A program made the position numbers and the translations under genes. A DNA stretch of 64,000 bases, taken from NCBI GenBank assembly GCA_017643495.1, contig JAEPNK010000002.1, positions 434,001 through 498,000 on the forward strand. Reading direction: 5' to 3'. Positions 1-64,000 of this stretch are shown piece after piece. The DNA comes from Rhizobiaceae bacterium (GTDB lineage: Bacteria > Pseudomonadota > Alphaproteobacteria > Rhizobiales > Rhizobiaceae). The notes beneath the pieces are model-generated. The model made no database searches. It had not been told where the DNA came from and saw only the letters and a list, made by a program, of their open reading frames with translations. Position 1 is the stretch's first letter. Each line of letters starts with the position of its first letter.

Positions 1-197
1 TGCAGTCTGCGACCGTTCTTTTCCCGAACCAGAAAGCCCTCTTCCTCTAGCGTCGTACACAACCGGTGGACAGTCTGTTTGGGAAGTCCGAGTTCTTCAT
101 TGATTTCAGTTGGCGTCATGGGCCGCGCCGAAGTCCCGAATATTTCGAGAATTCTCAAAGTTCGCAAATTGGTTGGTATGCGTTTTGGTGATCCCAC
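1..197 (-). CDS. IclR-family transcriptional regulator, N-terminal fragment (cut by window edge)
   Basis: Only about 65 N-terminal residues are present, because the frame runs off the left edge. The start is a GTG at 197 preceded by GGAGGA with a 6-base gap. The fragment reads as an IclR-type winged helix-turn-helix: TNLRTLRILEIF, then ELGLPKQTVHRL as the recognition helix, then EEEGFLVREKNGRRL as the wing. IclR proteins control catabolic operons and respond to small molecules through a C-terminal domain, which is not visible here. The gene diverges from the GMC oxidoreductase and, by position, may control it and the DHPS genes beyond. The ligand cannot be inferred. Confidence 0.85.
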   Translation of the reverse strand, partial: MGSPKRIPTNLRTLRILEIFGTSARPMTPTEINEELGLPKQTVHRLCTTLEEEGFLVREKNGRRL

Positions 198-223
198 GTC
201 CAGTCCTCCCAGCCTTCAACCCT

Positions 224-246
224 GTTTTGCCTGTTCAGAACAAAAC
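224..246. promoter_or_regulatory. Dyad symmetry in the IclR/GMC divergent intergenic region (candidate operator)
   Basis: GTTTTG at 224-229 is mirrored by CAAAAC at 241-246. The perfect odd-centred palindrome TGTTCAGAACA (232-242) overlaps the right arm. It lies 27 bases upstream of the IclR start and about 110 bases upstream of the GMC start. IclR proteins typically bind short pseudo-palindromes in divergent regions, so this is the best operator candidate here. The assignment is inference. Confidence 0.35.
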
Positions 247-302
247 TTTGTCGAGAATTGCACTTGTGTGGCACAAAAAAATCGTGTTTCATAAGTTTGC
301 GG

Positions 303-334
303 GACAAAAAGTCTCATTTTTTGAGCATTTTGTC
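303..334 (+). promoter_or_regulatory. Nested inverted repeat just upstream of the GMC ribosome-binding site
   Basis: GACAAAA (303-309) pairs with TTTTGTC (328-334), and CTCA (313-316) pairs with TGAG (322-325) around a T-rich loop. The element ends five bases before the AGGTGGAG ribosome-binding site at 339. It could be a second operator or a 5' leader hairpin affecting translation of the GMC gene. No T-run follows, so a terminator is unlikely. Confidence 0.3.
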
Positions 335-354
335 TAGAGGTGGAGATAAATAAG

Positions 355-1944
355 TTGGATTTTGATTACGTTGTCATCGGAGCGGGATCGGCGGGCTGTG
401 TCTTGGCCAATCGTCTGTCAGCCAATCCGGCAAACGACGTCGCGCTGCTCGAGGCAGGCGGCAAAGACAACTATCCCTGGATTCATATCCCGATTGGCTA
501 CTTCAAAACGCTACACAATCCGAAATATGACTGGTGTTATCGCACGGAGCCTGACCCGGGCCTCAACGGACGATCGCTCGAATGGCCGCGCGGCAAGGTG
601 CTTGGCGGCTCAAGTTCAATAAACGGGCTTTTGTATATTCGCGGTCAGAAGGAAGATTATGACCTCTGGCGACAATTGGGGAATATCGGATGGGGGTTTG
701 ACGATGTACTGCCCTATTTCGTCAAGTCGGAATCAAATGAAAACGGCAGTGACGCCTATCACGGCGCTGATGGCCCCCTTGCCGTATCAAACATTCGGGT
801 CAAACGCGGTGTAACCGATGCCTTCATCGAGTCTGCGGCATCCATTGGCATACCCAAATCAGATGACTTCAATGGCGAGAGCCAGGAAGGTGTCGGGTAT
901 TTCCAGCTTACCAAGAAAAACGGGCTTCGCTGGTCCAGTGCAAAAGCATATCTGAAACCTGCCCGGTCGCGTCAAAACCTTTCTGTAGTGACGCATGCCC
1001 TTGCTCGCCGGATCGTTTTTGAAGGCAAGAAAGCGGTTGGCGTCGAGATCAGCCGTAACGGCAAGATAGAGACCATACGTGCCCGCAAGGAAGTCATTTT
1101 GTCTGCAGGCGCAATTGGTTCACCGCAAATCCTGCAATTGTCAGGTGTGGGTCCCGCAAGCGTCCTCAAAGAACAAGGCATAGATGTTTTGTCGGAACTC
1201 AAGGGTGTTGGTGAAAACCTTCAGGATCACCTGCAAATCCGTTCGGTGTACAAAACCTCTGAAAAAACCCTCAATGACGAAGCCAATTCCTGGTTCGGGC
1301 AAGTGATGATTGGCGCACAATACATGCTTCAAAGACGTGGCCCAATGGCCATGGGTGTAAGCCAGGTTTGTGCGTTTGCCCGATCCGACGAGGCCCTTGA
1401 TGTGCCGGATATCCAGTTCCACATCCAGCCACTTTCGACAGACAATCCCGGTCATGGCTTGCACAAGTTTTCGGCATTCACCTCGTCTGTATGCCAATTG
1501 CGTCCGGAAAGCCGTGGCCATGTACATATCAATTCTGCTGATCCGGAAGCATATCCGAAAATCTTTGCGAACTACCTGGCAACTGAAACTGATTGTTCGG
1601 TGGCTGTTCGGGGTGTGCGGCTTGGACGAAAGATCGCCAAGGCCAACCCGCTCGCCTCGATGATTACAGACGAACACGAACCGGGCTGGAATCTGGAAAG
1701 TGATGACGAAATTCTCGATTGGGTAAGAAACCGTGCAACCACGATTTATCACCCCACCAGCACCTGCAAGATGGGGAATGACGACATGTCTGTCGTTGAC
1801 AACCGTCTTAAGGTGCATGGCTTTGACGGGCTCCGGGTAGCCGATGCATCCATCATGCCCACTCTTGTATCTGGAAACACTAATGCACCAAGCATAATGA
1901 TTGGCGAAAAGGCCTCTGATCTGGTGCTGGAGGACGCTGTTTGA
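355..1944 (+). CDS. GMC-family FAD-dependent oxidoreductase (choline dehydrogenase-like)
   Basis: This 529-residue glucose-methanol-choline oxidoreductase oxidises an alcohol to an aldehyde or ketone using FAD. The ADP-binding motif YVVIGAGSAG is at residues 5-14. GMC signature 1 (GGSSSINGLLYIRG) is near residue 83 and signature 2 (GAIGSPQILQLSGVGP) near 252. The active-site HPTSTCKMG is near 465 and the partner Asn region SGNTNAPSIM near 505. A TTG at 355 is preferred because AGGTGGAG lies 9 bases upstream; a GTG at 340 overlaps that site and would add five residues. The TerC gene starts on the stop codon. The substrate is not determined; the DHPS-type neighbours make a C3 hydroxylated compound possible, while choline is the family default. 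Confidence 0.88.
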   Translation: MDFDYVVIGAGSAGCVLANRLSANPANDVALLEAGGKDNYPWIHIPIGYFKTLHNPKYDWCYRTEPDPGLNGRSLEWPRGKVLGGSSSINGLLYIRGQKEDYDLWRQLGNIGWGFDDVLPYFVKSESNENGSDAYHGADGPLAVSNIRVKRGVTDAFIESAASIGIPKSDDFNGESQEGVGYFQLTKKNGLRWSSAKAYLKPARSRQNLSVVTHALARRIVFEGKKAVGVEISRNGKIETIRARKEVILSAGAIGSPQILQLSGVGPASVLKEQGIDVLSELKGVGENLQDHLQIRSVYKTSEKTLNDEANSWFGQVMIGAQYMLQRRGPMAMGVSQVCAFARSDEALDVPDIQFHIQPLSTDNPGHGLHKFSAFTSSVCQLRPESRGHVHINSADPEAYPKIFANYLATETDCSVAVRGVRLGRKIAKANPLASMITDEHEPGWNLESDDEILDWVRNRATTIYHPTSTCKMGNDDMSVVDNRLKVHGFDGLRVADASIMPTLVSGNTNAPSIMIGEKASDLVLEDAV

Positions 1945-2606
1945 TGTTTGACCTGTTTGCCGACTATTTCAAGATCATAGTGGCTGACATTGTCCTGTCA
2001 GGCGACAATGCGCTGATCATTGGAATGGCGGCTGCCGGATTGGCACCTGAGTTGCGCAAGAAGGCCATACTGTTCGGAATGGTGGTTGCTGCCGTGCTGC
2101 GTGTGATCTTCGCACTGGTTGCAACCAAGCTGCTGGGCATTCCGGGCCTCTTGCTGGTTGGCTCTCTGCTTTTGTTCTGGGTTTGCTGGAAGCTTTACCA
2201 GGAAATCCGGGACAATGTTGACCGGGAAGCCGAAGAAGCGCTGGAGGCCGCGGGCAATCCCGGTGAAGGCTACACGGGCCCTCCCCGGCGAAGCCTGGGC
2301 TCTGCATTGTGGACAATCACACTCGCTGACGTTTCCATGTCCATCGACAATGTGCTTGCCGTTGCAGCAATTGCCGATGGCGATTCTACCAAACTGGTTG
2401 TCGGACTGGCGATTGCGATCATTGCCATGGCCTGTTTCGCTACCATGATCATGAAGCTGTTGACCCGTTATCCATGGATTTCATGGCTCGGTCTGGTCGT
2501 GCTGGTCTATGTATCAGCCGAAATGCTCTACAAAGGGATATTCGATCCGCAAAGAGGCATTCTTGCCTACCTTGGCGGAACAGGAGGAATACCCGGAGCA
2601 TCATAG
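1944..2606 (+). CDS. TerC/YjbE-family integral membrane protein
   Basis: The 220-residue protein has about seven hydrophobic segments. It carries the duplicated acidic motif of the TerC superfamily: DIVLSGDNALIIGMA near residue 13 and DVSMSIDNVLAVAA near residue 130. Related proteins in Bacillus are linked to manganese efflux and metallation of secreted enzymes. It is not a TauE-type sulfite exporter. The ATG at 1944 overlaps the GMC stop by one base (TGATG), implying translational coupling; an in-frame TTG at 1941 is less likely. Pairing a TerC protein with a GMC flavoenzyme is not something I can explain from known pathways. Confidence 0.8.
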   Translation: MFDLFADYFKIIVADIVLSGDNALIIGMAAAGLAPELRKKAILFGMVVAAVLRVIFALVATKLLGIPGLLLVGSLLLFWVCWKLYQEIRDNVDREAEEALEAAGNPGEGYTGPPRRSLGSALWTITLADVSMSIDNVLAVAAIADGDSTKLVVGLAIAIIAMACFATMIMKLLTRYPWISWLGLVVLVYVSAEMLYKGIFDPQRGILAYLGGTGGIPGAS

Positions 2607-2613
2607 AAGATTT

Positions 2614-2666
2614 GCATCTGCATGCAGCATGTTTGCGGCAGATGCACGGTTGAGGCCCAGGCCTCA
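2614..2666 (+). promoter_or_regulatory. Two adjacent stem-loops between terC-like and TRAP genes
   Basis: GCATCTGC (2614-2621) pairs with GCAGATGC (2638-2645), and TGAGGCC (2651-2657) pairs with GGCCTCA (2660-2666). No T-run follows either stem. They may be an mRNA-processing or partial termination element separating the GMC-TerC pair from the transporter, or leader structure for the binding-protein gene that begins at 2773. Confidence 0.35.
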
Positions 2667-2772
2667 CGGGAAAATTGTGATGGACAGCCATCGTCCCCAC
2701 ACCTTCGAGGGGGAATTGCGATGCCGTCACATTCATTTGTCGAAGGAGGAGAAGACAGAAGGGAGGAAATCC

Positions 2773-3885
2773 ATGTCTATTCTATCGAAGACTGCAAAAC
2801 TCTTTGCAGGTTCTGCGGTGGCACTTTCGATCACCGCTTCTGCGGCATATGCCGAAACGGTTATCCGCATTCAGTCCGTGCTTCCTGCAAAGGCGGACGA
2901 AGTGTTCATGCTCAATGATTTTGCCAAGGATGTCAGTGATCTGACCAATGGTGAAATCAAGTTCGAGGTACTGCCAGACGGTGCAGTCGCAGAAAAGAAC
3001 AACATTCTTGACGCGGTTGACAAAGGTCTCGTCGAAGCAGGCTTTGCCTGGACGCACTACTGGTCAGGCAAGCACCCGGCAGCCATGCTGTTCGGTTCTC
3101 CTGTGGCAGGAGCTGGTGTCGGCATCGACAACATCGCATTCCTCTCATGGTTCCAGTATGGCGGTGGTCGCGAACTCTATGACCAGCTTTGGGACGAGAT
3201 GGGCGTGAACATCAAGGGTTTCATGCTGCAGCCTGTCGGGCCGGAAGCGCTTGGCTGGTTCAAGGAGCCGATCACGTCCATGGATGATTTCCGCAAGTAC
3301 CGGTTCCGCACACCGCCCGGCATTCCGGGCCAGACCTACAAGGACATTGGTGTTGCATCTGTTGCCATGGGCGGCGGAGACATTCTTCCGGCCTTGCAGA
3401 ACGGAACCATTGACGCAGCCGAGTGGTGCTGTCCGAAACCTGACTCAGTGTTCGGCTTCCAGAAAGTACTCAAGCACTACTATTTGCAGGGCCTCCACCA
3501 GGTCGTTGTTAACGCAGACCTGTATATCAATGGCGATATATATGAGGACATGACCGACCTTCAGAAAAAGGCAATTGAAGTGGCAGCAAATGCTTCTCTT
3601 TCAAAGGCCATTTCTTACCGTATCTATGAAAACGGCAAGGCACTGAAGGACCTGACGGAAAACCATGGCGTCATCCTGCATGATACGCCGGCAGACTACT
3701 TCCCTGCCTACATGAATGCTGCAAACGCAGCACTCGAGAAGAGCGCGTCGGAAAACGAGTTCTTCGCAAAGGTTTGGCAGTCACAGAAGGACTTTGCAGC
3801 GATTGCAGTTCCGTTCTGGGCCGGTGCACAGGCTTCAAACGCTTCACTTGGCAAGGCATTTGCCGACTCTGTCGCCAAGAAATAA
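2773..3885 (+). CDS. TRAP transporter substrate-binding protein, DctP family
   Basis: This 370-residue periplasmic solute receptor belongs to a tripartite ATP-independent transporter. A Sec signal peptide ends near residue 27 (SAAYA/ET). The mature part has DctP-family features: a VLPDGAVAEKNN-type segment near residue 60 and FRKYRFRTPPG near 175, the position of the family's carboxylate-binding Arg, followed by LPALQNGTIDAAEWC. The ATG at 2773 follows GGGAGG. A longer open frame back to 2509 overlaps terC and has no signal peptide, so it was not used. Fused QM permease genes follow. With hpsN next, the ligand is plausibly DHPS or another small organic acid; this is inferred from position only. 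Confidence 0.9.
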   Translation: MSILSKTAKLFAGSAVALSITASAAYAETVIRIQSVLPAKADEVFMLNDFAKDVSDLTNGEIKFEVLPDGAVAEKNNILDAVDKGLVEAGFAWTHYWSGKHPAAMLFGSPVAGAGVGIDNIAFLSWFQYGGGRELYDQLWDEMGVNIKGFMLQPVGPEALGWFKEPITSMDDFRKYRFRTPPGIPGQTYKDIGVASVAMGGGDILPALQNGTIDAAEWCCPKPDSVFGFQKVLKHYYLQGLHQVVVNADLYINGDIYEDMTDLQKKAIEVAANASLSKAISYRIYENGKALKDLTENHGVILHDTPADYFPAYMNAANAALEKSASENEFFAKVWQSQKDFAAIAVPFWAGAQASNASLGKAFADSVAKK

Positions 3886-3900
3886 TAAGACTGTTGCAGA

Positions 3901-3924
3901 TGGCGGAAACTCCGGTTTCCGCCA
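3901..3924 (+). promoter_or_regulatory. Perfect 10-bp hairpin between binding-protein and permease genes
   Basis: TGGCGGAAAC (3901-3910) pairs with GTTTCCGCCA (3915-3924) around a TCCG loop. It sits 15 bases after the TAATAA stop and has no U-tract. Such hairpins often protect the upstream message and let the binding protein be made in excess over the permease. Confidence 0.55.
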
Positions 3925-4028
3925 TTGTGCGTACAAATATGCACATGATTTCCCCATCGACTGTTCACCGGGTTGACTCCGGTTACGCTCAATGAGGATG
4001 TTATTGCGGGATTTTGGGGAGATACATC

Positions 4029-6425
4029 ATGGCTGAAGAGCAGGTTCCGGACAAGCTGGACATAACGGACGAGTCAATTGCCGAGCGCCGCGCAGAAGCT
4101 CCGGGCCAAACACCCGAAGACATGACAGCATGGCAGCGACCGATCACTGCAGCCATTGATGTGTTGAACAACTGGGTAGGACGCATCATCTGCCTCCTGC
4201 TTGTTCCGCTCATCTTTGTTATGGTCTTTGAAGTAGTGTCCCGCAAGGCATTCGCCGTACTTGTGAGCTATGACATGGGCGACACTGCCCGCGCGATAGG
4301 ACTTGGTCCCACATTGTGGGCATTTGACATTTCCCGGATGCTCGGCGGTGTCTTGTTCATGACCGCTGCTGCTTATGCCCTGATGCGCGGCGTGCATATC
4401 CGCGCCGACTTTCTATACCGGAGTTGGACTCCAAAAACACAGGCAACAGTCGACGCAACGCTGTATCTGGCCTTCTATTTCCCAGCCATGCTGTTCTTCT
4501 TCTGGTCAGCCTTTGACTTCTGGTGGTCAGCATTCCAAAGCGGCGAGCAAGCAGGCGACTCAACTTGGGCCCCCATATTGTGGCCGGCGCGTACTGCCAT
4601 GCCGGTCGGTGCATTCTTGCTGTTCCTCCAAGGTTTCCCCGAACTTTTCCGGTGTTTCCACCAGATGGGCAAAGAGCGCGAAGCCAGGTTCGTCAAGATC
4701 CTTGTTCCCTACTTCATCGTTCTGGCAGTTGTCTTCTATCTGGCCTTCTTCCAGGATGATCTCTACCGCTCTGTACGCCGTGTGGAAGACCCTACCCTGT
4801 GGCAATCGCTGATAATCGGCATAGACAGCACACTGGACGGTTTGGGCGATGCATTCAGCTTCCTGGATTTCTCGCGCCCGACCATCGGGTTGATCATGCT
4901 TGCCGTGATGTTGTTTTCGATCTTTATCGGATTCCCGATTTCCTTCACGCTGATTTTCCTTGCGTTTGTGTTTGGTTCGTGGGGCACAAATTTCGACCTC
5001 ACGGCCTATCTGCTGACGCTGAAAGTCAATACCGACATGTTGAGCACTCAACTTGTTGCTGTTCCATTGTTCATCTTTATGGGCATCATGATGGAACAGG
5101 CGGGATTGATGGAGCGCCTCTTCAACGCCATCCAGATGATGATGTCACGGACAAGGGGTGCCCTGTTCATTGCAGTTCTTTTCGTCTCCACCATCTTTGC
5201 CGCTGCCACGGGAATTGTCGGGGCATCAGTAACAATTCTGGGCATCATGGCAGCACGAACGATGAACCGGTCCGGTTATGACGTTCGGCTGGCAGCCGGA
5301 ACAATCACAGCCGGTGGCACGCTCGGCATTCTCATCCCCCCGTCAATCATGCTGATTGTGATGGGACCGGTTCTCGAAATTGATGTCATCACGCTTTTCC
5401 AGGCGGCTATTATTCCGGGTGTATTGCTGGCTTTCCTGTATATTGTTTATTCGGTAGGACGCTGTCTGCTTGACCCGAGCCTTGGTCCGATCCTTCCAAA
5501 GGAAGAACAGCCGGAAACCTCGCCCTACTACATCCTCGAAGTCATTGCTGTACTCGGCTCCATTGCCGTTCTCGTCTGGTTGATGTTCGTTGGCACCAAT
5601 TCCGGCTTCAACCTGTTCCCTCTGGATGGTTTCATCATACCGCTTCTCTGGCTGGGCATCATGTTTGGTGTCTACAAGGTAATGCGTGATGTGCAGCCTG
5701 GCGGATTCTACCTCTCGGATCTGTGGTACGAATTCTTCATGGGGCTAGTGCCACCGACAATCCTAATAGCATTCGCACTCGGCTCAATTCTTGCCGGCTG
5801 GGCAACGCCTTCGGAGGCTGCTGCCTGTGGTGCATTCGGCGCACTCTTGCTATCCATCGGGTACCGGAAATTTTCCATAGCCGGTTTCTATGATGCCATG
5901 ATCAAGACCCTGGAAATCACGGTTCTGATCATGTTCCTTGTAGCTGCATCAAACTTCTTTGGCGGTGTCTTCTCCAACCTGGGAACACCAAAATTCCTGA
6001 CCGAACTCCTGCTATCCTATGAACTCTCGGCGGTTACCATGCTGATTTTCATCATGGCACTGGTATTTCTGCTGGGGTGGCCGCTTGAATGGGTGCCGAT
6101 CGTCGTGATCATTGTGCCTATCCTGGTCCCGTTGCTTACAGATTTGCAGATCAATCTGACCTGGTTTGCAATCCTTGTGGCGGTAAACCTGCAAACCGCA
6201 TGGTTGTCGCCACCTGTTGCGCTTTCTGCATACTTCCTGAAAGGCGTTGTCCCCGAATGGGACCTGAAGGACATCTATCTCGGAATGATGCAGTTCATGG
6301 TAATCCAGATGATTGGTCTGATCCTCATCTTCATGTTCCCGGGCTTTGCCCTTTGGCTGCCGGACTATCTCTCTGCCGGAGGCTCGGAAGGCTTTTTCTC
6401 CTATGTGACCATTGGTCAACCGTAA
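4029..6425 (+). CDS. TRAP transporter, fused small (DctQ) and large (DctM) permease subunits
   Basis: This 798-residue inner-membrane protein joins the DctQ four-helix unit (about residues 35-230) to the DctM ion-coupled transporter (about 285-798) through extra helices. DctM hallmarks include FIFMGIMMEQAGLMERLF, the glycine-rich GTLGILIPPSIMLIVMGP, and PLEWVPIVVIIVPILVPLL near the C terminus. Na+-driven import with the preceding binding protein is the family role. The ATG at 4029 follows GGGGAG with a 7-base gap; the TTG at 4014 overlaps that site and is unlikely to start translation. A terminator follows at once, ending the unit. Fused QM proteins are known in this family. Confidence 0.92.
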   Translation: MAEEQVPDKLDITDESIAERRAEAPGQTPEDMTAWQRPITAAIDVLNNWVGRIICLLLVPLIFVMVFEVVSRKAFAVLVSYDMGDTARAIGLGPTLWAFDISRMLGGVLFMTAAAYALMRGVHIRADFLYRSWTPKTQATVDATLYLAFYFPAMLFFFWSAFDFWWSAFQSGEQAGDSTWAPILWPARTAMPVGAFLLFLQGFPELFRCFHQMGKEREARFVKILVPYFIVLAVVFYLAFFQDDLYRSVRRVEDPTLWQSLIIGIDSTLDGLGDAFSFLDFSRPTIGLIMLAVMLFSIFIGFPISFTLIFLAFVFGSWGTNFDLTAYLLTLKVNTDMLSTQLVAVPLFIFMGIMMEQAGLMERLFNAIQMMMSRTRGALFIAVLFVSTIFAAATGIVGASVTILGIMAARTMNRSGYDVRLAAGTITAGGTLGILIPPSIMLIVMGPVLEIDVITLFQAAIIPGVLLAFLYIVYSVGRCLLDPSLGPILPKEEQPETSPYYILEVIAVLGSIAVLVWLMFVGTNSGFNLFPLDGFIIPLLWLGIMFGVYKVMRDVQPGGFYLSDLWYEFFMGLVPPTILIAFALGSILAGWATPSEAAACGAFGALLLSIGYRKFSIAGFYDAMIKTLEITVLIMFLVAASNFFGGVFSNLGTPKFLTELLLSYELSAVTMLIFIMALVFLLGWPLEWVPIVVIIVPILVPLLTDLQINLTWFAILVAVNLQTAWLSPPVALSAYFLKGVVPEWDLKDIYLGMMQFMVIQMIGLILIFMFPGFALWLPDYLSAGGSEGFFSYVTIGQP

Positions 6426-6450
6426 GGATAGAACATGGCTCATGACTAAC

Positions 6451-6491
6451 AAAAATGCCCTGATCCCGGATCCGGGATCAGGGCATTTTTT
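6451..6491 (+). terminator. Rho-independent terminator formed by a perfect 40-bp palindrome
   Basis: Bases 6451-6490 form an exact inverted repeat of 20 + 20 bases centred on a GGATCC hexamer. The left arm starts AAAAATGCCC and the right arm ends GGGCATTTTT. Starting 25 bases after the permease stop, it is a strong terminator for the TRAP operon. No convergent gene is present. Confidence 0.92.
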
Positions 6492-6556
6492 GGTATAAAC
6501 CAGTGAACGAAATGCGTGCTGGCATGGAAGTTGGCAACAGAACGAAAAGTATTTAC

Positions 6557-6596
6557 AAACTTTAGAAAAACTCGAAAAACAAAAGAAAAACTTTAG
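6557..6596 (+). repeat. Direct repeat AAACTTTAG x2 in AT-rich leader of the hpsN-like operon
   Basis: AAACTTTAG occurs at 6557-6565 and 6588-6596, 31 bases apart, about three helical turns. The flanking 6535-6660 stretch is very AT-rich and probably contains the promoter of the hpsN-hpsO-hpsP-like unit. Same-face spacing fits two bound regulator molecules, but no regulator is assigned. Confidence 0.35.
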
Positions 6597-6664
6597 CCGT
6601 AATACAAAAAATATATAGTATTTCAGTAACTTAACAACTTGCAGTCTTTTTCGAAAAGGCTTAG

Positions 6665-8005
<1,341 letters not shown>

Positions 8006-8006
8006 C

Positions 8007-8756
8007 ATGACAAGCAAGCTTTTCTCGCTTGAAGGAAGGACCGCCCTGGTAACCGGGGGCGGCTCCGGTATTGGTCAGGCCATAGCGCATGCACTTTCCG
8101 ATGCCGGGGCCTCACTTGTTCTTGTCGGGCGGCGCGAGAAGCTTCTGCTTGAATCCCTGAACGGCCGGAGCGGCCTTCCGGTCCCTGTTGACCTTATGAA
8201 TGACACGGCTTGTGCCGCTGTTCATGAAGCTTGCGAGAACGCAGGTGTTTCCCCGGACATCATAGTCAACGCGGCCGGGCTGAATCCCCGAAAGCATGCC
8301 GACGAAGTAACACAGGATGTTTGGCAGCAAACAATCCACCTCAACCTCAATGTCCCCTTTTTCCTTGCCCGGATGTTTGTACCGCACATGAAAGCCCAGG
8401 GATGGGGAAGGATCATCAACATTGCGTCACTTCAATCCAGCCGGGCCTTCCAGAACGGGATCGCCTATGGGGCATCAAAGGGTGGCATTGCCCAACTCAC
8501 CAGAGCCATGGCGGAAGCATGGTCTGGCGATGGCATCAATGCCAATGCCATACAGCCGGGTTTTTTCCCTACAGAACTGACCGGGCCCGTATTTGCCGAT
8601 GAGAAGCTGGCGGCAAAGCATGCCTCCATGACCTGCACCGGCAGGAATGGTGAGCTTTCTGACCTTGCTGGCCCGGCAGTTTTTCTGGCTTCCGAAGCTT
8701 CCCGCTATGTGACCGGGCAAATCCTGCCGGTAGACGGAGGATACACCGCCAAATGA
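8007..8756 (+). CDS. Short-chain dehydrogenase, probably HpsO-like
   Basis: This 249-residue classical SDR has the cofactor motif TGGGSGIG near residue 15, NAAG near 86, a Ser in NIASLQS near 138 and the catalytic pair in YGASK near 152. The C terminus GQILPVDGGYTAK is typical. The ATG follows the hpsN-like stop by one base, and its own stop overlaps the next start by four bases. In characterised DHPS clusters, HpsO and HpsP interconvert the S and R enantiomers through a keto intermediate so that HpsN can act. That role is inferred from the gene set, not from residues. Confidence 0.78.
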   Translation: MTSKLFSLEGRTALVTGGGSGIGQAIAHALSDAGASLVLVGRREKLLLESLNGRSGLPVPVDLMNDTACAAVHEACENAGVSPDIIVNAAGLNPRKHADEVTQDVWQQTIHLNLNVPFFLARMFVPHMKAQGWGRIINIASLQSSRAFQNGIAYGASKGGIAQLTRAMAEAWSGDGINANAIQPGFFPTELTGPVFADEKLAAKHASMTCTGRNGELSDLAGPAVFLASEASRYVTGQILPVDGGYTAK

Positions 8757-9721
8757 AAGCCCTCGTCTATACCGGCACTATGCAGACTGAATTTCGCGAC
8801 GAATCTCCACCGTCACCGGAAAAAGATGAGATCATCATAGATGTTTCACATTGCGGCATCTGCGGTTCAGACATGCATGCCTGGCACGGCCATGATGCAA
8901 GGCGGGTTCCTCCATTGATACTCGGCCATGAAGCAGTTGGCATCGCCCGTTCCGGAAAACATGCAGGCAAACGGGTTGCCCTCAATCCGCTAATGACCTG
9001 TGGCAAATGCGAGTATTGCTCAAAAGGAAGCGAGCATCTTTGCCCGGAAAGGGAATTGATAGGTATGCGCGTACCCGGCGCGTTTGCTTCGTCTGTCGCC
9101 ATAAGCGAGGAAAACCTTTACCCCCTGCCCGATCACCTTGCATTCGATGTGGCTGCGCTTGCAGAACCGCTGGCAGTCTGTGTGCATGCTGTTAACCTGG
9201 CCTTGAAGACAGGTACCCCAAAGCACGTGCTTGTAATCGGTGGCGGTGCAATCGGTTTGCTGACAGCAATGGTTCTGAAAGTGCGGGGTGTCAGTCAGGT
9301 GACGGTAGCGGAAATGAATTCCGCCAGGGCAAAAACCGTTGAAAAAGTTGCCGAAGTCCCGGTTATCAATCCTGCAGAATCATCCTTGCCTAATGTTCCC
9401 GTGATTATTGATTGCGTGGGTTCAGGCAGGACCAGGGCTGCCATCAGCGCTGCTGTGGAACCCGGCGGAACGATTGTTCATGTCGGGTTGCAAGACAATG
9501 AAGAAGGGCTTGATACACGCCGCCTCACCCTGCAGGAAATTACCTTCACAGGCACTTATTGCTATACAAATGCCGAGTTCCAGTCAGCTCTGGACCTGCT
9601 CGCACAGGGCAAGATTAATCGCGATGGCTGGACTGAAATCCGCCCCTTGTCCGAAGGCGGTCAGGGATTTGAGGACATTCACAACGGCATTGCCATGCCA
9701 AAAATCATACTGGAAATGTAA
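8753..9721 (+). CDS. Zinc-dependent medium-chain alcohol dehydrogenase, probably HpsP-like
   Basis: This 322-residue MDR protein carries catalytic-zinc motifs CGICGSDMHAWHG near residue 37 and LGHEAVG near 62. The four-Cys structural zinc loop CGKCEYCSKGSEHLC is near 82, and the Rossmann motif VIGGGAIGLL near 162. It starts within the SDR stop (ATGA overlap), so the three dehydrogenases are translationally coupled. Together with the SDR it would racemise DHPS toward the enantiomer used by HpsN. Sorbitol/threonine dehydrogenase-type activity on another polyol is the main alternative. Confidence 0.78.
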   Translation: MKALVYTGTMQTEFRDESPPSPEKDEIIIDVSHCGICGSDMHAWHGHDARRVPPLILGHEAVGIARSGKHAGKRVALNPLMTCGKCEYCSKGSEHLCPERELIGMRVPGAFASSVAISEENLYPLPDHLAFDVAALAEPLAVCVHAVNLALKTGTPKHVLVIGGGAIGLLTAMVLKVRGVSQVTVAEMNSARAKTVEKVAEVPVINPAESSLPNVPVIIDCVGSGRTRAAISAAVEPGGTIVHVGLQDNEEGLDTRRLTLQEITFTGTYCYTNAEFQSALDLLAQGKINRDGWTEIRPLSEGGQGFEDIHNGIAMPKIILEM

Positions 9722-9822
9722 CTCCCGAAATTGGTTCATCTTCTTCATGATGGCTGCAAACATTGCCGCATCATGTCAGGATGGTGCTTGTCTGAGTCGA
9801 AACTTGTCCCGGGAGCATGCTT

Positions 9823-10497
9823 GTGGAAAACCGGAAGTCCGTGGTCATGATGGGGGCAACGGGTGCTGTTGGCACGCAAGTCGTCAAGGCATTGATAAAG
9901 GAAGACCTGATTGACCGGCTAACCCTTCTTGGTCGCAATGAATTTACAGCGATTACGGACCCCCGGATCGAACAGCACGACATCGACATAAAAGCCCCGG
10001 AAAGCTACGTGCAGTATATTGGCAAACACGACACGGCCATTTGCACGCTGGGAGTGGGGCAACCTTCCAAGGTCAAACGCAAGGAATTCACTGCTGTTGA
10101 CCGGACTGCCGTGTTTGATTTTGCAAAAGTTTGCCGGAATTCCAATGTCAGGCATTTTCAGCTTCTTTCCTCGGTTGCAGCAAACGCCAAATCCAATTCC
10201 TTTTACCTGCGCAGCAAGGGCGAACTCGAAAAGGACCTGAAAGCCCTCAAGTTCGAACACCTTAGTCTGTTTCACCCGTCAATGATTCTTACTCCCGAAA
10301 ACAGGTATGGAAAGATGCAGGGACTGACCCTGGCGCTGTGGCCCAGGCTTGATCCCCTGCTCACTGGTCCCTTCCGCAAGTTTCGGGGTATCGGCGTGGA
10401 AGATCTTGGATGCGCAATTGCCCGAAATACAGTCAGACCAGGCAGACAGGTCCAAATCCTGACCTGGAAGCACTTCCGCAAACTTGCGGACAACTGA
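9823..10497 (+). CDS. NAD(P)H-binding protein of the TIP30/NmrA-like atypical SDR group
   Basis: A Rossmann motif [12 protein letters not shown] lies near the N terminus. [10 protein letters not shown] segment near residue 128 supplies a Tyr-x-x-x-Lys pair, and [10 protein letters not shown] near 148 is typical of TIP30-like proteins. The GTG at 9823 is preferred because GGGAG lies 7 bases upstream; an ATG at 9817 is only one base from it. The protein is about 224 residues. Members are poorly characterised and may be redox sensors or epimerase-like. It is 100 bases from the dehydrogenase operon and need not belong to it. Confidence 0.72.
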
Positions 10498-10553
10498 CTT
10501 GCTTTCGGAATTTCACGGTTCTATCTGTTTGGCGAAATGCAGCGGGAAACATC

Positions 10554-11018
10554 ATGACGACATCCGACACGACGGGCCTTACACAACTTGGTGCCAACAC
10601 AGAACTTCCGGCAAGCCCGGAAGAAGCTGTACTTGAACGCGTTCGCAACTCGCAGGGAGATACCAATTTCGTCATTCGTTTCACCCAGCCGGAGTTCACA
10701 TCCTTGTGTCCGATGACGGGGCAACCTGATTTTGCGCATTTGGTAATAGACTACGTACCTGACGAGTGGATGGTGGAATCAAAGTCTCTCAAGCTTTATC
10801 TGGGCTCTTTCCGCAATCATGGCGCCTTCCATGAGGATTGTACGGTAGGCATAGGCAAGCGCCTTGTTGACCTTCTACAGCCCCGTTGGCTGAGAATCGG
10901 GGGGTACTGGTTCCCGCGTGGCGGCATGCCGATTGACGTGTTCTGGCAAACAGGGGCACCCTTGCCCGATGTGTGGCTTCCAGACCAGGGAGTTGCACCT
11001 TATCGGGGACGTGGATAA
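10554..11018 (+). CDS. queF: NADPH-dependent 7-cyano-7-deazaguanine reductase
   Basis: The 154-residue type I QueF reduces preQ0 to preQ1 in queuosine tRNA modification. The catalytic Cys lies in [12 protein letters not shown] (Cys52), and the QueF signature ESKSLKLY spans residues 75-82, followed by FRNHGAFHE. The length fits the single-domain T-fold form. The ATG at 10554 gives the expected N terminus; the open frame extends upstream without a better start. No other queuosine gene is adjacent. Confidence 0.95.
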
Positions 11019-11218
11019 ACACTCCACAAACGTCATCGTGGAGAAAAGCTTCCGTCTGGCAACTCATTGCTGGACAATTCCTCCTAGTGTGGATAAAAGC
11101 GCGGAAGAATTCATGAATTAGACTGTTCGTGATACGGTGAGTTAGTTCCCGAACTCGTGCCGCAACGCTGGCAATACTTGGCTGTCAGCCGGGAACAGTG
11201 AACAAAAAGAGGCGTAAC

Positions 11219-11494
11219 GTGTCCACCTTCGACAAAGTAGCAGATATCATTTCCGAAACGAGTGAAATTCCCCGCGAAGAAATCACACCAGAAAGCCATA
11301 CGATTGATGACCTGGGCATCGACAGCCTCGACTTTCTGGATATTGTTTTCGCAATAGACAAGGAATTCGGGATCAAGATCCCGCTGGAAACATGGACGCA
11401 GGAAGTAAATGATGGCAAGGCCTCTACCGAGGAATACTTTGTCATGAAGAACCTCTGCGCCAAAATTGACGAGCTGGTGGCTGCCAAAGCCTGA
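11219..11494 (+). CDS. acpXL: Specialised acyl carrier protein for very-long-chain acyl transfer to lipid A
   Basis: The 91-residue acyl carrier protein has the phosphopantetheine attachment motif [12 protein letters not shown] (Ser36). In rhizobia and Brucella, AcpXL carries the 27-hydroxyoctacosanoyl chain that LpxXL transfers to lipid A. The start is GTG at 11219, six bases after AAAGAGG; an in-frame GTG at 11198 lacks a good site. An intrinsic terminator follows before fabZXL, so acpXL is probably transcribed well above the rest of the cluster. The gene order after it confirms the identity and separates it from housekeeping AcpP. Confidence 0.93.
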
Positions 11495-11515
11495 CCAGAC
11501 CGGTTACTGAAGACG

Positions 11516-11541
11516 AAAAACCCCCGTTAACGGGGGTTTTT
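11516..11541 (+). terminator. Intrinsic terminator/attenuator between acpXL and fabZXL
   Basis: CCCCCG (11521-11526), a TTAA loop and CGGGGG (11531-11536) are flanked by AAAAA and TTTTT. It lies 21 bases after the acpXL stop and only 20 bases before fabZXL. Since the downstream genes have little room for a promoter, partial read-through would set a high carrier-protein to enzyme ratio. Confidence 0.88.
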
Positions 11542-11561
11542 GCTTATTAAAGAGCAGTGCA

Positions 11562-12017
11562 ATGCAACTCGAATATTTTCAGATGATCGACCGGATACCC
11601 AGTGTGGATCTGGAAAACAAGGTTCTGAACGCTACATCAATCGTGCCTGATGCAAGCCCTGTCTTCGAAGGACACTTTCCGGGACACCCGCTTGTTCCAG
11701 GTGTATTGATGATCGAAACGATGGCGCAGGCTTCGGGCATACTGATCATGCACACGATTGATTTCGAGAAAATTCCGCTGCTTGCCGGTGTAAAGGAAGG
11801 CAAACTGCGTAATTTCGTCGGCCCGAGAACAGAGCTGGAAATCCGGGCAGAAATCGAACATGAAGGTTCCGGCTTTGCTGTGACCAAGGCGGAAATCCGG
11901 TCTGAAGGAAAACGCATTGCAAATGCGCAACTCACCTTCACAATCATGCCCTTCCCCAGCCCTGACCTGCAGGATACGATCAAGGCGCAGGTTGCGGACA
12001 TGAAAAAGTCCGGCTAA
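11562..12017 (+). CDS. fabZXL: 3-hydroxyacyl-ACP dehydratase of the very-long-chain lipid A pathway
   Basis: This 151-residue hotdog-fold FabZ has the signature FEGHFPGHPLVPGVLMIETM, with catalytic His38 and Glu52. It dehydrates the 3-hydroxyacyl-AcpXL intermediate during elongation to C26-C28. It starts 20 bases after the attenuator and precedes the paired ketosynthase genes. Housekeeping fabZ normally sits beside lpxD/lpxA; this location marks it as the XL paralogue. Confidence 0.93.
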   Translation: MQLEYFQMIDRIPSVDLENKVLNATSIVPDASPVFEGHFPGHPLVPGVLMIETMAQASGILIMHTIDFEKIPLLAGVKEGKLRNFVGPRTELEIRAEIEHEGSGFAVTKAEIRSEGKRIANAQLTFTIMPFPSPDLQDTIKAQVADMKKSG

Positions 12018-12065
12018 CTTCCCCACAACCGTCAAAGCGCCTCATATGGAGCTCGTTTTCAACAA

Positions 12066-13250
12066 ATGGCCGATCAAAAAGAAGTTGTCATAACAGGCAT
12101 TGGGCTTGTCTCGTCCCATGGTGAAGGTGCCGAACACCACTGGAACCTTTTTGGAAAAGACCAGTCTCCGGAACCTGTTGTAAATCTTGACATTGTTCCC
12201 CCCTATGGCGTGCACCCCATGCCTGAGATGGATTGGGCAAACCAAATTCCCCGCAAGGATCAGCGCCAGATGGAAAACTGGCAGCGCCTGGGAACCTATT
12301 CAGCCGGCCTGGCGCTGGATGATGCGGGTATCAAGGAAAATGAGGATCTTCTTTCCTCCATGGATCTTGTGGTTGCTGCTGGTGGTGGCGAGCGCGACGT
12401 GGAAACAGATGAAAACATCCTGAAAGATGCAATTGCCAGCAATGACCGGGAGCAGGTACTGCTCGATCGTCTTTCGACTGACTTGCGCCCCACCCTGTTC
12501 CTGGCCCAGCTTTCAAACCTGCTTGCAGGCAACATATCAATTGTGCACAAGGTGACCGGATCTTCCCGCACGTATATGGGAGAAGAGTCAGCGGGTGTAA
12601 CAGTAATCAACAATGCGATGGCACGGATTGCATCGGGACAGAGCACGCACATGTTGATCGGCGGCTCATACAATGCCGACAGACCGGATGCCCTGCTGCC
12701 GCATGTGCTAGCACACTATCTTTACGATGGCGGCAAGGACGGAGTTCATGCCCGCCAGAAAAACGGCGGCGGTATGCGTCTTGGAAGTGTCGGCGCTTTT
12801 CTTGTTCTGGAAGAAGCAGGGCATGCAAAGGCACGCGGCGTAAAACCCTATGCCAAACTTTCAGGCGTAGCAGCAGATCTCGGCACCCGCGATGGTGACA
12901 AAGGTTTTGCACGTCTTGATACGATGCTGGAAAAACTTCCGGTTACCCCTGATGCCATTGTTTCAGGTGCTACCGGTGTTTCAGATGCTACCCGCTTTGA
13001 AATGGATTATCTTAAAAAGAAATTCGGTGACGATTTCCCCGTCCGCGCCATGCAGACACAGATTGGCCAGTCACTTGAAGCGAATTTCCCGGCCTGTGTC
13101 GCATTCGCTGCGCTTGCCCTTCACAATAACGGGTTTTACGCTCCATTTGAGCCTGACGAAAAACCGGCGCCGGACAGCGTCTCTTCCGTTCTCGTAACAT
13201 CAATTGGACACGTTTGTAGTGAAGGTTTTGCTGTCCTTGAAAAGGCATAG
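12066..13250 (+). CDS. fabF2XL: Ketosynthase-like protein FabF2XL with degenerate active site
   Basis: The 394-residue protein has the beta-ketoacyl-ACP synthase fold; the N-terminal VVITGIGLVSSHG and C-terminal SSVLVTSIGHVC are recognisable. The catalytic triad is not visible. The nucleophile region reads RTYMGEESAGVTV, placing Glu174 where Cys is expected. The first His motif (HGTxTPxND) is replaced by SGATGVSDATRFEM, and the second (xGHxxxAAG) by QIGQSLEANFPA. It therefore probably acts as a chain-length-factor-like partner of the intact FabF1XL encoded 11 bases downstream rather than as an independent condensing enzyme. That role is my inference; the name follows the conserved gene order. 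Confidence 0.88.
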   Translation: MADQKEVVITGIGLVSSHGEGAEHHWNLFGKDQSPEPVVNLDIVPPYGVHPMPEMDWANQIPRKDQRQMENWQRLGTYSAGLALDDAGIKENEDLLSSMDLVVAAGGGERDVETDENILKDAIASNDREQVLLDRLSTDLRPTLFLAQLSNLLAGNISIVHKVTGSSRTYMGEESAGVTVINNAMARIASGQSTHMLIGGSYNADRPDALLPHVLAHYLYDGGKDGVHARQKNGGGMRLGSVGAFLVLEEAGHAKARGVKPYAKLSGVAADLGTRDGDKGFARLDTMLEKLPVTPDAIVSGATGVSDATRFEMDYLKKKFGDDFPVRAMQTQIGQSLEANFPACVAFAALALHNNGFYAPFEPDEKPAPDSVSSVLVTSIGHVCSEGFAVLEKA

Positions 13251-13261
13251 GAGAAAGCACA

Positions 13262-14539
13262 ATGGCTAAATATACGGATCATCTGGGTCGGCCAGTTGTT
13301 GTCGTAACAGGCATGGGTGTTGTTTCGTCACTCGGTCGTGGCATTGATGAGAACTGGAAAAACCTTACGTCCGGAAAATCAGGCATTCACAAAGTGAAAC
13401 GCTTTTCCACTGAAGGCCTCAGCACACGCATTGCCGGTACGGTTGATTTCATGGATGCGGAAGAAATCTCTGCACCCGGAATTTCTTATGCAATGGCAGA
13501 CGCAACGACCGAAGAAGCACTGGACATGGCCGGATTTGGCAAAGACGGTTTTCCCGGTCCTCTTTTCTTCGCCGCCCCACCTGTTGAACTTGAATGGCAA
13601 CACCGGTTTGATCTCGTGAAGGAAACCGAGGAAGGCGAAATCGGTTACGAACGCCTTCTTGCTTCTGCACGTGCAAAAAAACAGGAAAAAATGCACAACC
13701 TCATTCAGTTGGGGACGATCGCATTCCGGCTGGCTGAAAAATACGGCACCAAGGGATTGCCGATTTCACTCTCCACGGCTTGCGCTTCAGGTGCAACAGC
13801 GCTGCAGCAGGGAATTGAATCAATCCGGCGCGGCGAATCTGACGCTGCACTCTGCGCTGCATCAGACGGCTCGGTTACCGCCGAAGGTCTTATCCGGTTC
13901 TCCCTGCTCTCTGCACTGACAACACATAACAACGATGCACCTGAGCGTGCATCGCGTCCGTTCTCAAAAGACAGAAGCGGCTTTGTCATGTCAGAGGGTT
14001 CTGCGGCTCTTGTTCTCGAATCCCTCGAACATGCAGAGGCACGCGGTGCAACCATCCTTGGCACCATTCGCGGAGTGGCGGAGAAAGCAGACAGCTTCCA
14101 CCGTACCCGGTCAAGCCCGAATGGTGCACCTGTCATCACGGCAATCTCGAAAGCAATAGAAGATGCAGGCGTCGAAATCGGCGACATTGACTACATCAAT
14201 GCGCATGGCACATCGACGCCTGAAAACGACCGTATGGAATACAACTCGCTCCACGCAGTCTTTGGCGACAGCATTCACAACACCCCCATCTCGTCAAACA
14301 AGTCCATGATTGGGCATACACTGACAGCAGCTGGAGCAATCGAGGCAGTGTTTTCATTCAAAACAATGCTCGAGGGCGTGATTCCACCAACAATCAATTA
14401 CGAAACCCCGGATCCGGACATACCACTTGATGTGGTTCCCAACCAGAAGCGCGAGGCGGAGGTGTCAACCATCCTCTCCAACTCCTTCGGTTTTGGTGGC
14501 CAGAATGCCTGCCTGGTATTTGGCCGGGAAGTCGCCTGA
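13262..14539 (+). CDS. fabF1XL: Beta-ketoacyl-ACP synthase II-type enzyme of the lipid A very-long-chain pathway
   Basis: This 425-residue condensing enzyme has an intact Cys-His-His triad: Cys174 in SLSTACASGATAL, His in NAHGTSTPENDRMEY near 316, and His in SNKSMIGHTLTAAG near 351. It elongates acyl-AcpXL with malonyl units. It follows the degenerate FabF2XL by 11 bases with an AGGAG-type site, consistent with stoichiometric synthesis and a heterodimer like minimal polyketide synthases. Confidence 0.93.
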   Translation: MAKYTDHLGRPVVVVTGMGVVSSLGRGIDENWKNLTSGKSGIHKVKRFSTEGLSTRIAGTVDFMDAEEISAPGISYAMADATTEEALDMAGFGKDGFPGPLFFAAPPVELEWQHRFDLVKETEEGEIGYERLLASARAKKQEKMHNLIQLGTIAFRLAEKYGTKGLPISLSTACASGATALQQGIESIRRGESDAALCAASDGSVTAEGLIRFSLLSALTTHNNDAPERASRPFSKDRSGFVMSEGSAALVLESLEHAEARGATILGTIRGVAEKADSFHRTRSSPNGAPVITAISKAIEDAGVEIGDIDYINAHGTSTPENDRMEYNSLHAVFGDSIHNTPISSNKSMIGHTLTAAGAIEAVFSFKTMLEGVIPPTINYETPDPDIPLDVVPNQKREAEVSTILSNSFGFGGQNACLVFGREVA

Positions 14540-14571
14540 TCCATCCAGCATAATCTCATTCGGAGGCAGCC

Positions 14572-15603
14572 TTGCGCGCACTTCAACTTGTTTCGGAACG
14601 TGAAGTCAAAATCACGGATGTACCCGCCCCGCCTCCTCCGGGTCTCGGCGAGGTACAGTTCAAAACCAAGGTTGTTGCACTGAACCATATTGATGTGTGG
14701 GGCTGGCGCGGCATGGCATTTGCCAAACGCAACCTTCCCATGACAGTTGGTGCAGAAGCTTCCGGTGAGGTAGTTGAGGTAGGGCCGGGTGTAACCGGTC
14801 TCAAACCGGGTGATTTGGTATCAATATACGGCGCCCCCACTTGTGGAACATGCCTGGCCTGCCGTGAAGGTCGTGACAATCATTGCGAACACCCGCAGGG
14901 TGTTCACGGTTTTCATCTGGATGGTTATGCGCAAGAACTGTCAAACATGCCGGCGCGAAACCTGGTCAAGGCTCCGGTTGGCGTAGACGAAATCGGTGCG
15001 GCACTTGCCCCTGTCACCTTTGGTACAGTCGAACACATGTTCTTTGACAATGCCAAACTCAAATCAGGCGAAACAGTCCTGGTTCATGCTGGCGGCTCCG
15101 GTATCGGTTCTGCCGCTATCCAACTGGCGAAAAAGATTGGCTGTACGGTCATCACAACCGTCGGCTCGGATGACAAGATCGAAAAATGCCGTGAACTCGG
15201 TGCCGATCATGTCATCAATTACCGTGAGGACAGGTTTGAGGGCGCAGTTCGCAAGATCACCAAAAAGAAGGGTGTCGACGTTGTTTTTGAACACGTCGGA
15301 AAAGACACTTGGGCCGGTTCCATGCTGAGCCTGCGACCAGGGGGACGCCTTGTTACGTGTGGCTCCACCAGCGGTGTCTCAGCGGAAACAAACCTGATGA
15401 TGCTGTTTCAGCGCCAGCTGCGCCTGATTGGTTCTTTTGGTTGTCGCATGCAAAACCTCACGGATGCCATGGAGAAAATGGCCAAGGGTATTGTCCATCC
15501 TGTGGTTGATACCGAAATCGAGTTTGGCGATATCGACATTGCCCTTGAGCGCATGGAAGCCCGCAAGGTGTTCGGAAAGATCATCATGCGTGTAAATGAC
15601 TGA
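14572..15603 (+). CDS. adh2XL: MDR-family zinc-binding dehydrogenase of the lipid A very-long-chain cluster
   Basis: This 343-residue quinone-reductase/alcohol-dehydrogenase-like protein has a four-Cys loop CGTCLACREGRDNHC near residue 87 and the cofactor motif HAGGSGIGSAAIQLAKK near 171. The start is TTG at 14572, five bases after GGAGG. In rhizobial clusters this position is held by adh2XL; an enoyl- or ketoacyl-reducing step in chain elongation is suspected but not proved. It overlaps lpxXL by eight bases. Confidence 0.88.
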   Translation: MRALQLVSEREVKITDVPAPPPPGLGEVQFKTKVVALNHIDVWGWRGMAFAKRNLPMTVGAEASGEVVEVGPGVTGLKPGDLVSIYGAPTCGTCLACREGRDNHCEHPQGVHGFHLDGYAQELSNMPARNLVKAPVGVDEIGAALAPVTFGTVEHMFFDNAKLKSGETVLVHAGGSGIGSAAIQLAKKIGCTVITTVGSDDKIEKCRELGADHVINYREDRFEGAVRKITKKKGVDVVFEHVGKDTWAGSMLSLRPGGRLVTCGSTSGVSAETNLMMLFQRQLRLIGSFGCRMQNLTDAMEKMAKGIVHPVVDTEIEFGDIDIALERMEARKVFGKIIMRVND

Positions 15604-16591
15604 TCGCTTTCTGTCGCTGATGGAACCCTTCATCCGGAAAAGTTATGTACTGGTCAGGAACACCAAGGACTGGCTGGTGGCACAGTTCTTTTTCGGGCTG
15701 ATCGGTCTTCTGAAACTGCTTCCCGCCGACCGGGCCATTCATTTTGTTTCCGAGGCTGCCGTGGGCTTGGGGATGCGCTATCCGCGCACCAGGCTGGCAC
15801 GCGAAAATCTCAAACTGGCATTTCCCGACAAACCGGATGACGAAATTGAAGAAATCCTGCGCGGGATGTGGAGAAACCTTGGGGCGTTGGCTGCTGAATA
15901 CATCTATCTCGACCAGATTTTTGATATCGATGAAGAGGATCAGTCAAAGGGCCGTGTGGAGATTACCGGCGCAGAGCATTTCCATCGCTTGAAAGATTCA
16001 GGCAAACCGGCTGTCTGCTTTACAGGACATACCGGAAACTGGGAAATACTGCCAATTGCATCCGCATATTACGGCCTTGATATTACTGCCCTGTTCCGCC
16101 CGCCAAATAACAAATACATTGCTCAACGGGTTCTTTCAGCACGCACAACAGCCATGGGACACCTTGTGCCGTCGAAGGCTGGGGCATCCTGGGCCCTCGC
16201 ACAGGTGATGGATGATGGCGGCAAGGTCGGCATGCTTGTCGACCAGTTCTTCAAGAAAGGCAGTGAAATCACATTTCTCGGCCGGAGAACGCTGGCAAAT
16301 CCGCTATTGGCAAAACTTGTTCGCCAATATGATTGTGATGTGTACCCGGCCAGATGTGTGCGATTGCCCGGCGCCCGTTTTCGCATAGAAATTGAACCGC
16401 CACTGGCTATTCCAAGGCTGGATAACGGCAATGTCGACACGCAACGCCTTACTCAGGACGTGAACGATGTGGTGGAACACTGGGTAACGGAATATCCTGA
16501 ACAATGGCTTTGGCTGCACAAGCGCTGGCGGCCTAATTTCATGGCGAAACGGGACGAGCGTCTGGCAGAGAAGGCCGGGAATCCCCGCTAA
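15596..16591 (+). CDS. lpxXL: Lipid A very-long-chain secondary acyltransferase
   Basis: This 331-residue LpxL/HtrB-family acyltransferase has the catalytic His-x4-acid motif HTGNWE (His145, Glu150) and an N-terminal hydrophobic segment near residues 28-42, consistent with inner-membrane association. It transfers the 27-hydroxy C28 chain from AcpXL to the 2' acyl group of lipid A. It closes the operon and overlaps adh2XL by eight bases. The C terminus QWLWLHKRWR is typical of the family. Confidence 0.93.
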   Translation: MTDRFLSLMEPFIRKSYVLVRNTKDWLVAQFFFGLIGLLKLLPADRAIHFVSEAAVGLGMRYPRTRLARENLKLAFPDKPDDEIEEILRGMWRNLGALAAEYIYLDQIFDIDEEDQSKGRVEITGAEHFHRLKDSGKPAVCFTGHTGNWEILPIASAYYGLDITALFRPPNNKYIAQRVLSARTTAMGHLVPSKAGASWALAQVMDDGGKVGMLVDQFFKKGSEITFLGRRTLANPLLAKLVRQYDCDVYPARCVRLPGARFRIEIEPPLAIPRLDNGNVDTQRLTQDVNDVVEHWVTEYPEQWLWLHKRWRPNFMAKRDERLAEKAGNPR

Positions 16592-16610
16592 GGCACCAGT
16601 TGCATCATTC

Positions 16611-16640
16611 AAAATGAAAACGCCGGTCTGAGAACCGGCG
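16611..16640 (-). terminator. Terminator for the convergent L,D-transpeptidase gene
   Basis: CGCCGGT (16621-16627) pairs with ACCGGCG (16634-16640). Read on the minus strand, the stem is followed by TTTTCATTTT (16620-16611). It therefore terminates the transpeptidase transcript ending at 16666 and may also act on lpxXL, which ends at 16591, although no U-run follows in that direction. Confidence 0.7.
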
Positions 16641-16665
16641 CATTCAGGATAATTCTTTTGAGAAT

Positions 16666-17085
16666 TCAGTGGGTAATTCTTACCCGGAAATTTCGTTTCC
16701 CGTTCCGCTGAACCCAATTGAAAAGGGTTCTGGCATTGTCAGGATGCAAGCGAACACACCCGGCAGAAGCGGGTCGCCCCAGCTTGCTGATCTGGTTGGT
16801 GCCGTGTATGGCAAAATTACCGCTATAGAAGATTGAGTAAGGCATCGGCGCATTGTTGTAGCGGCTTGAACGGTGGTTCTTGGAAAGCCATTTAGCCGAC
16901 CAAGAACCGGTCGGGGTAATTTTCCCCCTTCGTGCTGTCGACACAGGCCACACGTGTTGCAGTCGGCCGTTTTTGTAAACACGCATTTTTTGCTGGGAAA
17001 GATCAACCCTTGCTTCCATGATCGCAGAATAGGACGGTACGCTCATCAACCCCGTAAGTACCGCCGCTGCCAGTAGAACCCTCAT
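16666..17085 (-). CDS. Small L,D-transpeptidase (YkuD domain)
   Basis: This 139-residue exported protein has a signal peptide (residues 1 to about 21) followed by a minimal YkuD domain. The catalytic signature is HGT (His94) followed by SAGCVRLHP with Cys110. It would form 3-3 cross-links in peptidoglycan or attach proteins to it in the periplasm. GGAGAG lies four bases before the ATG. A second, larger transpeptidase is encoded at 50.2-51.4 kb. Confidence 0.9.
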   Translation of the reverse strand: MRVLLAAAVLTGLMSVPSYSAIMEARVDLSQQKMRVYKNGRLQHVWPVSTARRGKITPTGSWSAKWLSKNHRSSRYNNAPMPYSIFYSGNFAIHGTNQISKLGRPASAGCVRLHPDNARTLFNWVQRNGKRNFRVRITH

Positions 17086-17291
17086 AATACTCTCCGTAAC
17101 CCTATATCATGCAGATATTTTCAAGCCCCTCCCTGAATTATGCAAATTTTGTGGCAACGGACAACTGTAAACCCCTTCTATGGTTACCGGGCACGAACAC
17201 AAGTTCGCGAGCGGGAATGTCCTCGCATGCAGGCTTGTAAGGCCCGGCATCCGGGAGTACACCATCAAAAGTTGCAAACTTGGAAGAGACT

Positions 17292-18113
17292 ATGAGTGTT
17301 TCAAAAAAGACAAAATCGCTTACGCCACCCGACATCACCGAACTGAAGGGGGAAAGGCCAATTGTGTCATTGGCAGCATACACGACACCGGTCGCCCGCA
17401 TGATTGATGAGCATATGGATTTTGTTCTGGTAGGCGACAGTGTGGGCATGGTGATGCACGGAATGCCAAGCACGCTTGGCGTAACCATGGACATGATGAT
17501 CATGCATGGCAAGGCGGTACGGCGTGGCCTGCAAAAGGCGCTCCTTGTTGTGGACATGCCATTTGGATCATACGAGCAATCCCCCCAACAGGCATTTGAA
17601 AATGCAAGCCGTTTGCTGCGCGAAACCGAATGTGGTGCAGTAAAGCTTGAGGGTGGCCAGGCAATGGCGGAGACCATTCATTACCTTACACAGCGAAGCA
17701 TTCCCGTGATGGCTCATATCGGATTGACCCCGCAAGCCGTGAACATTTTTGGCGGATACAAGACCCAGGGCCGGCAGGAGGATGCAAACAGGATCATTGC
17801 CGATGCGGATGCTGTACAGAAAGCCGGCGCATTCTCGGTTGTCTGTGAAAAAATACCCGATCCGCTCGCCCGCAAGATTACCCGGCAGATTGAAATTCCC
17901 ACAATAGGGATTGGTGCATCCGCTGACTGCGATGGTCAGATACTCGTCATGGATGACATGCTTGGAATGTTCACGGACTTCAAACCGAAATTCGTGAAGC
18001 GCTATGGAAGCCTGGGCGAACAGGTGGCGTATATTGCCGAAACCTACGCAAAGGAAGTCAGGGAACGCAGCTTCCCTGCCCCGGAACATGTCTATGATTA
18101 TGCGGGCGATTGA
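17292..18113 (+). CDS. panB: 3-methyl-2-oxobutanoate hydroxymethyltransferase
   Basis: This 273-residue TIM-barrel enzyme makes ketopantoate from ketoisovalerate and methylene-THF, the first committed step to pantothenate and CoA. Hallmarks are [14 protein letters not shown] (about residues 44-57), VKLEGG near 118 and MAHIGLTPQ near 139. The ATG at 17292 follows GGAAGAG. It lies six bases before panC, forming an operon. It uses the methylene-THF pool that the methyl-group genes downstream also feed. Confidence 0.95.
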
Positions 18114-18119
18114 TTTCAG

Positions 18120-18968
18120 ATGACCATTGACGTGGCGCGCAGCATCCCGGAAATCCGGAATATTGTTGCAAAAGCCAAACAGGATGGCCAGACGGTTGGT
18201 CTGGTTCCAACCATGGGCGGCCTGCATGCAGGCCACATTTCCCTGATTGAACATGCAGGCAGCCTTTGCGACCATGTTGTGGTTTCTGTCTTCGTCAATC
18301 CTACCCAGTTCAACCGGAAAGAGGACTTCGAAAACTATCCAGGGAATGAGGCAGAGGATCTGAAAGTTCTTTCCGGAACGTGCACAAACAGCGTGTTCGC
18401 CCCATCGGCCACTGAAGTATATCCAGAAGGTTTCGCTACCTCGGTAACCGTTTCAACCGGTGATAAGATATTGTGTGATGCCCATCGCCCCGGCCATTTC
18501 GACGGAGTGGCAACTGTTGTAACAAAACTGTTTCTACAAACCGGTGCGGATATCGCGTGTTTTGGTGAAAAGGACTACCAGCAACTCTTCATCGTGAAGC
18601 GTCTGGTTGCCGACCTTAACATCCCATTACGGATCGAACCGGTTCCTACAGTTCGTGAAACAGACGGGCTGGCGCTTTCCTCACGAAATGCTCGCCTTAC
18701 TCCTGAGGAAAGGCTCCTGGCCCCTCGCCTGCACCGGGCTCTGGAACAGGTGGCAGATGCCGTGCGTGGAGGTGAAGCCGCCAGTCTCGCCATTGCCAAG
18801 GCACAAACCTGGCTGGAAAGCGACAATCGCTTTGATGTGGAATATCTTGAAATGCGTTCGGGCAAGACACTCGAGATACTGGAACGCCATGACGAACAAG
18901 ATGAACCGCGCGTGTTTATTGCTGCCAACCTTGGCAAGGTGCGCCTGATTGACAATATTGGCGTTTAG
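18120..18968 (+). CDS. panC: Pantothenate synthetase
   Basis: The 282-residue enzyme joins pantoate and beta-alanine using ATP. The nucleotide-binding motif VPTMGGLHAGH is near residue 28, the FGEKDYQQL segment near 148 and the KMSKS-like LSSRNARL near 184. It follows panB by six bases. A hairpin terminator begins 13 bases after the stop. Confidence 0.95.
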   Translation: MTIDVARSIPEIRNIVAKAKQDGQTVGLVPTMGGLHAGHISLIEHAGSLCDHVVVSVFVNPTQFNRKEDFENYPGNEAEDLKVLSGTCTNSVFAPSATEVYPEGFATSVTVSTGDKILCDAHRPGHFDGVATVVTKLFLQTGADIACFGEKDYQQLFIVKRLVADLNIPLRIEPVPTVRETDGLALSSRNARLTPEERLLAPRLHRALEQVADAVRGGEAASLAIAKAQTWLESDNRFDVEYLEMRSGKTLEILERHDEQDEPRVFIAANLGKVRLIDNIGV

Positions 18969-18981
18969 CCAGACAAAAAAT

Positions 18982-19019
18982 AAAAATGACCTGCCATGCA
19001 AAACAGGACAGGTCATTTT
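18982..19019 (+). terminator. Terminator of panBC
   Basis: AAAATGACCTG (18983-18993) pairs with CAGGTCATTTT (19009-19019), an 11-bp stem with a 15-base loop and an A/T-flanked base. It marks the end of the pantothenate operon. Confidence 0.75.
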
Positions 19020-19226
19020 GATACGCAATACTTGATTTTTCCCGGTACGCAGTACCTTTCCGGGATCAATCGCGACCACTTACCTGCCGCTGAAACCGAA
19101 ATTAGCGTGATATCGTAAACAGGCGGTTAGAAATCGGTTACCTGAACCTTAACAGCAAACTTTTTTCACCGTTTCCCCTTCACTGGCGGAACGTAACGGA
19201 ATTCACTTTCTATTCACGGACAAATA

Positions 19227-19246
19227 ATATAAAGAAATGCTTATAT
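19227..19246. promoter_or_regulatory. SahR-like operator upstream of the homocysteine methyltransferase gene
   Basis: ATATAAAGAAATGCTTATAT matches the perfect palindrome in front of metF (30485-30504) at 17 of 20 positions and ends 38 bases before the ATG at 19285. Its A/T-rich arms resemble the site of the ArsR-type regulator SahR, which controls methionine-cycle genes in many proteobacteria (recalled, not searched). The adjoining ATATC-GT-GATAT (19243-19254) adds symmetry. The rest of the 316-base gap 18969-19284 holds the panC terminator and presumably the promoter; I see no small gene there. Confidence 0.6.
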
Positions 19247-19284
19247 CGTGATATGATTTTCGTGCACATTGAGAGGCAGGCACA

Positions 19285-20295
19285 ATGACAAATCCGCTAA
19301 ACGAACTGATCGCTGAAAAAGGTGTTCTGCTAGCTGATGGCGCCACCGGTACCACATTGTTCGGCATGGGGCTGGAAGCTGGCGCTGCACCAGAATTGTG
19401 GAATGTCGACAAGCCTGAAAACATCCGTCAGTTGCATCAGGGGTTTATTGATGCCGGATCGGACATCATCCTTACAAACTCGTTTGGCGGCACAAGGCAT
19501 CGCCTGAAGCTGCACAATGCGCAAGACCGTGTTCATGAACTGAACAAGCACGCAGGTCTTGTGGCCCGCGATGTGGCCGAAGCTGCGGACCGAAAGGTAA
19601 TCGTTGCCGGTTCGGTCGGCCCAACCGGCGAATTGCTCGCACCACTCGGCTCTCTCACAATTGATGAATGCGTTGAATCCTTCAAGGAACAAATGGCGGG
19701 CCTGAAAGAAGGTACGGTCGATGTACTCTGGATCGAGACAATGTCATCGGTTGAGGAGATCCAGGCTGCAGCAAAAGCTGCGGAAGCTGTAGGATTGCCA
19801 TATGTTGTGACGGCCTCCTTTGATACCGCAGGTCGTACGATGATGGGGCTCCTGCCCGGTGATATTCATACCGTGGTCAGCGAGGGCGAAAAGCCTGTAG
19901 CGCTTGGAGCCAATTGTGGTGTCGGCGCATCGGACTTGCTGGCTTCCGTTCTGGAAATGACAAAGGCCGAACCTGAAGCCATTATTGTTGCCAAGGCAAA
20001 TTGTGGCATACCGCAAGTCAGTGGCGATGAAGTCATATATACGGGCACGCCGGAACTGATGTATGACTACACACATCTGGCAATGGATGCAGGCGCAAAG
20101 ATTGTTGGGGGATGTTGTGGAACTTCCTGCGTTCATCTGGCCGAAATGCGCAAGGCAATTGATGACTACAAACCCGGCGACAGGCCCGATATCGATACAA
20201 TCGAGCAGAAGATCGGCCCGTTGGTAAACCGTCCCGCCGCCGCAAATGATGCCGGTTCGCAGCGCACACGCAGGGGTGGCCGTCGTCGGGCTTGA
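19285..20295 (+). CDS. Homocysteine S-methyltransferase domain protein (betaine/methyl-corrinoid type)
   Basis: This 336-residue homocysteine-binding barrel has zinc-ligand motifs ANCGVG near residue 210 and GGCCGTSC near 277, and an N-terminal LLADGATGTTLFGMG. It is equivalent in size to the first module of cobalamin-dependent MetH. It could accept methyl groups either from betaine or from the separate corrinoid protein encoded at 24.5 kb; with separate pterin, B12 and activator genes nearby, the split-MetH reading is favoured. The C terminus is an Ala/Gly linker followed by the basic tail RTRRGGRRRA, shared in style with three neighbouring proteins. A SahR-like site lies upstream. Confidence 0.85.
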   Translation: MTNPLNELIAEKGVLLADGATGTTLFGMGLEAGAAPELWNVDKPENIRQLHQGFIDAGSDIILTNSFGGTRHRLKLHNAQDRVHELNKHAGLVARDVAEAADRKVIVAGSVGPTGELLAPLGSLTIDECVESFKEQMAGLKEGTVDVLWIETMSSVEEIQAAAKAAEAVGLPYVVTASFDTAGRTMMGLLPGDIHTVVSEGEKPVALGANCGVGASDLLASVLEMTKAEPEAIIVAKANCGIPQVSGDEVIYTGTPELMYDYTHLAMDAGAKIVGGCCGTSCVHLAEMRKAIDDYKPGDRPDIDTIEQKIGPLVNRPAAANDAGSQRTRRGGRRRA

Positions 20296-20328
20296 GCTTT
20301 ATCCGGCCAACAAAGCTGCTCTTACACT

Positions 20329-21009
20329 TCAATAACCACGATAGGATCGCATATGAAATTCGATCTGGTCGGATGAATATCTGTATCCCTTGCCAACCGG
20401 GCAAGCATTTCGGGCAGCACACCCGGAAAGCATACAGTCCGGGTCAATTCGTGTATCGATGTGTGAAAAACAACGGGCCACGTCCAATCCACTGGACGTA
20501 AATGCTGATACAGGACAGGCACTTAGGCAAGGTTTTTCAACGCAGTCGTCACATGGATGAATCAATTCATGAGCTTGTTGAATCAGTTTCTCAACTTCGA
20601 CTGAAAGCGAATGGACATCTGTGAAAACCAGAAGCGCCCTGTAAGCATGCCACAAACCGAATTCAGGATGAATCAGAATGCCAAGGGGCGACTGCCTCAG
20701 TCCGGTGGCCTCAACAGCATATTGCTGAAACGGGGGATAAGGCTGGTCAAACGGAAAACATGCCTCGCATTCAAGCGACATTGCCAATTCTTCGATGTGC
20801 CTTCTGGTCCACCGGTCGAGCGGATTGTCCTTGCCATCAATTGCTTCCGCCGAGTGGGAAAAGGCCTCCCACATCGCACCACCAATATTGCCCACAAGAA
20901 TGCCTGTCCTGCCATCAAGCAGTTGCAAACCTCCAAACAAATTCATCCCCAGCCCCGCAAGCGCGTGCTTCAATTCTGAAAGGCTAGACGGAGAGTTTTC
21001 CCCTGGCAT
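20329..21009 (-). CDS. 4Fe-4S ferredoxin-type protein beside the MttB homologue
   Basis: The 226-residue protein has a C-terminal Cys-rich region. PCDDCVEKPCLSACPVSAF (about residues 152-170) gives the 4Fe-4S pattern, and later Cys residues in CMLSGCAARNACPVG suggest a second cluster. The N-terminal 140 residues are unassigned. It resembles the ferredoxin half of QueG-like proteins but lacks a recognisable corrinoid reductase domain. It lies 76 bases downstream of the mttB-like gene on the same strand. An electron-transfer role in reactivating the oxidised corrinoid protein is plausible but only inferred. Confidence 0.7.
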   Translation of the reverse strand: MPGENSPSSLSELKHALAGLGMNLFGGLQLLDGRTGILVGNIGGAMWEAFSHSAEAIDGKDNPLDRWTRRHIEELAMSLECEACFPFDQPYPPFQQYAVEATGLRQSPLGILIHPEFGLWHAYRALLVFTDVHSLSVEVEKLIQQAHELIHPCDDCVEKPCLSACPVSAFTSSGLDVARCFSHIDTRIDPDCMLSGCAARNACPVGKGYRYSSDQIEFHMRSYRGY

Positions 21010-21085
21010 TCAGCCCCCAGACATTGCGGATTATCGTATTGCCCGCGATTTCCCTGGCACGTGTTTCCAGGGCTGATCTCTCATT

Positions 21086-22648
21086 TCAACTGAAAGCATC
21101 AGGCATGGAATCCTTTTTGGTTCGTATAAAGTTTTGCAGCGCTTCATCCACCGCCGGGTCAAGATCGGGCGCCACATACGCATCAAGCCATTTTCTTGCC
21201 GTCAGGTTGGCACGTTGCTCAGCGCGCATGCTTCCTTCAACTTCCCATTGTTCATAGGAGTTGTTGTCGGCGACTGTAGAAGCAAAAAATGCCGTCTCGA
21301 AATTCTGCTGCGTATGCTCGCAACCAAGATAATGATTTCCGGGACCAACCTCGCGAATTGCGGAAAGCGCCAGACCATTCTCACTCATGTCGATACCTGC
21401 GGCCATTTTCTGTGCTGCTGCCAGTTGGTCTGCATCCATGATGAATTTTTCATAACTCGAAACCAGTCCGCCCTCGAGCCAACCAGCAGCATGCAGCATG
21501 AAATTCACCCCACCCGCCATTGCCGGTTGCAATGTATTGGCACTTTCATAGGCTGCTTGTGCATCGGGCAGTTTTGAGCCGGTAAGGGATCCTCCCGAAC
21601 GGAATGGCAGGTTGTATCGTCTGGCAAACTGGGCAGCGCCCATCAATACTTGTGCAGGTTCAGGCGTTCCGAAAGCAGGTGCGCCTGATTGCATGGAGAT
21701 GGCGGTTGCAAAAGTGCCGAAGATTACCGGAGAACCCGGACGACAGAGTTGGGAAAAGGCGATTGCGCTTGTCGCCTCGCAAAGAACCTGGGTCAGCGTT
21801 CCCGCAACCGTTACCGGTGACATGGCCCCACCGACAATGAACGGTGAGACGATGGAAGCCTGATTGGCACGGGCATATACTTTCAGCGCCCCCAGCATTG
21901 TGCCATCAAGCGTCATGGGCGAGTTGCAGTTAATCAGGCTGACCAGAACACAGTTCTGGTCCACGAATTCCTCGCCAAACACGAGTTTTGCCATTTCCAC
22001 TGTGTCTTCGGCACGTTCAGGCGCGGTGACAGAGCCCATAAACGGCTTGTCCGAATACTTGACATGACTGTAAACCATGTCGAGATGGCGTTTGTTGACC
22101 GGTATGTCACAGGGTTCGCAGACTGTACCGCCGGAATGATGCATGGCTGGTGCCATATAAGCGAGTTTTACGAAATTCTGAAAATCATCAATCGTCGCAT
22201 ATCGGCGCTCTCCCTCAAGGTCACGCACAAAGGGAGGCCCATAGACCGGAGCAAAGACCGTTGTTTTGCCACCAATTTCCACACTGCGCTCAGGATTGCG
22301 CGCATGCTGGGTAAAGCTGGCAGGTGCTGTTTTCATCAGCTCGCGACAAAGCCCCTTGGGAAAATGAACCCGGTCACCCCTTACATCGGCACCCGCGTCT
22401 TTCCACATGCCAAGTGCTTCTTCGTCTTCAGAGTAAACAACGCCCACTTCCTCCATCAGAAGGTCGGCATTGTGCTCAATCAGTTCGATTGATTCCTGTG
22501 AAAGGATATCGGTTGGCTCAAGCTTTCGATGGATGTAGGGCAGACTGGTGAGCTTCATGCCACCACGGGCCTGCCTGCGCCCAGAGGCTCCACCGCCCGT
22601 CCTGCGTCCGCGTCCCCGTGGGGTGGCCTCAACTGCTTCATTGCTCAT
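21086..22648 (-). CDS. Non-pyrrolysine trimethylamine-methyltransferase (MttB) family protein, glycine betaine methyltransferase-like
   Basis: This 520-residue member of the MttB superfamily transfers a methyl group from a quaternary or tertiary amine to a corrinoid protein. The reading frame contains no in-frame TAG, so it is the non-pyrrolysine type related to MtgB (glycine betaine). The ATG at 22648 has AGAGAGG nine bases upstream; a longer frame to 22747 is less likely. The first 30 residues form an Arg/Gly-rich extension (PRGRGRRTGGG, then GRRQARGG) before the barrel begins. Corrinoid and DUF1638 genes lie 2 kb away. The actual substrate (glycine betaine, proline betaine, carnitine or another amine) cannot be told from the sequence. 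Confidence 0.85.
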   Translation of the reverse strand: MSNEAVEATPRGRGRRTGGGASGRRQARGGMKLTSLPYIHRKLEPTDILSQESIELIEHNADLLMEEVGVVYSEDEEALGMWKDAGADVRGDRVHFPKGLCRELMKTAPASFTQHARNPERSVEIGGKTTVFAPVYGPPFVRDLEGERRYATIDDFQNFVKLAYMAPAMHHSGGTVCEPCDIPVNKRHLDMVYSHVKYSDKPFMGSVTAPERAEDTVEMAKLVFGEEFVDQNCVLVSLINCNSPMTLDGTMLGALKVYARANQASIVSPFIVGGAMSPVTVAGTLTQVLCEATSAIAFSQLCRPGSPVIFGTFATAISMQSGAPAFGTPEPAQVLMGAAQFARRYNLPFRSGGSLTGSKLPDAQAAYESANTLQPAMAGGVNFMLHAAGWLEGGLVSSYEKFIMDADQLAAAQKMAAGIDMSENGLALSAIREVGPGNHYLGCEHTQQNFETAFFASTVADNNSYEQWEVEGSMRAEQRANLTARKWLDAYVAPDLDPAVDEALQNFIRTKKDSMPDAFS

Positions 22649-22776
22649 GGTCAAAAACCTCTCTTCATCCGGGAATACAATACCCGGGTTCCGTATGTTA
22701 GTCTTTATGAGAATGTTGGACAGTTGCAGTCTGTCTCGATGCGCCAATGGCTGGCGTTTTCTGAAAACCGGTAGCC

Positions 22777-22804
22777 GTCCGCAATCCTGAATCAGGTCGC
22801 GGAC
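22777..22804 (-). terminator. Hairpin after the symporter gene (possible terminator)
   Basis: GTCCGC (22777-22782) pairs with GCGGAC (22799-22804), with an inner CCTGA-A-TCAGG (22786-22796). On the minus strand it is followed by a GGTTTTC stretch. It lies between the symporter stop (22827) and the mttB-like start. Weak U-tract, so confidence is low; some read-through into mttB is possible. Confidence 0.35.
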
Positions 22805-22826
22805 AGCCGTTTTTACGGATGGACGG

Positions 22827-24149
22827 TCATTCTGCCGCCTGACCGACAGGGAACTGTGTCAGGCTGTCCGTATCCGTAACGCCCGCTTCGGGATCATTGT
22901 AAATGGTTTCATCAAGCTTGCCTTCACTCTTGGCAACGATTGATGAAACAACCGCGTCACCGGAAACATTCACGGCTGTCCGTATCATGTCCATCAACCG
23001 GTCAACGCCCAGAACCAGGCCAATGCCTTCAACAGGCAGCCCGACTTGCGCAAACACCATGGAAAGCATGATCAACCCCACACCGGGTACACCTGCAGTT
23101 CCGATTGATGCCAGCACAGACATCAATATAACTGTCAGATAACCGGCAATGCCCAGTTCAACGCCATATACATTGGCGATGAACACCGTGGCCACGCCTT
23201 GCATGATGGCAGTACCATCCATGTTGATGGTAGCCCCGAAAGGAACAGTAAATGAGGCAACGGAATTGTTGACGCCCATCCGGCTGGTCACTGTACGCAT
23301 CGTCACCGGTATGGTTGCATTGGAACTTGCTGTACTGAACGCAAATACCTGCACATTCCTGATTTTTCTGAGAAACATGACCGGGCTGAGGCCCGAAAGA
23401 AGTTTCAACAAGAACATCTGCGTGACAAACAGGTGTATCAGCAAGGCCGAAACCAGAACGACAACGTAACCGGCAAGCGACATCAGCAGATCAAGCCCCA
23501 GATCCGCAATTGAGCGGGCTATCAGGGCAAAGACTGCATAAGGCGCAACTGCCATGACGATGTTCACCATCTTCATCATCACTTCGTTGAGAACCTCGGC
23601 GCCATCAATAACGCCTTTGGCCCTTTCTCCGACCATCAGAATGGCTATTCCGATCAGAATCGAGAAAAAGATGATCGGCAGCATGTCTCCATTTGCCATT
23701 GCGTTGATGGGATTGCCCGGAATGATGTCTATCAGCACTTGCGCGAGAGGAGGCGATTCCTTGCCCTCAAATGTTGATGCCGAGACTTGCTCAAAACCGG
23801 CACCAATTCCGCTTGCCGACGCAAGCATGATGGCGACAGCAATCGCAATCGCCGTTGTCAGCATGTAGAGCCCGAAAGCCTTGGAGCCGACCCTGCCCAG
23901 CATGCTGATGTTTCCGATCCCGCAAACACCGCAGATAAGTGAAAAGAACACCAGTGGAACCACCAGCATTTTCAATGAATTGACGAACATCTTGCCAACT
24001 ACATTGAACAATCCCTCAACCACATAAACGTTGGTGAATGAACCGTCCGCATTCAGCCCGGTAAGGTTTATAATCAACCCCACCAGGATACCCAGTCCCA
24101 TTCCGACCAGTACTTTTACTGTTAGACTTGTCTTGTTCGCTTCTGCCAT
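22827..24149 (-). CDS. Dicarboxylate/amino acid:cation symporter (SDF/DAACS family)
   Basis: This 440-residue inner-membrane transporter has family hallmarks: STASSNATIPVTM near residue 270, PFGATINMDGTAI near 300, and GVPGVGLIMLSMVF near 355. Such proteins import glutamate, aspartate or C4-dicarboxylates with Na+ or H+. The ATG at 24149 is preceded by AAGGAGG with a 6-base gap; the frame is open to 24287 but no comparable site lies there. Its position beside mttB and opposite the corrinoid gene makes import of an amino-acid-like substrate such as a betaine possible, but the family rarely takes quaternary amines. Confidence 0.88.
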   Translation of the reverse strand: MAEANKTSLTVKVLVGMGLGILVGLIINLTGLNADGSFTNVYVVEGLFNVVGKMFVNSLKMLVVPLVFFSLICGVCGIGNISMLGRVGSKAFGLYMLTTAIAIAVAIMLASASGIGAGFEQVSASTFEGKESPPLAQVLIDIIPGNPINAMANGDMLPIIFFSILIGIAILMVGERAKGVIDGAEVLNEVMMKMVNIVMAVAPYAVFALIARSIADLGLDLLMSLAGYVVVLVSALLIHLFVTQMFLLKLLSGLSPVMFLRKIRNVQVFAFSTASSNATIPVTMRTVTSRMGVNNSVASFTVPFGATINMDGTAIMQGVATVFIANVYGVELGIAGYLTVILMSVLASIGTAGVPGVGLIMLSMVFAQVGLPVEGIGLVLGVDRLMDMIRTAVNVSGDAVVSSIVAKSEGKLDETIYNDPEAGVTDTDSLTQFPVGQAAE

Positions 24150-24499
24150 GACTTTCCTCCTTGGATCCCCAGTCTGGCCGTCTCTGGCTGACCACGGACC
24201 CCCTTCCCTAACCAGCGCTGACGGAAAGCCGGACAAAACAGCGAAATCTTGTCCTGCTGCCGGGAAATCAAACCACAAAATCGTCAAAAAGCAAATTTTG
24301 CCTGTTTATATCTCCGTCGCATCCGTTCACCATACAGTCGCAAACCGGAACTGCCGGGGAGAAATTCCTTTGCTAAATGAGCAAACTAAAGCATTGTGCG
24401 GTCAATCTGGTGGACTAGGTCCGGATTCGCTGTTCAGCATGAAAAGACCATCGGGTTGGCCTGCATAAACTGGTCTGCCCTGTGTAAACGGAGAACGTC
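24150..24499. other. 350-base divergent promoter region between symporter and corrinoid protein genes
   Basis: No gene-like frame is supported. The region must hold both promoters. Two related dyads are visible: GCAAATTTTGC at 24291-24301 and TTTGCT-N5-AGCAAA at 24369-24385. They share TTTGC/GCAAA half-sites and may be operators for one regulator. A TTTATATC at 24305-24312 resembles only half of the SahR-like site seen elsewhere. Confidence 0.45.
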
Positions 24500-25201
24500 A
24501 TGTCCGAAGAAGAAGATGAAATCATCCTGTCAGAACTCAGTGATGATGAGCTTGTGGCACAAATGCATGATGACCTCTATGACGGCCTGAAAGAGGAGAT
24601 ACTCGAGGGAACCAACATTCTCCTGGAGCGTGGATGGACGCCTTATGATGTGCTTACAAAAGCACTTGTTGAGGGCATGCGTATCGTAGGCATCGACTTC
24701 CGCGATGGTATTCTGTTCGTCCCTGAAGTGCTTCTGGCAGCCAATGCGATGAAGGCAGGCATGGGAATTCTCCGCCCGCTTCTGGCAGAAACCGGCGCAC
24801 CAAAGCTCGGAACCATGGTAATTGGAACCGTGAAGGGGGATATTCACGATATTGGCAAGAATCTTGTCGGCATGATGATGGAAGGTGCAGGCTTTGACGT
24901 ACATGACCTGGGCATCAACAACGATGTGGATTCATATCTTGCCGGCATCGAGGAACACAAACCCGATATTCTTGGTATGTCAGCCCTGCTGACAACCACC
25001 ATGCCTTACATGAAAGTGGTCATCGATACATTGGTGGAAAAAGGCATGCGGGATGATTACACTATTCTTGTCGGTGGCGCTCCACTCAATGAAGAGTTCG
25101 GCGATGCCATTGGTGCAGATGCCTATTGCCGCGATGCAGCAGTAGCCGTTGAAAAAGCCAAGGACTTCATGGCTCGCAAACACAACAGCATGAATTCCTG
25201 A
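24500..25201 (+). CDS. Corrinoid (cobalamin-binding) methyl-carrier protein
   Basis: The 233-residue protein has an N-terminal four-helix cap (about residues 15-100) and a C-terminal B12-binding Rossmann domain. The cobalt-ligating motif GDIHDIGKNLV contains His116, followed by GMSALLTTTM and VGGAPLN, the usual SxL and GG elements. It matches methyl carriers of the MttB/MtgC type and the B12 module of MetH in size. It could accept methyl from the MttB homologue or from methyl-THF via the 30.7-kb methyltransferase, and pass it to homocysteine. GGAGA precedes the ATG. DUF1638 follows 88 bases later on the same strand. Confidence 0.9.
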   Translation: MSEEEDEIILSELSDDELVAQMHDDLYDGLKEEILEGTNILLERGWTPYDVLTKALVEGMRIVGIDFRDGILFVPEVLLAANAMKAGMGILRPLLAETGAPKLGTMVIGTVKGDIHDIGKNLVGMMMEGAGFDVHDLGINNDVDSYLAGIEEHKPDILGMSALLTTTMPYMKVVIDTLVEKGMRDDYTILVGGAPLNEEFGDAIGADAYCRDAAVAVEKAKDFMARKHNSMNS

Positions 25202-25289
25202 AGCCATTTGCATCACAAATTCAGGGTGACTTCTACGAGACACGTGTTCACCCTGCGCATAAAACTGTGCATCCACGCTTCGAGAGGAA

Positions 25290-25895
25290 ATGTTGGAAAA
25301 CAGGCCCGAAAAATTGCGAGTAATTGCCTGCGGGATGATCGCGCGGGAGGTACTGGCTGTTAATCAGCAGTTGGGGTTTGAGCATGTTGATCTCAAATGC
25401 CTGCCGGCGGCCTACCATCATTTTCCCGAGCGCATTGCTCCTGCAATGGATGCCGCCATTCTCGAGGCACGGGCTGAGGGATACCAGCACATATTCGTGG
25501 GATATGCCGACTGCGGTACCGGGGGCGAGCTCGACAAGATATGCGAGAAGCACAATGTGGAGCGCATTGCCGGACCTCATTGTTTCTCATTTTACATGGG
25601 TAATCAGCAGTTCGAAGCGGCAGATGACGACTTTCTGACAACCTTTTTCATAACGGATTTTCTGGCTCGTCATTTCGATACCTTTATGAAAAGGCCATTG
25701 GGGTTGGACCGTCACCCTGAGCTGCGCGAAATGTATTTTGCCAACTATACCCGCGCGCTTTATCTGGCCCAAACAGACGACTCTGAACTGGATGAAAAAG
25801 CCCGTGAGGCAGCAACATTTCTTGGGCTGGAATACGAGAGACAATTTACCGGATTCGGCGACCTGGTTCCGGCGATAAACAAGGCTGCCGGCTAG
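25290..25895 (+). CDS. DUF1638 domain-containing protein
   Basis: This 201-residue cytoplasmic protein of unknown function has conserved-looking segments RVIACGMIAREV (residues 10-21), VGYADCGTGGELDKIC near 70 and GPHCFSFYMG near 92. The several Cys and His residues suggest metal or cofactor binding. DUF1638 genes recur beside corrinoid methyltransferase genes in my recollection, and here it follows the corrinoid gene directly. GAGAGG is only two bases from the ATG; a TTG at 25293 is better spaced, so the first residue is uncertain. Confidence 0.82.
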   Translation: MLENRPEKLRVIACGMIAREVLAVNQQLGFEHVDLKCLPAAYHHFPERIAPAMDAAILEARAEGYQHIFVGYADCGTGGELDKICEKHNVERIAGPHCFSFYMGNQQFEAADDDFLTTFFITDFLARHFDTFMKRPLGLDRHPELREMYFANYTRALYLAQTDDSELDEKAREAATFLGLEYERQFTGFGDLVPAINKAAG

Positions 25896-25907
25896 GCTGG
25901 CTATCGG

Positions 25908-27086
25908 TCAGTTCTGCAAGGCTATAAGCGGCGTCAGCTCTTCGTCATTGGCTCCCCGCAACCCGCGCGGCTTGCGTGCCCAACTGTCCGGTCCCTGCAA
26001 TCCAAGCTGGAACCCGGCAGAATAGAGACTTCTCATCCGTACCGGGTCAAAATCAAGCGACTTGGTGGAAATCGGTATTTCGTCAGGTATGGAGACCACA
26101 CGGAAATCCATCCCTGTGTTTCTCGCCCGTATGTAATGGCGGAAAATCGTGTCTGACTGAATCTCGCGCATAAGTTCGAAAATTGTTTTCTGCGCAATAC
26201 TGGCAAGATTCGGTTTTACCGGCTGGGCGTCATTGTATTCCTGCGTTGTGCCATTGACGACCAGATATAGGTTTTTGTCAGGTGCCGTGGTCTGCCCCAT
26301 GAAATCCGCATAAAGAATTGGCTCTTTCACGCCTCCGTCAACATGGGCTTGCCTAAGCTGGGTGCCCCGTTGGGGTTTGATGTAAACCGGCTGGAAAAAA
26401 CCAGGTACAGCGGCAGATGCCCGCAAAACCTTCTGGAAGTGCTGAAGTGGGTCAGTGCGTCCGCCCAATGCAATTTTGCCCATGTCCCATATCACCAGTT
26501 CACCTGCATCCAGGTTCGTAGTAGCAACATACAGCCGGCGTCCACGCTGGTGTTCCGCAGCAACCCTGCGCAAAACATCCTCTGTGATATACTTTTCAAT
26601 CTGGGCTTTTAGCGGTGTGTTGTCGTAGAGGCTGTCTCCCAGAACACCACGCAGACCACGCTTTTTGAAGATCGTGTCATTCGTCTGGCTGGTGTAGAGC
26701 TCACGAGCAAGATCATCCCATTGCGGCCCCAGGAAAGCAAAAACAGACAGCAACGCTCCCGTGGAAACACCAGTAACCACATCAAATTCGGGACGTTTTC
26801 CGCTCTTCGTCCACCCTGCAAGGACACCCGCACCAAAAGCACCATCCGGACCACCGGCAGAAAGTGCAAGCACATCATGTACATTGTCTCTTGTACGAAC
26901 AAGCGGAGGTTGTTCGGGCAAGTTCCGGTTAACGGCTTCTTGCGGCAATAATGTCCGAACGGATTCACCTTCATCGGGGCGGGTTGCACAGGCTGCAAGG
27001 AATGCCGCAAGCAAAATCACAAGGGCACGGGGAAATCCGATCGCCCTGCGATTTGCCAAACTCTGTGATGACCTGTTGGAATGCAT
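25908..27086 (-). CDS. Patatin-like phospholipase, predicted lipoprotein
   Basis: The protein has a lipoprotein signal ending LLAAFLAAC, so it is probably lipid-anchored outside the cytoplasm. The patatin fold is shown by the oxyanion segment GGPDGAFGAGVL, nucleophile motif GVSTGAL and the catalytic-dyad VDGGV. The family hydrolyses acyl esters of phospholipids or other lipids. I use the ATG at 27086 because it places the Cys at residue 33; the frame continues to 27173, which would put 62 residues before the Cys. It converges with the DUF1638 gene and seems unrelated to it. Confidence 0.85.
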   Translation of the reverse strand: MHSNRSSQSLANRRAIGFPRALVILLAAFLAACATRPDEGESVRTLLPQEAVNRNLPEQPPLVRTRDNVHDVLALSAGGPDGAFGAGVLAGWTKSGKRPEFDVVTGVSTGALLSVFAFLGPQWDDLARELYTSQTNDTIFKKRGLRGVLGDSLYDNTPLKAQIEKYITEDVLRRVAAEHQRGRRLYVATTNLDAGELVIWDMGKIALGGRTDPLQHFQKVLRASAAVPGFFQPVYIKPQRGTQLRQAHVDGGVKEPILYADFMGQTTAPDKNLYLVVNGTTQEYNDAQPVKPNLASIAQKTIFELMREIQSDTIFRHYIRARNTGMDFRVVSIPDEIPISTKSLDFDPVRMRSLYSAGFQLGLQGPDSWARKPRGLRGANDEELTPLIALQN

Positions 27087-27237
27087 CCTTACCGCTTTAT
27101 CCCGACGGTCTGACAACCGTTGTTTCCGTTGATCTGTCGAAAACTGATATTGCATTCTTGCACGTTGCAACAATCAATTTAAACCATATTTTCATTAATG
27201 GTTAACCATGTAGCTGAGACTCGGATACCAGTACAAG

Positions 27238-27690
27238 ATGTATGATAACCCCCTCGAGAGCTTTACGCCCGGTACTGAAATAACACTTGGGCCAAAATCA
27301 GTCAGCCGTGACGAAATTATTGAATTCGCCACTGAATTCGACCCCATCTACTTCCATACGGATGAAGTGGCTGCAAAAAATTCAATGTTGGGGGGGCTTG
27401 TTGCTTCAGGCTTCCATACATGCTCCCTGGCCATGCGCATGTTGTGCGATGCCTATATCACAAAATCGACTTCCCAGGGCGCTCCCGGCATTGACGAATG
27501 CAAATGGCTTGCACCTGTTCGTCCCGGCGACACGATCTCCGGAGTTGCCCGCGTCAAGAACAGTCGCCGGTCCAAATCCAGGCCTGAAATACTGATAGTG
27601 GGTTTTGAATTTGAATTCTGGAACCAAAACAAAACCCCGGTGCTCTTCATGAGCAATTCCGCAATGTTCAGAATTCCGGAAGGTGCTTGA
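27238..27690 (+). CDS. MaoC-family hotdog dehydratase, first of a pair
   Basis: This 150-residue single-hotdog protein has IEFATEFDPIYFHTDEVAAK near residue 22 and GGLVASGFHTCSLAMRM near 45, the MaoC hydratase-2 motif region (Asp and His). The family hydrates enoyl-CoA or related acyl thioesters. Its stop lies two bases before the next MaoC gene, suggesting the two chains form a heterodimer like split two-domain hydratases. The substrate is unknown. Confidence 0.85.
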   Translation: MYDNPLESFTPGTEITLGPKSVSRDEIIEFATEFDPIYFHTDEVAAKNSMLGGLVASGFHTCSLAMRMLCDAYITKSTSQGAPGIDECKWLAPVRPGDTISGVARVKNSRRSKSRPEILIVGFEFEFWNQNKTPVLFMSNSAMFRIPEGA

Positions 27691-27692
27691 CC

Positions 27693-28172
27693 ATGCAGCA
27701 GTCTCTCACGCCCCCTTACCTTTCAACTGGCATTGTAAACCAGCTTGGAGACCACACATTTACGTCTGCGGAAATTACGAAGTTTGCAAAAAACTTTGAC
27801 CCCCAGTTCTTTCATGTCGATCCTGAAGCAGCCCGCGACTCATTGTTCGGAGGCCATTGTGCATCCGGTTGGCACACCATTTCCATGTGGATGCGAAAAC
27901 AGCGAGACTTTGCAAAATCCGAAGCTGCGAATCTGCAAAAGAACGGCCACAATCCGCCTGAATACGGCCCCTCTCCCGGCGTCAGGAACATTAAATGGTT
28001 AAAACCCGTATTTGCCGGAGACACCATTTCCTATTTTACCGAAATCGCCGGTCTCCGTCCAAGTGGGTCTCGTCCGGGCTGGCACCTGCTTTCGCAGAAA
28101 TGCGGCGGTAGAAACCAGAACGGACAAACTGTCCTGGAATTTGACAGCACGGTATTCATCCGCATTTCGTGA
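27693..28172 (+). CDS. MaoC-family hotdog dehydratase, second of a pair
   Basis: The 159-residue paralogue of the preceding protein has FAKNFDPQFFHVDPEAAR near residue 31 and GGHCASGWHTISMWMRK near 52. Both keep the Asp/His hydratase positions. The ATG at 27693 is used; the TTG at 27687 overlaps the previous stop. It is encoded directly after the first MaoC protein and before the PF13769-MTHFR pair. Confidence 0.84.
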   Translation: MQQSLTPPYLSTGIVNQLGDHTFTSAEITKFAKNFDPQFFHVDPEAARDSLFGGHCASGWHTISMWMRKQRDFAKSEAANLQKNGHNPPEYGPSPGVRNIKWLKPVFAGDTISYFTEIAGLRPSGSRPGWHLLSQKCGGRNQNGQTVLEFDSTVFIRIS

Positions 28173-28283
28173 CTGCAAGCGCCGTTTTTCACTTATCACG
28201 CGTCGCTTGTGGTGAAGCTGCAATCAACACTTTCAAACATTCTTCTGGCATGTCGCGAGTCCGGAAGGCTCAGGAGTACTGAC

Positions 28284-28586
28284 ATGGCAAAACTGCAGAT
28301 CGTATATTGGCGAGACATCCCTGCCCAGGTCATCGTGAAGGCCGGGCGCAGAAACGTTGCCAAACGCGAACTGTCGCTTCGTTTCACCGAAGCCATCGAC
28401 ATGTGTGCCATGCGTACCGGAGCTGCGGAGACAGACGACTATCTGGCAGAATGGCGTCGCTCAGATCCTGTAGAGGTCAGTGATGATCTCGAAGCTGAGG
28501 CAGACAAGGCAGCAGCGGCGCTTGAGGCTGAATATGACCGTGACCGTTTGGTCGCATTGGTTGCGTCAGGAGGGACAAGCACATGA
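28284..28586 (+). CDS. Small PF13769-type ('virulence factor' family) protein coupled to an MTHFR-like gene
   Basis: This 100-residue cytoplasmic protein begins MAKLQIVYWRDIPAQVIVK and contains KRELSLRFTEAIDMCAMRTG, features I associate with the family named 'virulence factor' in Pfam. Nothing in it indicates virulence. The ATG at 28284 follows CAGGAG. Its stop overlaps the start of the MTHFR-like gene by four bases, so the two are translationally coupled and may form a complex. I infer a partner or assembly role in one-carbon metabolism. Confidence 0.75.
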   Translation: MAKLQIVYWRDIPAQVIVKAGRRNVAKRELSLRFTEAIDMCAMRTGAAETDDYLAEWRRSDPVEVSDDLEAEADKAAAALEAEYDRDRLVALVASGGTST

Positions 28587-29479
28587 ATGTCATGACCAAA
28601 ATCATGCCGGGTGACGGAAGCAAAACCGATCTGGAAATTCCCGCCATGAACAAGATTTCAGCATCCATAGAAGTTTCACCCAAACAGGCTGTTGAAAACC
28701 AGGACCTCCCCGGCCTGTTCCCGGAAGGCACCCGCGTATACATCACGGATGTCGGAACAGACACCGCAGAAACGTTGAGCGCTGGCGCAAAACGTGTAGC
28801 TGATCTCGGCTACACCCCGGTTCCCCATTTCGCATCACGTCGCCTCACAACAAAAGAAGCCCTTGAAGACCGCATTCGCATGATGACGCAGGATGCAGGG
28901 GTTACGGACGTACTGGTGATTGGTGGTGGACTGGAAAAGGAAGCTGGTGAATTTGACAGCACGATAAAGGTCCTGGAAACCGGACTCTTTGAAAAATATG
29001 GCATTTCACATATGGGCGTTGCAGGTCATCCTGAGGGTTCACCGGATTTCAGTGATGAAATCGCTATGGAAGCATTGCATCAGAAACAGGAATTTGCCCA
29101 AAACAGTGGCATTGATATGCGCATTGTCACACAATTTGGCTTCGATGCTGAAAAATTCACATCCTGGGCAGAAAGGCTTTCAGCACAGGGTGTTCACCTG
29201 CCGGTACATCTGGGTGTGGCTGGGCCGGCCAAAATCACAACATTGATCAAGTTTGCCGCCATGTGTGGCGTCGGGAATTCCTTGTCATTTCTGAAAAAGC
29301 GCGGCGCTGCGATAATGACCATGGCAGCAGGATTTGACCCTGATGAAATCGTCAATCCGATTGAAGCGTTTGCACAAAGCCCGGCCAATACCACAATCTG
29401 CCAAGTCCATGTGTTTCCGTTTGGCGGGGTGAAAAAATCTTCCGAATGGCTTCAGGCGCGCGGCACCTGGAATCTCTGA
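28583..29479 (+). CDS. Methylenetetrahydrofolate reductase-like protein (MetF paralogue)
   Basis: The 298-residue protein resembles MTHFR over its barrel: ASIEVSPKQ near residue 23 holds a Glu where MetF has its catalytic Glu, VPHFASRRLT near 75 matches the folate-binding region, and VLVIGGG, GVAGHPEG and LHLGVAGPAK-type segments follow. It differs from the canonical metF encoded convergently 87 bases away. It probably oxidises or reduces methyl/methylene-THF, perhaps in the direction that drains methyl groups removed by the corrinoid system. It is coupled to the PF13769 gene by a 4-base overlap. Confidence 0.75.
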   Translation: MNVMTKIMPGDGSKTDLEIPAMNKISASIEVSPKQAVENQDLPGLFPEGTRVYITDVGTDTAETLSAGAKRVADLGYTPVPHFASRRLTTKEALEDRIRMMTQDAGVTDVLVIGGGLEKEAGEFDSTIKVLETGLFEKYGISHMGVAGHPEGSPDFSDEIAMEALHQKQEFAQNSGIDMRIVTQFGFDAEKFTSWAERLSAQGVHLPVHLGVAGPAKITTLIKFAAMCGVGNSLSFLKKRGAAIMTMAAGFDPDEIVNPIEAFAQSPANTTICQVHVFPFGGVKKSSEWLQARGTWNL

Positions 29480-29487
29480 AAGACCAA

Positions 29488-29548
29488 CGCGAAAGCAGGA
29501 AGTTCCTGCGGGAGAGAGACCCAGATGCAGGAACTTCCGCCCTTCGCG
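29488..29548. terminator. Long inverted repeat between the convergent MTHFR-like and metF genes
   Basis: GGAAGTTCCTGC (29498-29509) pairs perfectly with GCAGGAACTTCC (29527-29538), and the outer arms CGCGAA/TTCGCG extend it imperfectly to 29488-29548. The left arm is itself a 15-base palindrome (29495-29509). No U-run follows on either strand, so it is a bidirectional stabiliser or factor-dependent terminator at most. Confidence 0.55.
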
Positions 29549-29566
29549 AATGCCGCCTGACGTATA

Positions 29567-30421
29567 TCAGGCAACTTTTCGCTTGTTCTGTTGGTGTAAT
29601 TCCTTTGCGGAATTGAACGTTTCAGCAGCGAGCTTGGCAAGCTCCACCTTGTTGAGAGTGTAAATGTGAATGGCTTCAAAGCCGGCACATGCCAGATCGT
29701 GCACTTGCGCCTTCAGCAACTCGGAGGCGACTTCAATCGCGCTCGAACCCATCGTTTCATCAGAAAACGCCTTGTGAACGTGATCCGGAATGTGTGTCTT
29801 GCACTGCTCTGCCATTTCGCAGACTTTGGCAAAATTGTAGATTGGCAGGATACCCGGAACAATCGGAATGGTAATATCCGCAGCCCGTGCACGTTCGACA
29901 AACTCGTAAAAAACGGAATTGTCAAAAAAGAACTGGGTTATGGCAAGTGAAGCACCAGCATCCTGTTTGGCCTTCAGGACTTCAATGTCAGCTTCCGACG
30001 ACTTGGCCTTGGGATGGATTTCCGGATAACAGGCCACCGCTATCTCGAAGGGATGGCACTCTTTGAGAGCAGCAACAAATGCAGGCGTATCCTCAAACGG
30101 AAGATTGTCAGAACCGTCACGAGGATCCCCTCTCAAGGCGACAATCTGTCGAATCTCCGCATTCCAGAGTTCATCCGCAAATGAACGTATGTCATCCTGG
30201 CTTGAACCGGTGAATGTCAGGTGGCTGGCCGTACGTACACCTGTTTCGGTCTGAAACCTGCGGACCGCATCAAGTGTACCGTTCCGGTCTGATCCACCGG
30301 CACCATACGTGACACTCTGGAAATCAGGCTGGAATTGCGCTAACAGCTTGACAGTCTCGGCCAACTGGTTGCTGGCCTTTTCACTTCTGCCTGGAAAATA
30401 TTCAAAACTGATGCCGGACAT
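29567..30421 (-). CDS. metF: 5,10-methylenetetrahydrofolate reductase
   Basis: This 284-residue flavoprotein interconverts methylene-THF and methyl-THF. The N-terminal ISFEYFPGRSEKA holds the catalytic Glu; QSVTYGAGGS near residue 36, ASHLTFTGSS near 64, ALRGDPRDGS near 95 and ITQFFFDN near 160 are canonical MetF motifs. A perfect SahR-like palindrome lies 64 bases upstream. It diverges from the methyl-THF:corrinoid methyltransferase gene and converges with an MTHFR paralogue. It supplies methyl-THF for methionine synthesis. Confidence 0.93.
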   Translation of the reverse strand: MSGISFEYFPGRSEKASNQLAETVKLLAQFQPDFQSVTYGAGGSDRNGTLDAVRRFQTETGVRTASHLTFTGSSQDDIRSFADELWNAEIRQIVALRGDPRDGSDNLPFEDTPAFVAALKECHPFEIAVACYPEIHPKAKSSEADIEVLKAKQDAGASLAITQFFFDNSVFYEFVERARAADITIPIVPGILPIYNFAKVCEMAEQCKTHIPDHVHKAFSDETMGSSAIEVASELLKAQVHDLACAGFEAIHIYTLNKVELAKLAAETFNSAKELHQQNKRKVA

Positions 30422-30484
30422 TGCGGTGGGTCTCCTTCCTGACTGTCATGAAGGATACCACAACGCAGACAAATGTAAATAGCA

Positions 30485-30504
30485 ATATAAAGATATCTTT
30501 ATAT
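30485..30504. promoter_or_regulatory. Perfect 20-bp palindrome between metF and the methyltransferase gene (SahR-like operator)
   Basis: ATATAAAGATATCTTTATAT is an exact palindrome, 64 bases upstream of metF and 190 bases upstream of the divergent methyl-THF:corrinoid methyltransferase start. It matches the element before the homocysteine methyltransferase at 17 of 20 positions. The sequence is close to what I recall for SahR (ArsR family) sites, which sense S-adenosylhomocysteine. No ArsR gene is in the window. The remainder of 30422-30694 shows no gene. Confidence 0.72.
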
Positions 30505-30694
30505 CTTGATTTTCAATGCCTGGAATGTCTATAAACCCTCAAAAACCGGACTTGGTCCGCTTGCGTTACAAGTCGTAAAAGCATCAACTCATGTCGCGTG
30601 AATGAGTGTTGAAATCGTATAAAGGTGCGAAGAGGAATCACGTGAACCGGTCGCAATTCCGCAACCGGTCAAAACAACCATCAAGGGTAGGATT

Positions 30695-31651
30695 ATGACG
30701 CACACCATTGTCGCTTCAGAAAAGAAAGAGGTCATTATCGGATTTGACCAGCCATTCTGCGTGATTGGTGAGCGGATCAACCCGACCGGCCGCAAAAAAC
30801 TGGCTGCAGAAATGCAGGAGGGCAATTTTGAAACCGTCAAGAAAGACGCCTTGGAACAGGTCGCTGCCGGAGCAACAATTCTGGACGTGAACGCCGGAGT
30901 AACTGCGGTTAATCCCAACGAGACCGAACCTCCCCTGCTCGTACAAACCCTGGAAATGGTTCAGGAACTGGTTGACGTTCCACTTTCCATTGATTCTTCG
31001 GTCACCTCTGCCATTGAAGCAGGTCTGAAGGTTGCCAAAGGCCGCCCTCTTGTAAACTCGGTAACAGGCGAAGAAGAAAAGCTCGAAGCCATTCTACCGC
31101 TTATCAAGAAATACGATGTTCCTGTCGTTGCCATTTCGAACGACGAAACCGGCATTTCTGAGGACCCTGATGTCCGTTTCGCTGTTGCGAAGAAAATCGT
31201 CGAACGGGCAGCGGATTACGGCATCAAGCCGCAGGATATTGTGGTTGACCCTCTGGTAATGCCGATTGGCGCAATGGGAACAGCCGGCTTGCAGGTCTTC
31301 AAACTGGTTCGCCGCCTACGTGAAGAACTTGGTGTTAACACGACTTGTGGCCTGTCCAACATTTCCTTTGGCTTGCCGCACCGTCATGGAATCAATGCAG
31401 CCTTTATTCCAATGGTGATTGCCTCAGGCATGACATCGGCCATCATGAACCCGTGCCGGCCAGCTGAAATGGAAGCTGTTCACGGTGCAAATGTGCTGAA
31501 TGGAACAGATCAGGATTGTGCAAACTGGATCATGACCTATCGGGACCATACGCCGGCTGCAGCTGGCTCCCCGGCAACTCCTGTTGCCGCAACCGGAGGA
31601 CGTTCCGGGCGCCGCGGCGGACGCGCGGCACGGCGTGGTGCGGGAGCATAA
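30695..31651 (+). CDS. Methyltetrahydrofolate:corrinoid methyltransferase (pterin-binding domain)
   Basis: This 318-residue pterin-binding barrel has CVIGERINPTGRKKL near residue 24, GATILDVNAGV near 54, LSIDSSV near 97 and TTCGLSNISFGLPHR near 216, as in MetH module 2 and the AcsE/MtgA-type enzymes. It transfers methyl between THF and the corrinoid protein. The last 30 or so residues are an Ala/Pro/Gly linker followed by an Arg/Gly tail (GGRSGRRGGRAARRGAGA). The RACo-type activator starts 30 bases downstream. The SahR-like site shared with metF suggests methionine-cycle control. Confidence 0.9.
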   Translation: MTHTIVASEKKEVIIGFDQPFCVIGERINPTGRKKLAAEMQEGNFETVKKDALEQVAAGATILDVNAGVTAVNPNETEPPLLVQTLEMVQELVDVPLSIDSSVTSAIEAGLKVAKGRPLVNSVTGEEEKLEAILPLIKKYDVPVVAISNDETGISEDPDVRFAVAKKIVERAADYGIKPQDIVVDPLVMPIGAMGTAGLQVFKLVRRLREELGVNTTCGLSNISFGLPHRHGINAAFIPMVIASGMTSAIMNPCRPAEMEAVHGANVLNGTDQDCANWIMTYRDHTPAAAGSPATPVAATGGRSGRRGGRAARRGAGA

Positions 31652-31681
31652 GCGTTAACCCCAGGGTGATATGCTCACGAA

Positions 31682-33718
31682 ATGAAAGCAGATAAAGACC
31701 CTCTTGTACTTTTCATGCCATCGGGCAAGCGTGGCCGGTTCCCGACAGGAACCCCCATACTCGATGCCGCACGTGAACTCGGGGTCTATGTGGAATCAGT
31801 CTGTGGCGGCCGGGGTATTTGCGGCCGCTGCCAGATAGAGTTGCAACAAGGTCATTTCGCCAAGCATGGCATAACGTCGACCGCTGAAAGCATTTCACCA
31901 CCCGGCGCCAAGGAAGCCCGATACGCCGAAAAGCGCGAATTGAAAGATGGCAGACGTCTGTCCTGTTCGGCCACGATACAGGGCGACCTCGTTGTCGACA
32001 TACCGCAAGATGCGCAAATGAACGCCCAGGTCGTACGGAAAGTGGATGACGGCCGCTTCATAGAGCGCAATCCGGCTGTCCAGCTTTGCTATGTCGAGGT
32101 GGAACAACCGGACATGCACAAGCCCCTTGGTGACCTTGACCGTGTCAAGCAGGCCCTGGAAAGGGACTGGGGCTGGACTGATATCATGGTCGACAGTCAC
32201 CTCATGCCCGGCATCCAGAAAAACCTCAGGGATGGCGACTGGAAGGTTACGGCCGTCATCCACAAGGATATGGAAACCTCAAGGCCGTCGCTGATCGCCC
32301 TGTATCCGGGGTTGAAAAATGCAGCATATGGCATCGCATGCGATATTGGCTCGACAACCATCGCCCTGCATCTCGTGTCGCTTCTCTCCGGCGCCACCAT
32401 AGCCTCATCCGGAATATCCAATCCGCAGATCCGGTTTGGAGAGGATTTGATGAGCAGGGTTTCATACGTGATGATGAATCCCGAAGGACGAGAGGCAATG
32501 ACCGTTGCAGTCCGGGAAGCTCTTAATGGTTTGATCGGAAATGTCTGCTCTGAAGCAGGAATTGAGCGTGATGACATTTACGACATGGTATTTGTCGGAA
32601 ACCCGATCATGCATCACCTCTTTCTTGGCATTGATCCGACCGAACTGGGCGGCGCGCCTTTCGCGCTGGCTGTATCCGGTGCCGTACATACATGGGCTTA
32701 CGATCTGGACCTTTCAGTCAATCGCGGTGCGCGCGTTTACGTGCTGCCCTGCATCGCCGGACACGTTGGCGCAGACGCTGCCGCTGTAACCCTCTGTGAA
32801 GGCCCCCACCGGCAAGACAAACAAATGCTTGTCGTCGATGTTGGAACGAATGCGGAAATCGTGCTTGGCAACAGCGAGCGTACTGTGGCCGCCTCCTCGC
32901 CGACCGGTCCGGCTTTTGAAGGTGCGGAAATTTCCTGTGGCCAGCGTGCAGCGCCAGGTGCAATCGAGCGGGTGCGGATCAATCCAGAAACCTTGGAACC
33001 GCGCATCCGGGTCATCGGCGTTGATCTGTGGTCGGATGAAGAAGGGTTTGACGAAGCCGTTGAAACCGTGGGGGTCACCGGTGTTTGCGGATCGGCGATT
33101 ATAGAAGTCGTCGCCGAAATGTTCCTGGCTGGCATCATTTCGCAGGATGGGGTTGTCGATGGCTCGATGGCCACGCGCTCAGACCGCATAATCGAGGATG
33201 GCAGAACCTATGCCTATCGCCTTTGGAAGGGCAAACAGGACCTCGTCATCCGTCAGACCGATGTACGGGCCATACAATTGGCCAAGGCGGCCTTGTATGC
33301 AGGCATCAAACTCCTGATGGACAAACTCGGCATAGAACGCGTCGACACGATATCCTTTGCAGGCGCGTTCGGAACGTTCATCGATCCGAAATACGCCATG
33401 GTCCTCGGGCTAATACCCGACTGTGATCTCGCCAATGTCAAAGCAGTAGGAAACGCGGCTGGATATGGCGCGAAAATGGCCTTGCTCAACCGGGACTCAC
33501 GTCGGGAAATCGAAGATACCGTTATGGGGATCGAGAAGATTGAAACGGCGCTGGAAACAGAATTTCAAAACCACTTCGTGAATGCGATGGCTTTACCCAA
33601 CAAGGTTGAGCCGTTTCCAAGGCTCGCCGAGCAAGTCGACTTGCCGAAGCCCAAACAACTTGAATCTGCCGGGACAGGTGAAGGAGGAAGAAGGCGCAGG
33701 AGACGATCCCGCGCCTGA
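31682..33718 (+). CDS. RACo/RamA-type corrinoid-protein reductive activator (2Fe-2S plus ASKHA domain)
   Basis: The 678-residue protein has an N-terminal 2Fe-2S ferredoxin domain with Cys41, Cys47 and Cys50 (VCGGRGICGRCQI) and a fourth Cys near 95. Middle and C-terminal ASKHA-type ATPase domains follow, with phosphate motifs such as CDIGSTTIALHL near 220 and VVDVGTNAEI near 383. Such proteins use ATP to reduce inactive Co(II) corrinoid to Co(I). Here it would replace the AdoMet-dependent reactivation domain of MetH and/or serve the MttB system. The C terminus ends GGRRRRRRSRA. It follows the methyltransferase gene by 30 bases in one operon. Confidence 0.92.
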   Translation: MKADKDPLVLFMPSGKRGRFPTGTPILDAARELGVYVESVCGGRGICGRCQIELQQGHFAKHGITSTAESISPPGAKEARYAEKRELKDGRRLSCSATIQGDLVVDIPQDAQMNAQVVRKVDDGRFIERNPAVQLCYVEVEQPDMHKPLGDLDRVKQALERDWGWTDIMVDSHLMPGIQKNLRDGDWKVTAVIHKDMETSRPSLIALYPGLKNAAYGIACDIGSTTIALHLVSLLSGATIASSGISNPQIRFGEDLMSRVSYVMMNPEGREAMTVAVREALNGLIGNVCSEAGIERDDIYDMVFVGNPIMHHLFLGIDPTELGGAPFALAVSGAVHTWAYDLDLSVNRGARVYVLPCIAGHVGADAAAVTLCEGPHRQDKQMLVVDVGTNAEIVLGNSERTVAASSPTGPAFEGAEISCGQRAAPGAIERVRINPETLEPRIRVIGVDLWSDEEGFDEAVETVGVTGVCGSAIIEVVAEMFLAGIISQDGVVDGSMATRSDRIIEDGRTYAYRLWKGKQDLVIRQTDVRAIQLAKAALYAGIKLLMDKLGIERVDTISFAGAFGTFIDPKYAMVLGLIPDCDLANVKAVGNAAGYGAKMALLNRDSRREIEDTVMGIEKIETALETEFQNHFVNAMALPNKVEPFPRLAEQVDLPKPKQLESAGTGEGGRRRRRRSRA

Positions 33719-33738
33719 CTCCATTCAAGGCATAAGGG

Positions 33739-34017
33739 TCAGGAAACCCGGCGACGGCGGCGAATATCCATCAGGTGATATCCGGAACTGCGGTCCATCG
33801 AAACATTCAGTGCATCAATCACATCACCGCGTGTGATGCCCATGTCACGCAAGACACGGTCTTCGCACTCCAGCAACGCCTTCAGTTCACGGCGTTTGCT
33901 TTTCTCCGCAGAGTTTGATTCGAACAGGCCTGCAATGCCGGACACGGCTTCACTGACAAGTTCTGTGACCGGCGAAAGAAATGATACTGCCGGGCTGTTA
34001 TGTGTCATGTTTTGCAT
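33739..34017 (-). CDS. DUF1127-family small protein, divergent from a LysR gene
   Basis: The 92-residue protein carries a C-terminal DUF1127 segment RELKALLECEDRVLRDMGIT followed by RGDV. The C terminus is Arg-rich (DIRRRRRVS). The start is placed at 34017 because GGAG lies six bases upstream; the frame is open to 34029. DUF1127 proteins are small alphaproteobacterial regulators of RNA or phosphate/carbon responses, poorly understood. It diverges from a LysR gene in the same way as the DUF1127 gene at 36.1 kb. Confidence 0.78.
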   Translation of the reverse strand: MQNMTHNSPAVSFLSPVTELVSEAVSGIAGLFESNSAEKSKRRELKALLECEDRVLRDMGITRGDVIDALNVSMDRSSGYHLMDIRRRRRVS

Positions 34018-34075
34018 GATCATCTCCAATCATCAACGCTGTCTGTATGACCTTGTAAATGCGTCACAAAGATGA

Positions 34076-34086
34076 TTTAATCAAAC
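34076..34086 (-). promoter_or_regulatory. GTTTGATTRAA motif in the first DUF1127/LysR divergent region
   Basis: Read toward the DUF1127 gene the bases are GTTTGATTAAA; they overlap the odd-centred palindrome TGATTTAATCA (34073-34083). The same motif occurs at 35958-35968 in the second divergent DUF1127/LysR region with the same orientation relative to DUF1127. A shared LysR binding element is inferred. Confidence 0.4.
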
Positions 34087-34123
34087 AAAAAGAATTACAC
34101 ATTATATTTTGTTTTTTTAAATC

Positions 34124-34975
34124 ATGCACCTCGATCTGCCACTTCTCAAGTCATTCATAGCCATTGTCGATGAAGGCAATTTTCTGAAAGCCGCAGAAGC
34201 CGTCGGGAGAAGCCCCGCAGCAATTTCCGTCCACATCAACAAGCTTGAAGACGCCCTTGGTGTCACATTGTTTGACCGGGATGCACGCGCTACAAGACTT
34301 ACCCGAAGGGGCGAGGAACTTGTTCAGCACGCAAGGCGCATGCTTGCCCTTGAAGCCAGTATCTACACGCAGTTCAGGGACGAACCCATACAGGGAACTG
34401 TCCGTTTGGGAGTGCCGGATGACGTCATTGAACGTTTTCCCATGCCAATGCTCACCAATTTTTCCAATGATTATCCGGGAGTTAGCCTTGCCTTGCATGT
34501 CGACCATACCGCATCGCTACTAAGAGCGGTTGACAATGGTAGTCTCGACTTGTCGGTAATCACCTACGCAGAATCCATACCAGGTGTTGCTGAAACAGAA
34601 ATCCTGATGCGTGAACCGGAAATCTGGGCCTCTGCCGCAAACGGCATCGCAATCGAGAAAACACCGATACCGGTCGTCTTGTGGGAGAAACAATGGGCTT
34701 GGTACCAGTCGGCAGTCGACATTTTGCAGGTAAGCGGTTTCGAATATTCAATCATTCTGGAATGCGAGAACGTAACAGCCAGAAAAAGGGCAATCAGGGC
34801 TGATCTGGCCATCGGCCCCCTGCCCGTTTCCGAGATGGACAGCAGCCTGATCGTTGCTCCGGGCTTTGACAAGCTGCCACCCTTGCCCCACTACGGGCTT
34901 GGTTTGAAAATGCAGAATAATCCCACACCTGTGGCAAAGGCAGTTGCAAAGGAACTGCGTGAACACTTTGCCTGA
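34124..34975 (+). CDS. LysR-family transcriptional regulator (copy 1)
   Basis: The 283-residue regulator has the LysR N-terminal helix-turn-helix: FLKAAEAVGRSPAAISVHINKLED (about residues 19-42), then LGVTLFDRDARATRLTRRGEEL. The remainder is the periplasmic-binding-type effector domain, starting near residue 90 (GTVRLGVPDD). It diverges from a DUF1127 gene with a 106-base gap. A related LysR protein is encoded convergently 43 bases after its stop. The effector is unknown. Confidence 0.9.
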   Translation: MHLDLPLLKSFIAIVDEGNFLKAAEAVGRSPAAISVHINKLEDALGVTLFDRDARATRLTRRGEELVQHARRMLALEASIYTQFRDEPIQGTVRLGVPDDVIERFPMPMLTNFSNDYPGVSLALHVDHTASLLRAVDNGSLDLSVITYAESIPGVAETEILMREPEIWASAANGIAIEKTPIPVVLWEKQWAWYQSAVDILQVSGFEYSIILECENVTARKRAIRADLAIGPLPVSEMDSSLIVAPGFDKLPPLPHYGLGLKMQNNPTPVAKAVAKELREHFA

Positions 34976-35018
34976 CCTGAAGAAATCAGGAGCCAGGTTC
35001 TCTGCAACTGCAAACTTT

Positions 35019-35912
35019 CTAGGCAGCCATCGGCATGCGCGCTGCAAAGCTTGCCCGCAAATGATTGACCATGGCGTCAATCGAACAACTTGTATCAGAT
35101 GCCTTGATCAGGCCGATCGAATAGTTGGAAAGCTTTGGAAGCCCGTATTTTGACGGCAATTCGATAATGTCGCCTGTACACAGCGAAGCCGGCAAGGGAG
35201 CGATGGCGAGATCGGCAAGAATTGCAGCCTTTTGCCCGGAAACATGTGCGCTCTTGAAACTGACCCGGTAATCCCTTTTGATAAGTTCCAGGCCCTCCAA
35301 AGCTGCTTTGCGCCAGACACAGCCTTCCTCCCACACAGAAATCGGTAATGGCTCCTGCTCAACAGATATGCCACCTCGCAATCCTGCCCAGGTAAGGCAT
35401 TCCCGAAAAAGAACTTCCACCGACAGGCCTTGGTAATTGCCAGAATCACAGGTCACAAGCACAAGGTCCAACTGGTTTGAACGCAGTTTTTCTGCAAGCT
35501 CTGCGGAATTCTCGACAGTAACATCAACCAGAACACCGGGATGGGTTTCGCCAAAGCGTCGCAACACGGTTGTCAGGAATTGCTCGGCAACATGGTCAAC
35601 AGCACCAAGCCGGACTACACCTTCAATATCCGGCTGGACAAAGCGAGATATCATTTCACTGTTGAGTGCCAGCACCCGACGCGCATGTTCAAGAAGCAGA
35701 TACCCTTCCGCCGTCAGAGAAACCGAACGGCTGTCACGAATGAATACAGGCCGTCCCACAATCTCTTCAATCTTCTTGACCTGCATTGAAATGGCAGATG
35801 GGGTACGCAGCACTGCTGCAGCGGCTGACGAAAAATTCCCTGTTTCTGCAATTGCGACCAGGGTTTTCAGAAGGTCTAGTTCAAGCAGCGGAATCTGGGG
35901 GCTGGTTGGCAT
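35019..35912 (-). CDS. LysR-family transcriptional regulator (copy 2)
   Basis: The 297-residue regulator has the DNA-binding segment NFSSAAAAVLRTPSAISMQVKK, followed by RDSRSVSLTAEGYLLLEHARRVLAL and an effector domain opening GVVRLGAVDHVAE near residue 94, closely parallel to copy 1 (GTVRLGVPDDVIE). It diverges from the DUF1127 gene at 36.1 kb. The two LysR genes converge, so the four genes form a mirror image. Confidence 0.9.
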   Translation of the reverse strand: MPTSPQIPLLELDLLKTLVAIAETGNFSSAAAAVLRTPSAISMQVKKIEEIVGRPVFIRDSRSVSLTAEGYLLLEHARRVLALNSEMISRFVQPDIEGVVRLGAVDHVAEQFLTTVLRRFGETHPGVLVDVTVENSAELAEKLRSNQLDLVLVTCDSGNYQGLSVEVLFRECLTWAGLRGGISVEQEPLPISVWEEGCVWRKAALEGLELIKRDYRVSFKSAHVSGQKAAILADLAIAPLPASLCTGDIIELPSKYGLPKLSNYSIGLIKASDTSCSIDAMVNHLRASFAARMPMAA

Positions 35913-35957
35913 TCTTTGATCTTTCAGTTTTTTTCATAAATATTGTAAAAACTATTC

Positions 35958-35968
35958 GTTTGATTGAA
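35958..35968 (+). promoter_or_regulatory. GTTTGATTRAA motif in the second DUF1127/LysR divergent region
   Basis: GTTTGATTGAA lies 92 bases upstream of the DUF1127 start, in the same orientation relative to DUF1127 as the copy at 34076-34086. It may mark a binding site shared by the two LysR paralogues. Confidence 0.4.
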
Positions 35969-36060
35969 ACACAAACAGCGACCATTGTCTACTCATCAAA
36001 GCAGACGTCCCATTTGATTTTTGAAACCGGGTGTCCGCTTACCGCGAAAGGAGAACGACA

Positions 36061-36369
36061 ATGAATACCCAATGCCTCGACACCCGCGATATTGCTATAG
36101 TTGCACCTGACCAAGCACCTGCCACTTCGGTCATGAAGCCTTTCAAGTCCGTGATTGCCCGCATGCTGAATGCTGTCGCCACTTACCTTGAGCGGCGCAA
36201 ACAATACCGGACCGACCGTGATGCATTCGACTCAATGCTCGACCTGAGCGATGACATACTGGACGATATAGGTATCACACGAGATGACATCGTTTGGGCG
36301 AGTACCCTTCCCAAATCGGTCAATGCATCAAAGGCACTCGAAGACGCCCGCCGGCACGGTCGGCTCTGA
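36061..36369 (+). CDS. DUF1127-family small protein, divergent from the second LysR gene
   Basis: The 102-residue protein ends in a DUF1127-like motif: FDSMLDLSDDILDDIGITRDDI (about residues 60-81). The central stretch LERRKQYRTDRDA is basic. The ATG at 36061 follows AAAGGAGAA; an upstream frame to 36031 lacks a good site. It is longer than most DUF1127 proteins by an N-terminal extension of about 35 residues. Confidence 0.78.
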   Translation: MNTQCLDTRDIAIVAPDQAPATSVMKPFKSVIARMLNAVATYLERRKQYRTDRDAFDSMLDLSDDILDDIGITRDDIVWASTLPKSVNASKALEDARRHGRL

Positions 36370-36508
36370 ATAATTTCAGATTGTGGTCGCCCCCCCTCTC
36401 TCGCGACCACGCAACCCGGGAAGCCCATCCTGGGTTGCACTTTATAATCTCTGCAGAAGCCCTGAAAATTAAGGTTTTTCTTTACCAAGCAGCGCTTATA
36501 ATGCGCGC

Positions 36509-37462
36509 ATGAATTCAAACTCTCCCATACTTCACGATTTCAGGCGCGGTGATGTGTCAAATGCAGGATTCTTTGCATTTTTTGGCATGAAACTGCTCGC
36601 TTTGGGCGCTCGCATGACCAAACCTATCTCATATGTGGGATATTCTTGGATTGCACGCCTGATTCGCCGGGTTCTTCCCAGCCGCAAAATGGTCGTCACC
36701 CAACTGATGGATGACACGAAATTTACCTATCCATACGCTGACCTGTACTGGTCACGGCTTGCCAGCCCGGGGCTCGTTTATGCACCGGACATGGAAAATT
36801 TCCTCCGCCAGGTCGCCCATGTCGACTATGCAATGATCGATTGCGGAGCAAATTACGGCTACGTTTCCTCGATTGTCACTTCACGGGAGTTCGGCCAGAA
36901 ACCGTCCATCGCAATAGAGGCCGATCCTGTAACCTTCACCCGCTTGAAGGAAAATGCAGTTCTCAACAATAACCGTTTTGAAATCCGGCACAATGCCGTG
37001 TTCTCCAAGAGCGGCGAGATCGTGAACATATATGGCGACAAGCATGAAGCCCGCTCCATCATTCCGGAAGACAACCAGGAAGCAGTGCATGGCAATGTGG
37101 AAACGATTGTCATCGATGAAGTCTGGGACTGGATACGCCAACAACACAAGACAGCAACAATCCTGAAGCTGGACGTAGAGGGTGTCGAGGTCGAGGCGAT
37201 GAAGGGCGCCACCCGGGTTCTGGAGATGGATTGCCTTGTTTTCTACGAGGACCATGGCTCCGACAGCAGCCATGAAATCAGCCGTTTCATGCATGAGGAA
37301 CTGGGACTGAAACTTTTCTACCCGGACAAGCAGGGCGTTTGTCATGAAGTGGACAGCATCGAACAGATCGCCAGCTACAAGCAAAACCCCCGTCTTGGAT
37401 ATGATTTTCTGGCAACGAAAAGCCCTATGTGGATAGAAGAAGTCAGAAAACTGGTCCGGTAA
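36509..37462 (+). CDS. FkbM-family SAM-dependent methyltransferase
   Basis: This 317-residue protein has a Rossmann methyltransferase core: MIDCGANYGYVSSIV near residue 110 (SAM-binding), AIEADPVTFTRLKENA near 132, ILKLDVEGVEVEAMKGA near 217 and YEDHG near 244, the usual FkbM pattern. Family members O-methylate sugars or small molecules, often in surface polysaccharides. No obvious ribosome-binding site precedes the ATG. A HAD-type gene begins 18 bases after its stop. Confidence 0.85.
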   Translation: MNSNSPILHDFRRGDVSNAGFFAFFGMKLLALGARMTKPISYVGYSWIARLIRRVLPSRKMVVTQLMDDTKFTYPYADLYWSRLASPGLVYAPDMENFLRQVAHVDYAMIDCGANYGYVSSIVTSREFGQKPSIAIEADPVTFTRLKENAVLNNNRFEIRHNAVFSKSGEIVNIYGDKHEARSIIPEDNQEAVHGNVETIVIDEVWDWIRQQHKTATILKLDVEGVEVEAMKGATRVLEMDCLVFYEDHGSDSSHEISRFMHEELGLKLFYPDKQGVCHEVDSIEQIASYKQNPRLGYDFLATKSPMWIEEVRKLVR

Positions 37463-37479
37463 TCTGTTTTGGTGTTCCC

Positions 37480-38172
37480 TTGAAAGCATGCGCATATATT
37501 TTTGATGTTTTCGGGACCGTAGTCGACTGGCGGACAGGCGTTGCGCGAGAAGCTGCCCGTTTCTTTGACAACAAGAAGATCGACTTGAAGCCACTTGAGT
37601 TTGCTGACCGCTGGCGCGGAAAATATCAGCCGGCAATGCAGCGTATTCGTTCAGGCGGGCGGGGTTACATAGCTCTGGATACGTTGCACAGGGAAAACCT
37701 GGATGAACTGCTTGAAGAATATGACCTGGACAGCCGTTTTGACGAAATGGAAAAATCGGCTCTCAACCAGGCCTGGGAAAAGCTGCCGCCATGGCCAGAT
37801 TCAGTTGAAGGTCTTGAATATGTAAAGAAAAGTGCAATCATAGCGCCCTGTTCCAACGGCTCCATTGCGCTGATGACCCGCATTGCAAAATTCGGTGGCC
37901 TGCCCTGGGACTGCATTCTTGGTGCAGAAATCGCGCGCAATTACAAACCGGAACCGGAAGTTTACCTTGCTTCGGTCAATGCACTTGGTCTCAAGCCTGA
38001 ACAGGTCTGCATGGTTGCCGCCCACAACAATGATCTTGAGGCTGCCGCCAAATGCGGATTGCAAACCGCGTTCATAGCTCGCAGAACCGAGTATGGTGAG
38101 CAACAGAAAGACGATCTTGAGCCGTCCGGTGATTGGGATCAGGTTATCGATACAATCGGGTTACTGTCCTGA
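37480..38172 (+). CDS. Haloacid dehalogenase type II-like HAD hydrolase
   Basis: The 230-residue HAD protein has motif I in YIFDVFGTVVDWR near residue 6 (nucleophile Asp), motif II as PCSNGSIALM near 124, and motif III/IV as NYKPEPEVYLASVNALGL and MVAAHNNDLEAA near 180. This is the L-2-haloacid dehalogenase pattern, though many such proteins act on phosphates. The start is a TTG at 37480, where homology begins. The physiological substrate is unknown. Confidence 0.82.
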   Translation: MKACAYIFDVFGTVVDWRTGVAREAARFFDNKKIDLKPLEFADRWRGKYQPAMQRIRSGGRGYIALDTLHRENLDELLEEYDLDSRFDEMEKSALNQAWEKLPPWPDSVEGLEYVKKSAIIAPCSNGSIALMTRIAKFGGLPWDCILGAEIARNYKPEPEVYLASVNALGLKPEQVCMVAAHNNDLEAAAKCGLQTAFIARRTEYGEQQKDDLEPSGDWDQVIDTIGLLS

Positions 38173-38322
38173 TAAACCTCGGAATTCCTGATTTTTCTGA
38201 CTGCAAACGATTTTTCCGTTTGCATTTACAGACAGTTTAGGCAGAGTCGCAGACGCACTTTTTGTCATTTATGCCAATGACAGAGGCGTTTGTAGCGGTT
38301 TCGTAACTCATGGCGAGGCTTC

Positions 38323-39330
38323 ATGAATGTAGGCAGCTTGTCCGAAAAACCGATCGAGAAGGCGGCCAATCTCGACAGCCGTTCAATCGTGTTTTTTCTT
38401 GTGCCGAATTTTTCAATGATTGCATTTGCAACTGCCATTGAGCCGTTACGCATCGCGAACCGGATGCTGGGAACACAATATTACACTTGGCGGCTGTCAT
38501 CGATAGACAGAGGCCCGGTTACGGCCTCGAACGGCGTGGAAGTTTCTGTTCAGACAAGCTTGAAGGAGGAGCGCGAGGCTCTGTCCTCGTCACGCAGGCC
38601 TTCCAATACATTCCTTTGTTCGGGCATGCGTGTCGAAGAAGCGGCCAACAAGTCGCTGTTTGCCTATATAAGGGAAAACAAGAACAGCGGCGTAACCATT
38701 GGCGGCCTTTGCACAGCAGCCTTTCTCCTCGCCGCTGCAGGCCTTCTGAAAGGCAAGCGCTGCGCAATTCATTGGGAAAACCTGCCGGGCTTTGCAGAAA
38801 ATTTCCCGGACATAGAAGTCTATGCCGACCTCTATGAAATGGACGGCAACATATGGACATGTGCGGGCGGAACAGCAGCACTCGACATGATGCTTTCCAT
38901 GATTGAACGTGACCATGGCGAAGAACTGGTCAACCGTGTCTGTGAACAGGCGTTGACCGACCGGGTTCGCAATCCAAATGACCGCCAGCGCCTGCCCTTG
39001 AGAGCACGTCTGGGCATTCAGAATGCAAAAGTGCTTTCCATTATTGAATTCATGGAAGCAAACATTTCCGAGCCACTTCAGCTTGTCGACATTGCAGATT
39101 ATGTCGGGCTGTCCCGCCGGCAGATCGAACGTCTCTTCCAGCAGCACATGGGGCGCTCCCCGGCACGTTACTATCTTGAGATCCGTCTGGACCGGGCACG
39201 TCATCTTCTCATGCAGTCAACGATGGCTGTGGTTGATGTTGCCATTGCCTGCGGATTTGTATCCGCGTCACATTTTTCCAAATGCTATCGTGAAATGTAT
39301 GGAAAATCCCCGCTTCAGGAGCGGGTCTGA
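38323..39330 (+). CDS. GlxA-family AraC-type transcriptional regulator, GbdR-like
   Basis: The 335-residue regulator has an N-terminal DJ-1/PfpI-like domain (about residues 20-210) opening VFFLVPNFSMIAFATAIEPL, and a C-terminal AraC DNA-binding domain with two helix-turn-helices (IADYVGLSRRQIERLFQQHM near 263, VAIACGFVSASHFSKCYREM near 308). The N-terminal pattern resembles GbdR, which activates betaine, dimethylglycine and sarcosine catabolism in Pseudomonas. A dimethylglycine/sarcosine-dehydrogenase-like gene lies 2 kb downstream. The start follows GAGG. Confidence 0.85.
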   Translation: MNVGSLSEKPIEKAANLDSRSIVFFLVPNFSMIAFATAIEPLRIANRMLGTQYYTWRLSSIDRGPVTASNGVEVSVQTSLKEEREALSSSRRPSNTFLCSGMRVEEAANKSLFAYIRENKNSGVTIGGLCTAAFLLAAAGLLKGKRCAIHWENLPGFAENFPDIEVYADLYEMDGNIWTCAGGTAALDMMLSMIERDHGEELVNRVCEQALTDRVRNPNDRQRLPLRARLGIQNAKVLSIIEFMEANISEPLQLVDIADYVGLSRRQIERLFQQHMGRSPARYYLEIRLDRARHLLMQSTMAVVDVAIACGFVSASHFSKCYREMYGKSPLQERV

Positions 39331-39344
39331 AGCACTTTGTGGAA

Positions 39345-40181
39345 TCAATTGCCCCGCCCGCGGACCACAAAGAAGTTATGGACAGGCACGAGGCCCGGAA
39401 ACGAATAGTTTTCATCTCCTGAATACCACACCTGCGTAGACCGCCCCCCGTCCAGCGCGATTGCTGAATCACAGTCAAAAAAACCGCCGACTGCCGGTTC
39501 CCGCATGATCCATCCTGCTTCAAACAGGCTCATACCCACCCTGGTGACAAGTGCTATGACGATGTTCCCGTCCTTTTGCTTGCACAATACTGTTCGGTTC
39601 TTCACCTCACCAAGGTTGCTTCCCATCGCCCAACGGCCATCTGGCTCTATCAGCATGGGACGTGACTGAAGCACATCCTTGCTGTTCTTGGGAATACCGG
39701 CATGTGTCGGTGTCAGCATTAGTGTTTTTTCATCCAGCGAAATCAACCCGCCATCGCTCTCCCATCCCTTGGACAGCACATCTCCGTTCAGGCGAAGATA
39801 TCCGATCGGGTATAGACTTCCGGACAGGCTTTCGGCAAAAAAACCGGCATTCGTGGCAAGCACAGCCCCTTCCCGCTCGCCAATGTCGCGCGCGCGAGAC
39901 CCGGAGGAATTTTCCTGGGTTACGATGGAAAAACTGAAATCGGATGGAGAAATCCGATAGGCGGTCAGAACGGTACCATTGCCTGTCATGGCACGAATAA
40001 CATCTATGCCGCTTTCAAGATTGGACCATTGGGTACTGTTGAGGGCAGACACCATTTTTTCGGTGGCATTGGGAATGTCCGTGAGTTTTTCCTGTGCAGT
40101 TCCTTGCAGGATCAATACAATCGCCGCAAGCAACACACTCCACACGCCAAGCTTCCAGTTTAGTCTGCGTAACACCAGCAC
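39345..40181 (-). CDS. Phosphodiester glycosidase (NAGPA-domain) family exported protein
   Basis: The 278-residue protein has an N-terminal signal anchor (about residues 10-28) and a NAGPA-type domain. ATNAGFFAE near residue 107, RPMLIEPDGRWA near 170 and CDSAIALDGGRSTQVWYSG near 236 match the conserved blocks of the family. Homologues cleave phosphodiester-linked sugars, acting outside the cytoplasm. It converges with the GbdR-like gene, 14 bases apart. The natural substrate is unknown. Confidence 0.82.
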   Translation of the reverse strand: MLVLRRLNWKLGVWSVLLAAIVLILQGTAQEKLTDIPNATEKMVSALNSTQWSNLESGIDVIRAMTGNGTVLTAYRISPSDFSFSIVTQENSSGSRARDIGEREGAVLATNAGFFAESLSGSLYPIGYLRLNGDVLSKGWESDGGLISLDEKTLMLTPTHAGIPKNSKDVLQSRPMLIEPDGRWAMGSNLGEVKNRTVLCKQKDGNIVIALVTRVGMSLFEAGWIMREPAVGGFFDCDSAIALDGGRSTQVWYSGDENYSFPGLVPVHNFFVVRGRGN

Positions 40182-40318
40182 CCGAATCCCTTTTGCGCAA
40201 CGTTAAACGCGAAACTGGCCGCCCTCAAGCGACCAGCCTTGCATATTGTAACAATGGATTATGGCGATGCTTTGAAAACAGGGCTTCTGACATGCCCTAT
40301 GGCAAGAACCAGAGTACT

Positions 40319-40810
40319 TCAGAGGCGTCGGACAGATATGACATTGCCTATTCTGTAATTCGAAATCTTGACCATGTTGGACTGGTTGCCGCCCAGCAAT
40401 TGTACCCTGCCCTTGCTGCGGCCCACATAGAAACCGACATGATGCCCCCGCCTGGTACGGACAACAACAACATCACCCTTTCGCGCAGATTTCAGCGACA
40501 CTGCCTTGCCTGCACGCTTCCAGCTGGCTGCACGCAGGTGACCGCCGGGAATACCCTTTCCCGCGCGCTTCGCAACCGTGGCAACAAATGCACCACACCA
40601 GGGCGTACGGCGGGGATTCACGCCTATTGCCTTGGCAAGCTTGCCGGTATGCTTGACTTCATGAAGCCCCATGTAACGCTTGGCCATTGAGTAGGTGCCA
40701 GCCTCAGATGTCGAAGCCGGGATCAACCCGGTAGCCAGCACAAAGAGAAAAATGAAAACAAAAGGTCTTTGACGCACAACGAGGTTGCGCGCGCCGCTAG
40801 GAACGAACAT
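40319..40810 (-). CDS. TIGR02594-family (CHAP/NlpC-P60-like) exported protein
   Basis: The 163-residue protein has a signal peptide (hydrophobic FVFIFLFVLATGLIPAS) and a papain-like amidase core: TPWCGAFVATVAKRAG supplies the catalytic Cys, and GHHVGFYVGR the His, ending LLGGNQSNMV. It likely cuts peptidoglycan stem peptides in the periplasm. The start is the ATG at 40810; the frame is open to 40864 but the shorter form begins just before the signal peptide. Confidence 0.78.
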   Translation of the reverse strand: MFVPSGARNLVVRQRPFVFIFLFVLATGLIPASTSEAGTYSMAKRYMGLHEVKHTGKLAKAIGVNPRRTPWCGAFVATVAKRAGKGIPGGHLRAASWKRAGKAVSLKSARKGDVVVVRTRRGHHVGFYVGRSKGRVQLLGGNQSNMVKISNYRIGNVISVRRL

Positions 40811-41097
40811 CAAGACTGGGTATCCTTTATCCAGAAAGCGGCCCCCGCATGGACCGCAAAACAATCTTCAGGATTCGTACGCCGGGTTCACTTCACAAGG
40901 TCCGGCCCGAATTTCAGGGAATGCCGATGAAAATATCGTCGGCCGAACGCGATAAGCCCCCGGAAAAGGGCATCAATGTGACGGTTCCAACACGGATTGT
41001 TACAGATGAAACATTCCGTCAAAAACCTTAACAAAAACCCTGAAATGTTAACCAAAGAACCCGGTCAGAACGGTTTGCCAGGCCATTGCTGCAGCAC

Positions 41098-43659
41098 TCA
41101 GGTCCGGGGTTTGACATTCTCCGGATCATAAAGAGGCTCATAGCCGATGCCGGCCACTTCAACCGGATACTTCTCACCGAAATACTCAACAACCAGTTCC
41201 CGACCCTTGCTCGCATATTCATGCGGTAGATACGCATAGCAAATGTTCTTGCCGATGGTCGGACCGTAAGCAACACTGGTGACAAAAGAACGTCTGCCAA
41301 GTTCATCAATCAGGGGTTCGTGTGTGTCCTTGTCCATGATCGGCAGGGTGCCTACCGGATAACGGGCAACGCCATTCGCATCGACGTTTTCCGTCATCAC
41401 AAGTGTACACAGCATGGCAGGCTGATGGTCACGTTGACGCTGGTCAACATAAGCATCCTTACCGTGAAAATCCGCGGCCTTGACTTTCGGACGAGCCAAA
41501 TCCGCTTCCATCAGGTTGTAATGGGTCAGAAGATCGGCATTTTGCAACCGGAGGCTTTTCTCAAGGCGGCGGCTGTTGGCGTAGGTTTCAACCCCTATTG
41601 GCGTCACCCCTTGCCTGAAAAGAGTATCCCACAACGCAATACCATCCCCGTATTTGCAGTGGAGCTCCCATCCTTGCTCACCAACATATGAAATCCGGAA
41701 TGCGGTAACATCAACGTCTCCAACCTTGATCTGCCGGATCGCTGCGAACGGAAAGTTTTCATGTGATACGCTTTCAGGATTCTCCATAATCGCCTGAAGG
41801 TTTTCCCGGGCATTGGGCCCCCACAAGCCGATACAACAGAATTCTTCGGTCCTGTCCGTAACCGTGACATCAAACCCTTTGTCCTCAGCCATCCGCTTCA
41901 TGTAGACAAAATCACGGTTTCCCGTATCACCACCGTCGACAACACGATACCGGTCGTCCATACGGATCAGGGTAAGGTCCGCACGGACACCCCCATCTTC
42001 ATCCAGGAAATGCGTATATATGCCCTTGCCAACAGGCGTATCCCCGCCAACCTTGGCAACGCAAAGATATTCCATCATTGCTTCATGGTCAGGACCGGAA
42101 ACATCGTAGATTGCAAAATGCGACAGGTTCACCATGCCGACATTCTCAGTCATTTCCAGATGTTCTGCATTGGAAACCCGCCAAAAGTGGCGATTGTCCC
42201 ATTCATTCTCACGAACCGGCACCCGGTCACCATGTTTTTCCAGCAGATGTTCATTGGCTGCATAGCCGTGCGCCCGCTCCCAGCCCGCCGCTTCCATGAA
42301 GTAACCGCCCAGTTCTATTTCACGCTCATAGAAGGGGCTGCGCCGCGCCTTGCGTCCCTTGGTGTATGGCTCACGATTGTGAACAGCAGGATTGTAGATT
42401 TTGAACGCAGTCTCATAACAGCGGTCGGCGATATAGTCCTCTTCCTGCTGGAAGGGATAAAAGCGTGCAACATCAATCGAGGAATGATCGAGTTCAGTGC
42501 GCCCGTCTGTCATCCAGTCGGCAATCACCTTGCCTGTTCCCGGGCCATCCTTGACCCATACGGATACCGCATACCAAAGGCCCCGTACCTTCTGGCTTTC
42601 GCCAATAGATGGTCCCCCGTCCGAGGTTACCTGCAAGAGGCCGTTAAATGACCTTTTTTCATCAAACCCCAATTCGCCAAGTATCGGTGTCAGTTCTATT
42701 GCCCGCTCAAGCGGCTCCATGATCTGCTCCATCTCCAGGTCTCGCTGGGACGGTGAAAGGCGCGCTTCCTCCTTGGACTGAAGATCCCGCGGATGGCACA
42801 TCCGGGGGTTCTTTTCCTCGTAATACCCCCACTCGATCATGCCGCCTTCGCCGGTTGCCTTGTCACCGGTATCACGCATGTATGCGGAGTTGCCCTGATC
42901 CCGCAGGAGAGGCCAGCCAATCTCTTTGCCTGTGCCATTGAACTCATCATACGGACCAAACCACAACAACGGATGATCCACCGGCATGACTGGCAAGTCT
43001 TCATCTGCCATCTTTGCAATGATGCGCCCCCACAAGCCGGCACACACAACAACGTAGTCAGCCATGATCGTACCTTTGGGCGTCACAACCCCCCTGATAC
43101 GGCCATCTTCGATAACAAGATTGGTGCATTCTGTATTGGCGAATGCTTTCAGCTTTCCCGTCTCAACCGCTTCATTGACGAGGTCTCCCGCAACAGACTG
43201 TGAACGGGGAACCACCAGTCCCGCATCAGGATCCCACAAGGCACCCTGGATCATGTCCTCTTCAAGAAGAGGAAATTTCTCCTTGGCTTCTGCAGCCGAT
43301 ATCATTTTGGCATTTGTACCGAACGCCTTGCCGGATCCCACCTTGCGCTTCAACTCGTCCATGCGCTCGTCATCACCGACACGGGCGACTTCCAGCCCGC
43401 CGACTTTCTCGTAATTTCCCCGCTTTTCGTAAAAGTCGATTGAATACATTGTTGTATAACAAGTGAATTCATCATGCGCCGTTGCATAGCAAAAGTCCGA
43501 AGCGTGCGAAGTCGACCCGACATCCGTGGGAATTGCCGACATGTCGATACCAACAATGTCTTCCCATCCCCGCTCAATCAGGTGGTGGGCAACGGAGGCG
43601 CCCACAATTCCACCCAGTCCGATAATGACTACATTCGCTTTTTCAGGAAATTTTGCCAT
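41098..43659 (-). CDS. Dimethylglycine/sarcosine dehydrogenase-like flavoprotein (FAD + GcvT domains)
   Basis: The 853-residue protein has an N-terminal DAO domain with VVIIGLGGIVGASVAHHL (residues 10-27). GSTSHAS contains His52 where dimethylglycine and sarcosine dehydrogenases attach FAD covalently. A middle FAO_M-like region and C-terminal aminomethyltransferase (GcvT) folate domains follow. It would remove an N-methyl group and pass the formaldehyde unit to THF as methylene-THF. The ATG at 43659 follows GGGAG; the GTG at 43680 overlaps that site. The GbdR-like gene nearby and the MttB homologue suggest stepwise demethylation of glycine betaine, but the exact substrate is not fixed. Confidence 0.83.
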   Translation of the reverse strand: MAKFPEKANVVIIGLGGIVGASVAHHLIERGWEDIVGIDMSAIPTDVGSTSHASDFCYATAHDEFTCYTTMYSIDFYEKRGNYEKVGGLEVARVGDDERMDELKRKVGSGKAFGTNAKMISAAEAKEKFPLLEEDMIQGALWDPDAGLVVPRSQSVAGDLVNEAVETGKLKAFANTECTNLVIEDGRIRGVVTPKGTIMADYVVVCAGLWGRIIAKMADEDLPVMPVDHPLLWFGPYDEFNGTGKEIGWPLLRDQGNSAYMRDTGDKATGEGGMIEWGYYEEKNPRMCHPRDLQSKEEARLSPSQRDLEMEQIMEPLERAIELTPILGELGFDEKRSFNGLLQVTSDGGPSIGESQKVRGLWYAVSVWVKDGPGTGKVIADWMTDGRTELDHSSIDVARFYPFQQEEDYIADRCYETAFKIYNPAVHNREPYTKGRKARRSPFYEREIELGGYFMEAAGWERAHGYAANEHLLEKHGDRVPVRENEWDNRHFWRVSNAEHLEMTENVGMVNLSHFAIYDVSGPDHEAMMEYLCVAKVGGDTPVGKGIYTHFLDEDGGVRADLTLIRMDDRYRVVDGGDTGNRDFVYMKRMAEDKGFDVTVTDRTEEFCCIGLWGPNARENLQAIMENPESVSHENFPFAAIRQIKVGDVDVTAFRISYVGEQGWELHCKYGDGIALWDTLFRQGVTPIGVETYANSRRLEKSLRLQNADLLTHYNLMEADLARPKVKAADFHGKDAYVDQRQRDHQPAMLCTLVMTENVDANGVARYPVGTLPIMDKDTHEPLIDELGRRSFVTSVAYGPTIGKNICYAYLPHEYASKGRELVVEYFGEKYPVEVAGIGYEPLYDPENVKPRT

Positions 43660-43805
43660 TTTGCACTGCTCCCATGACACCCGTCACCAATCGCCAGCCT
43701 GACACAGCGCAGCAATATGCGCAGACGCAAGCGTGTTTGTCGCAGACTATCAGACCATTTTCCCGCACGGTACTGTTCTCGATGCGACGAAATCGTGGCG
43801 GTAGG

Positions 43806-44897
43806 TTACAGAAATCCCCTTGATGCAATATGGGCTATTCCAAGTGTGATCTTGAACCCGCCAATTAAGGCATAGAGCCCTTCCTGTCCGGGGACCGGGC
43901 CAAAGAATGGTTCCGTTCCACGGCCTTCCATTGTGTTGCGGGGTCGTACGGCCGCCCATCGCTCAATGACAGGCGCATCCCTCAGGGAAGGCATCATCTC
44001 AATTGCCTTGTCATAGAACCCCAGATCTGCCTCATCAAAGTGGTGAGCCCCCTGTCCCTCCCAGTCATTGACAGAAGTGGATCCGATCGCGACACGGTTA
44101 CCCGCATGAGGCACAATGTACGTACCGTCATGATACAATACAGGCATTGTGTCATCGTGTTCATGTTCAATGAGCATTGCCTGTCCCTTGACGCCACGCC
44201 CAAGCGGTTTGCCTGAATTCATTTCATCCATAAAGGGTTGCAGCAAGGGATATGCCTCATAACCATTGGCCACTATCACCCTTCCTGCGCTCAGGGTTGT
44301 GCCATCGGAGAGTTCGACTTCAAATCCGTCACCCACAGACCGTATCAGTTCGGCTTCTGCCCCCTCCATGATCATGCAATGGGCACGGATACTGGCTTCA
44401 AGCGCCTTCATGTAATTGCGAGGATTGATACGTGCTGAAAGTGTATCAGCCTGAACACCCTGACTGGCAACAGACGGATTTATGAAAGCCGTCTCATCTT
44501 CCCGGAACGAAAGTGTATATCGTTCGTCCCAATATTTCCCCGCACCGTCGACACGGCGCTGGATCTGCTGAACAAGCTTGGCATTTGTAACCGGCATCAC
44601 CCGCCCGCAACGACGGTAACCGCAATCAATACCGGTTTCTTCTTCAAGCACCTCGACTACTGTATCCAGTGAGGTCAGCCCCTCATACTGGAATTGCTTT
44701 TTTGGGTTCCAGCTATCCGGCATGTGAGGCATTAAGGCGCCAAGGAAACCTCCCGATGCCCCGGCACCGACATGCCGACTTTCCAGCAGCAAGACTTGTT
44801 CACCGGACGAGATGGCGTGCCGGGCCGCCCAACAGCCCAAGACTCCGGCACCGATAACCAACGTATCAGGAGATTTCATGGTATGAGTGTGAATCAT
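43806..44897 (-). CDS. FAD-dependent oxidoreductase (DAO family), possible MnmC1-like partner of MnmD
   Basis: This 363-residue flavoprotein has TLVIGAGVLGCWAARHA near the N terminus and the segment GAGASGGFLGALMPHMPDSW near residue 45. E. coli MnmC has a comparable GASGxxxGALxP block in its FAD domain. The gene diverges from mnmD, which encodes the other half of MnmC, so together they may do both terminal steps of mnm5s2U34 synthesis in tRNA. The ATG at 44897 follows GGAAGG. The C terminus (GGFKITLGIAHIASRGFL) is short for the family. A D-amino acid or N-methyl-amino acid oxidase is the alternative. Confidence 0.65.
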   Translation of the reverse strand: MIHTHTMKSPDTLVIGAGVLGCWAARHAISSGEQVLLLESRHVGAGASGGFLGALMPHMPDSWNPKKQFQYEGLTSLDTVVEVLEEETGIDCGYRRCGRVMPVTNAKLVQQIQRRVDGAGKYWDERYTLSFREDETAFINPSVASQGVQADTLSARINPRNYMKALEASIRAHCMIMEGAEAELIRSVGDGFEVELSDGTTLSAGRVIVANGYEAYPLLQPFMDEMNSGKPLGRGVKGQAMLIEHEHDDTMPVLYHDGTYIVPHAGNRVAIGSTSVNDWEGQGAHHFDEADLGFYDKAIEMMPSLRDAPVIERWAAVRPRNTMEGRGTEPFFGPVPGQEGLYALIGGFKITLGIAHIASRGFL

Positions 44898-44942
44898 TTT
44901 ATGAACCTTCCCGTATAAACGATTCAAAACAAGGGGTTATTT

Positions 44943-45626
44943 TTGTCAGACATTGAATGGCGCGATGGCACCCTGCCAATATCGAAACACTTTGACGACC
45001 CCTATTACTCCAAGGAAGACGGGCGTGCCGAAACTGCCCATGTATTCATTACCGGCAACAACCTTCCGCAACGCTGGAACAAGTCCGAACATTTCACGAT
45101 CGCCGAACTCGGCTTCGGCACCGGGCTCAATTTCCTCGAAACAGTATACCAATGGCAAGCGCTGGCAGACGTCACCGCCCGACTGAACTTCATATCTTTC
45201 GAGGCTTTCCCGCTGAAAGCGGAAGACGCCAGAACAGCACTCTCATCCTGGCCAGAACTTGAAATATTGGCAGACTGCCTGTTGGATTTTTGGCACTGGG
45301 ACGGAACAGGTTTACAGATCGATTTTGCGCCCAACATACACCTCAGGGTATTTGAGGGAGACGCCAACCAAGCGCTTCCTGCACAAAACCTGAATGCTGA
45401 CGCATGGTATCTTGACGGGTTTTCGCCAGCAAAAAACCCTGAATTGTGGAATGAAAACCTGATCCACGAGGTCGGCCGCAACACACGAACGGGCGGAACT
45501 TTTGCCACATATACATCAGCCGGGTTTGTTCGGAGAAACCTCCAGGCAGCCGGGTTTGAAGTATCAAAAGTCCCGGGATTTGGCAGAAAACGGGAAATGC
45601 TTGCAGGCATTAAACACGCGACATGA
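44943..45626 (+). CDS. mnmD: tRNA (5-methylaminomethyl-2-thiouridine)(34)-methyltransferase
   Basis: The 227-residue methyltransferase equals the first half of E. coli MnmC. AELGFGTGLNFLETV near residue 57 binds SAM, and AWYLDGFSPAKNPELW near 156 carries the family's DGFSPxKNPxxW motif. It methylates nm5(s2)U34 of tRNA. The start is TTG at 44943 with AAGGGG upstream. Its stop codon lies in the loop of a perfect 8-bp hairpin (45617-45634). Confidence 0.9.
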   Translation: MSDIEWRDGTLPISKHFDDPYYSKEDGRAETAHVFITGNNLPQRWNKSEHFTIAELGFGTGLNFLETVYQWQALADVTARLNFISFEAFPLKAEDARTALSSWPELEILADCLLDFWHWDGTGLQIDFAPNIHLRVFEGDANQALPAQNLNADAWYLDGFSPAKNPELWNENLIHEVGRNTRTGGTFATYTSAGFVRRNLQAAGFEVSKVPGFGRKREMLAGIKHAT

Positions 45627-45634
45627 ATGTCGCG
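45617..45634 (+). terminator. Hairpin enclosing the mnmD stop codon
   Basis: CGCGACAT (45617-45624) pairs with ATGTCGCG (45627-45634), leaving a GA loop; the TGA stop is 45624-45626. There is no U-run. It may stabilise the mRNA 3' end or influence release. Confidence 0.5.
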
Positions 45635-45723
45635 CATGGACATTAAACCTGTAGGCACGGCAAGCCAGACTACGGGTCATGATTGTGGTGAACGGACCAA
45701 TGTCCGTTCCAGAGGAGCACGCC

Positions 45724-46878
45724 ATGACCGCACCGCTTGCCAAGGATATTGAAAAGGCAGCCCTGCCGATTGCAGAGGCAACAGGGCTTCCAAACTGGTT
45801 TTACACTTCACCGGAAGCAATTCGGGAAGAAAAACGCCGCATATTCTCGCCAAACTGGGTCGGAATAGGTTTTGCCAAGGATGTACCCGAACCGGGCGAC
45901 GTCATGCCTGTTGAGTTCCTCGGTGATCCGTTCATCCTCTCCCATGGCAGGGACGGCACGATACGTGTGTTCCATAATGCATGCCGGCACAGGGGCGTGA
46001 AACTTGTTCAGGAAGCCGGCAAAACCACCGGATTGATACGATGCCCCTATCACGCCTGGTGCTATTCCACCGAGGGGCAATTGAAACAAACCCCGCATGT
46101 CGGCGGGCCGGGCGTCCACCAGCATGCTGCAATTGACAAGGACAAACTCGGTCTAGTCGAAGTCAGAAGTCACACATACCTGGATGTGGTCTTTATCAAC
46201 CTGTCAGGTGATGCGGCCCCTTTCGAAACACACTTTGCAGGCGTTCTCGAACGTTGGAAGGAATATGCAAAGCCTGTCCATCATGCCGGTGGCGAATCCT
46301 CGTTCAGGCTTGAAGTCAACACAAACTGGAAACTGGCTGTAGAGAATTATTGCGAGTCCTACCACCTGCCATTCATTCACCCTGGCCTGAATGAAGTTTC
46401 CAAACTGGAAGATCACGCAAACATTCTGAGCGAAGGTCCGTTTTCAGGTCAATTGACCAGGGCATTCACCCAAAGCGTGGATGAACATGGCCGTAGCTTT
46501 ACAGCTTTTGAGGGCTTGAGCGAGAGGTGGAACTGCGAAGCGGAATACCTGTCGCTATATCCGAATGTACTAATGGGCGTACACAAGGATCATACCTTCG
46601 CCATTCTTCTTGAACCGGTGAGCGAGGGGAAAACCCTGGAGCACGTGGAAATCTACTACGCCTCTTCCGACATGGCAGATGAAACCTGGCTGGAAATGCG
46701 CGAGCAAAATGCAGCTTTCTGGAAAAATGTCTTTTCAGAAGACATTGGTGTCGTGGAAGCCATGCATCTTGGGCGCATGGCTGACGGGTTTGACGGCGGA
46801 CACTTCTCACCCGTGATGGATGAGGCCACACACCATTTCCACCGCTGGATAGCCGGGCAATTCTGCAAGTCAGCCTGA
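45724..46878 (+). CDS. Rieske non-haem iron oxygenase, alpha subunit
   Basis: The 384-residue protein has the Rieske 2Fe-2S motif as CRHRG (Cys87, His89) and CPYHAW (Cys107, His110), and mononuclear iron ligands in ENYCESYHLPFIHPG near 205-220. This family hydroxylates aromatics or demethylates betaines (GbcA, carnitine CntA). No reductase gene is nearby, so its electron donor is unknown. The ATG at 45724 follows AGAGGAG. The dimethylglycine dehydrogenase-like gene 2 kb away makes a methylammonium substrate plausible. It converges with a GST gene, with one base between their stops. Confidence 0.82.
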   Translation: MTAPLAKDIEKAALPIAEATGLPNWFYTSPEAIREEKRRIFSPNWVGIGFAKDVPEPGDVMPVEFLGDPFILSHGRDGTIRVFHNACRHRGVKLVQEAGKTTGLIRCPYHAWCYSTEGQLKQTPHVGGPGVHQHAAIDKDKLGLVEVRSHTYLDVVFINLSGDAAPFETHFAGVLERWKEYAKPVHHAGGESSFRLEVNTNWKLAVENYCESYHLPFIHPGLNEVSKLEDHANILSEGPFSGQLTRAFTQSVDEHGRSFTAFEGLSERWNCEAEYLSLYPNVLMGVHKDHTFAILLEPVSEGKTLEHVEIYYASSDMADETWLEMREQNAAFWKNVFSEDIGVVEAMHLGRMADGFDGGHFSPVMDEATHHFHRWIAGQFCKSA

Positions 46879-46889
46879 ATTATTCAGGC
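46873..46889. terminator. Perfect palindrome holding both stop codons of the convergent oxygenase and GST genes
   Basis: GCCTGAAT (46873-46880), a central T and ATTCAGGC (46882-46889) form an 8-1-8 palindrome. It contains the oxygenase TGA (46876-46878) and the GST TAA (46882-46880 on the minus strand). It can act in both directions, but U-tracts are weak. Confidence 0.6.
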
Positions 46890-47488
46890 CTGGTTTCCTG
46901 CATGCTGGTTCGCTTGGAAAAAGTTTCGTACATCTGGGTCAACAAGGGCCTCCCCTTGCGCCAGTCCATGTCCGGTTGGCGAAACTCCAGATAGCCCAGG
47001 GCGCACGCAACCGTAATCGACCCTATGTGTATGTCCTGCAGGTTTGCTCCTCTCCAGCTTTCCAGCACATCAAGGCTTTGGGTAACCTTGCGCATTTGCG
47101 AACTTACCCATTTGTCCCACTGTTTTTCCGCGGGGCGCAGGAAGGTTTCGTATCGAACACCAACAGCGGCATCAAGAACACCGTCTCCCATCGCCTGGGT
47201 GGTCAGGGCATTGAAGCGCTCCACCCCTTCTGCCGGGAACATCCGGTCACCGTCATGAAGACTGTCAAGGTATTCGCAGATCACCCTGCTGTCGAAAATG
47301 CTCATACCGTCATCAGTGACAAGTGTCGGAATTTTCCCGACCGGATTGGCTTTTGCCAAGTCTGAATCTGGATCGACAACGGTAGTCGCAACAGGAACAA
47401 GCTCTATCTCGTCTTGAAGTCCTGTTTCATGTGCGAGGACAAGAACCTTGCGGACAAATGGTGAGGCAGGCGAATACCAGAGTTTCAT
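46880..47488 (-). CDS. Glutathione S-transferase family protein
   Basis: The 202-residue protein begins MKLWYSPASPFVRKVLVLAHE, a thioredoxin-like GST N-domain with a Ser/Tyr-type active-site region, followed by VGKIPTLVTDDG and SRVICEYLDS, the glutathione-binding cis-Pro and SxxI segments. The all-helical C-domain follows. The frame is open to 47527, but the N-domain begins at 47488. The substrate is unknown; many such proteins detoxify electrophiles. Confidence 0.88.
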   Translation of the reverse strand: MKLWYSPASPFVRKVLVLAHETGLQDEIELVPVATTVVDPDSDLAKANPVGKIPTLVTDDGMSIFDSRVICEYLDSLHDGDRMFPAEGVERFNALTTQAMGDGVLDAAVGVRYETFLRPAEKQWDKWVSSQMRKVTQSLDVLESWRGANLQDIHIGSITVACALGYLEFRQPDMDWRKGRPLLTQMYETFSKRTSMQETRPE

Positions 47489-47801
47489 GAATCTTGCTTC
47501 TTTCAGCGTTGACGGATGATGCAGCAATTATAGAGGAAAAGGTGCCGCAAGCGATCCTGGAAACAGAGTTTATACTGGATAATCTCTGTTATTTATCGTG
47601 TGTGGGTTGATAGCCCAGGCGCTTGCGGCGTGGCCTGGATTGTGTGGGTTGTGGGATCCAAGCCAACTAAAGTATAATTTGGATTCCGGTAAACACCAAA
47701 CCGGAATTTCCCATATTTTAGAGTATTTTGCGTTTTTCTTTGCCTTACCGTAATCCTGTTTCGGATACTGAGACAATTTGTTTCTGATATCAAAACACCG
47801 T
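47489..47801. other. 313-base intergenic region, possible dispersed repeat element
   Basis: No convincing gene. A GC-rich patch (about 47600-47655) contains GTGTGGGTTG twice (47601-47610 and 47642-47651) around GGCGCTTGCGGCGTGGCC, surrounded by AT-rich sequence. ATTCCGGT (47683-47690) and ACCGGAAT (47700-47707) form an 8-bp stem. Short open frames are present on the minus strand but lack ribosome-binding sites. The composition break suggests an intergenic repeat element of the kind common in rhizobial genomes. Confidence 0.35.
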
Positions 47802-50111
47802 TTAATTTCTGATGGATACACCATTTCTCAACAGTGAGTGGATGCGGGTGTGAGTCTGCGGTGTCTTGGCAAGCCGGATGAAGGCTGCACGCTCTCGGGC
47901 GAACATGTCACGCTCACTGACGTCTTCGTCCTGCGCCTGGTCACCGCCGGTAACAATACCGGCAATTTCAGTGGCAACCGCAACATCGTGATCGAAAAAA
48001 TGGCCCTTGTCCCTGCCCTGTTCCAGAAACTTGACCAACTCCTGATGAATGTCTGCACCTGCCAATCTGAATACAGGGCGTTTGCGAGGGCTATATTTCT
48101 CTGAAAGCGCAACAAGTGCTTCTCGTGACCCTGCTATCAGCCGGTCACGGTTCATGACCTGGGCATCACGATCTTCCAGAAAATACTTGAATGGAACAGC
48201 TTCATCCGGAGAAGAAGCTGTTTGGGCATAACCGATTTGGTTGAATGTATTCCGTGCAGCCACCGCCCAGTCATTGCTTGCCTGGTACCAACGCCAGTAG
48301 GTTTCCTTTACACCGCCGCCTCCGGGCACCAGCCCGACACTTGCCTCAACTAGGCCAAGAACTGAATTAGCATGGGCAACCACCTTGTCGCAATGCGCCA
48401 GCACTTCGAAGCCACCGCCAATTGCAAGCCCGGAAGGTGCGCCTATTACCGGCGCCTCGCAATAAAGCAACGCCTCTACCGCCTGTTGAAAATCAGCCAG
48501 GAAGGCGTCTATGCCTTCCCAGTTCTCTGCTTCAATAAGCTCAAGGAATCGTTCCAGATTGACCCCTGCTGAAAAATGTTGCGCATCATTGTGCACAATG
48601 ATGCCCGGTCCGGGATTTTTGGCTGCTTCCCGGACGATCGCCATGCAATCCGAGTCGAGGGCATTAGCCTTGGTATGAAACTCCACCAGCCTGATACCGT
48701 CTTCCAGGTGAAACAGGCTGGCACTTTCGTTTTCAACGACGGGTGAAAGGCTGCGTCTTTTCATATGAAAGCGGACGACATTCTCCGGCAAATTGACCGG
48801 ATGCAGGTCACCATCCCAATGACGAACCTTCAACTCACCTCCTTCAACATCATAGAATCGCTTGTCGGCATTGTTCCGCAGGAATTCCGGAATATCCCAG
48901 CCCTCAAGTTCAAGCCTTTTGACAAACCCTGCCGAGCCGATCTCATCTATCATTTCAAATGGCCCGCTTACCCAGTTGTAGCCAAGCTTCATCGCATCAT
49001 CGATGTCCTGCGGGGAGCGGGTAACTTCCGGTACAAGATTGGCTGAATATGTCAAAATTCTTGCTAGAACCCGCCACGCAAAACGGGACAGCCGGTCATC
49101 CCCTTCAATCAGCGCGGCAATTCCCTCTTTCTCGCCGCGAATGGCCAACCGGGGCAACTCTTTCTCACGAGGCCGCCATTCCATTGACAGGAGGTCCCAT
49201 GCCTGCTTTTCGCCGTCCATTTCCCGGTAAAAACCGCCATCACCCTTGTTGCCGGTAAACCCCCGGGCAACGTGTTCGTTTACAATCCGGTTCTCACCAC
49301 CGACTTCATGAAACGGGTCGCCTTGTTCCAGAATCGAATTCAGCGAACGGACAACATCGCCCATCAGGTCAAGGCCAATCAGGTCGTAAAGCCCGAATGC
49401 CCCTGTTTTAGGTATGCCCATGGGGCGCCCGAAAAGTGCATCGGCTTCCTCAATTTTGAGACCAAGTTCAACGGCTTCATGCACCGCAGCCTGAAGCGCA
49501 AAAACACCAACCCGGTTACCAAGAAAACCCGGTGTGTCGGCACATTGCACTACCCCCTTGCCCAGCATCCGGTCATTGAAATCGGCCAATGCCTCAATCA
49601 CATCATTACGGGTTTCTTCTCCACGAACCAGCTCCAGCAAACGCATATAGCGAACCGGATTGAAAAAATGTGTAATACAGAAACGTTCCCGCAATTCCCT
49701 GGGGCTGTCTTCCATCAACAAGCTGATTGGAATGGTCGACGTATTTGAGGATACAAGTGCTGTTTCTTTCAGGTGAGGCAGCAGGTTTGCGTAAAGTGTA
49801 CGCTTGATATCCAGCCGCTCAACAATGGCCTCACAGATCCAGTCACACTGGCCTGCCTGGTCAAGATCATCCTCAATATTGCCAACTGAAATCCGCTCAA
49901 TATTGCTCGCTTTCATCAGCAAGGGCGGGTCTGATTTGCTGATCCGTTTCAAAGCCCGTTCTGCCACGGCATTGGCGTCACCACCGGTTTTTATGTCCAG
50001 CAGCAAAACATCCAGCCCTGCATTCGCGCATTGCGCAGCAATACCGGATCCCATGGTACCGGCACCGATTACACATACTTTTTGGATATCAGCAGCAGAT
50101 ATTCTGTTCAT
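47802..50111 (-). CDS. 3-hydroxyacyl-CoA dehydrogenase / enoyl-CoA hydratase bifunctional protein (FadN-like)
   Basis: In the 769-residue protein the dehydrogenase half comes first: NAD motif VIGAGTMGSGIAAQCANAG (residues 13-31), HFFNPVRYMRLLE near 150, then two C-terminal dehydrogenase domains. The crotonase half follows (about residues 470-690), with SAGVNLERFLE and GLAIGGGFEVLAHCDKV. This order is that of FadN-type proteins, the reverse of E. coli FadB. It performs hydration and oxidation in beta-oxidation. No thiolase gene is adjacent. Confidence 0.9.
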   Translation of the reverse strand: MNRISAADIQKVCVIGAGTMGSGIAAQCANAGLDVLLLDIKTGGDANAVAERALKRISKSDPPLLMKASNIERISVGNIEDDLDQAGQCDWICEAIVERLDIKRTLYANLLPHLKETALVSSNTSTIPISLLMEDSPRELRERFCITHFFNPVRYMRLLELVRGEETRNDVIEALADFNDRMLGKGVVQCADTPGFLGNRVGVFALQAAVHEAVELGLKIEEADALFGRPMGIPKTGAFGLYDLIGLDLMGDVVRSLNSILEQGDPFHEVGGENRIVNEHVARGFTGNKGDGGFYREMDGEKQAWDLLSMEWRPREKELPRLAIRGEKEGIAALIEGDDRLSRFAWRVLARILTYSANLVPEVTRSPQDIDDAMKLGYNWVSGPFEMIDEIGSAGFVKRLELEGWDIPEFLRNNADKRFYDVEGGELKVRHWDGDLHPVNLPENVVRFHMKRRSLSPVVENESASLFHLEDGIRLVEFHTKANALDSDCMAIVREAAKNPGPGIIVHNDAQHFSAGVNLERFLELIEAENWEGIDAFLADFQQAVEALLYCEAPVIGAPSGLAIGGGFEVLAHCDKVVAHANSVLGLVEASVGLVPGGGGVKETYWRWYQASNDWAVAARNTFNQIGYAQTASSPDEAVPFKYFLEDRDAQVMNRDRLIAGSREALVALSEKYSPRKRPVFRLAGADIHQELVKFLEQGRDKGHFFDHDVAVATEIAGIVTGGDQAQDEDVSERDMFARERAAFIRLAKTPQTHTRIHSLLRNGVSIRN

Positions 50112-50211
50112 TTCGTCTCGTCCGTCATTTCAAGATCGGCGAGTGATAACCCAAGCGTGACCGGTTGTCTTCCCTGATAAGCGATATGCCTGTTTGAATT
50201 ACGCCATGTTT

Positions 50212-51432
50212 TCAGCCGGAATTTTTTGCAACAACCTTTTTGGCCACCAGTCCATCGTTCTGGCGCGGTTTGGTAAGGACGATGAAGTCCGTACCTTTTG
50301 CCCCGGTTTCGATGCTCAACCCATTATCCGAAATGGAAACAGACGAACCGGGCGTCAACAGGCGCGATATCTGTTCGCGTGTCTTGGCATCCATTTCCAG
50401 GCGCTGCAATGCCTGCATTACAGATCGGCGCGCAGTAGTTTCATCCATCTGACTGCCATTTTTCAAATGGACCTTGCGATGCACCCGGTCATTAAGGCTT
50501 ACCGAAAGCCAGTCTGTTGTTTGGTTCTCGGCATCAAAATTGGAGACTGTGAGCAGGTGGGATCCCAGTGGCTGGTCGGCATCCCTGATGGAAATTTCCG
50601 CTTCATACAGTGGTTGCTGGTGTTGCCTCACCAGAACGCGTCCGTTTGGCGGGCGGGTTTCTCCTGCCTGCTCGTAGAGTGCATCAATCAAGACATTGTT
50701 GATCTGGCCATCCGCCTTTTCTTTGCGGGCATTCTGGAAAGCCGTAATTGCAGCCCAGGTCATGGGTCCCATCAAGCCGTCCACCTCGCCTGCCTCATAA
50801 CCCAAGTGGTTCAACAATCTCTGCACTTCCCTCAAGTCATCCTTGTGCGTGCGACGGGTCACAAGTATCCGGACGGGCAGATCAGTCCTTCCTGTAACAA
50901 ACCCGGCATTGCGATGCCGGATATGCTCATTCACCCAACGGTCGTAATCGCGGTTCTGATGCCAGGTAGTTTTCGGCTGAAAAAGCGTGCTGTGGGATAC
51001 AGGCAGCGGTTTGGTGGCCTCTTCCTCAATGATGACATGCGCCCCCCTTGTGTCGAGACTGAACAGTTTGCGGGCAAACCGGTTAGGCAACCGGATGCAT
51101 CCGTGGGATGCCGGATAAGCAGGCACACTGTTTGACCCGTGGAGTGCAATTCCCGACCATGTCAACCGCTGCATGTAGGGCATGGGAGCATTACTGTAGA
51201 TATTTGACCGGTGGTGACGGTTCTTCTGCAAAACAGAGAAAATGCCGGTGGGGGAATCATATCCCGGTTTGCCGGAAGAAATATTGGACTCGGCGATTTG
51301 CTGACCACCACGATAAACACTGAGATGCTGGTTTTTCAGCGATACAATGATTTGCAGCGGATCCTTTTCCGCAGCAAAGGAGACAGAAGCAGACAAACCT
51401 GCAGCAATGAAGGCAGAAAGAACCCGGCCCAT
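50212..51432 (-). CDS. L,D-transpeptidase with YkuD and peptidoglycan-binding domains
   Basis: The 406-residue exported protein has a signal peptide ending near SVSFAA, a YkuD domain with IALHGSNSVP and ASHGCIRLPN (catalytic His and Cys), and a peptidoglycan-binding repeat VQRLLNHLGYEAGEVDGLMG near residue 215. The C-terminal 130 residues are unassigned. The ATG at 51432 has AAGGG eight bases upstream; the TTG at 51450 is weaker. It is a larger paralogue of the transpeptidase at 16.7 kb. Confidence 0.9.
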   Translation of the reverse strand: MGRVLSAFIAAGLSASVSFAAEKDPLQIIVSLKNQHLSVYRGGQQIAESNISSGKPGYDSPTGIFSVLQKNRHHRSNIYSNAPMPYMQRLTWSGIALHGSNSVPAYPASHGCIRLPNRFARKLFSLDTRGAHVIIEEEATKPLPVSHSTLFQPKTTWHQNRDYDRWVNEHIRHRNAGFVTGRTDLPVRILVTRRTHKDDLREVQRLLNHLGYEAGEVDGLMGPMTWAAITAFQNARKEKADGQINNVLIDALYEQAGETRPPNGRVLVRQHQQPLYEAEISIRDADQPLGSHLLTVSNFDAENQTTDWLSVSLNDRVHRKVHLKNGSQMDETTARRSVMQALQRLEMDAKTREQISRLLTPGSSVSISDNGLSIETGAKGTDFIVLTKPRQNDGLVAKKVVAKNSG

Positions 51433-51537
51433 GACGTTAACCCTTGTCAAAATTGTTTCAGCCCCTGGCTACATGTGACCATGACAAGGTTAAAATTTCA
51501 ATTCCGCCGGTACTAAAGCTTAATATCGGCGGGTTTT

Positions 51538-52335
51538 TCATTCTTTGTTGAAGAAATCACGCATGAACTGGTTGAGCTCAAGAGGTGCTTCGCCCGGAAT
51601 GGTATGACCGGAATGCTCAAGCACATGCAAACGGTTGTCAGGCAGTGCTTCAGCCAGTTTCTTTCCAAATTTCAGCGGCGTCATTCTGTCTTTTCCTGCA
51701 AGAACGCAGAGGGTTGGACAGGAAATCCTGCCTGCAATCTCCAACCCGTTTTCAAATGCAGCACAGGCTTTCAGGTCAGCAGGCAACGCGCCTTCCTGAT
51801 TGAGGTCCATGGTTCTCAAGCCATTACCCACCTGGGAAAATCCGGGTACGGAATTTTCAAAATGGTGTGCATCAGGCCCCAGCCCCCATGCAGTCATGGA
51901 TGACTTGGCAACCGGTTCCGAAGTTTCCGCCGTCTCAATCAACTTCTCGTTGACCGGAATTGCAGCAGCAGTTGCCACAAAAACAATTCTTTCGACCTTT
52001 TCCGGATATTTGTCGGCCATGGCGAGAGATACCAGCCCACCCTGGCTGTGTCCGACAAGTGTCGCTGTGGCGACACCAATGTGGTCCATGACAGCTTTGA
52101 GCCATTCCGCCTGCTTCTCGACACTGGGCAACGGCACGCCTTCCGAAAGGTTGTGACCGGGAAAATCGAGAGCAAGAACGTTAAAGCCCCCATAAGCAAA
52201 GGAACGGGATTGTTGTGACCAGACAAGATGCGATGCTCCTGCGCCATGCAGGAAAATCAGCCAGGGCTGGCCATCCACATGTTCTCGTCCACCCGTAGAG
52301 GCATACACCTGTGCACCATTGATCCGGAATTTCAT
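51538..52335 (-). CDS. Alpha/beta-fold hydrolase
   Basis: The 265-residue hydrolase has the oxyanion segment FLHGAGASHLVW near residue 29, nucleophile elbow VGHSQGGLVSLAM near 94, acid in VLAGKDRMTP near 216 and His in LEHSGHTIPGEAP near 240. Esterase or thioesterase activity is likely. It overlaps the upstream metY-like gene by four bases and is the third gene of the DmdA-like operon, so its substrate may be a sulfur or acyl product of that pathway. Confidence 0.85.
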   Translation of the reverse strand: MKFRINGAQVYASTGGREHVDGQPWLIFLHGAGASHLVWSQQSRSFAYGGFNVLALDFPGHNLSEGVPLPSVEKQAEWLKAVMDHIGVATATLVGHSQGGLVSLAMADKYPEKVERIVFVATAAAIPVNEKLIETAETSEPVAKSSMTAWGLGPDAHHFENSVPGFSQVGNGLRTMDLNQEGALPADLKACAAFENGLEIAGRISCPTLCVLAGKDRMTPLKFGKKLAEALPDNRLHVLEHSGHTIPGEAPLELNQFMRDFFNKE

Positions 52336-53627
52336 GCCACCGCCCTCGCCGCCGATCTGAACGCCTGATTGAAATCAGCCTTGAGATCATCGATGGATTC
52401 AAGCCCGACCGAAAGACGGATCATGTCTTCGGTCAACCCTCCTGCCTTCATGTCTTCTGCAGAGATGTGACTGTGGGTAGTGGATGCAGGATGTATGACG
52501 AGGGTCTTTGCATCGCCAACATTGGCCAGATGCGAAGCCACCTGCACATTCTCGATAAAGGCAGCACCCGCCTCGCGCCCGCCCTTTACCCCGAAACCAA
52601 TCATCGAGCCTGCCCCCTTCGGAAGCAGGCGCTTGGCTGTTTCATGATCAGGATGGTCAGGCAATTCAGGATGTTTGACCCAGCTCACCATCTCGTGACC
52701 CTTCAGGTATTCGACCATGGCCCGGGCGTTGCTGATGTGTTTTTCCATGCGCAACGGCAAAGTTTCGATACCTTGCAGCAAATGGAATGCATTCATCGGG
52801 GAAAGGGACGGACCGAAATTGTACATGCCCTCGGCACGAATACGCATGGTAAGGGCAGCCGGCCCGTATTCTTCCCAGAACACAATCCCGTCCAGCGCGT
52901 AATGAGGCGCCGTCAGGGTCGGGAACTTGTCCGATTTTCCCCAGTTGAAATTGCCACCATCAACAACAGCACCACCAATCGCTACGCCGTGACCACCCAT
53001 CCATTTCGTCAGCGAGTGTGTGATCACCGAAACGCCGTGGTCAATCGGCTTGAACAGGTACGGCGTGCAGAATGTGGCATCCATGACAACCGGAATTCCG
53101 GCTTCATCTGCAATTTTCACAACGGCATCAATATCAAGAACGTCAAGTCCCGGGTTGCCGATCAGCTCACAGAATACAAACTTGGTATTCTCCTTGATCG
53201 CCTTGCGGATGCCGTCGAGATCGCGCCCATGAACAAAACTTGTTTCAACGCCAAACCGGGGCATTGTATTTTTGAGAAGGTTGATATTGGCGCCATACAG
53301 TTGCGCAGTCGAAACGATATGGTCCCCCGCACTGGCCAGCATGGTGGTGACAAGATGCAACGCTGCCATGCCGGAAGCACATGCGGTGCATGCCACCCCG
53401 CCTTCCATCGCCGCAACACGTTGTTCGAGTACCGCAACCGTCGGATTGGAAATCCGGGTGTAAAGGTGCCCGCCTTCCTCCATGTTGTAGAGGGCTGCCG
53501 CGTGCCGCGAATCCTTGAACATGTATGATGTTGTCTGATGGATTGGCACTGCACGCGAACCAAATTCCTTGTCCGGCACATGACCGGCATGCAAGGCCAT
53601 AGTATCTATGTCATAAAAGTCAGACAT
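52332..53627 (-). CDS. O-acetylhomoserine sulfhydrylase-type PLP enzyme (copy 1)
   Basis: This 431-residue Cys/Met-metabolism PLP enzyme has YTRISNPTVAVLEQRVAAME near residue 57, PLP phosphate and ring contacts in ASGMAAL, and the Schiff-base Lys in SLTKWMGGHG near 209. The MetY group makes homocysteine from O-acetylhomoserine and sulfide, or methionine directly from methanethiol. It lies between a DmdA-like gene and a hydrolase; a role in capturing sulfur or methanethiol released nearby is conceivable. A second homologue is at 57.8 kb. Confidence 0.9.
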   Translation of the reverse strand: MSDFYDIDTMALHAGHVPDKEFGSRAVPIHQTTSYMFKDSRHAAALYNMEEGGHLYTRISNPTVAVLEQRVAAMEGGVACTACASGMAALHLVTTMLASAGDHIVSTAQLYGANINLLKNTMPRFGVETSFVHGRDLDGIRKAIKENTKFVFCELIGNPGLDVLDIDAVVKIADEAGIPVVMDATFCTPYLFKPIDHGVSVITHSLTKWMGGHGVAIGGAVVDGGNFNWGKSDKFPTLTAPHYALDGIVFWEEYGPAALTMRIRAEGMYNFGPSLSPMNAFHLLQGIETLPLRMEKHISNARAMVEYLKGHEMVSWVKHPELPDHPDHETAKRLLPKGAGSMIGFGVKGGREAGAAFIENVQVASHLANVGDAKTLVIHPASTTHSHISAEDMKAGGLTEDMIRLSVGLESIDDLKADFNQAFRSAARAVA

Positions 53628-53672
53628 GGCTGTCCTGCTTGGCGTTTTTCGTAGATGCAGGCTTAACAGGAA

Positions 53673-54791
53673 TCAGGCAGGAATATCAAACGGAAGCTTG
53701 CTTACTGTTGCCGGAATGTCGGCCTGCTCGGCAGCCACAGTCACCACCGTTCCGGGTTCAGCAAACTCCGTACTAACCAGCCCTACACCAATGTTGGACC
53801 GGACCCGCGGCGACCATGCGGACGCCGAAACGAAACCGATATGTGTCTCGCCATGCCTGACAGGCCAGCGGTGCTGGTTGCCAACCGGAAACGGCTCTCC
53901 CCCGATCAGGTAACCGACAAACCGGCGCGCAATTCCTTCGTCTCGTATTCTTGCCAGGGCTTCCTTGCCAATATAGGCATCCTCCCTTTCCAGGGAGACA
54001 AACTTTCCCAATCCCACCTCATACGGATTGGTACTGTCATCCGTGTCTGCACCATAGGACAACAACCCGCTTTCCAGCCGTTCAACATAGTTGGGAGAAC
54101 CGGGCCCAATCCCATAGGGTTTGCCTGCTTCCTTCACAATATCCCAAAGTTCTCCGCCACGAAGTCCGTCCTGCAGGTACAGTTCAAAACCACCCTGCTT
54201 CGACCAGCCCGATCGGGCAACATGCATCGGAATGCCATCAAGCCTTGTTTCGCGGTGACCGAAATATTTCAGGTCACGCACCCACTCGCCAAAGAGATCC
54301 GAAACAACATCAACCGCTTTCGGCCCCTGTATCGCCAGAGGGGAAACATCCGGTTCATAAATGGTAACGTTCATTCCCCGTTCCGCAGCAATTGCCCGGG
54401 ACCACAAAAGTATGTCGCTGTCAGCAATTGAAAGCCAGTATTCATCCTCCGAAACAGGCAGCAGTACCGGGTCATTGATCAATGTTCCCCGGTGATCGCA
54501 AAGCGGCACATAACGGCCTTGCCCCGTTTCCAATGCACCAAGATCACGGGTTACCATGTACCGAACCAAATCACGTGCATCCGGTCCCTTCAGGCAGACC
54601 TGGCGCTCAACAGCCACGTCCCACATTGCAACTCCGTTGATCAGCCGGTCATACTCAGCCTCAGGGTCTCCATAGCCGGTAGGCATGTACATGTGATTAT
54701 AGGTGGAGAAAGAAGTTACGCCTTCTTCAAGGGTCTTGTTGAAATAGGGTGACTTGCGAACACGCGCACCTATGGCGATAGCTGGTATCAT
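53673..54791 (-). CDS. DmdA-like GcvT-fold methyltransferase (possible DMSP demethylase)
   Basis: The 372-residue folate-dependent protein resembles dimethylsulfoniopropionate demethylase DmdA as I recall it: RVRKSPYF and TYNHMYMPT near the N terminus, VAVERQVCLKGPDA near 58, VARSGWSKQGGFELYLQDG near 195 and ERLESGLLSYGAD near 235. DmdA moves a methyl from DMSP to THF, giving methyl-THF, which would join the pools handled at 19-34 kb. GGGAGGAAGG precedes the ATG. No dmdB, dmdC or dmdD gene is in the window, and DmdA-like proteins of unknown substrate are common, so the function is tentative. Confidence 0.68.
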   Translation of the reverse strand: MIPAIAIGARVRKSPYFNKTLEEGVTSFSTYNHMYMPTGYGDPEAEYDRLINGVAMWDVAVERQVCLKGPDARDLVRYMVTRDLGALETGQGRYVPLCDHRGTLINDPVLLPVSEDEYWLSIADSDILLWSRAIAAERGMNVTIYEPDVSPLAIQGPKAVDVVSDLFGEWVRDLKYFGHRETRLDGIPMHVARSGWSKQGGFELYLQDGLRGGELWDIVKEAGKPYGIGPGSPNYVERLESGLLSYGADTDDSTNPYEVGLGKFVSLEREDAYIGKEALARIRDEGIARRFVGYLIGGEPFPVGNQHRWPVRHGETHIGFVSASAWSPRVRSNIGVGLVSTEFAEPGTVVTVAAEQADIPATVSKLPFDIPA

Positions 54792-54909
54792 GCCTTCCTC
54801 CCGGGGGCTGAAAATCGGTTGCGAGCCGTCTATTCCGCGCCCGCGCCTGCATCAACATCCATTTACGACAGGAAGGTCGTTTTTAAGTCCTGCATTACTG
54901 CGGGAAGGT

Positions 54910-55812
54910 TTAGTAGCGCAACATGCCTTCACTAATTTCCACTGCACTGCCCGAGATGGTTGCCGAAGAAACCTCACCATCCTTGCGGGTAATTGCCAGG
55001 AATATCTGTGAAGGGCGTCCCATTTCATAGCCTTGTTCAATCATGAATGACCGGGTCTCGTTTTTCTTCATTTCCAATGTTGCAAGTTGACCGCAAAAGG
55101 CGGCTGCAGCACTGCCTGTGGCAGGGTCTTCCGGTATCCCTGCAGAATGGGCAAACATCCGGGCATGATAATCTGAATGGTCTTCCTCTCCACCCTCACA
55201 ATACGCATAGATATTGGCACGAAATCCGTTGACCTCGGGTTCACAGGCAATCGCCTTGGCCGGGTCCACAACAATACGCTGCATTGCCTCGAGGGTACGC
55301 ACTGGAACCAGTGCATAGGGAACACCGGCGTCCCAGACGGCAGGTTTGTGCTTGCCAAACCCGATATCCTTTTTCTTCAGGCCGAGCGCATCGGCAAGCA
55401 ACTTGATATCCTCATCCCACTCATACGCACTTGGTAATTTCGGCATCTGGAAACGCGCTGACCGAATACCTGAATCCTCTGATATGAAGCAGGTAACCGG
55501 GCCAACGCGCTCCTCCAGTACAAAGGATGCGCCATCTTCGGCATTATCCAGCGTGGAGAGCAGAACAGCAGTGCCAACTGTTGGATGCCCGGCAAAAGGA
55601 AGCTCGTGGACCGGTGTAAATATCCTTATTTTCGCCCGGTTGGCCGGATCATCGGGCGGCAACACGAATACAGTCTCGGAAAGATTGAACTCCGCAGCGA
55701 TTGATTGCATTTCTGCATCGGACAATCCTTCGGAGTTCAGCACAACCGCGAGCGGATTTCCGCTCAACCTGCGCGTGGTAAAAACATCTAGCGTGAAGAA
55801 ATGTCGGGACAT
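54910..55812 (-). CDS. PhzF-family isomerase/epimerase-like protein
   Basis: This 300-residue diaminopimelate-epimerase-fold protein has FFTLDVFTTRRLSGNPLAVV at the N terminus, TPVHELPFAGHPTVGTA near 66, the PhzF signature, and DPATGSAAAAF near 230. The conserved catalytic Glu lies in FNLSETVFVL. Beyond PhzF itself, most members have unknown substrates. The ATG at 55812 follows AAGAG. It sits 23 bases after the antiporter gene on the same strand. Confidence 0.86.
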   Translation of the reverse strand: MSRHFFTLDVFTTRRLSGNPLAVVLNSEGLSDAEMQSIAAEFNLSETVFVLPPDDPANRAKIRIFTPVHELPFAGHPTVGTAVLLSTLDNAEDGASFVLEERVGPVTCFISEDSGIRSARFQMPKLPSAYEWDEDIKLLADALGLKKKDIGFGKHKPAVWDAGVPYALVPVRTLEAMQRIVVDPAKAIACEPEVNGFRANIYAYCEGGEEDHSDYHARMFAHSAGIPEDPATGSAAAAFCGQLATLEMKKNETRSFMIEQGYEMGRPSQIFLAITRKDGEVSSATISGSAVEISEGMLRY

Positions 55813-55835
55813 GGAAACTCTTGTTTGTCGTTCGT

Positions 55836-57101
55836 TCAAAGGAGGGTTTTGTCTACGGTCCGGTTTATGACCGATTTCACGGTCATGCCCTGGATAATCA
55901 CCGAAAACAGAACCACCGCATATGTCGCAGTCAGGATCAGCGGCTTGAATTCACTTTCCGGCAGGGAAAGGACCAGCGCCACCGAAATCCCGCCACGCAG
56001 GCCACCCCAAGTTAAAACCGGTATTGAGCCGGGGGTAAAATCCAGAAACCGGCTCAGCGATACGATCGGTACAGAAACCGCAAGGAAACGGGCCAGCAAT
56101 ACCAGCGGAATTGACAACAGCACAAGCCAGGTGTGGTCCGGATCAAATGTGAGGATCAGAACCTCAAGCCCGATCAGCAGGAACAATACGGAATTGAGAA
56201 TCTCGTCAATCAGATGCCAAAACGAGAACAGGTGCTCAGCCGTCATCTCGCTCATTCCGACTTCCCGACCCCGGTTCCCGAGCAACAATCCGGTAATCAC
56301 AACAGCAATTGGACCAGACAGGTGCAAACGAAGTGCGATGGCGTAAGTTGCAGCAACAATGCCCAGTGAAATCAGGATTTCCAGAGTGTATTCATCCAGC
56401 GTCGCCATAATGCGATAGGCTATCCAGCCAGTAACAAGACCGAGCAAGGCACCCCCAAGCGCTTCAACCACGAAGAGCTCTGCCACTTCTGCAACATCAA
56501 CGCCCTCGCTTGCAGCACCACTTCCGACTGCGATTGCCACTACAATACTGAAAACAACGACTCCGACCCCGTCATTGAACAGGGATTCACCAGCAATCTT
56601 TGCTTCAAGAGATGCGGGAATGTTGACTGATTTCAACAAACCCAGCACTGCGACGGGGTCTGTTGGCGAGATCAGCGCTCCAAACACCAGGGCCCAGGCA
56701 TAAGGAATGGCAACCCCGAAGAAATCGGCAATCAGCCAGAACCCAGTGCCAACGATGAATGTTGAGAGGACCACTCCGAAGGTTGCCATCATGGTTATCG
56801 GCCAGCGCTGGTCACGCAAGGCGTTGAAATTCACATGAAGCGCACCGGCAAACAACAAAAAGGCAAGCATGCCTTCCATGACTGTTTCATAGAAATCAAT
56901 TTGGGAAATGGCATCCTGAAACGTGTCGGTAATACCAAGCCAGGGAAAAAAGTGCTCCGCTGTAAGCAACACCAGTGATGCGAAAAGTGACATTACCAGC
57001 ATGCCGATGGTGTGGGGCAAGCGGATAAAAACATTATTGAGCCAGCCGAAAAATGCCGAAAGGGCAAGTAGCAGAGCAGCAATTTCAAATAAGGAAAGCA
57101 T
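55836..57101 (-). CDS. Na+/H+ antiporter of the CPA1/NhaP type
   Basis: The 421-residue protein has about twelve membrane segments, from MLSLFEIAALLLALSAFFGW onward. The ion-site region reads FGALISPTDPVAVLGLLK followed by AGESLFNDGVGVVVFSI, the TDP and ND motifs of CPA1 exchangers. It exports Na+ (or K+) in exchange for protons, suiting a saline habitat. The frame extends to 57197 but the membrane domain starts at 57101. The ribosome-binding site is weak. Confidence 0.9.
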   Translation of the reverse strand: MLSLFEIAALLLALSAFFGWLNNVFIRLPHTIGMLVMSLFASLVLLTAEHFFPWLGITDTFQDAISQIDFYETVMEGMLAFLLFAGALHVNFNALRDQRWPITMMATFGVVLSTFIVGTGFWLIADFFGVAIPYAWALVFGALISPTDPVAVLGLLKSVNIPASLEAKIAGESLFNDGVGVVVFSIVVAIAVGSGAASEGVDVAEVAELFVVEALGGALLGLVTGWIAYRIMATLDEYTLEILISLGIVAATYAIALRLHLSGPIAVVITGLLLGNRGREVGMSEMTAEHLFSFWHLIDEILNSVLFLLIGLEVLILTFDPDHTWLVLLSIPLVLLARFLAVSVPIVSLSRFLDFTPGSIPVLTWGGLRGGISVALVLSLPESEFKPLILTATYAVVLFSVIIQGMTVKSVINRTVDKTLL

Positions 57102-57238
57102 GTTTGTTTGATCTGTTGCAGAGAAAAACGGAAACGGTTTGCAGGACCAGGACCCTAACACGAAGGCAATCGGCTTCACCAGACGAATAGTCTGCATTTC
57201 GGGAAGTTGTCAAAGTCATCGAATGCCTCGTCATTCGC

Positions 57239-57769
57239 ATGGACACGTACACGGATTTCAGCAATAAACCTGCCATGCCAGATTCAAATTCCGACGAACA
57301 GTTGAAGGCCATTCTGCGCGGAACAAAAACCGTTGCCGTTGTCGGCGTGTCCACAAATCCCGTGAGGGCATCCTATTTCGTCGCACGTTATCTGCATTAC
57401 CGTGGTTACCGCATAATACCAGTTAACCCGGGCCATGCAGGCAAAACCCTTTTTGGCGAGAAGATTATCGCCAGTCTTGCTGATATTCCGGATGAAATCC
57501 ATGTCGACATGGTAGATATATTCAGGCGTGCCGAACATGTCCCCGCCATTGTCGATGAAGCCCTTGCCAATCTGTTGCCGGGTCTTCAGACCATCTGGAT
57601 GCAATTCGGCATTCGCCACGAAGAAGCCGCTGAAAAAGCGCGTTCTGCCGGCTTGAATGTCGTTCAGGACCGTTGTCCAAAAATCGAATATCAACGCTTG
57701 TTTGGAGAGTTGCGCAAGGCCGGTTTCAATACCGGCATCGTATCATCCAGACTGCCAACAGGGAGATAA
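57239..57769 (+). CDS. CoA-binding Rossmann protein (YccU-like)
   Basis: The 176-residue protein has a CoA_binding_2 fold: KTVAVVGVSTNPVRASYFVARYL near residue 30, RIIPVNPGHAGKTLFG near 58 and VDMVDIFRRAEHVPAIVDEA near 88, ending in a NVVQDRCPKIEYQRL block. Such proteins bind CoA or persulfidated CoA; their role is unclear. It lies three bases before the second metY-type gene, which may hint at sulfur sensing. Confidence 0.88.
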   Translation: MDTYTDFSNKPAMPDSNSDEQLKAILRGTKTVAVVGVSTNPVRASYFVARYLHYRGYRIIPVNPGHAGKTLFGEKIIASLADIPDEIHVDMVDIFRRAEHVPAIVDEALANLLPGLQTIWMQFGIRHEEAAEKARSAGLNVVQDRCPKIEYQRLFGELRKAGFNTGIVSSRLPTGR

Positions 57770-57772
57770 AAC

Positions 57773-59044
57773 ATGACCGAACGCGGTTTTGAAACACTAC
57801 AGATCCACGCTGGTGCACAGCCGGACCCGGCAACTGGCGCCAGACAAACACCCATCTACCAGACAACAGGCTATGTTTTTCGTGACGTGGAACATGCTGC
57901 AGCCCTTTTCGATCTGAAGGAAGTGGGTTTCATCTATTCCCGACTTACCAACCCGACGGTAGCTGTACTTCAGGAAAGAATAGCTACACTGGAAGGCGGC
58001 ACAGGTGCTGTCTGTTGCTCATCAGGCCATGCCGCTCAGATCATGGCACTGTTCCCGCTGATGCAACCAGGCTGCAATGTTGTTGTCTCAAGCCGACTGT
58101 ATGGTGGCACGATCACGCAATTCAGCCAGACCATCAAGCGGTTCGGCTGGACAGCCCGGTTTGTCGACTTCGATGACACGGATGCAATCGCTGCTGCCAT
58201 TGATGATTCCACCCGCGCCGTCTTCTGCGAAAGTATTGCCAATCCCGAAGGCCACCTTTTTGACATTCCTGCAATTGCCAAGGTCACCAGCAAGGCGGGA
58301 CTGCCACTCATCGTGGACAATACGACCGCAACGCCATATCTCTGCAAGCCGATTGAAATGGGTGCAACTCTGGTAGTTCACTCAACAACAAAATACATGA
58401 CGGGCAACGGAACAGTAACCGGTGGCTGCATCGTTGACAGTGGCACGTTCGATTGGTCTGCGTCGGCAAAATTCCCCTCACTGAGTGAGCCAGAACCGGC
58501 CTATCATGGGTTGAAATTCCATGAAACCTTTGGTCACATGGCCTATGTCTTTCACGGCATTGCTGTCGGATTGCGGGACCTTGGCATGACCATGAACCCA
58601 CAGGCGGCACATTACACCCTGCTCGGACTTGAAACGCTCAGCCTTCGCATGGAACGCCATGTCGCGAATGCCACACGTGTTGCAGAGTGGCTTGAAAACC
58701 ATCCTGCCGTCGAAAGTGTCAGTTATGCCGGGCTTGCCTCTTCACCCCAGCACGACCTGCAACAGCGTCTTTATCCCAAAGGGGCAAGTGCCCTGTTCTG
58801 CTTTGCCCTGAAGGACGGCTATGATGCCTGTGTCCGGGCAGTCGAGAAGCTCGAACTGATCAGCCATGTTGCAAATCTCGGGGATTCACGGAGCCTGATC
58901 ATTCACTCGGCCTCGACAACCCACCGTCAACTCGATGAAAAACAGCAGGTTGCCGCCGGTGCCGGCCCCAATGTCCTGCGGCTTTCCATAGGAATTGAAA
59001 CGGTTGAGGATATCATCGCCGATCTGGAACAGGCGATCAGCTGA
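57773..59044 (+). CDS. O-acetylhomoserine sulfhydrylase-type PLP enzyme (copy 2)
   Basis: The 423-residue homologue of the copy at 52.3 kb has YSRLTNPTVAVLQERIATLE near residue 55, GATLVVHSTTKYMTGNGT near 200 with the PLP Lys, and a C terminus LRLSIGIETVEDIIADLEQA. It probably makes homocysteine from O-acetylhomoserine. Directly following the CoA-binding protein gene, it is more likely than copy 1 to be the housekeeping enzyme. That assignment is inference. Confidence 0.9.
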   Translation: MTERGFETLQIHAGAQPDPATGARQTPIYQTTGYVFRDVEHAAALFDLKEVGFIYSRLTNPTVAVLQERIATLEGGTGAVCCSSGHAAQIMALFPLMQPGCNVVVSSRLYGGTITQFSQTIKRFGWTARFVDFDDTDAIAAAIDDSTRAVFCESIANPEGHLFDIPAIAKVTSKAGLPLIVDNTTATPYLCKPIEMGATLVVHSTTKYMTGNGTVTGGCIVDSGTFDWSASAKFPSLSEPEPAYHGLKFHETFGHMAYVFHGIAVGLRDLGMTMNPQAAHYTLLGLETLSLRMERHVANATRVAEWLENHPAVESVSYAGLASSPQHDLQQRLYPKGASALFCFALKDGYDACVRAVEKLELISHVANLGDSRSLIIHSASTTHRQLDEKQQVAAGAGPNVLRLSIGIETVEDIIADLEQAIS

Positions 59045-59086
59045 TCCCCTTCAACAAAGTAGTTTTGCTTTTCAGAAAACATCAGC

Positions 59087-59110
59087 AACGTGCCCTGTTC
59101 AGGGCACGTT
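59087..59110. terminator. Perfect 11-bp hairpin spanning the end of the nuclease-like gene
   Basis: AACGTGCCCTG (59087-59097) pairs with CAGGGCACGTT (59100-59110) around TT. It lies between convergent genes and covers the minus-strand TGA stop at 59101-59099. U-tracts are weak (GATGTTTTC on the minus side). Confidence 0.6.
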
Positions 59111-60211
59111 GAGTTCCACCACAACCGGGCAATGATCCGAAGCCTTGGGGCGGTCCCACCCGGTTCGCGGATAACGCTCCACCCATTGTCCTTCGGGAAA
59201 TGGCGTACGATATGGCTGGCCGTTACGGATGATTTCCGGCACCGCTTTCGGGTTTCTTTCAGCCATGGCCGGTGAAGCAAGAATGTAATCAAGCTGGCAC
59301 AGGTGCTGGTGTTCGGGTCCCCGTGAATGATACAGCGTCCACTGGTCGTCTTCCGGGCGGCGCAATACAAGGTTTTCACTGAACCCGCCTTGCAACAAGG
59401 CATCAAAACCTGATCGCGCTTCAGTCACACTGGAAAACCCGTAACCGGAATGCCGGGTGCCGCTTACAATCATCCGGGACCTGTAATCGTTGAGATCGCC
59501 ACAAATCAGCCAGCGCTTGTTCGCTGTTTTTCCCGTGCCAAAACGCTTTTCAATGATCATTCGTACTGCCTTGGCTTCCGCGTCCCGAATGGGCATTGTC
59601 CATTCCCTGCCGTCAACATCATCCCGCTGTCGACCCATGGACTTGAAATGAACCAGATAAAGGGTGAGCGGCCGACCAGCTATTTTCAGATCGACTTCCA
59701 GACAATCGCGACGAAAAATGCGTTCATGCGGCTCGTTTCCCGTTTCCGTAAGTGCCTGTGATTCCAAACCAAAGTCCTGGTAGGTCAGTCCTGCATGACT
59801 GGTAGCACGTACAAACTCGATGGCATCTCCTGTCGCAGTTTCCTCACGCATCATCAGGCAGACATCGATGCCTCTCGTATCATTCCCTTCAAGAAGCACC
59901 TTGTGCTTGAACCCCCTGCCTGTCATCCGGAACAAATAGCCGTATTCAAAGGCCTCAAGCGCAGCCATATTCTCAACCTCCTGAAGGCAGACGATGTCTG
60001 CCCGGCAGTCGGCAATAGCAAGTGCGGTCAGTTGCATCGTGTCATCAGTATGGGCAACCACCCTTGCCTGCTCAAGCAGTTCATACTGCTCCTTTGTCCG
60101 GACATCGAGCATGTCCAGCGTCCGGTCGCGGCGCAACGCATTCCTGAATCCGGAAAAATCAAACCTGTGCATCAGGTTTTCCGCATTGAAAGTCGCGACA
60201 CGTACAGTCAT
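59099..60211 (-). CDS. Endonuclease/exonuclease/phosphatase (EEP) family protein
   Basis: The 370-residue protein has EEP-fold motifs: VATFNAENLMHRF at the start, DIVCLQEVENMAAL near 73 (metal Glu), LVHFKSMGRQRDD near 185, LICGDLNDYRS near 245 and ASDHCPVVVELN at the end. It probably hydrolyses phosphodiesters of nucleic acid or nucleotide-like substrates with a metal. The ATG at 60211 is where homology begins; the frame is open to 60283. No signal peptide is evident. Confidence 0.86.
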   Translation of the reverse strand: MTVRVATFNAENLMHRFDFSGFRNALRRDRTLDMLDVRTKEQYELLEQARVVAHTDDTMQLTALAIADCRADIVCLQEVENMAALEAFEYGYLFRMTGRGFKHKVLLEGNDTRGIDVCLMMREETATGDAIEFVRATSHAGLTYQDFGLESQALTETGNEPHERIFRRDCLEVDLKIAGRPLTLYLVHFKSMGRQRDDVDGREWTMPIRDAEAKAVRMIIEKRFGTGKTANKRWLICGDLNDYRSRMIVSGTRHSGYGFSSVTEARSGFDALLQGGFSENLVLRRPEDDQWTLYHSRGPEHQHLCQLDYILASPAMAERNPKAVPEIIRNGQPYRTPFPEGQWVERYPRTGWDRPKASDHCPVVVELNVP

Positions 60212-60495
60212 CTGGCAATTCTGGTTCGGCTGGTGATTCTGAAAGGGATGAGGTTTTGTTCTAGCGGAGACACAAGCCTGCACGCAATCACCAGTCGATC
60301 AGGCAAGACACAATGGACTATCCGTCAAAATGGCGTTCCTGTTAAGTATTACATGAATGTTGAACCTATTGTGCATTTCAACACATTCACTGCATGTGCT
60401 ATAGGTTATCAAATAAAACAGAGGTTGGAGAAAAGTGCCCAAACGCCCGAACACCGGCCCATGTCTTTAGCAGATGGAAATACAGGAGAAGTTCC

Positions 60496-60864
60496 ATGAA
60501 AGCGATTATCAAGAAAAGTGCTGTTATTGCCATGGCAATAGGCATTGCAATCCCAGTATCAACCCCTGCATTCAGCCAAAGCCGTGATGCAATTGCAGGT
60601 GGCATTGTTGGTGGCATCATTGGCGGAGCAATCGGATCGGCAGCCCGTCGCCGTCACCGCGAACCGGATGTGGTATATGTAGAACCTCGTCCTGTTTACC
60701 GGGAACCTGTATATGTCGAGCGCCGCGTTATCACCCGTCCGGCCTATTCCGGCAATGCACATGTCAACTGGTGCTACCGCAAATACCGTTCCTATCAGGA
60801 AAGCAGCAACACATACGTCACTTACGGTGGCCGTGTTCGCCAGTGTTACTCACCCTACAACTGA
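60496..60864 (+). CDS. BA14K-family exported protein
   Basis: The 122-residue protein has a signal peptide (MKAIIKKSAVIAMAIGIAI then STPAFS), a glycine-zipper-like segment AGGIVGGIIGGAIGS, a Pro/Tyr/Val-rich spacer and the BA14K motif CYRKYRSYQESSNTY followed by GRVRQCYSPYN. BA14K proteins are rhizobial and Brucella surface antigens with lectin-like activity. AGGAGAA lies before the ATG. A strong terminator follows. Confidence 0.9.
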   Translation: MKAIIKKSAVIAMAIGIAIPVSTPAFSQSRDAIAGGIVGGIIGGAIGSAARRRHREPDVVYVEPRPVYREPVYVERRVITRPAYSGNAHVNWCYRKYRSYQESSNTYVTYGGRVRQCYSPYN

Positions 60865-60885
60865 TATCTTGCAGGGTTTCGAAAC

Positions 60886-60915
60886 AAAAACGCCGCTTCC
60901 AGAAAGCGGCGTTTT
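60886..60915 (+). terminator. Rho-independent terminator of the BA14K gene
   Basis: AAAA-CGCCGCTT (60887-60898), a 5-base loop and AAGCGGCG-TTTT (60904-60915) form a 12-bp hairpin with U-run, 22 bases after the stop. It can also act on the convergent crotonase gene. Confidence 0.85.
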
Positions 60916-60957
60916 CATTTGTGACAAGCAAATATCAAACCTGGGTAATCCTCTGCG

Positions 60958-61830
60958 CTAACTTCCCTTGCCCGGCGAATTGATCGGCCGGTCTTCAGTC
61001 CAGTCGTAAGTCCCCAGATCACGTTCCCTTACTGCCTGTTTCCAGCCTGTTTCCTCCGAGCGCTTCTTGAAGTTGAGCCCTTCGGGAGAGTGACGTGTAA
61101 TACCGTCAAACACGGTGGCAATCATCTGGGTATTCTCAAGACCCATTGAATCATAAGCCTGATTTATCATCAGCTTCTGCATCATCAACTGGTTGCGCGG
61201 AACGGCTGCCATGCGTTCGGCAAGCGCATCTACCCGGGCATCGAGTTCCTCCGCAGGCACAGCTTCCAGCGCCAGCCCCAGTTCCATGGCCTCCTTCCCG
61301 CTAATCTTGTCACCGGTGAACAGCATCCTTTTCGCAGCCTGCGCGCCCAGCCGGTAAACCCACATTGCCGTGGTGGGACACCCCCAAACACGAACGGGCA
61401 TGTATCCTATCCGTGCATCTTCCGCCATTATGATCATGTCGCAGCACAGCGCTATGTCACTGCCGCCGGCAACTGCATTCCCGTGCACTTTCGCAATCAC
61501 CGGCTTGTAGGATCGCCAGAGCTTCATAAACAACTCCGTATTGCGTTTCATGAAGCGGTAATCACGCATAGAGTCCCAGGGCATTTCCTGGGTAACATTG
61601 TTGCTGCCATTGGCCTCTGCATAATAAGTGAGATCATATCCGGCACAAAAAGAGTCGCCCTTGCCTGCCAAAACGATGACATGGATATCGTCATCTTCAT
61701 TTGCTGCATCAACGCATTCGGCAAGGTGATGGGGCATCTCGTCATTGATTGCGTTCAGAACTTCAGGCCTGTTGAGCATGATCCTTGCAATGCGGCCGTC
61801 CTTCTCCATCACTACGGTTTTGTCTGTCAT
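60958..61830 (-). CDS. Enoyl-CoA hydratase/isomerase (crotonase) family protein
   Basis: The 290-residue crotonase-fold protein has ARIMLNRPEVLNAINDEM near residue 13, GKGDSFCAGYDL near 60 and AKVHGNAVAGGSDIALCCDM near 108, the CoA-binding oxyanion loops. GYMPVRVWGCPTTAMW near 135 replaces the usual hydratase Glu region, so hydratase activity is uncertain. The ATG at 61830 follows AAAGGA. The acyl-CoA substrate is unknown. Confidence 0.85.
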   Translation of the reverse strand: MTDKTVVMEKDGRIARIMLNRPEVLNAINDEMPHHLAECVDAANEDDDIHVIVLAGKGDSFCAGYDLTYYAEANGSNNVTQEMPWDSMRDYRFMKRNTELFMKLWRSYKPVIAKVHGNAVAGGSDIALCCDMIIMAEDARIGYMPVRVWGCPTTAMWVYRLGAQAAKRMLFTGDKISGKEAMELGLALEAVPAEELDARVDALAERMAAVPRNQLMMQKLMINQAYDSMGLENTQMIATVFDGITRHSPEGLNFKKRSEETGWKQAVRERDLGTYDWTEDRPINSPGKGS

Positions 61831-61916
61831 GGGAAATCCTTTGCTTCTCTCCTCTGGTCGGCGTGAAGCATGCTTCAAAACCATCACGGAAAAAAGTGTC
61901 TAACCGGATTGGGCGC

Positions 61917-61947
61917 AAAAATAAAAAGGCCGCCCGCAGGCGACCTT
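61917..61947 (-). terminator. Rho-independent terminator of ilvC
   Basis: On the minus strand AAGGTCGCC (61947-61939) pairs with GGCGGCCTT (61934-61926) with one wobble, followed by TTTATTTTT. It starts 27 bases after the ilvC stop. Confidence 0.8.
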
Positions 61948-61973
61948 CTATAATCAGCAGAAAGGAAGAAAGA

Positions 61974-63017
<1,044 letters not shown>

Positions 63018-63662
63018 TCAAGTTTGATTGCAAAGGGCCATGAACTGGTCCACTGCCCTTTGAGAAATGGTTTCAATATTGCCGGGTGCCTGAAGGGATG
63101 TGTCGCCAAGCAAGGCACGGATTTGAGTGTCGGCAACAACCAGCCCGAAAAAGGTTCGAAAAGCCGTATCATCATCAGCGGTCAGATAGCCCGCTTTCCG
63201 TCCCAGTGCAAAAATCGGCTCCAAGCGTTGGCGCATGGTGAGTGGCCCGTTTTCAAGCACGATTTCACCAAGCCGCGTCTCCCTGTTTCCGGCATGTGAT
63301 ACGGCCAGTCGATTGAGCGCGATCGAAACATCCCCGGTAATGACCTTCAACCAGTTTCCTGCAAATTCACGCAGGGTGCGTTTGAAAACGCCAAGCTCCA
63401 GCCGGTGCGGGTCCAACCTTGGCATGACTACCTTGGAAGCCTGCCATTGCACAGTGGCTGTCAGCAGGCCGTCACGGTCACCAAACCAGCGATAAAGGGT
63501 TTCTTTTGAACAGGATGCACGCTTCGCAACACTGGCCATGGAGAACCGGTCGCCCTCCTCCACCATCAGGTCGAGAACGGCATCTAGCACTTCCTGTTCC
63601 CGTTTGCTGGGGTCGGAGGTTTCGCTATCTGGCGCAGTTTTCAAGAGCGTTGCATCATTCAT
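63018..63662 (-). CDS. TetR/AcrR-family transcriptional regulator
   Basis: The 214-residue repressor has an N-terminal helix-turn-helix: ASVAKRASCSKETLYRWFGDRDGLL (about residues 43-67). The C-terminal ligand domain resembles the AefR-like TetR_C group. A perfect 14-bp palindrome lies 10 bases upstream of the start and probably mediates autoregulation. It lies 24 bases from ilvC on the same strand and may influence it, but most TetR regulators control efflux or acyl-CoA genes. The ligand is unknown. Confidence 0.88.
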   Translation of the reverse strand: MNDATLLKTAPDSETSDPSKREQEVLDAVLDLMVEEGDRFSMASVAKRASCSKETLYRWFGDRDGLLTATVQWQASKVVMPRLDPHRLELGVFKRTLREFAGNWLKVITGDVSIALNRLAVSHAGNRETRLGEIVLENGPLTMRQRLEPIFALGRKAGYLTADDDTAFRTFFGLVVADTQIRALLGDTSLQAPGNIETISQRAVDQFMALCNQT

Positions 63663-63671
63663 GCCAGAGCA

Positions 63672-63685
63672 GTACCGTACGGTAC
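63672..63685. promoter_or_regulatory. Palindromic operator candidate upstream of the TetR gene
   Basis: GTACCGTACGGTAC is an exact 14-bp palindrome, with an overlapping further CGG repeat (CGGTACGG). It ends ten bases from the TetR start codon, where a bound repressor would block initiation. TetR sites are typically such palindromes. Confidence 0.7.
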
Positions 63686-63771
63686 GGTTCTATTCAAGGG
63701 GAAAATTTGAATTTCTGCTCGGCTCCCGGTTCAGGAACGAGCGTGACAACCCTCAATCAGGCAGGTACTGG

Positions 63772-64000
63772 TCAGGGATTGGGCGCGGTAATGTTGAAGT
63801 GTGAAACGCCCAACTGTGGCATGAACTTCTCCATGCAGTTACCGGGGCCATCTGTAAACATCCACGGATGGGTGAGATAGGTATTGATCGTGAATTCCTC
63901 CCCCGGATCAAGATCAGCATAGCTGACTGGCATTCCGTCAAATCCCACCCACATGACACTTCTGTAGGCTCCGCTCATGTTCCGGAAAGTAAGCGTGACC
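63772..64000 (-). CDS. VHL beta-domain-like protein, C-terminal fragment (cut by window edge)
   Basis: The visible 75 or so residues align by eye with the beta domain of the von Hippel-Lindau protein: VTLTFRNMSGAYRSVMWVGF, then DGMPVSYADLDPGEEF with the Pro-Gly turn, then INTYLTHPWMFTDG. In human pVHL this domain binds hydroxyproline peptides; bacterial members are uncharacterised. The start lies beyond the window, and a signal peptide cannot be assessed. It stops 86 bases upstream of the TetR palindrome. Confidence 0.65.
   Translation of the reverse strand, partial: VTLTFRNMSGAYRSVMWVGFDGMPVSYADLDPGEEFTINTYLTHPWMFTDGPGNCMEKFMPQLGVSHFNITAPNP

Follow-up and report, generated by a model that had tools for sequence, protein, structure and literature searches.

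The enzymes that would need the cobalamin of the corrinoid protein MtgC (the MttB family, MtgD, MtgE and the RACo-type activase) share an apparently flexible Arg/Gly-rich terminal tag, which is nearly restricted to the MtgBCDE/RACo system. We propose, with a probability of about 0.5, that these enzymes use it for docking in common, a flexible linker and a guanidinium-rich patch capturing MtgC.

The window is a 64,000-nt stretch of a Rhizobiaceae genome. As judged from domain content, positions 19285-33718 are a split B12 methionine synthase/glycine-betaine demethylase (MtgBCDE plus a RACo/RamA-type activase). Within this region, Pfam and NCBIfam matches place the homocysteine, pterin, corrinoid and MttB modules on separate genes of one locus, which are joined here by Pfam-matched genes for a RamA/RACo-like activase and a DUF1638 protein (Table 1). 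By homology to Phaeobacter, the DUF1638 protein probably has a role in B12 reactivation. We read the MttB-family enzyme from the ATG at 22648, where its N terminus is MSNEAVEATPRGRGRRTGGGASGRRQARGG; the listed 553-aa ORF begins at a TTG further upstream.

Table 1. Genes and terminal features of the locus, in window coordinates
Feature	Position	Strand	Evidence
MtgE-type homocysteine methyltransferase (HMT)	19285..20295	+	PF02574; NCBIfam PRK07534 over cut-off
MtgE C-terminal tag RTRRGGRRRA	20263..20292	+	20/20 orthologues with similar end
MttB-family (MtgB-type) methyltransferase	21086..22648	-	PF06253, E 7.5e-225
MttB N-terminal tag PRGRGRRTGGGASGRRQARGG	22559..22621	-	50/50 MTTB paralogues read; 50/50 readings at MtgD loci
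Corrinoid protein MtgC, proposed hub	24500..25201	+	PF02607, PF02310
MtgC acidic N terminus MSEEEDEIILSELSDDEL, candidate tag acceptor	24500..24553	+	acidic in 56/57 readings; conserved in A2
DUF1638 protein, untagged	25290..25895	+	PF07796; at least 5 R/20 in 3/58
PF13769 protein, small neighbour	28284-28586		
MetF-like protein (MetF2 candidate), untagged	28583..29479	+	PF02219; at least 5 R/20 in 1/65
MtgD, methyl-THF:corrinoid methyltransferase	30695..31651	+	PF00809; PRK07535 over cut-off
MtgD C-terminal tag GGRSGRRGGRAARRGAGA	31595..31648	+	residues 292-318 pLDDT < 50; at least 4 R/12 in 113/113
RACo/RamA-type corrinoid activase	31682..33718	+	PF14574, PF17651, PF17650, PF00111
RACo C-terminal tag GGRRRRRRSRA	33683..33715	+	at least 5 R/20 in 85/87

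The four Arg-rich ends quoted in the first-pass annotation (RTRRGGRRRA in MtgE, GGRSGRRGGRAARRGAGA in MtgD, GGRRRRRRSRA in RACo and the N terminus of the MttB-family enzyme) are all present. Proteins of one pathway with unrelated folds carry the same kind of peptide, at the N terminus in the MttB family and at the C terminus in MtgD, MtgE and RACo. As had been claimed, the tails lie outside the known folds, beyond the Pfam-matched C-terminal folds and past the ends of the solved anaerobic homologues. The tail of MtgD, the one protein put to disorder prediction, is predicted to be disordered.

We scored a protein as tagged when a 20-residue window at its N terminus (MttB) or C terminus (the others) contained five or more Arg, in orthologue searches centred on the phylum Pseudomonadota. 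The first-pass annotation had held that absence or neutrality of the tails in most orthologues would refute it; this is not the case, as they are present in 105/113 MtgD, 85/87 RACo, 10/10 MtgE and 50/50 MttB readings. All 113 MtgD have at least four Arg in 12 residues. The tag is also present in 56/56 additional MtgD loci, at least four of which are the same genes as in the set of 113. MtgE orthologues have the same kind of C-terminal end in 20 of 20 cases. For the MttB family, which gives up to ten matches per genome, we read 50 of 62 matches from 14 genomes, and every one was tagged. The annotation's four tagged proteins stand, and the tag reaches beyond them: distant MttB paralogues also carry it. 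Tails recur across genus, family and order boundaries, and one genome that has them belongs to a different class of the same phylum; exact sequence and linker differ widely among lineages. One RACo (L309) has no tag, though the MtgD at the same locus does. MTTB is present in 13 of 14 MtgD-positive genomes versus 1 of 25 MtgD-negative ones, and that lone MTTB (genome 85% complete) is tagged.

Neighbouring enzymes rarely reach five Arg in 20 residues (DUF1638 3/58, MetF2 1/65, MetF1 0/11). Seven untagged paralogous corrinoid loci have the tag in 0/7 MtgD-like and 0/6 RACo-like proteins, and one genome (G256) holds both such a locus and a tagged MtgD (L295 vs L157). Five stand-alone homocysteine-methyltransferase paralogues (L104, L109-L112) likewise have no tail, and we rejected the tail as a general property of these enzymes; the count leaves out L103 and L105-L108, which are MetH chains with an internal homocysteine domain whose printed ends are locus edges. 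An ORF ending in PRRRGGARARRMLL near a second MetH-type locus (P0006) was set aside, having no Pfam match and occurring, among 31 genomes, in its own and in no other.

Arg-rich ends are uncommon in this genome. Among 403 crudely called ORFs (458 kb), seven have at least six Arg among their 20 C-terminal residues; MtgE, MtgD and RACo are three of these seven. Against this low background we rejected a chance origin of the tails. Arg is kept over Lys independently of G+C: terminal regions of the four families have R:K counts of 704:39, 578:58, 66:10 and 366:39, Arg count shows no correlation with G+C in any family over the range 33-71%, and the MtgD tail at a locus of 33% G+C has 9 Arg and 0 Lys. 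We therefore rejected a base-composition artefact. A search of four genomes for a CGN-coded RRGGR pattern, which overlooks AGR codons and looser tags, gave 27 matches, about as many as its reversed control. At the frame sizes scanned, 17 of the 27 lie in frame within open frames: four MtgD tails, two MttB tags, three at most 17 residues from where a short or unidentified frame ends, and eight deeper within their frames.

The tagged proteins have one expected client in common, MtgC. An acidic partner such as its N terminus had been suggested in the first pass, and this N terminus is indeed acidic alongside the tags in 56 of 57 readings, the 57th being cut by a contig start. The five readable corrinoid proteins from untagged paralogous loci have net acidic N extensions too, with 8-14 acidic and 4-6 basic residues per 45-52. 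Because of these, an acidic N terminus by itself does not follow the distribution of the tags: it also occurs where they are absent, and we rejected it as a feature peculiar to tagged systems.

In the docking model, the tag would capture MtgC, whose conserved acidic N terminus is the likeliest contact, and so raise local concentration. Several enzymes could then exchange on one MtgC carrier, the tags replacing, for separate chains, the covalent linkers of MetH. Binding to MtgC, the binding site and a raised flux are all inferred. Published genetics links MtgC, MtgD, MtgE, the RamA-like protein and DUF1638, according to excerpts of PMC5764234 and PMC12478193, and the extra N-terminal domain of MtaC, which helps dock MtaB, offers a precedent (PMC9842639, in extract). 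Counting against docking are the net acidic N extensions at untagged loci, the untagged RACo of L309, the tagged MTTB in an MtgD-negative genome, and the competition among the enzymes that a single shared MtgC site would bring. Further, purified P. inhibens Bmt (MtgE gene PGA1_c13370) is described, in the excerpted text of PMC12366255, as forming methionine from either DMSP or betaine with no cofactor; MtgE may therefore not always need MtgC. A broader version is more speculative, and we regard it as possible but doubtful. In it, the tag, which occurs on four or more unrelated enzyme families, would serve a B12 methyl-transfer hub as its address code: every enzyme bearing the tag, including up to ten MttB-family matches per genome, could plug into a single corrinoid carrier, and Arg tails might form a condensate with acidic MtgC.

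Arg/Gly-rich disordered tails are a typical feature of nucleic-acid binders. The partner of the tags might accordingly be not MtgC but another polyanion (RNA, nucleoid DNA or polyphosphate), the enzymes being co-localised indirectly or moonlighting. The retention of Arg over Lys and the failure of corrinoid-protein acidity to track the tags fit this idea. However, from a general role in nucleic-acid binding one would not expect a tag that marks the enzyme partners of the corrinoid protein but is missing from MetF, DUF1638 and the paralogous corrinoid locus. We consider binding to another polyanion unlikely, with a real chance of being right. Folate polyglutamate was set aside as a partner, since neither RACo nor MtgE is known to be a folate enzyme.

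It is rather improbable that the binding site lies in acidic patches of another part of MtgC, or on the PF13769 protein as the real adaptor. This small protein is encoded at 102 of 113 MtgD loci, and acidic residues exceed basic ones in the orthologues printed, but its charge is mixed (for example, 21 acidic and 16 basic in L052) and it is not among the methionine-synthesis genes named for P. inhibens in the excerpts of PMC5764234. Least probable, and very much so, is that the tails have no function and are neutral ends whose composition drifts. Wide variation in sequence and linker and the tail-less RACo would suit such drift, whereas the persistence of the tag over 113 loci, the Arg content at low G+C, the low background in ORF ends and the absence from matched paralogues all speak against it.

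A docking role of the tags, if real, would explain how separate chains replace the covalent linkers of MetH and how several methyl donors can share one carrier; the tags would then also provide a sequence marker for enzymes feeding the hub. Should the address-code reading be true, tagged proteins could reveal new methyl donors. MtgBCDE is reported, in the extract of PMC12478193, to be the roseobacter methionine synthase and a major route by which N-osmolytes are demethylated in the ocean.

The parent system is known from Ruegeria pomeroyi and Phaeobacter inhibens, where, according to excerpts of PMC12478193 and PMC5764234, it is needed for methionine synthesis and growth on betaine, with the same domains split over separate genes and with RamA-like and DUF1638 proteins. 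The same excerpts do not mention tails and, as the first-pass annotation had supposed, our literature searches found no description of them. Anaerobic MtgB/MttB, RACo and MeTr structures (2qne, 9yce, 3zyy and 2e7f) have the same folds by sequence, but their alignments leave the tags no place; the sequence of 4yyc, a close MttB homologue, contains the tag. In the MtaB-MtaC complex, as excerpted from PMC9842639, an N-terminal addition on the corrinoid protein likewise stabilises the enzyme complex, but that addition is folded into a domain and occupies a groove, whereas here a short acidic stretch would meet Arg tags on the enzymes. Encapsulin cargo peptides and microcompartment encapsulation peptides also place one short terminal tag on unrelated enzymes of one pathway. 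Those peptides are mostly hydrophobic or amphipathic and bind the shell, whereas the tag described here is Arg/Gly-rich.

The window, part of a 3.74 Mb genome, encodes the homocysteine methyltransferase MtgE, an MttB-family enzyme of the MtgB type, the corrinoid protein MtgC, DUF1638, a MetF-like protein, MetF, the methyl-THF:corrinoid methyltransferase MtgD and a RACo/RamA-type activase (RACo). Assigned by domain and neighbourhood, these genes match both the split methionine synthase known from Phaeobacter inhibens (PMC5764234) and the MtgBCDE system known from Ruegeria pomeroyi (PMC12478193), as described in the consulted portions of those papers. Among named records, the window MtgD finds its best matches in Hyphomicrobiales, Rhodobacterales and Kiloniellales. 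Two neighbouring proteins and a second MetH-type set are listed in the table. The Cys-rich neighbour is possibly B12-related, and the PF13769 protein, although its family is named Virulence factor, may belong to the system as a component so far overlooked. In the second set, B12-cap and pterin matches fall in one frame of 917 aa, and the homocysteine methyltransferase has its own frame of 364 aa, which lacks a tag.

Coordinates of accessory features (window positions unless a contig or locus is named)
Feature	Position	Strand	Observation
Cys-rich protein	20329-21009	-	adjoins MtgE; sub-threshold MMACHC match; present at 32/113 MtgD loci
PF13769 protein	28284-28586	+	100 aa; WRDIPAQV motif; present at 102/113 MtgD loci
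Second MetH-type set	G000:C11:612609-614638 (window's genome)		
Orphan ORF P0006	G000:C11:615434-615739 (window's genome)		102 aa, near second MetH-type set; ends PRRRGGARARRMLL; no relatives outside its own genome among 31 genomes
RACo frame of locus L215	10004-12190 of L215		split into two overlapping pieces, draft genome

Every Arg/Gly-rich tail quoted in the first-pass annotation was found on re-reading of the window sequence, and their conservation among orthologues, which it had proposed to survey, proved extensive. When five or more Arg within 20 residues of the terminal region are required, 105/113 MtgD, 85/87 RACo, 10/10 MtgE and 50/50 MttB-family proteins carry the tag; when the threshold is four or more Arg within 12 residues, all 113 MtgD pass. 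These MtgD loci comprise 20 relatives, 80 named loci, which rank as the top 80 among 590 or more matches, and 13 further loci, of which one belongs to a different class within the phylum; the named loci and the others may have species in common, and readings cut by contig ends or with a match not reaching far enough were dropped before counting. An additional 56 MtgD loci, which overlap the first collection by four genes or more, scored 56/56 by both thresholds, and a separate search found the tail in 20/20 MtgE orthologues. One of the two RACo failures (locus L309) is genuinely tail-less; in the other (L215) the frame is broken, and its other piece keeps an Arg-rich end. The linker from fold to tag varies by lineage, while the tag is kept. 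The tail observation is confirmed and extends beyond the earlier annotation.

The tag also reaches MttB-family paralogues. PF06253 had 62 matches in 14 MtgD-positive genomes (13/14 positive), and all 50 that were read, 44 scored by script and six by eye and then counted, have an N-terminal R/G stretch; among them are members of a distant subfamily and proteins whose identity to the window protein is as low as about 29-40%.

The Arg-rich tails seen here are not due to chance. A crude caller applied to 458 kb of the window's genome (the window plus 20 stretches) gave 403 ORFs. Seven of them have six or more Arg among their final 20 residues, and three of the seven are MtgE, MtgD and RACo. The N-terminal background is approximate, because the caller chose an upstream start for MttB and so missed its tag; a second MttB-family protein is one of the few further RRGG-type matches in the sample. 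Base composition does not account for the tails either. Across loci of 33-71% G+C, Arg count showed no correlation with locus G+C in any of the four families (Spearman: MtgD -0.13, RACo 0.08, MtgE 0.03, MttB -0.03), and at the 33% G+C locus the MtgD tail has 9 Arg and no Lys, although the RACo tail has 6 Arg and 4 Lys. With R:K ratios in the terminal regions of 704:39 (MtgD), 578:58 (RACo), 66:10 (MtgE) and 366:39 (MttB), the sequences indicate that the tag is specifically Arg, more than merely basic.

Neighbouring proteins rarely reach 5 Arg in 20 residues (DUF1638 3/58, MetF2 1/65, MetF1 0/11, PF13769 protein 1/102, MMACHC-like protein 2/32). The tail is absent from five stand-alone homocysteine methyltransferase paralogues, and seven paralogous loci (L291-L297) are untagged, with a tag on 0/7 MtgD-like and 0/6 RACo-like proteins. 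These loci hold corrinoid and MtgD-like genes, mostly also RACo-like ones; at L291 the corrinoid domain lies within a 630-aa frame containing a masked stretch. One genome, G256, carries an untagged set (L295) beside a tagged MtgD (L157). Among 25 MtgD-negative genomes (what remains of 29 that lack a full-length match to MtgD once four incomplete genomes are set aside), RACo occurs in two, both of the untagged type, and MTTB in one; this sole MTTB is tagged, and its genome is 85% complete, so that either the assembly has a gap or this is a counter-example. The anaerobic homologues with solved structures (MtgB 2qne and 9yce, RACo 3zyy, MeTr 2e7f) align without space for tags; 4yyc, a close MttB homologue, has the tag in its sequence.

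In the predicted MtgD structure (mean pLDDT 74; 15-sequence alignment), residues 292-318 fall below 50; two short loops and residues 18-28 do so as well. The model of MtgC (mean 90; 27 sequences) averages 66 over residues 1-10, has a helix at 15-27 and matches MttC, MtaC and MetH B12 modules by Foldseek.

The best of the interpretations considered is that the separate enzymes may dock on MtgC through their tags. The corrinoid protein is the single expected partner common to the tagged enzymes. The first-pass annotation had proposed to survey whether the tag co-occurs with an acidic corrinoid N terminus, and it does so for MtgC, whose N terminus is conserved in sequence and acidic in 56/57 readings (6-12 acidic and 0-2 basic in 22-27 residues; the 57th is cut). 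However, corrinoid proteins of the untagged loci carry an N-terminal extension of another kind, likewise with an excess of acidic residues (five could be read; 45-52 residues with 8-14 acidic and 4-6 basic), so the MtgC N terminus is no more than a candidate acceptor. One paper, in the portion consulted, reports that purified Bmt (MtgE) is cofactor-independent with DMSP or betaine (PMC12366255), which weakens the case that MtgE has to meet MtgC.

The metabolic system is already known, and the shared tag appears to be undescribed: full-text searches of the open-licence literature yielded no description of Arg-rich or disordered tails on corrinoid or cobalamin-dependent methyltransferases, the looser ones being judged by the titles and abstract openings listed, and the main text of PMC12478193 does not mention arginine, tail or disordered. 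A precedent for docking of this type is MtaC, whose extra N-terminal domain serves docking according to the consulted part of PMC9842639.
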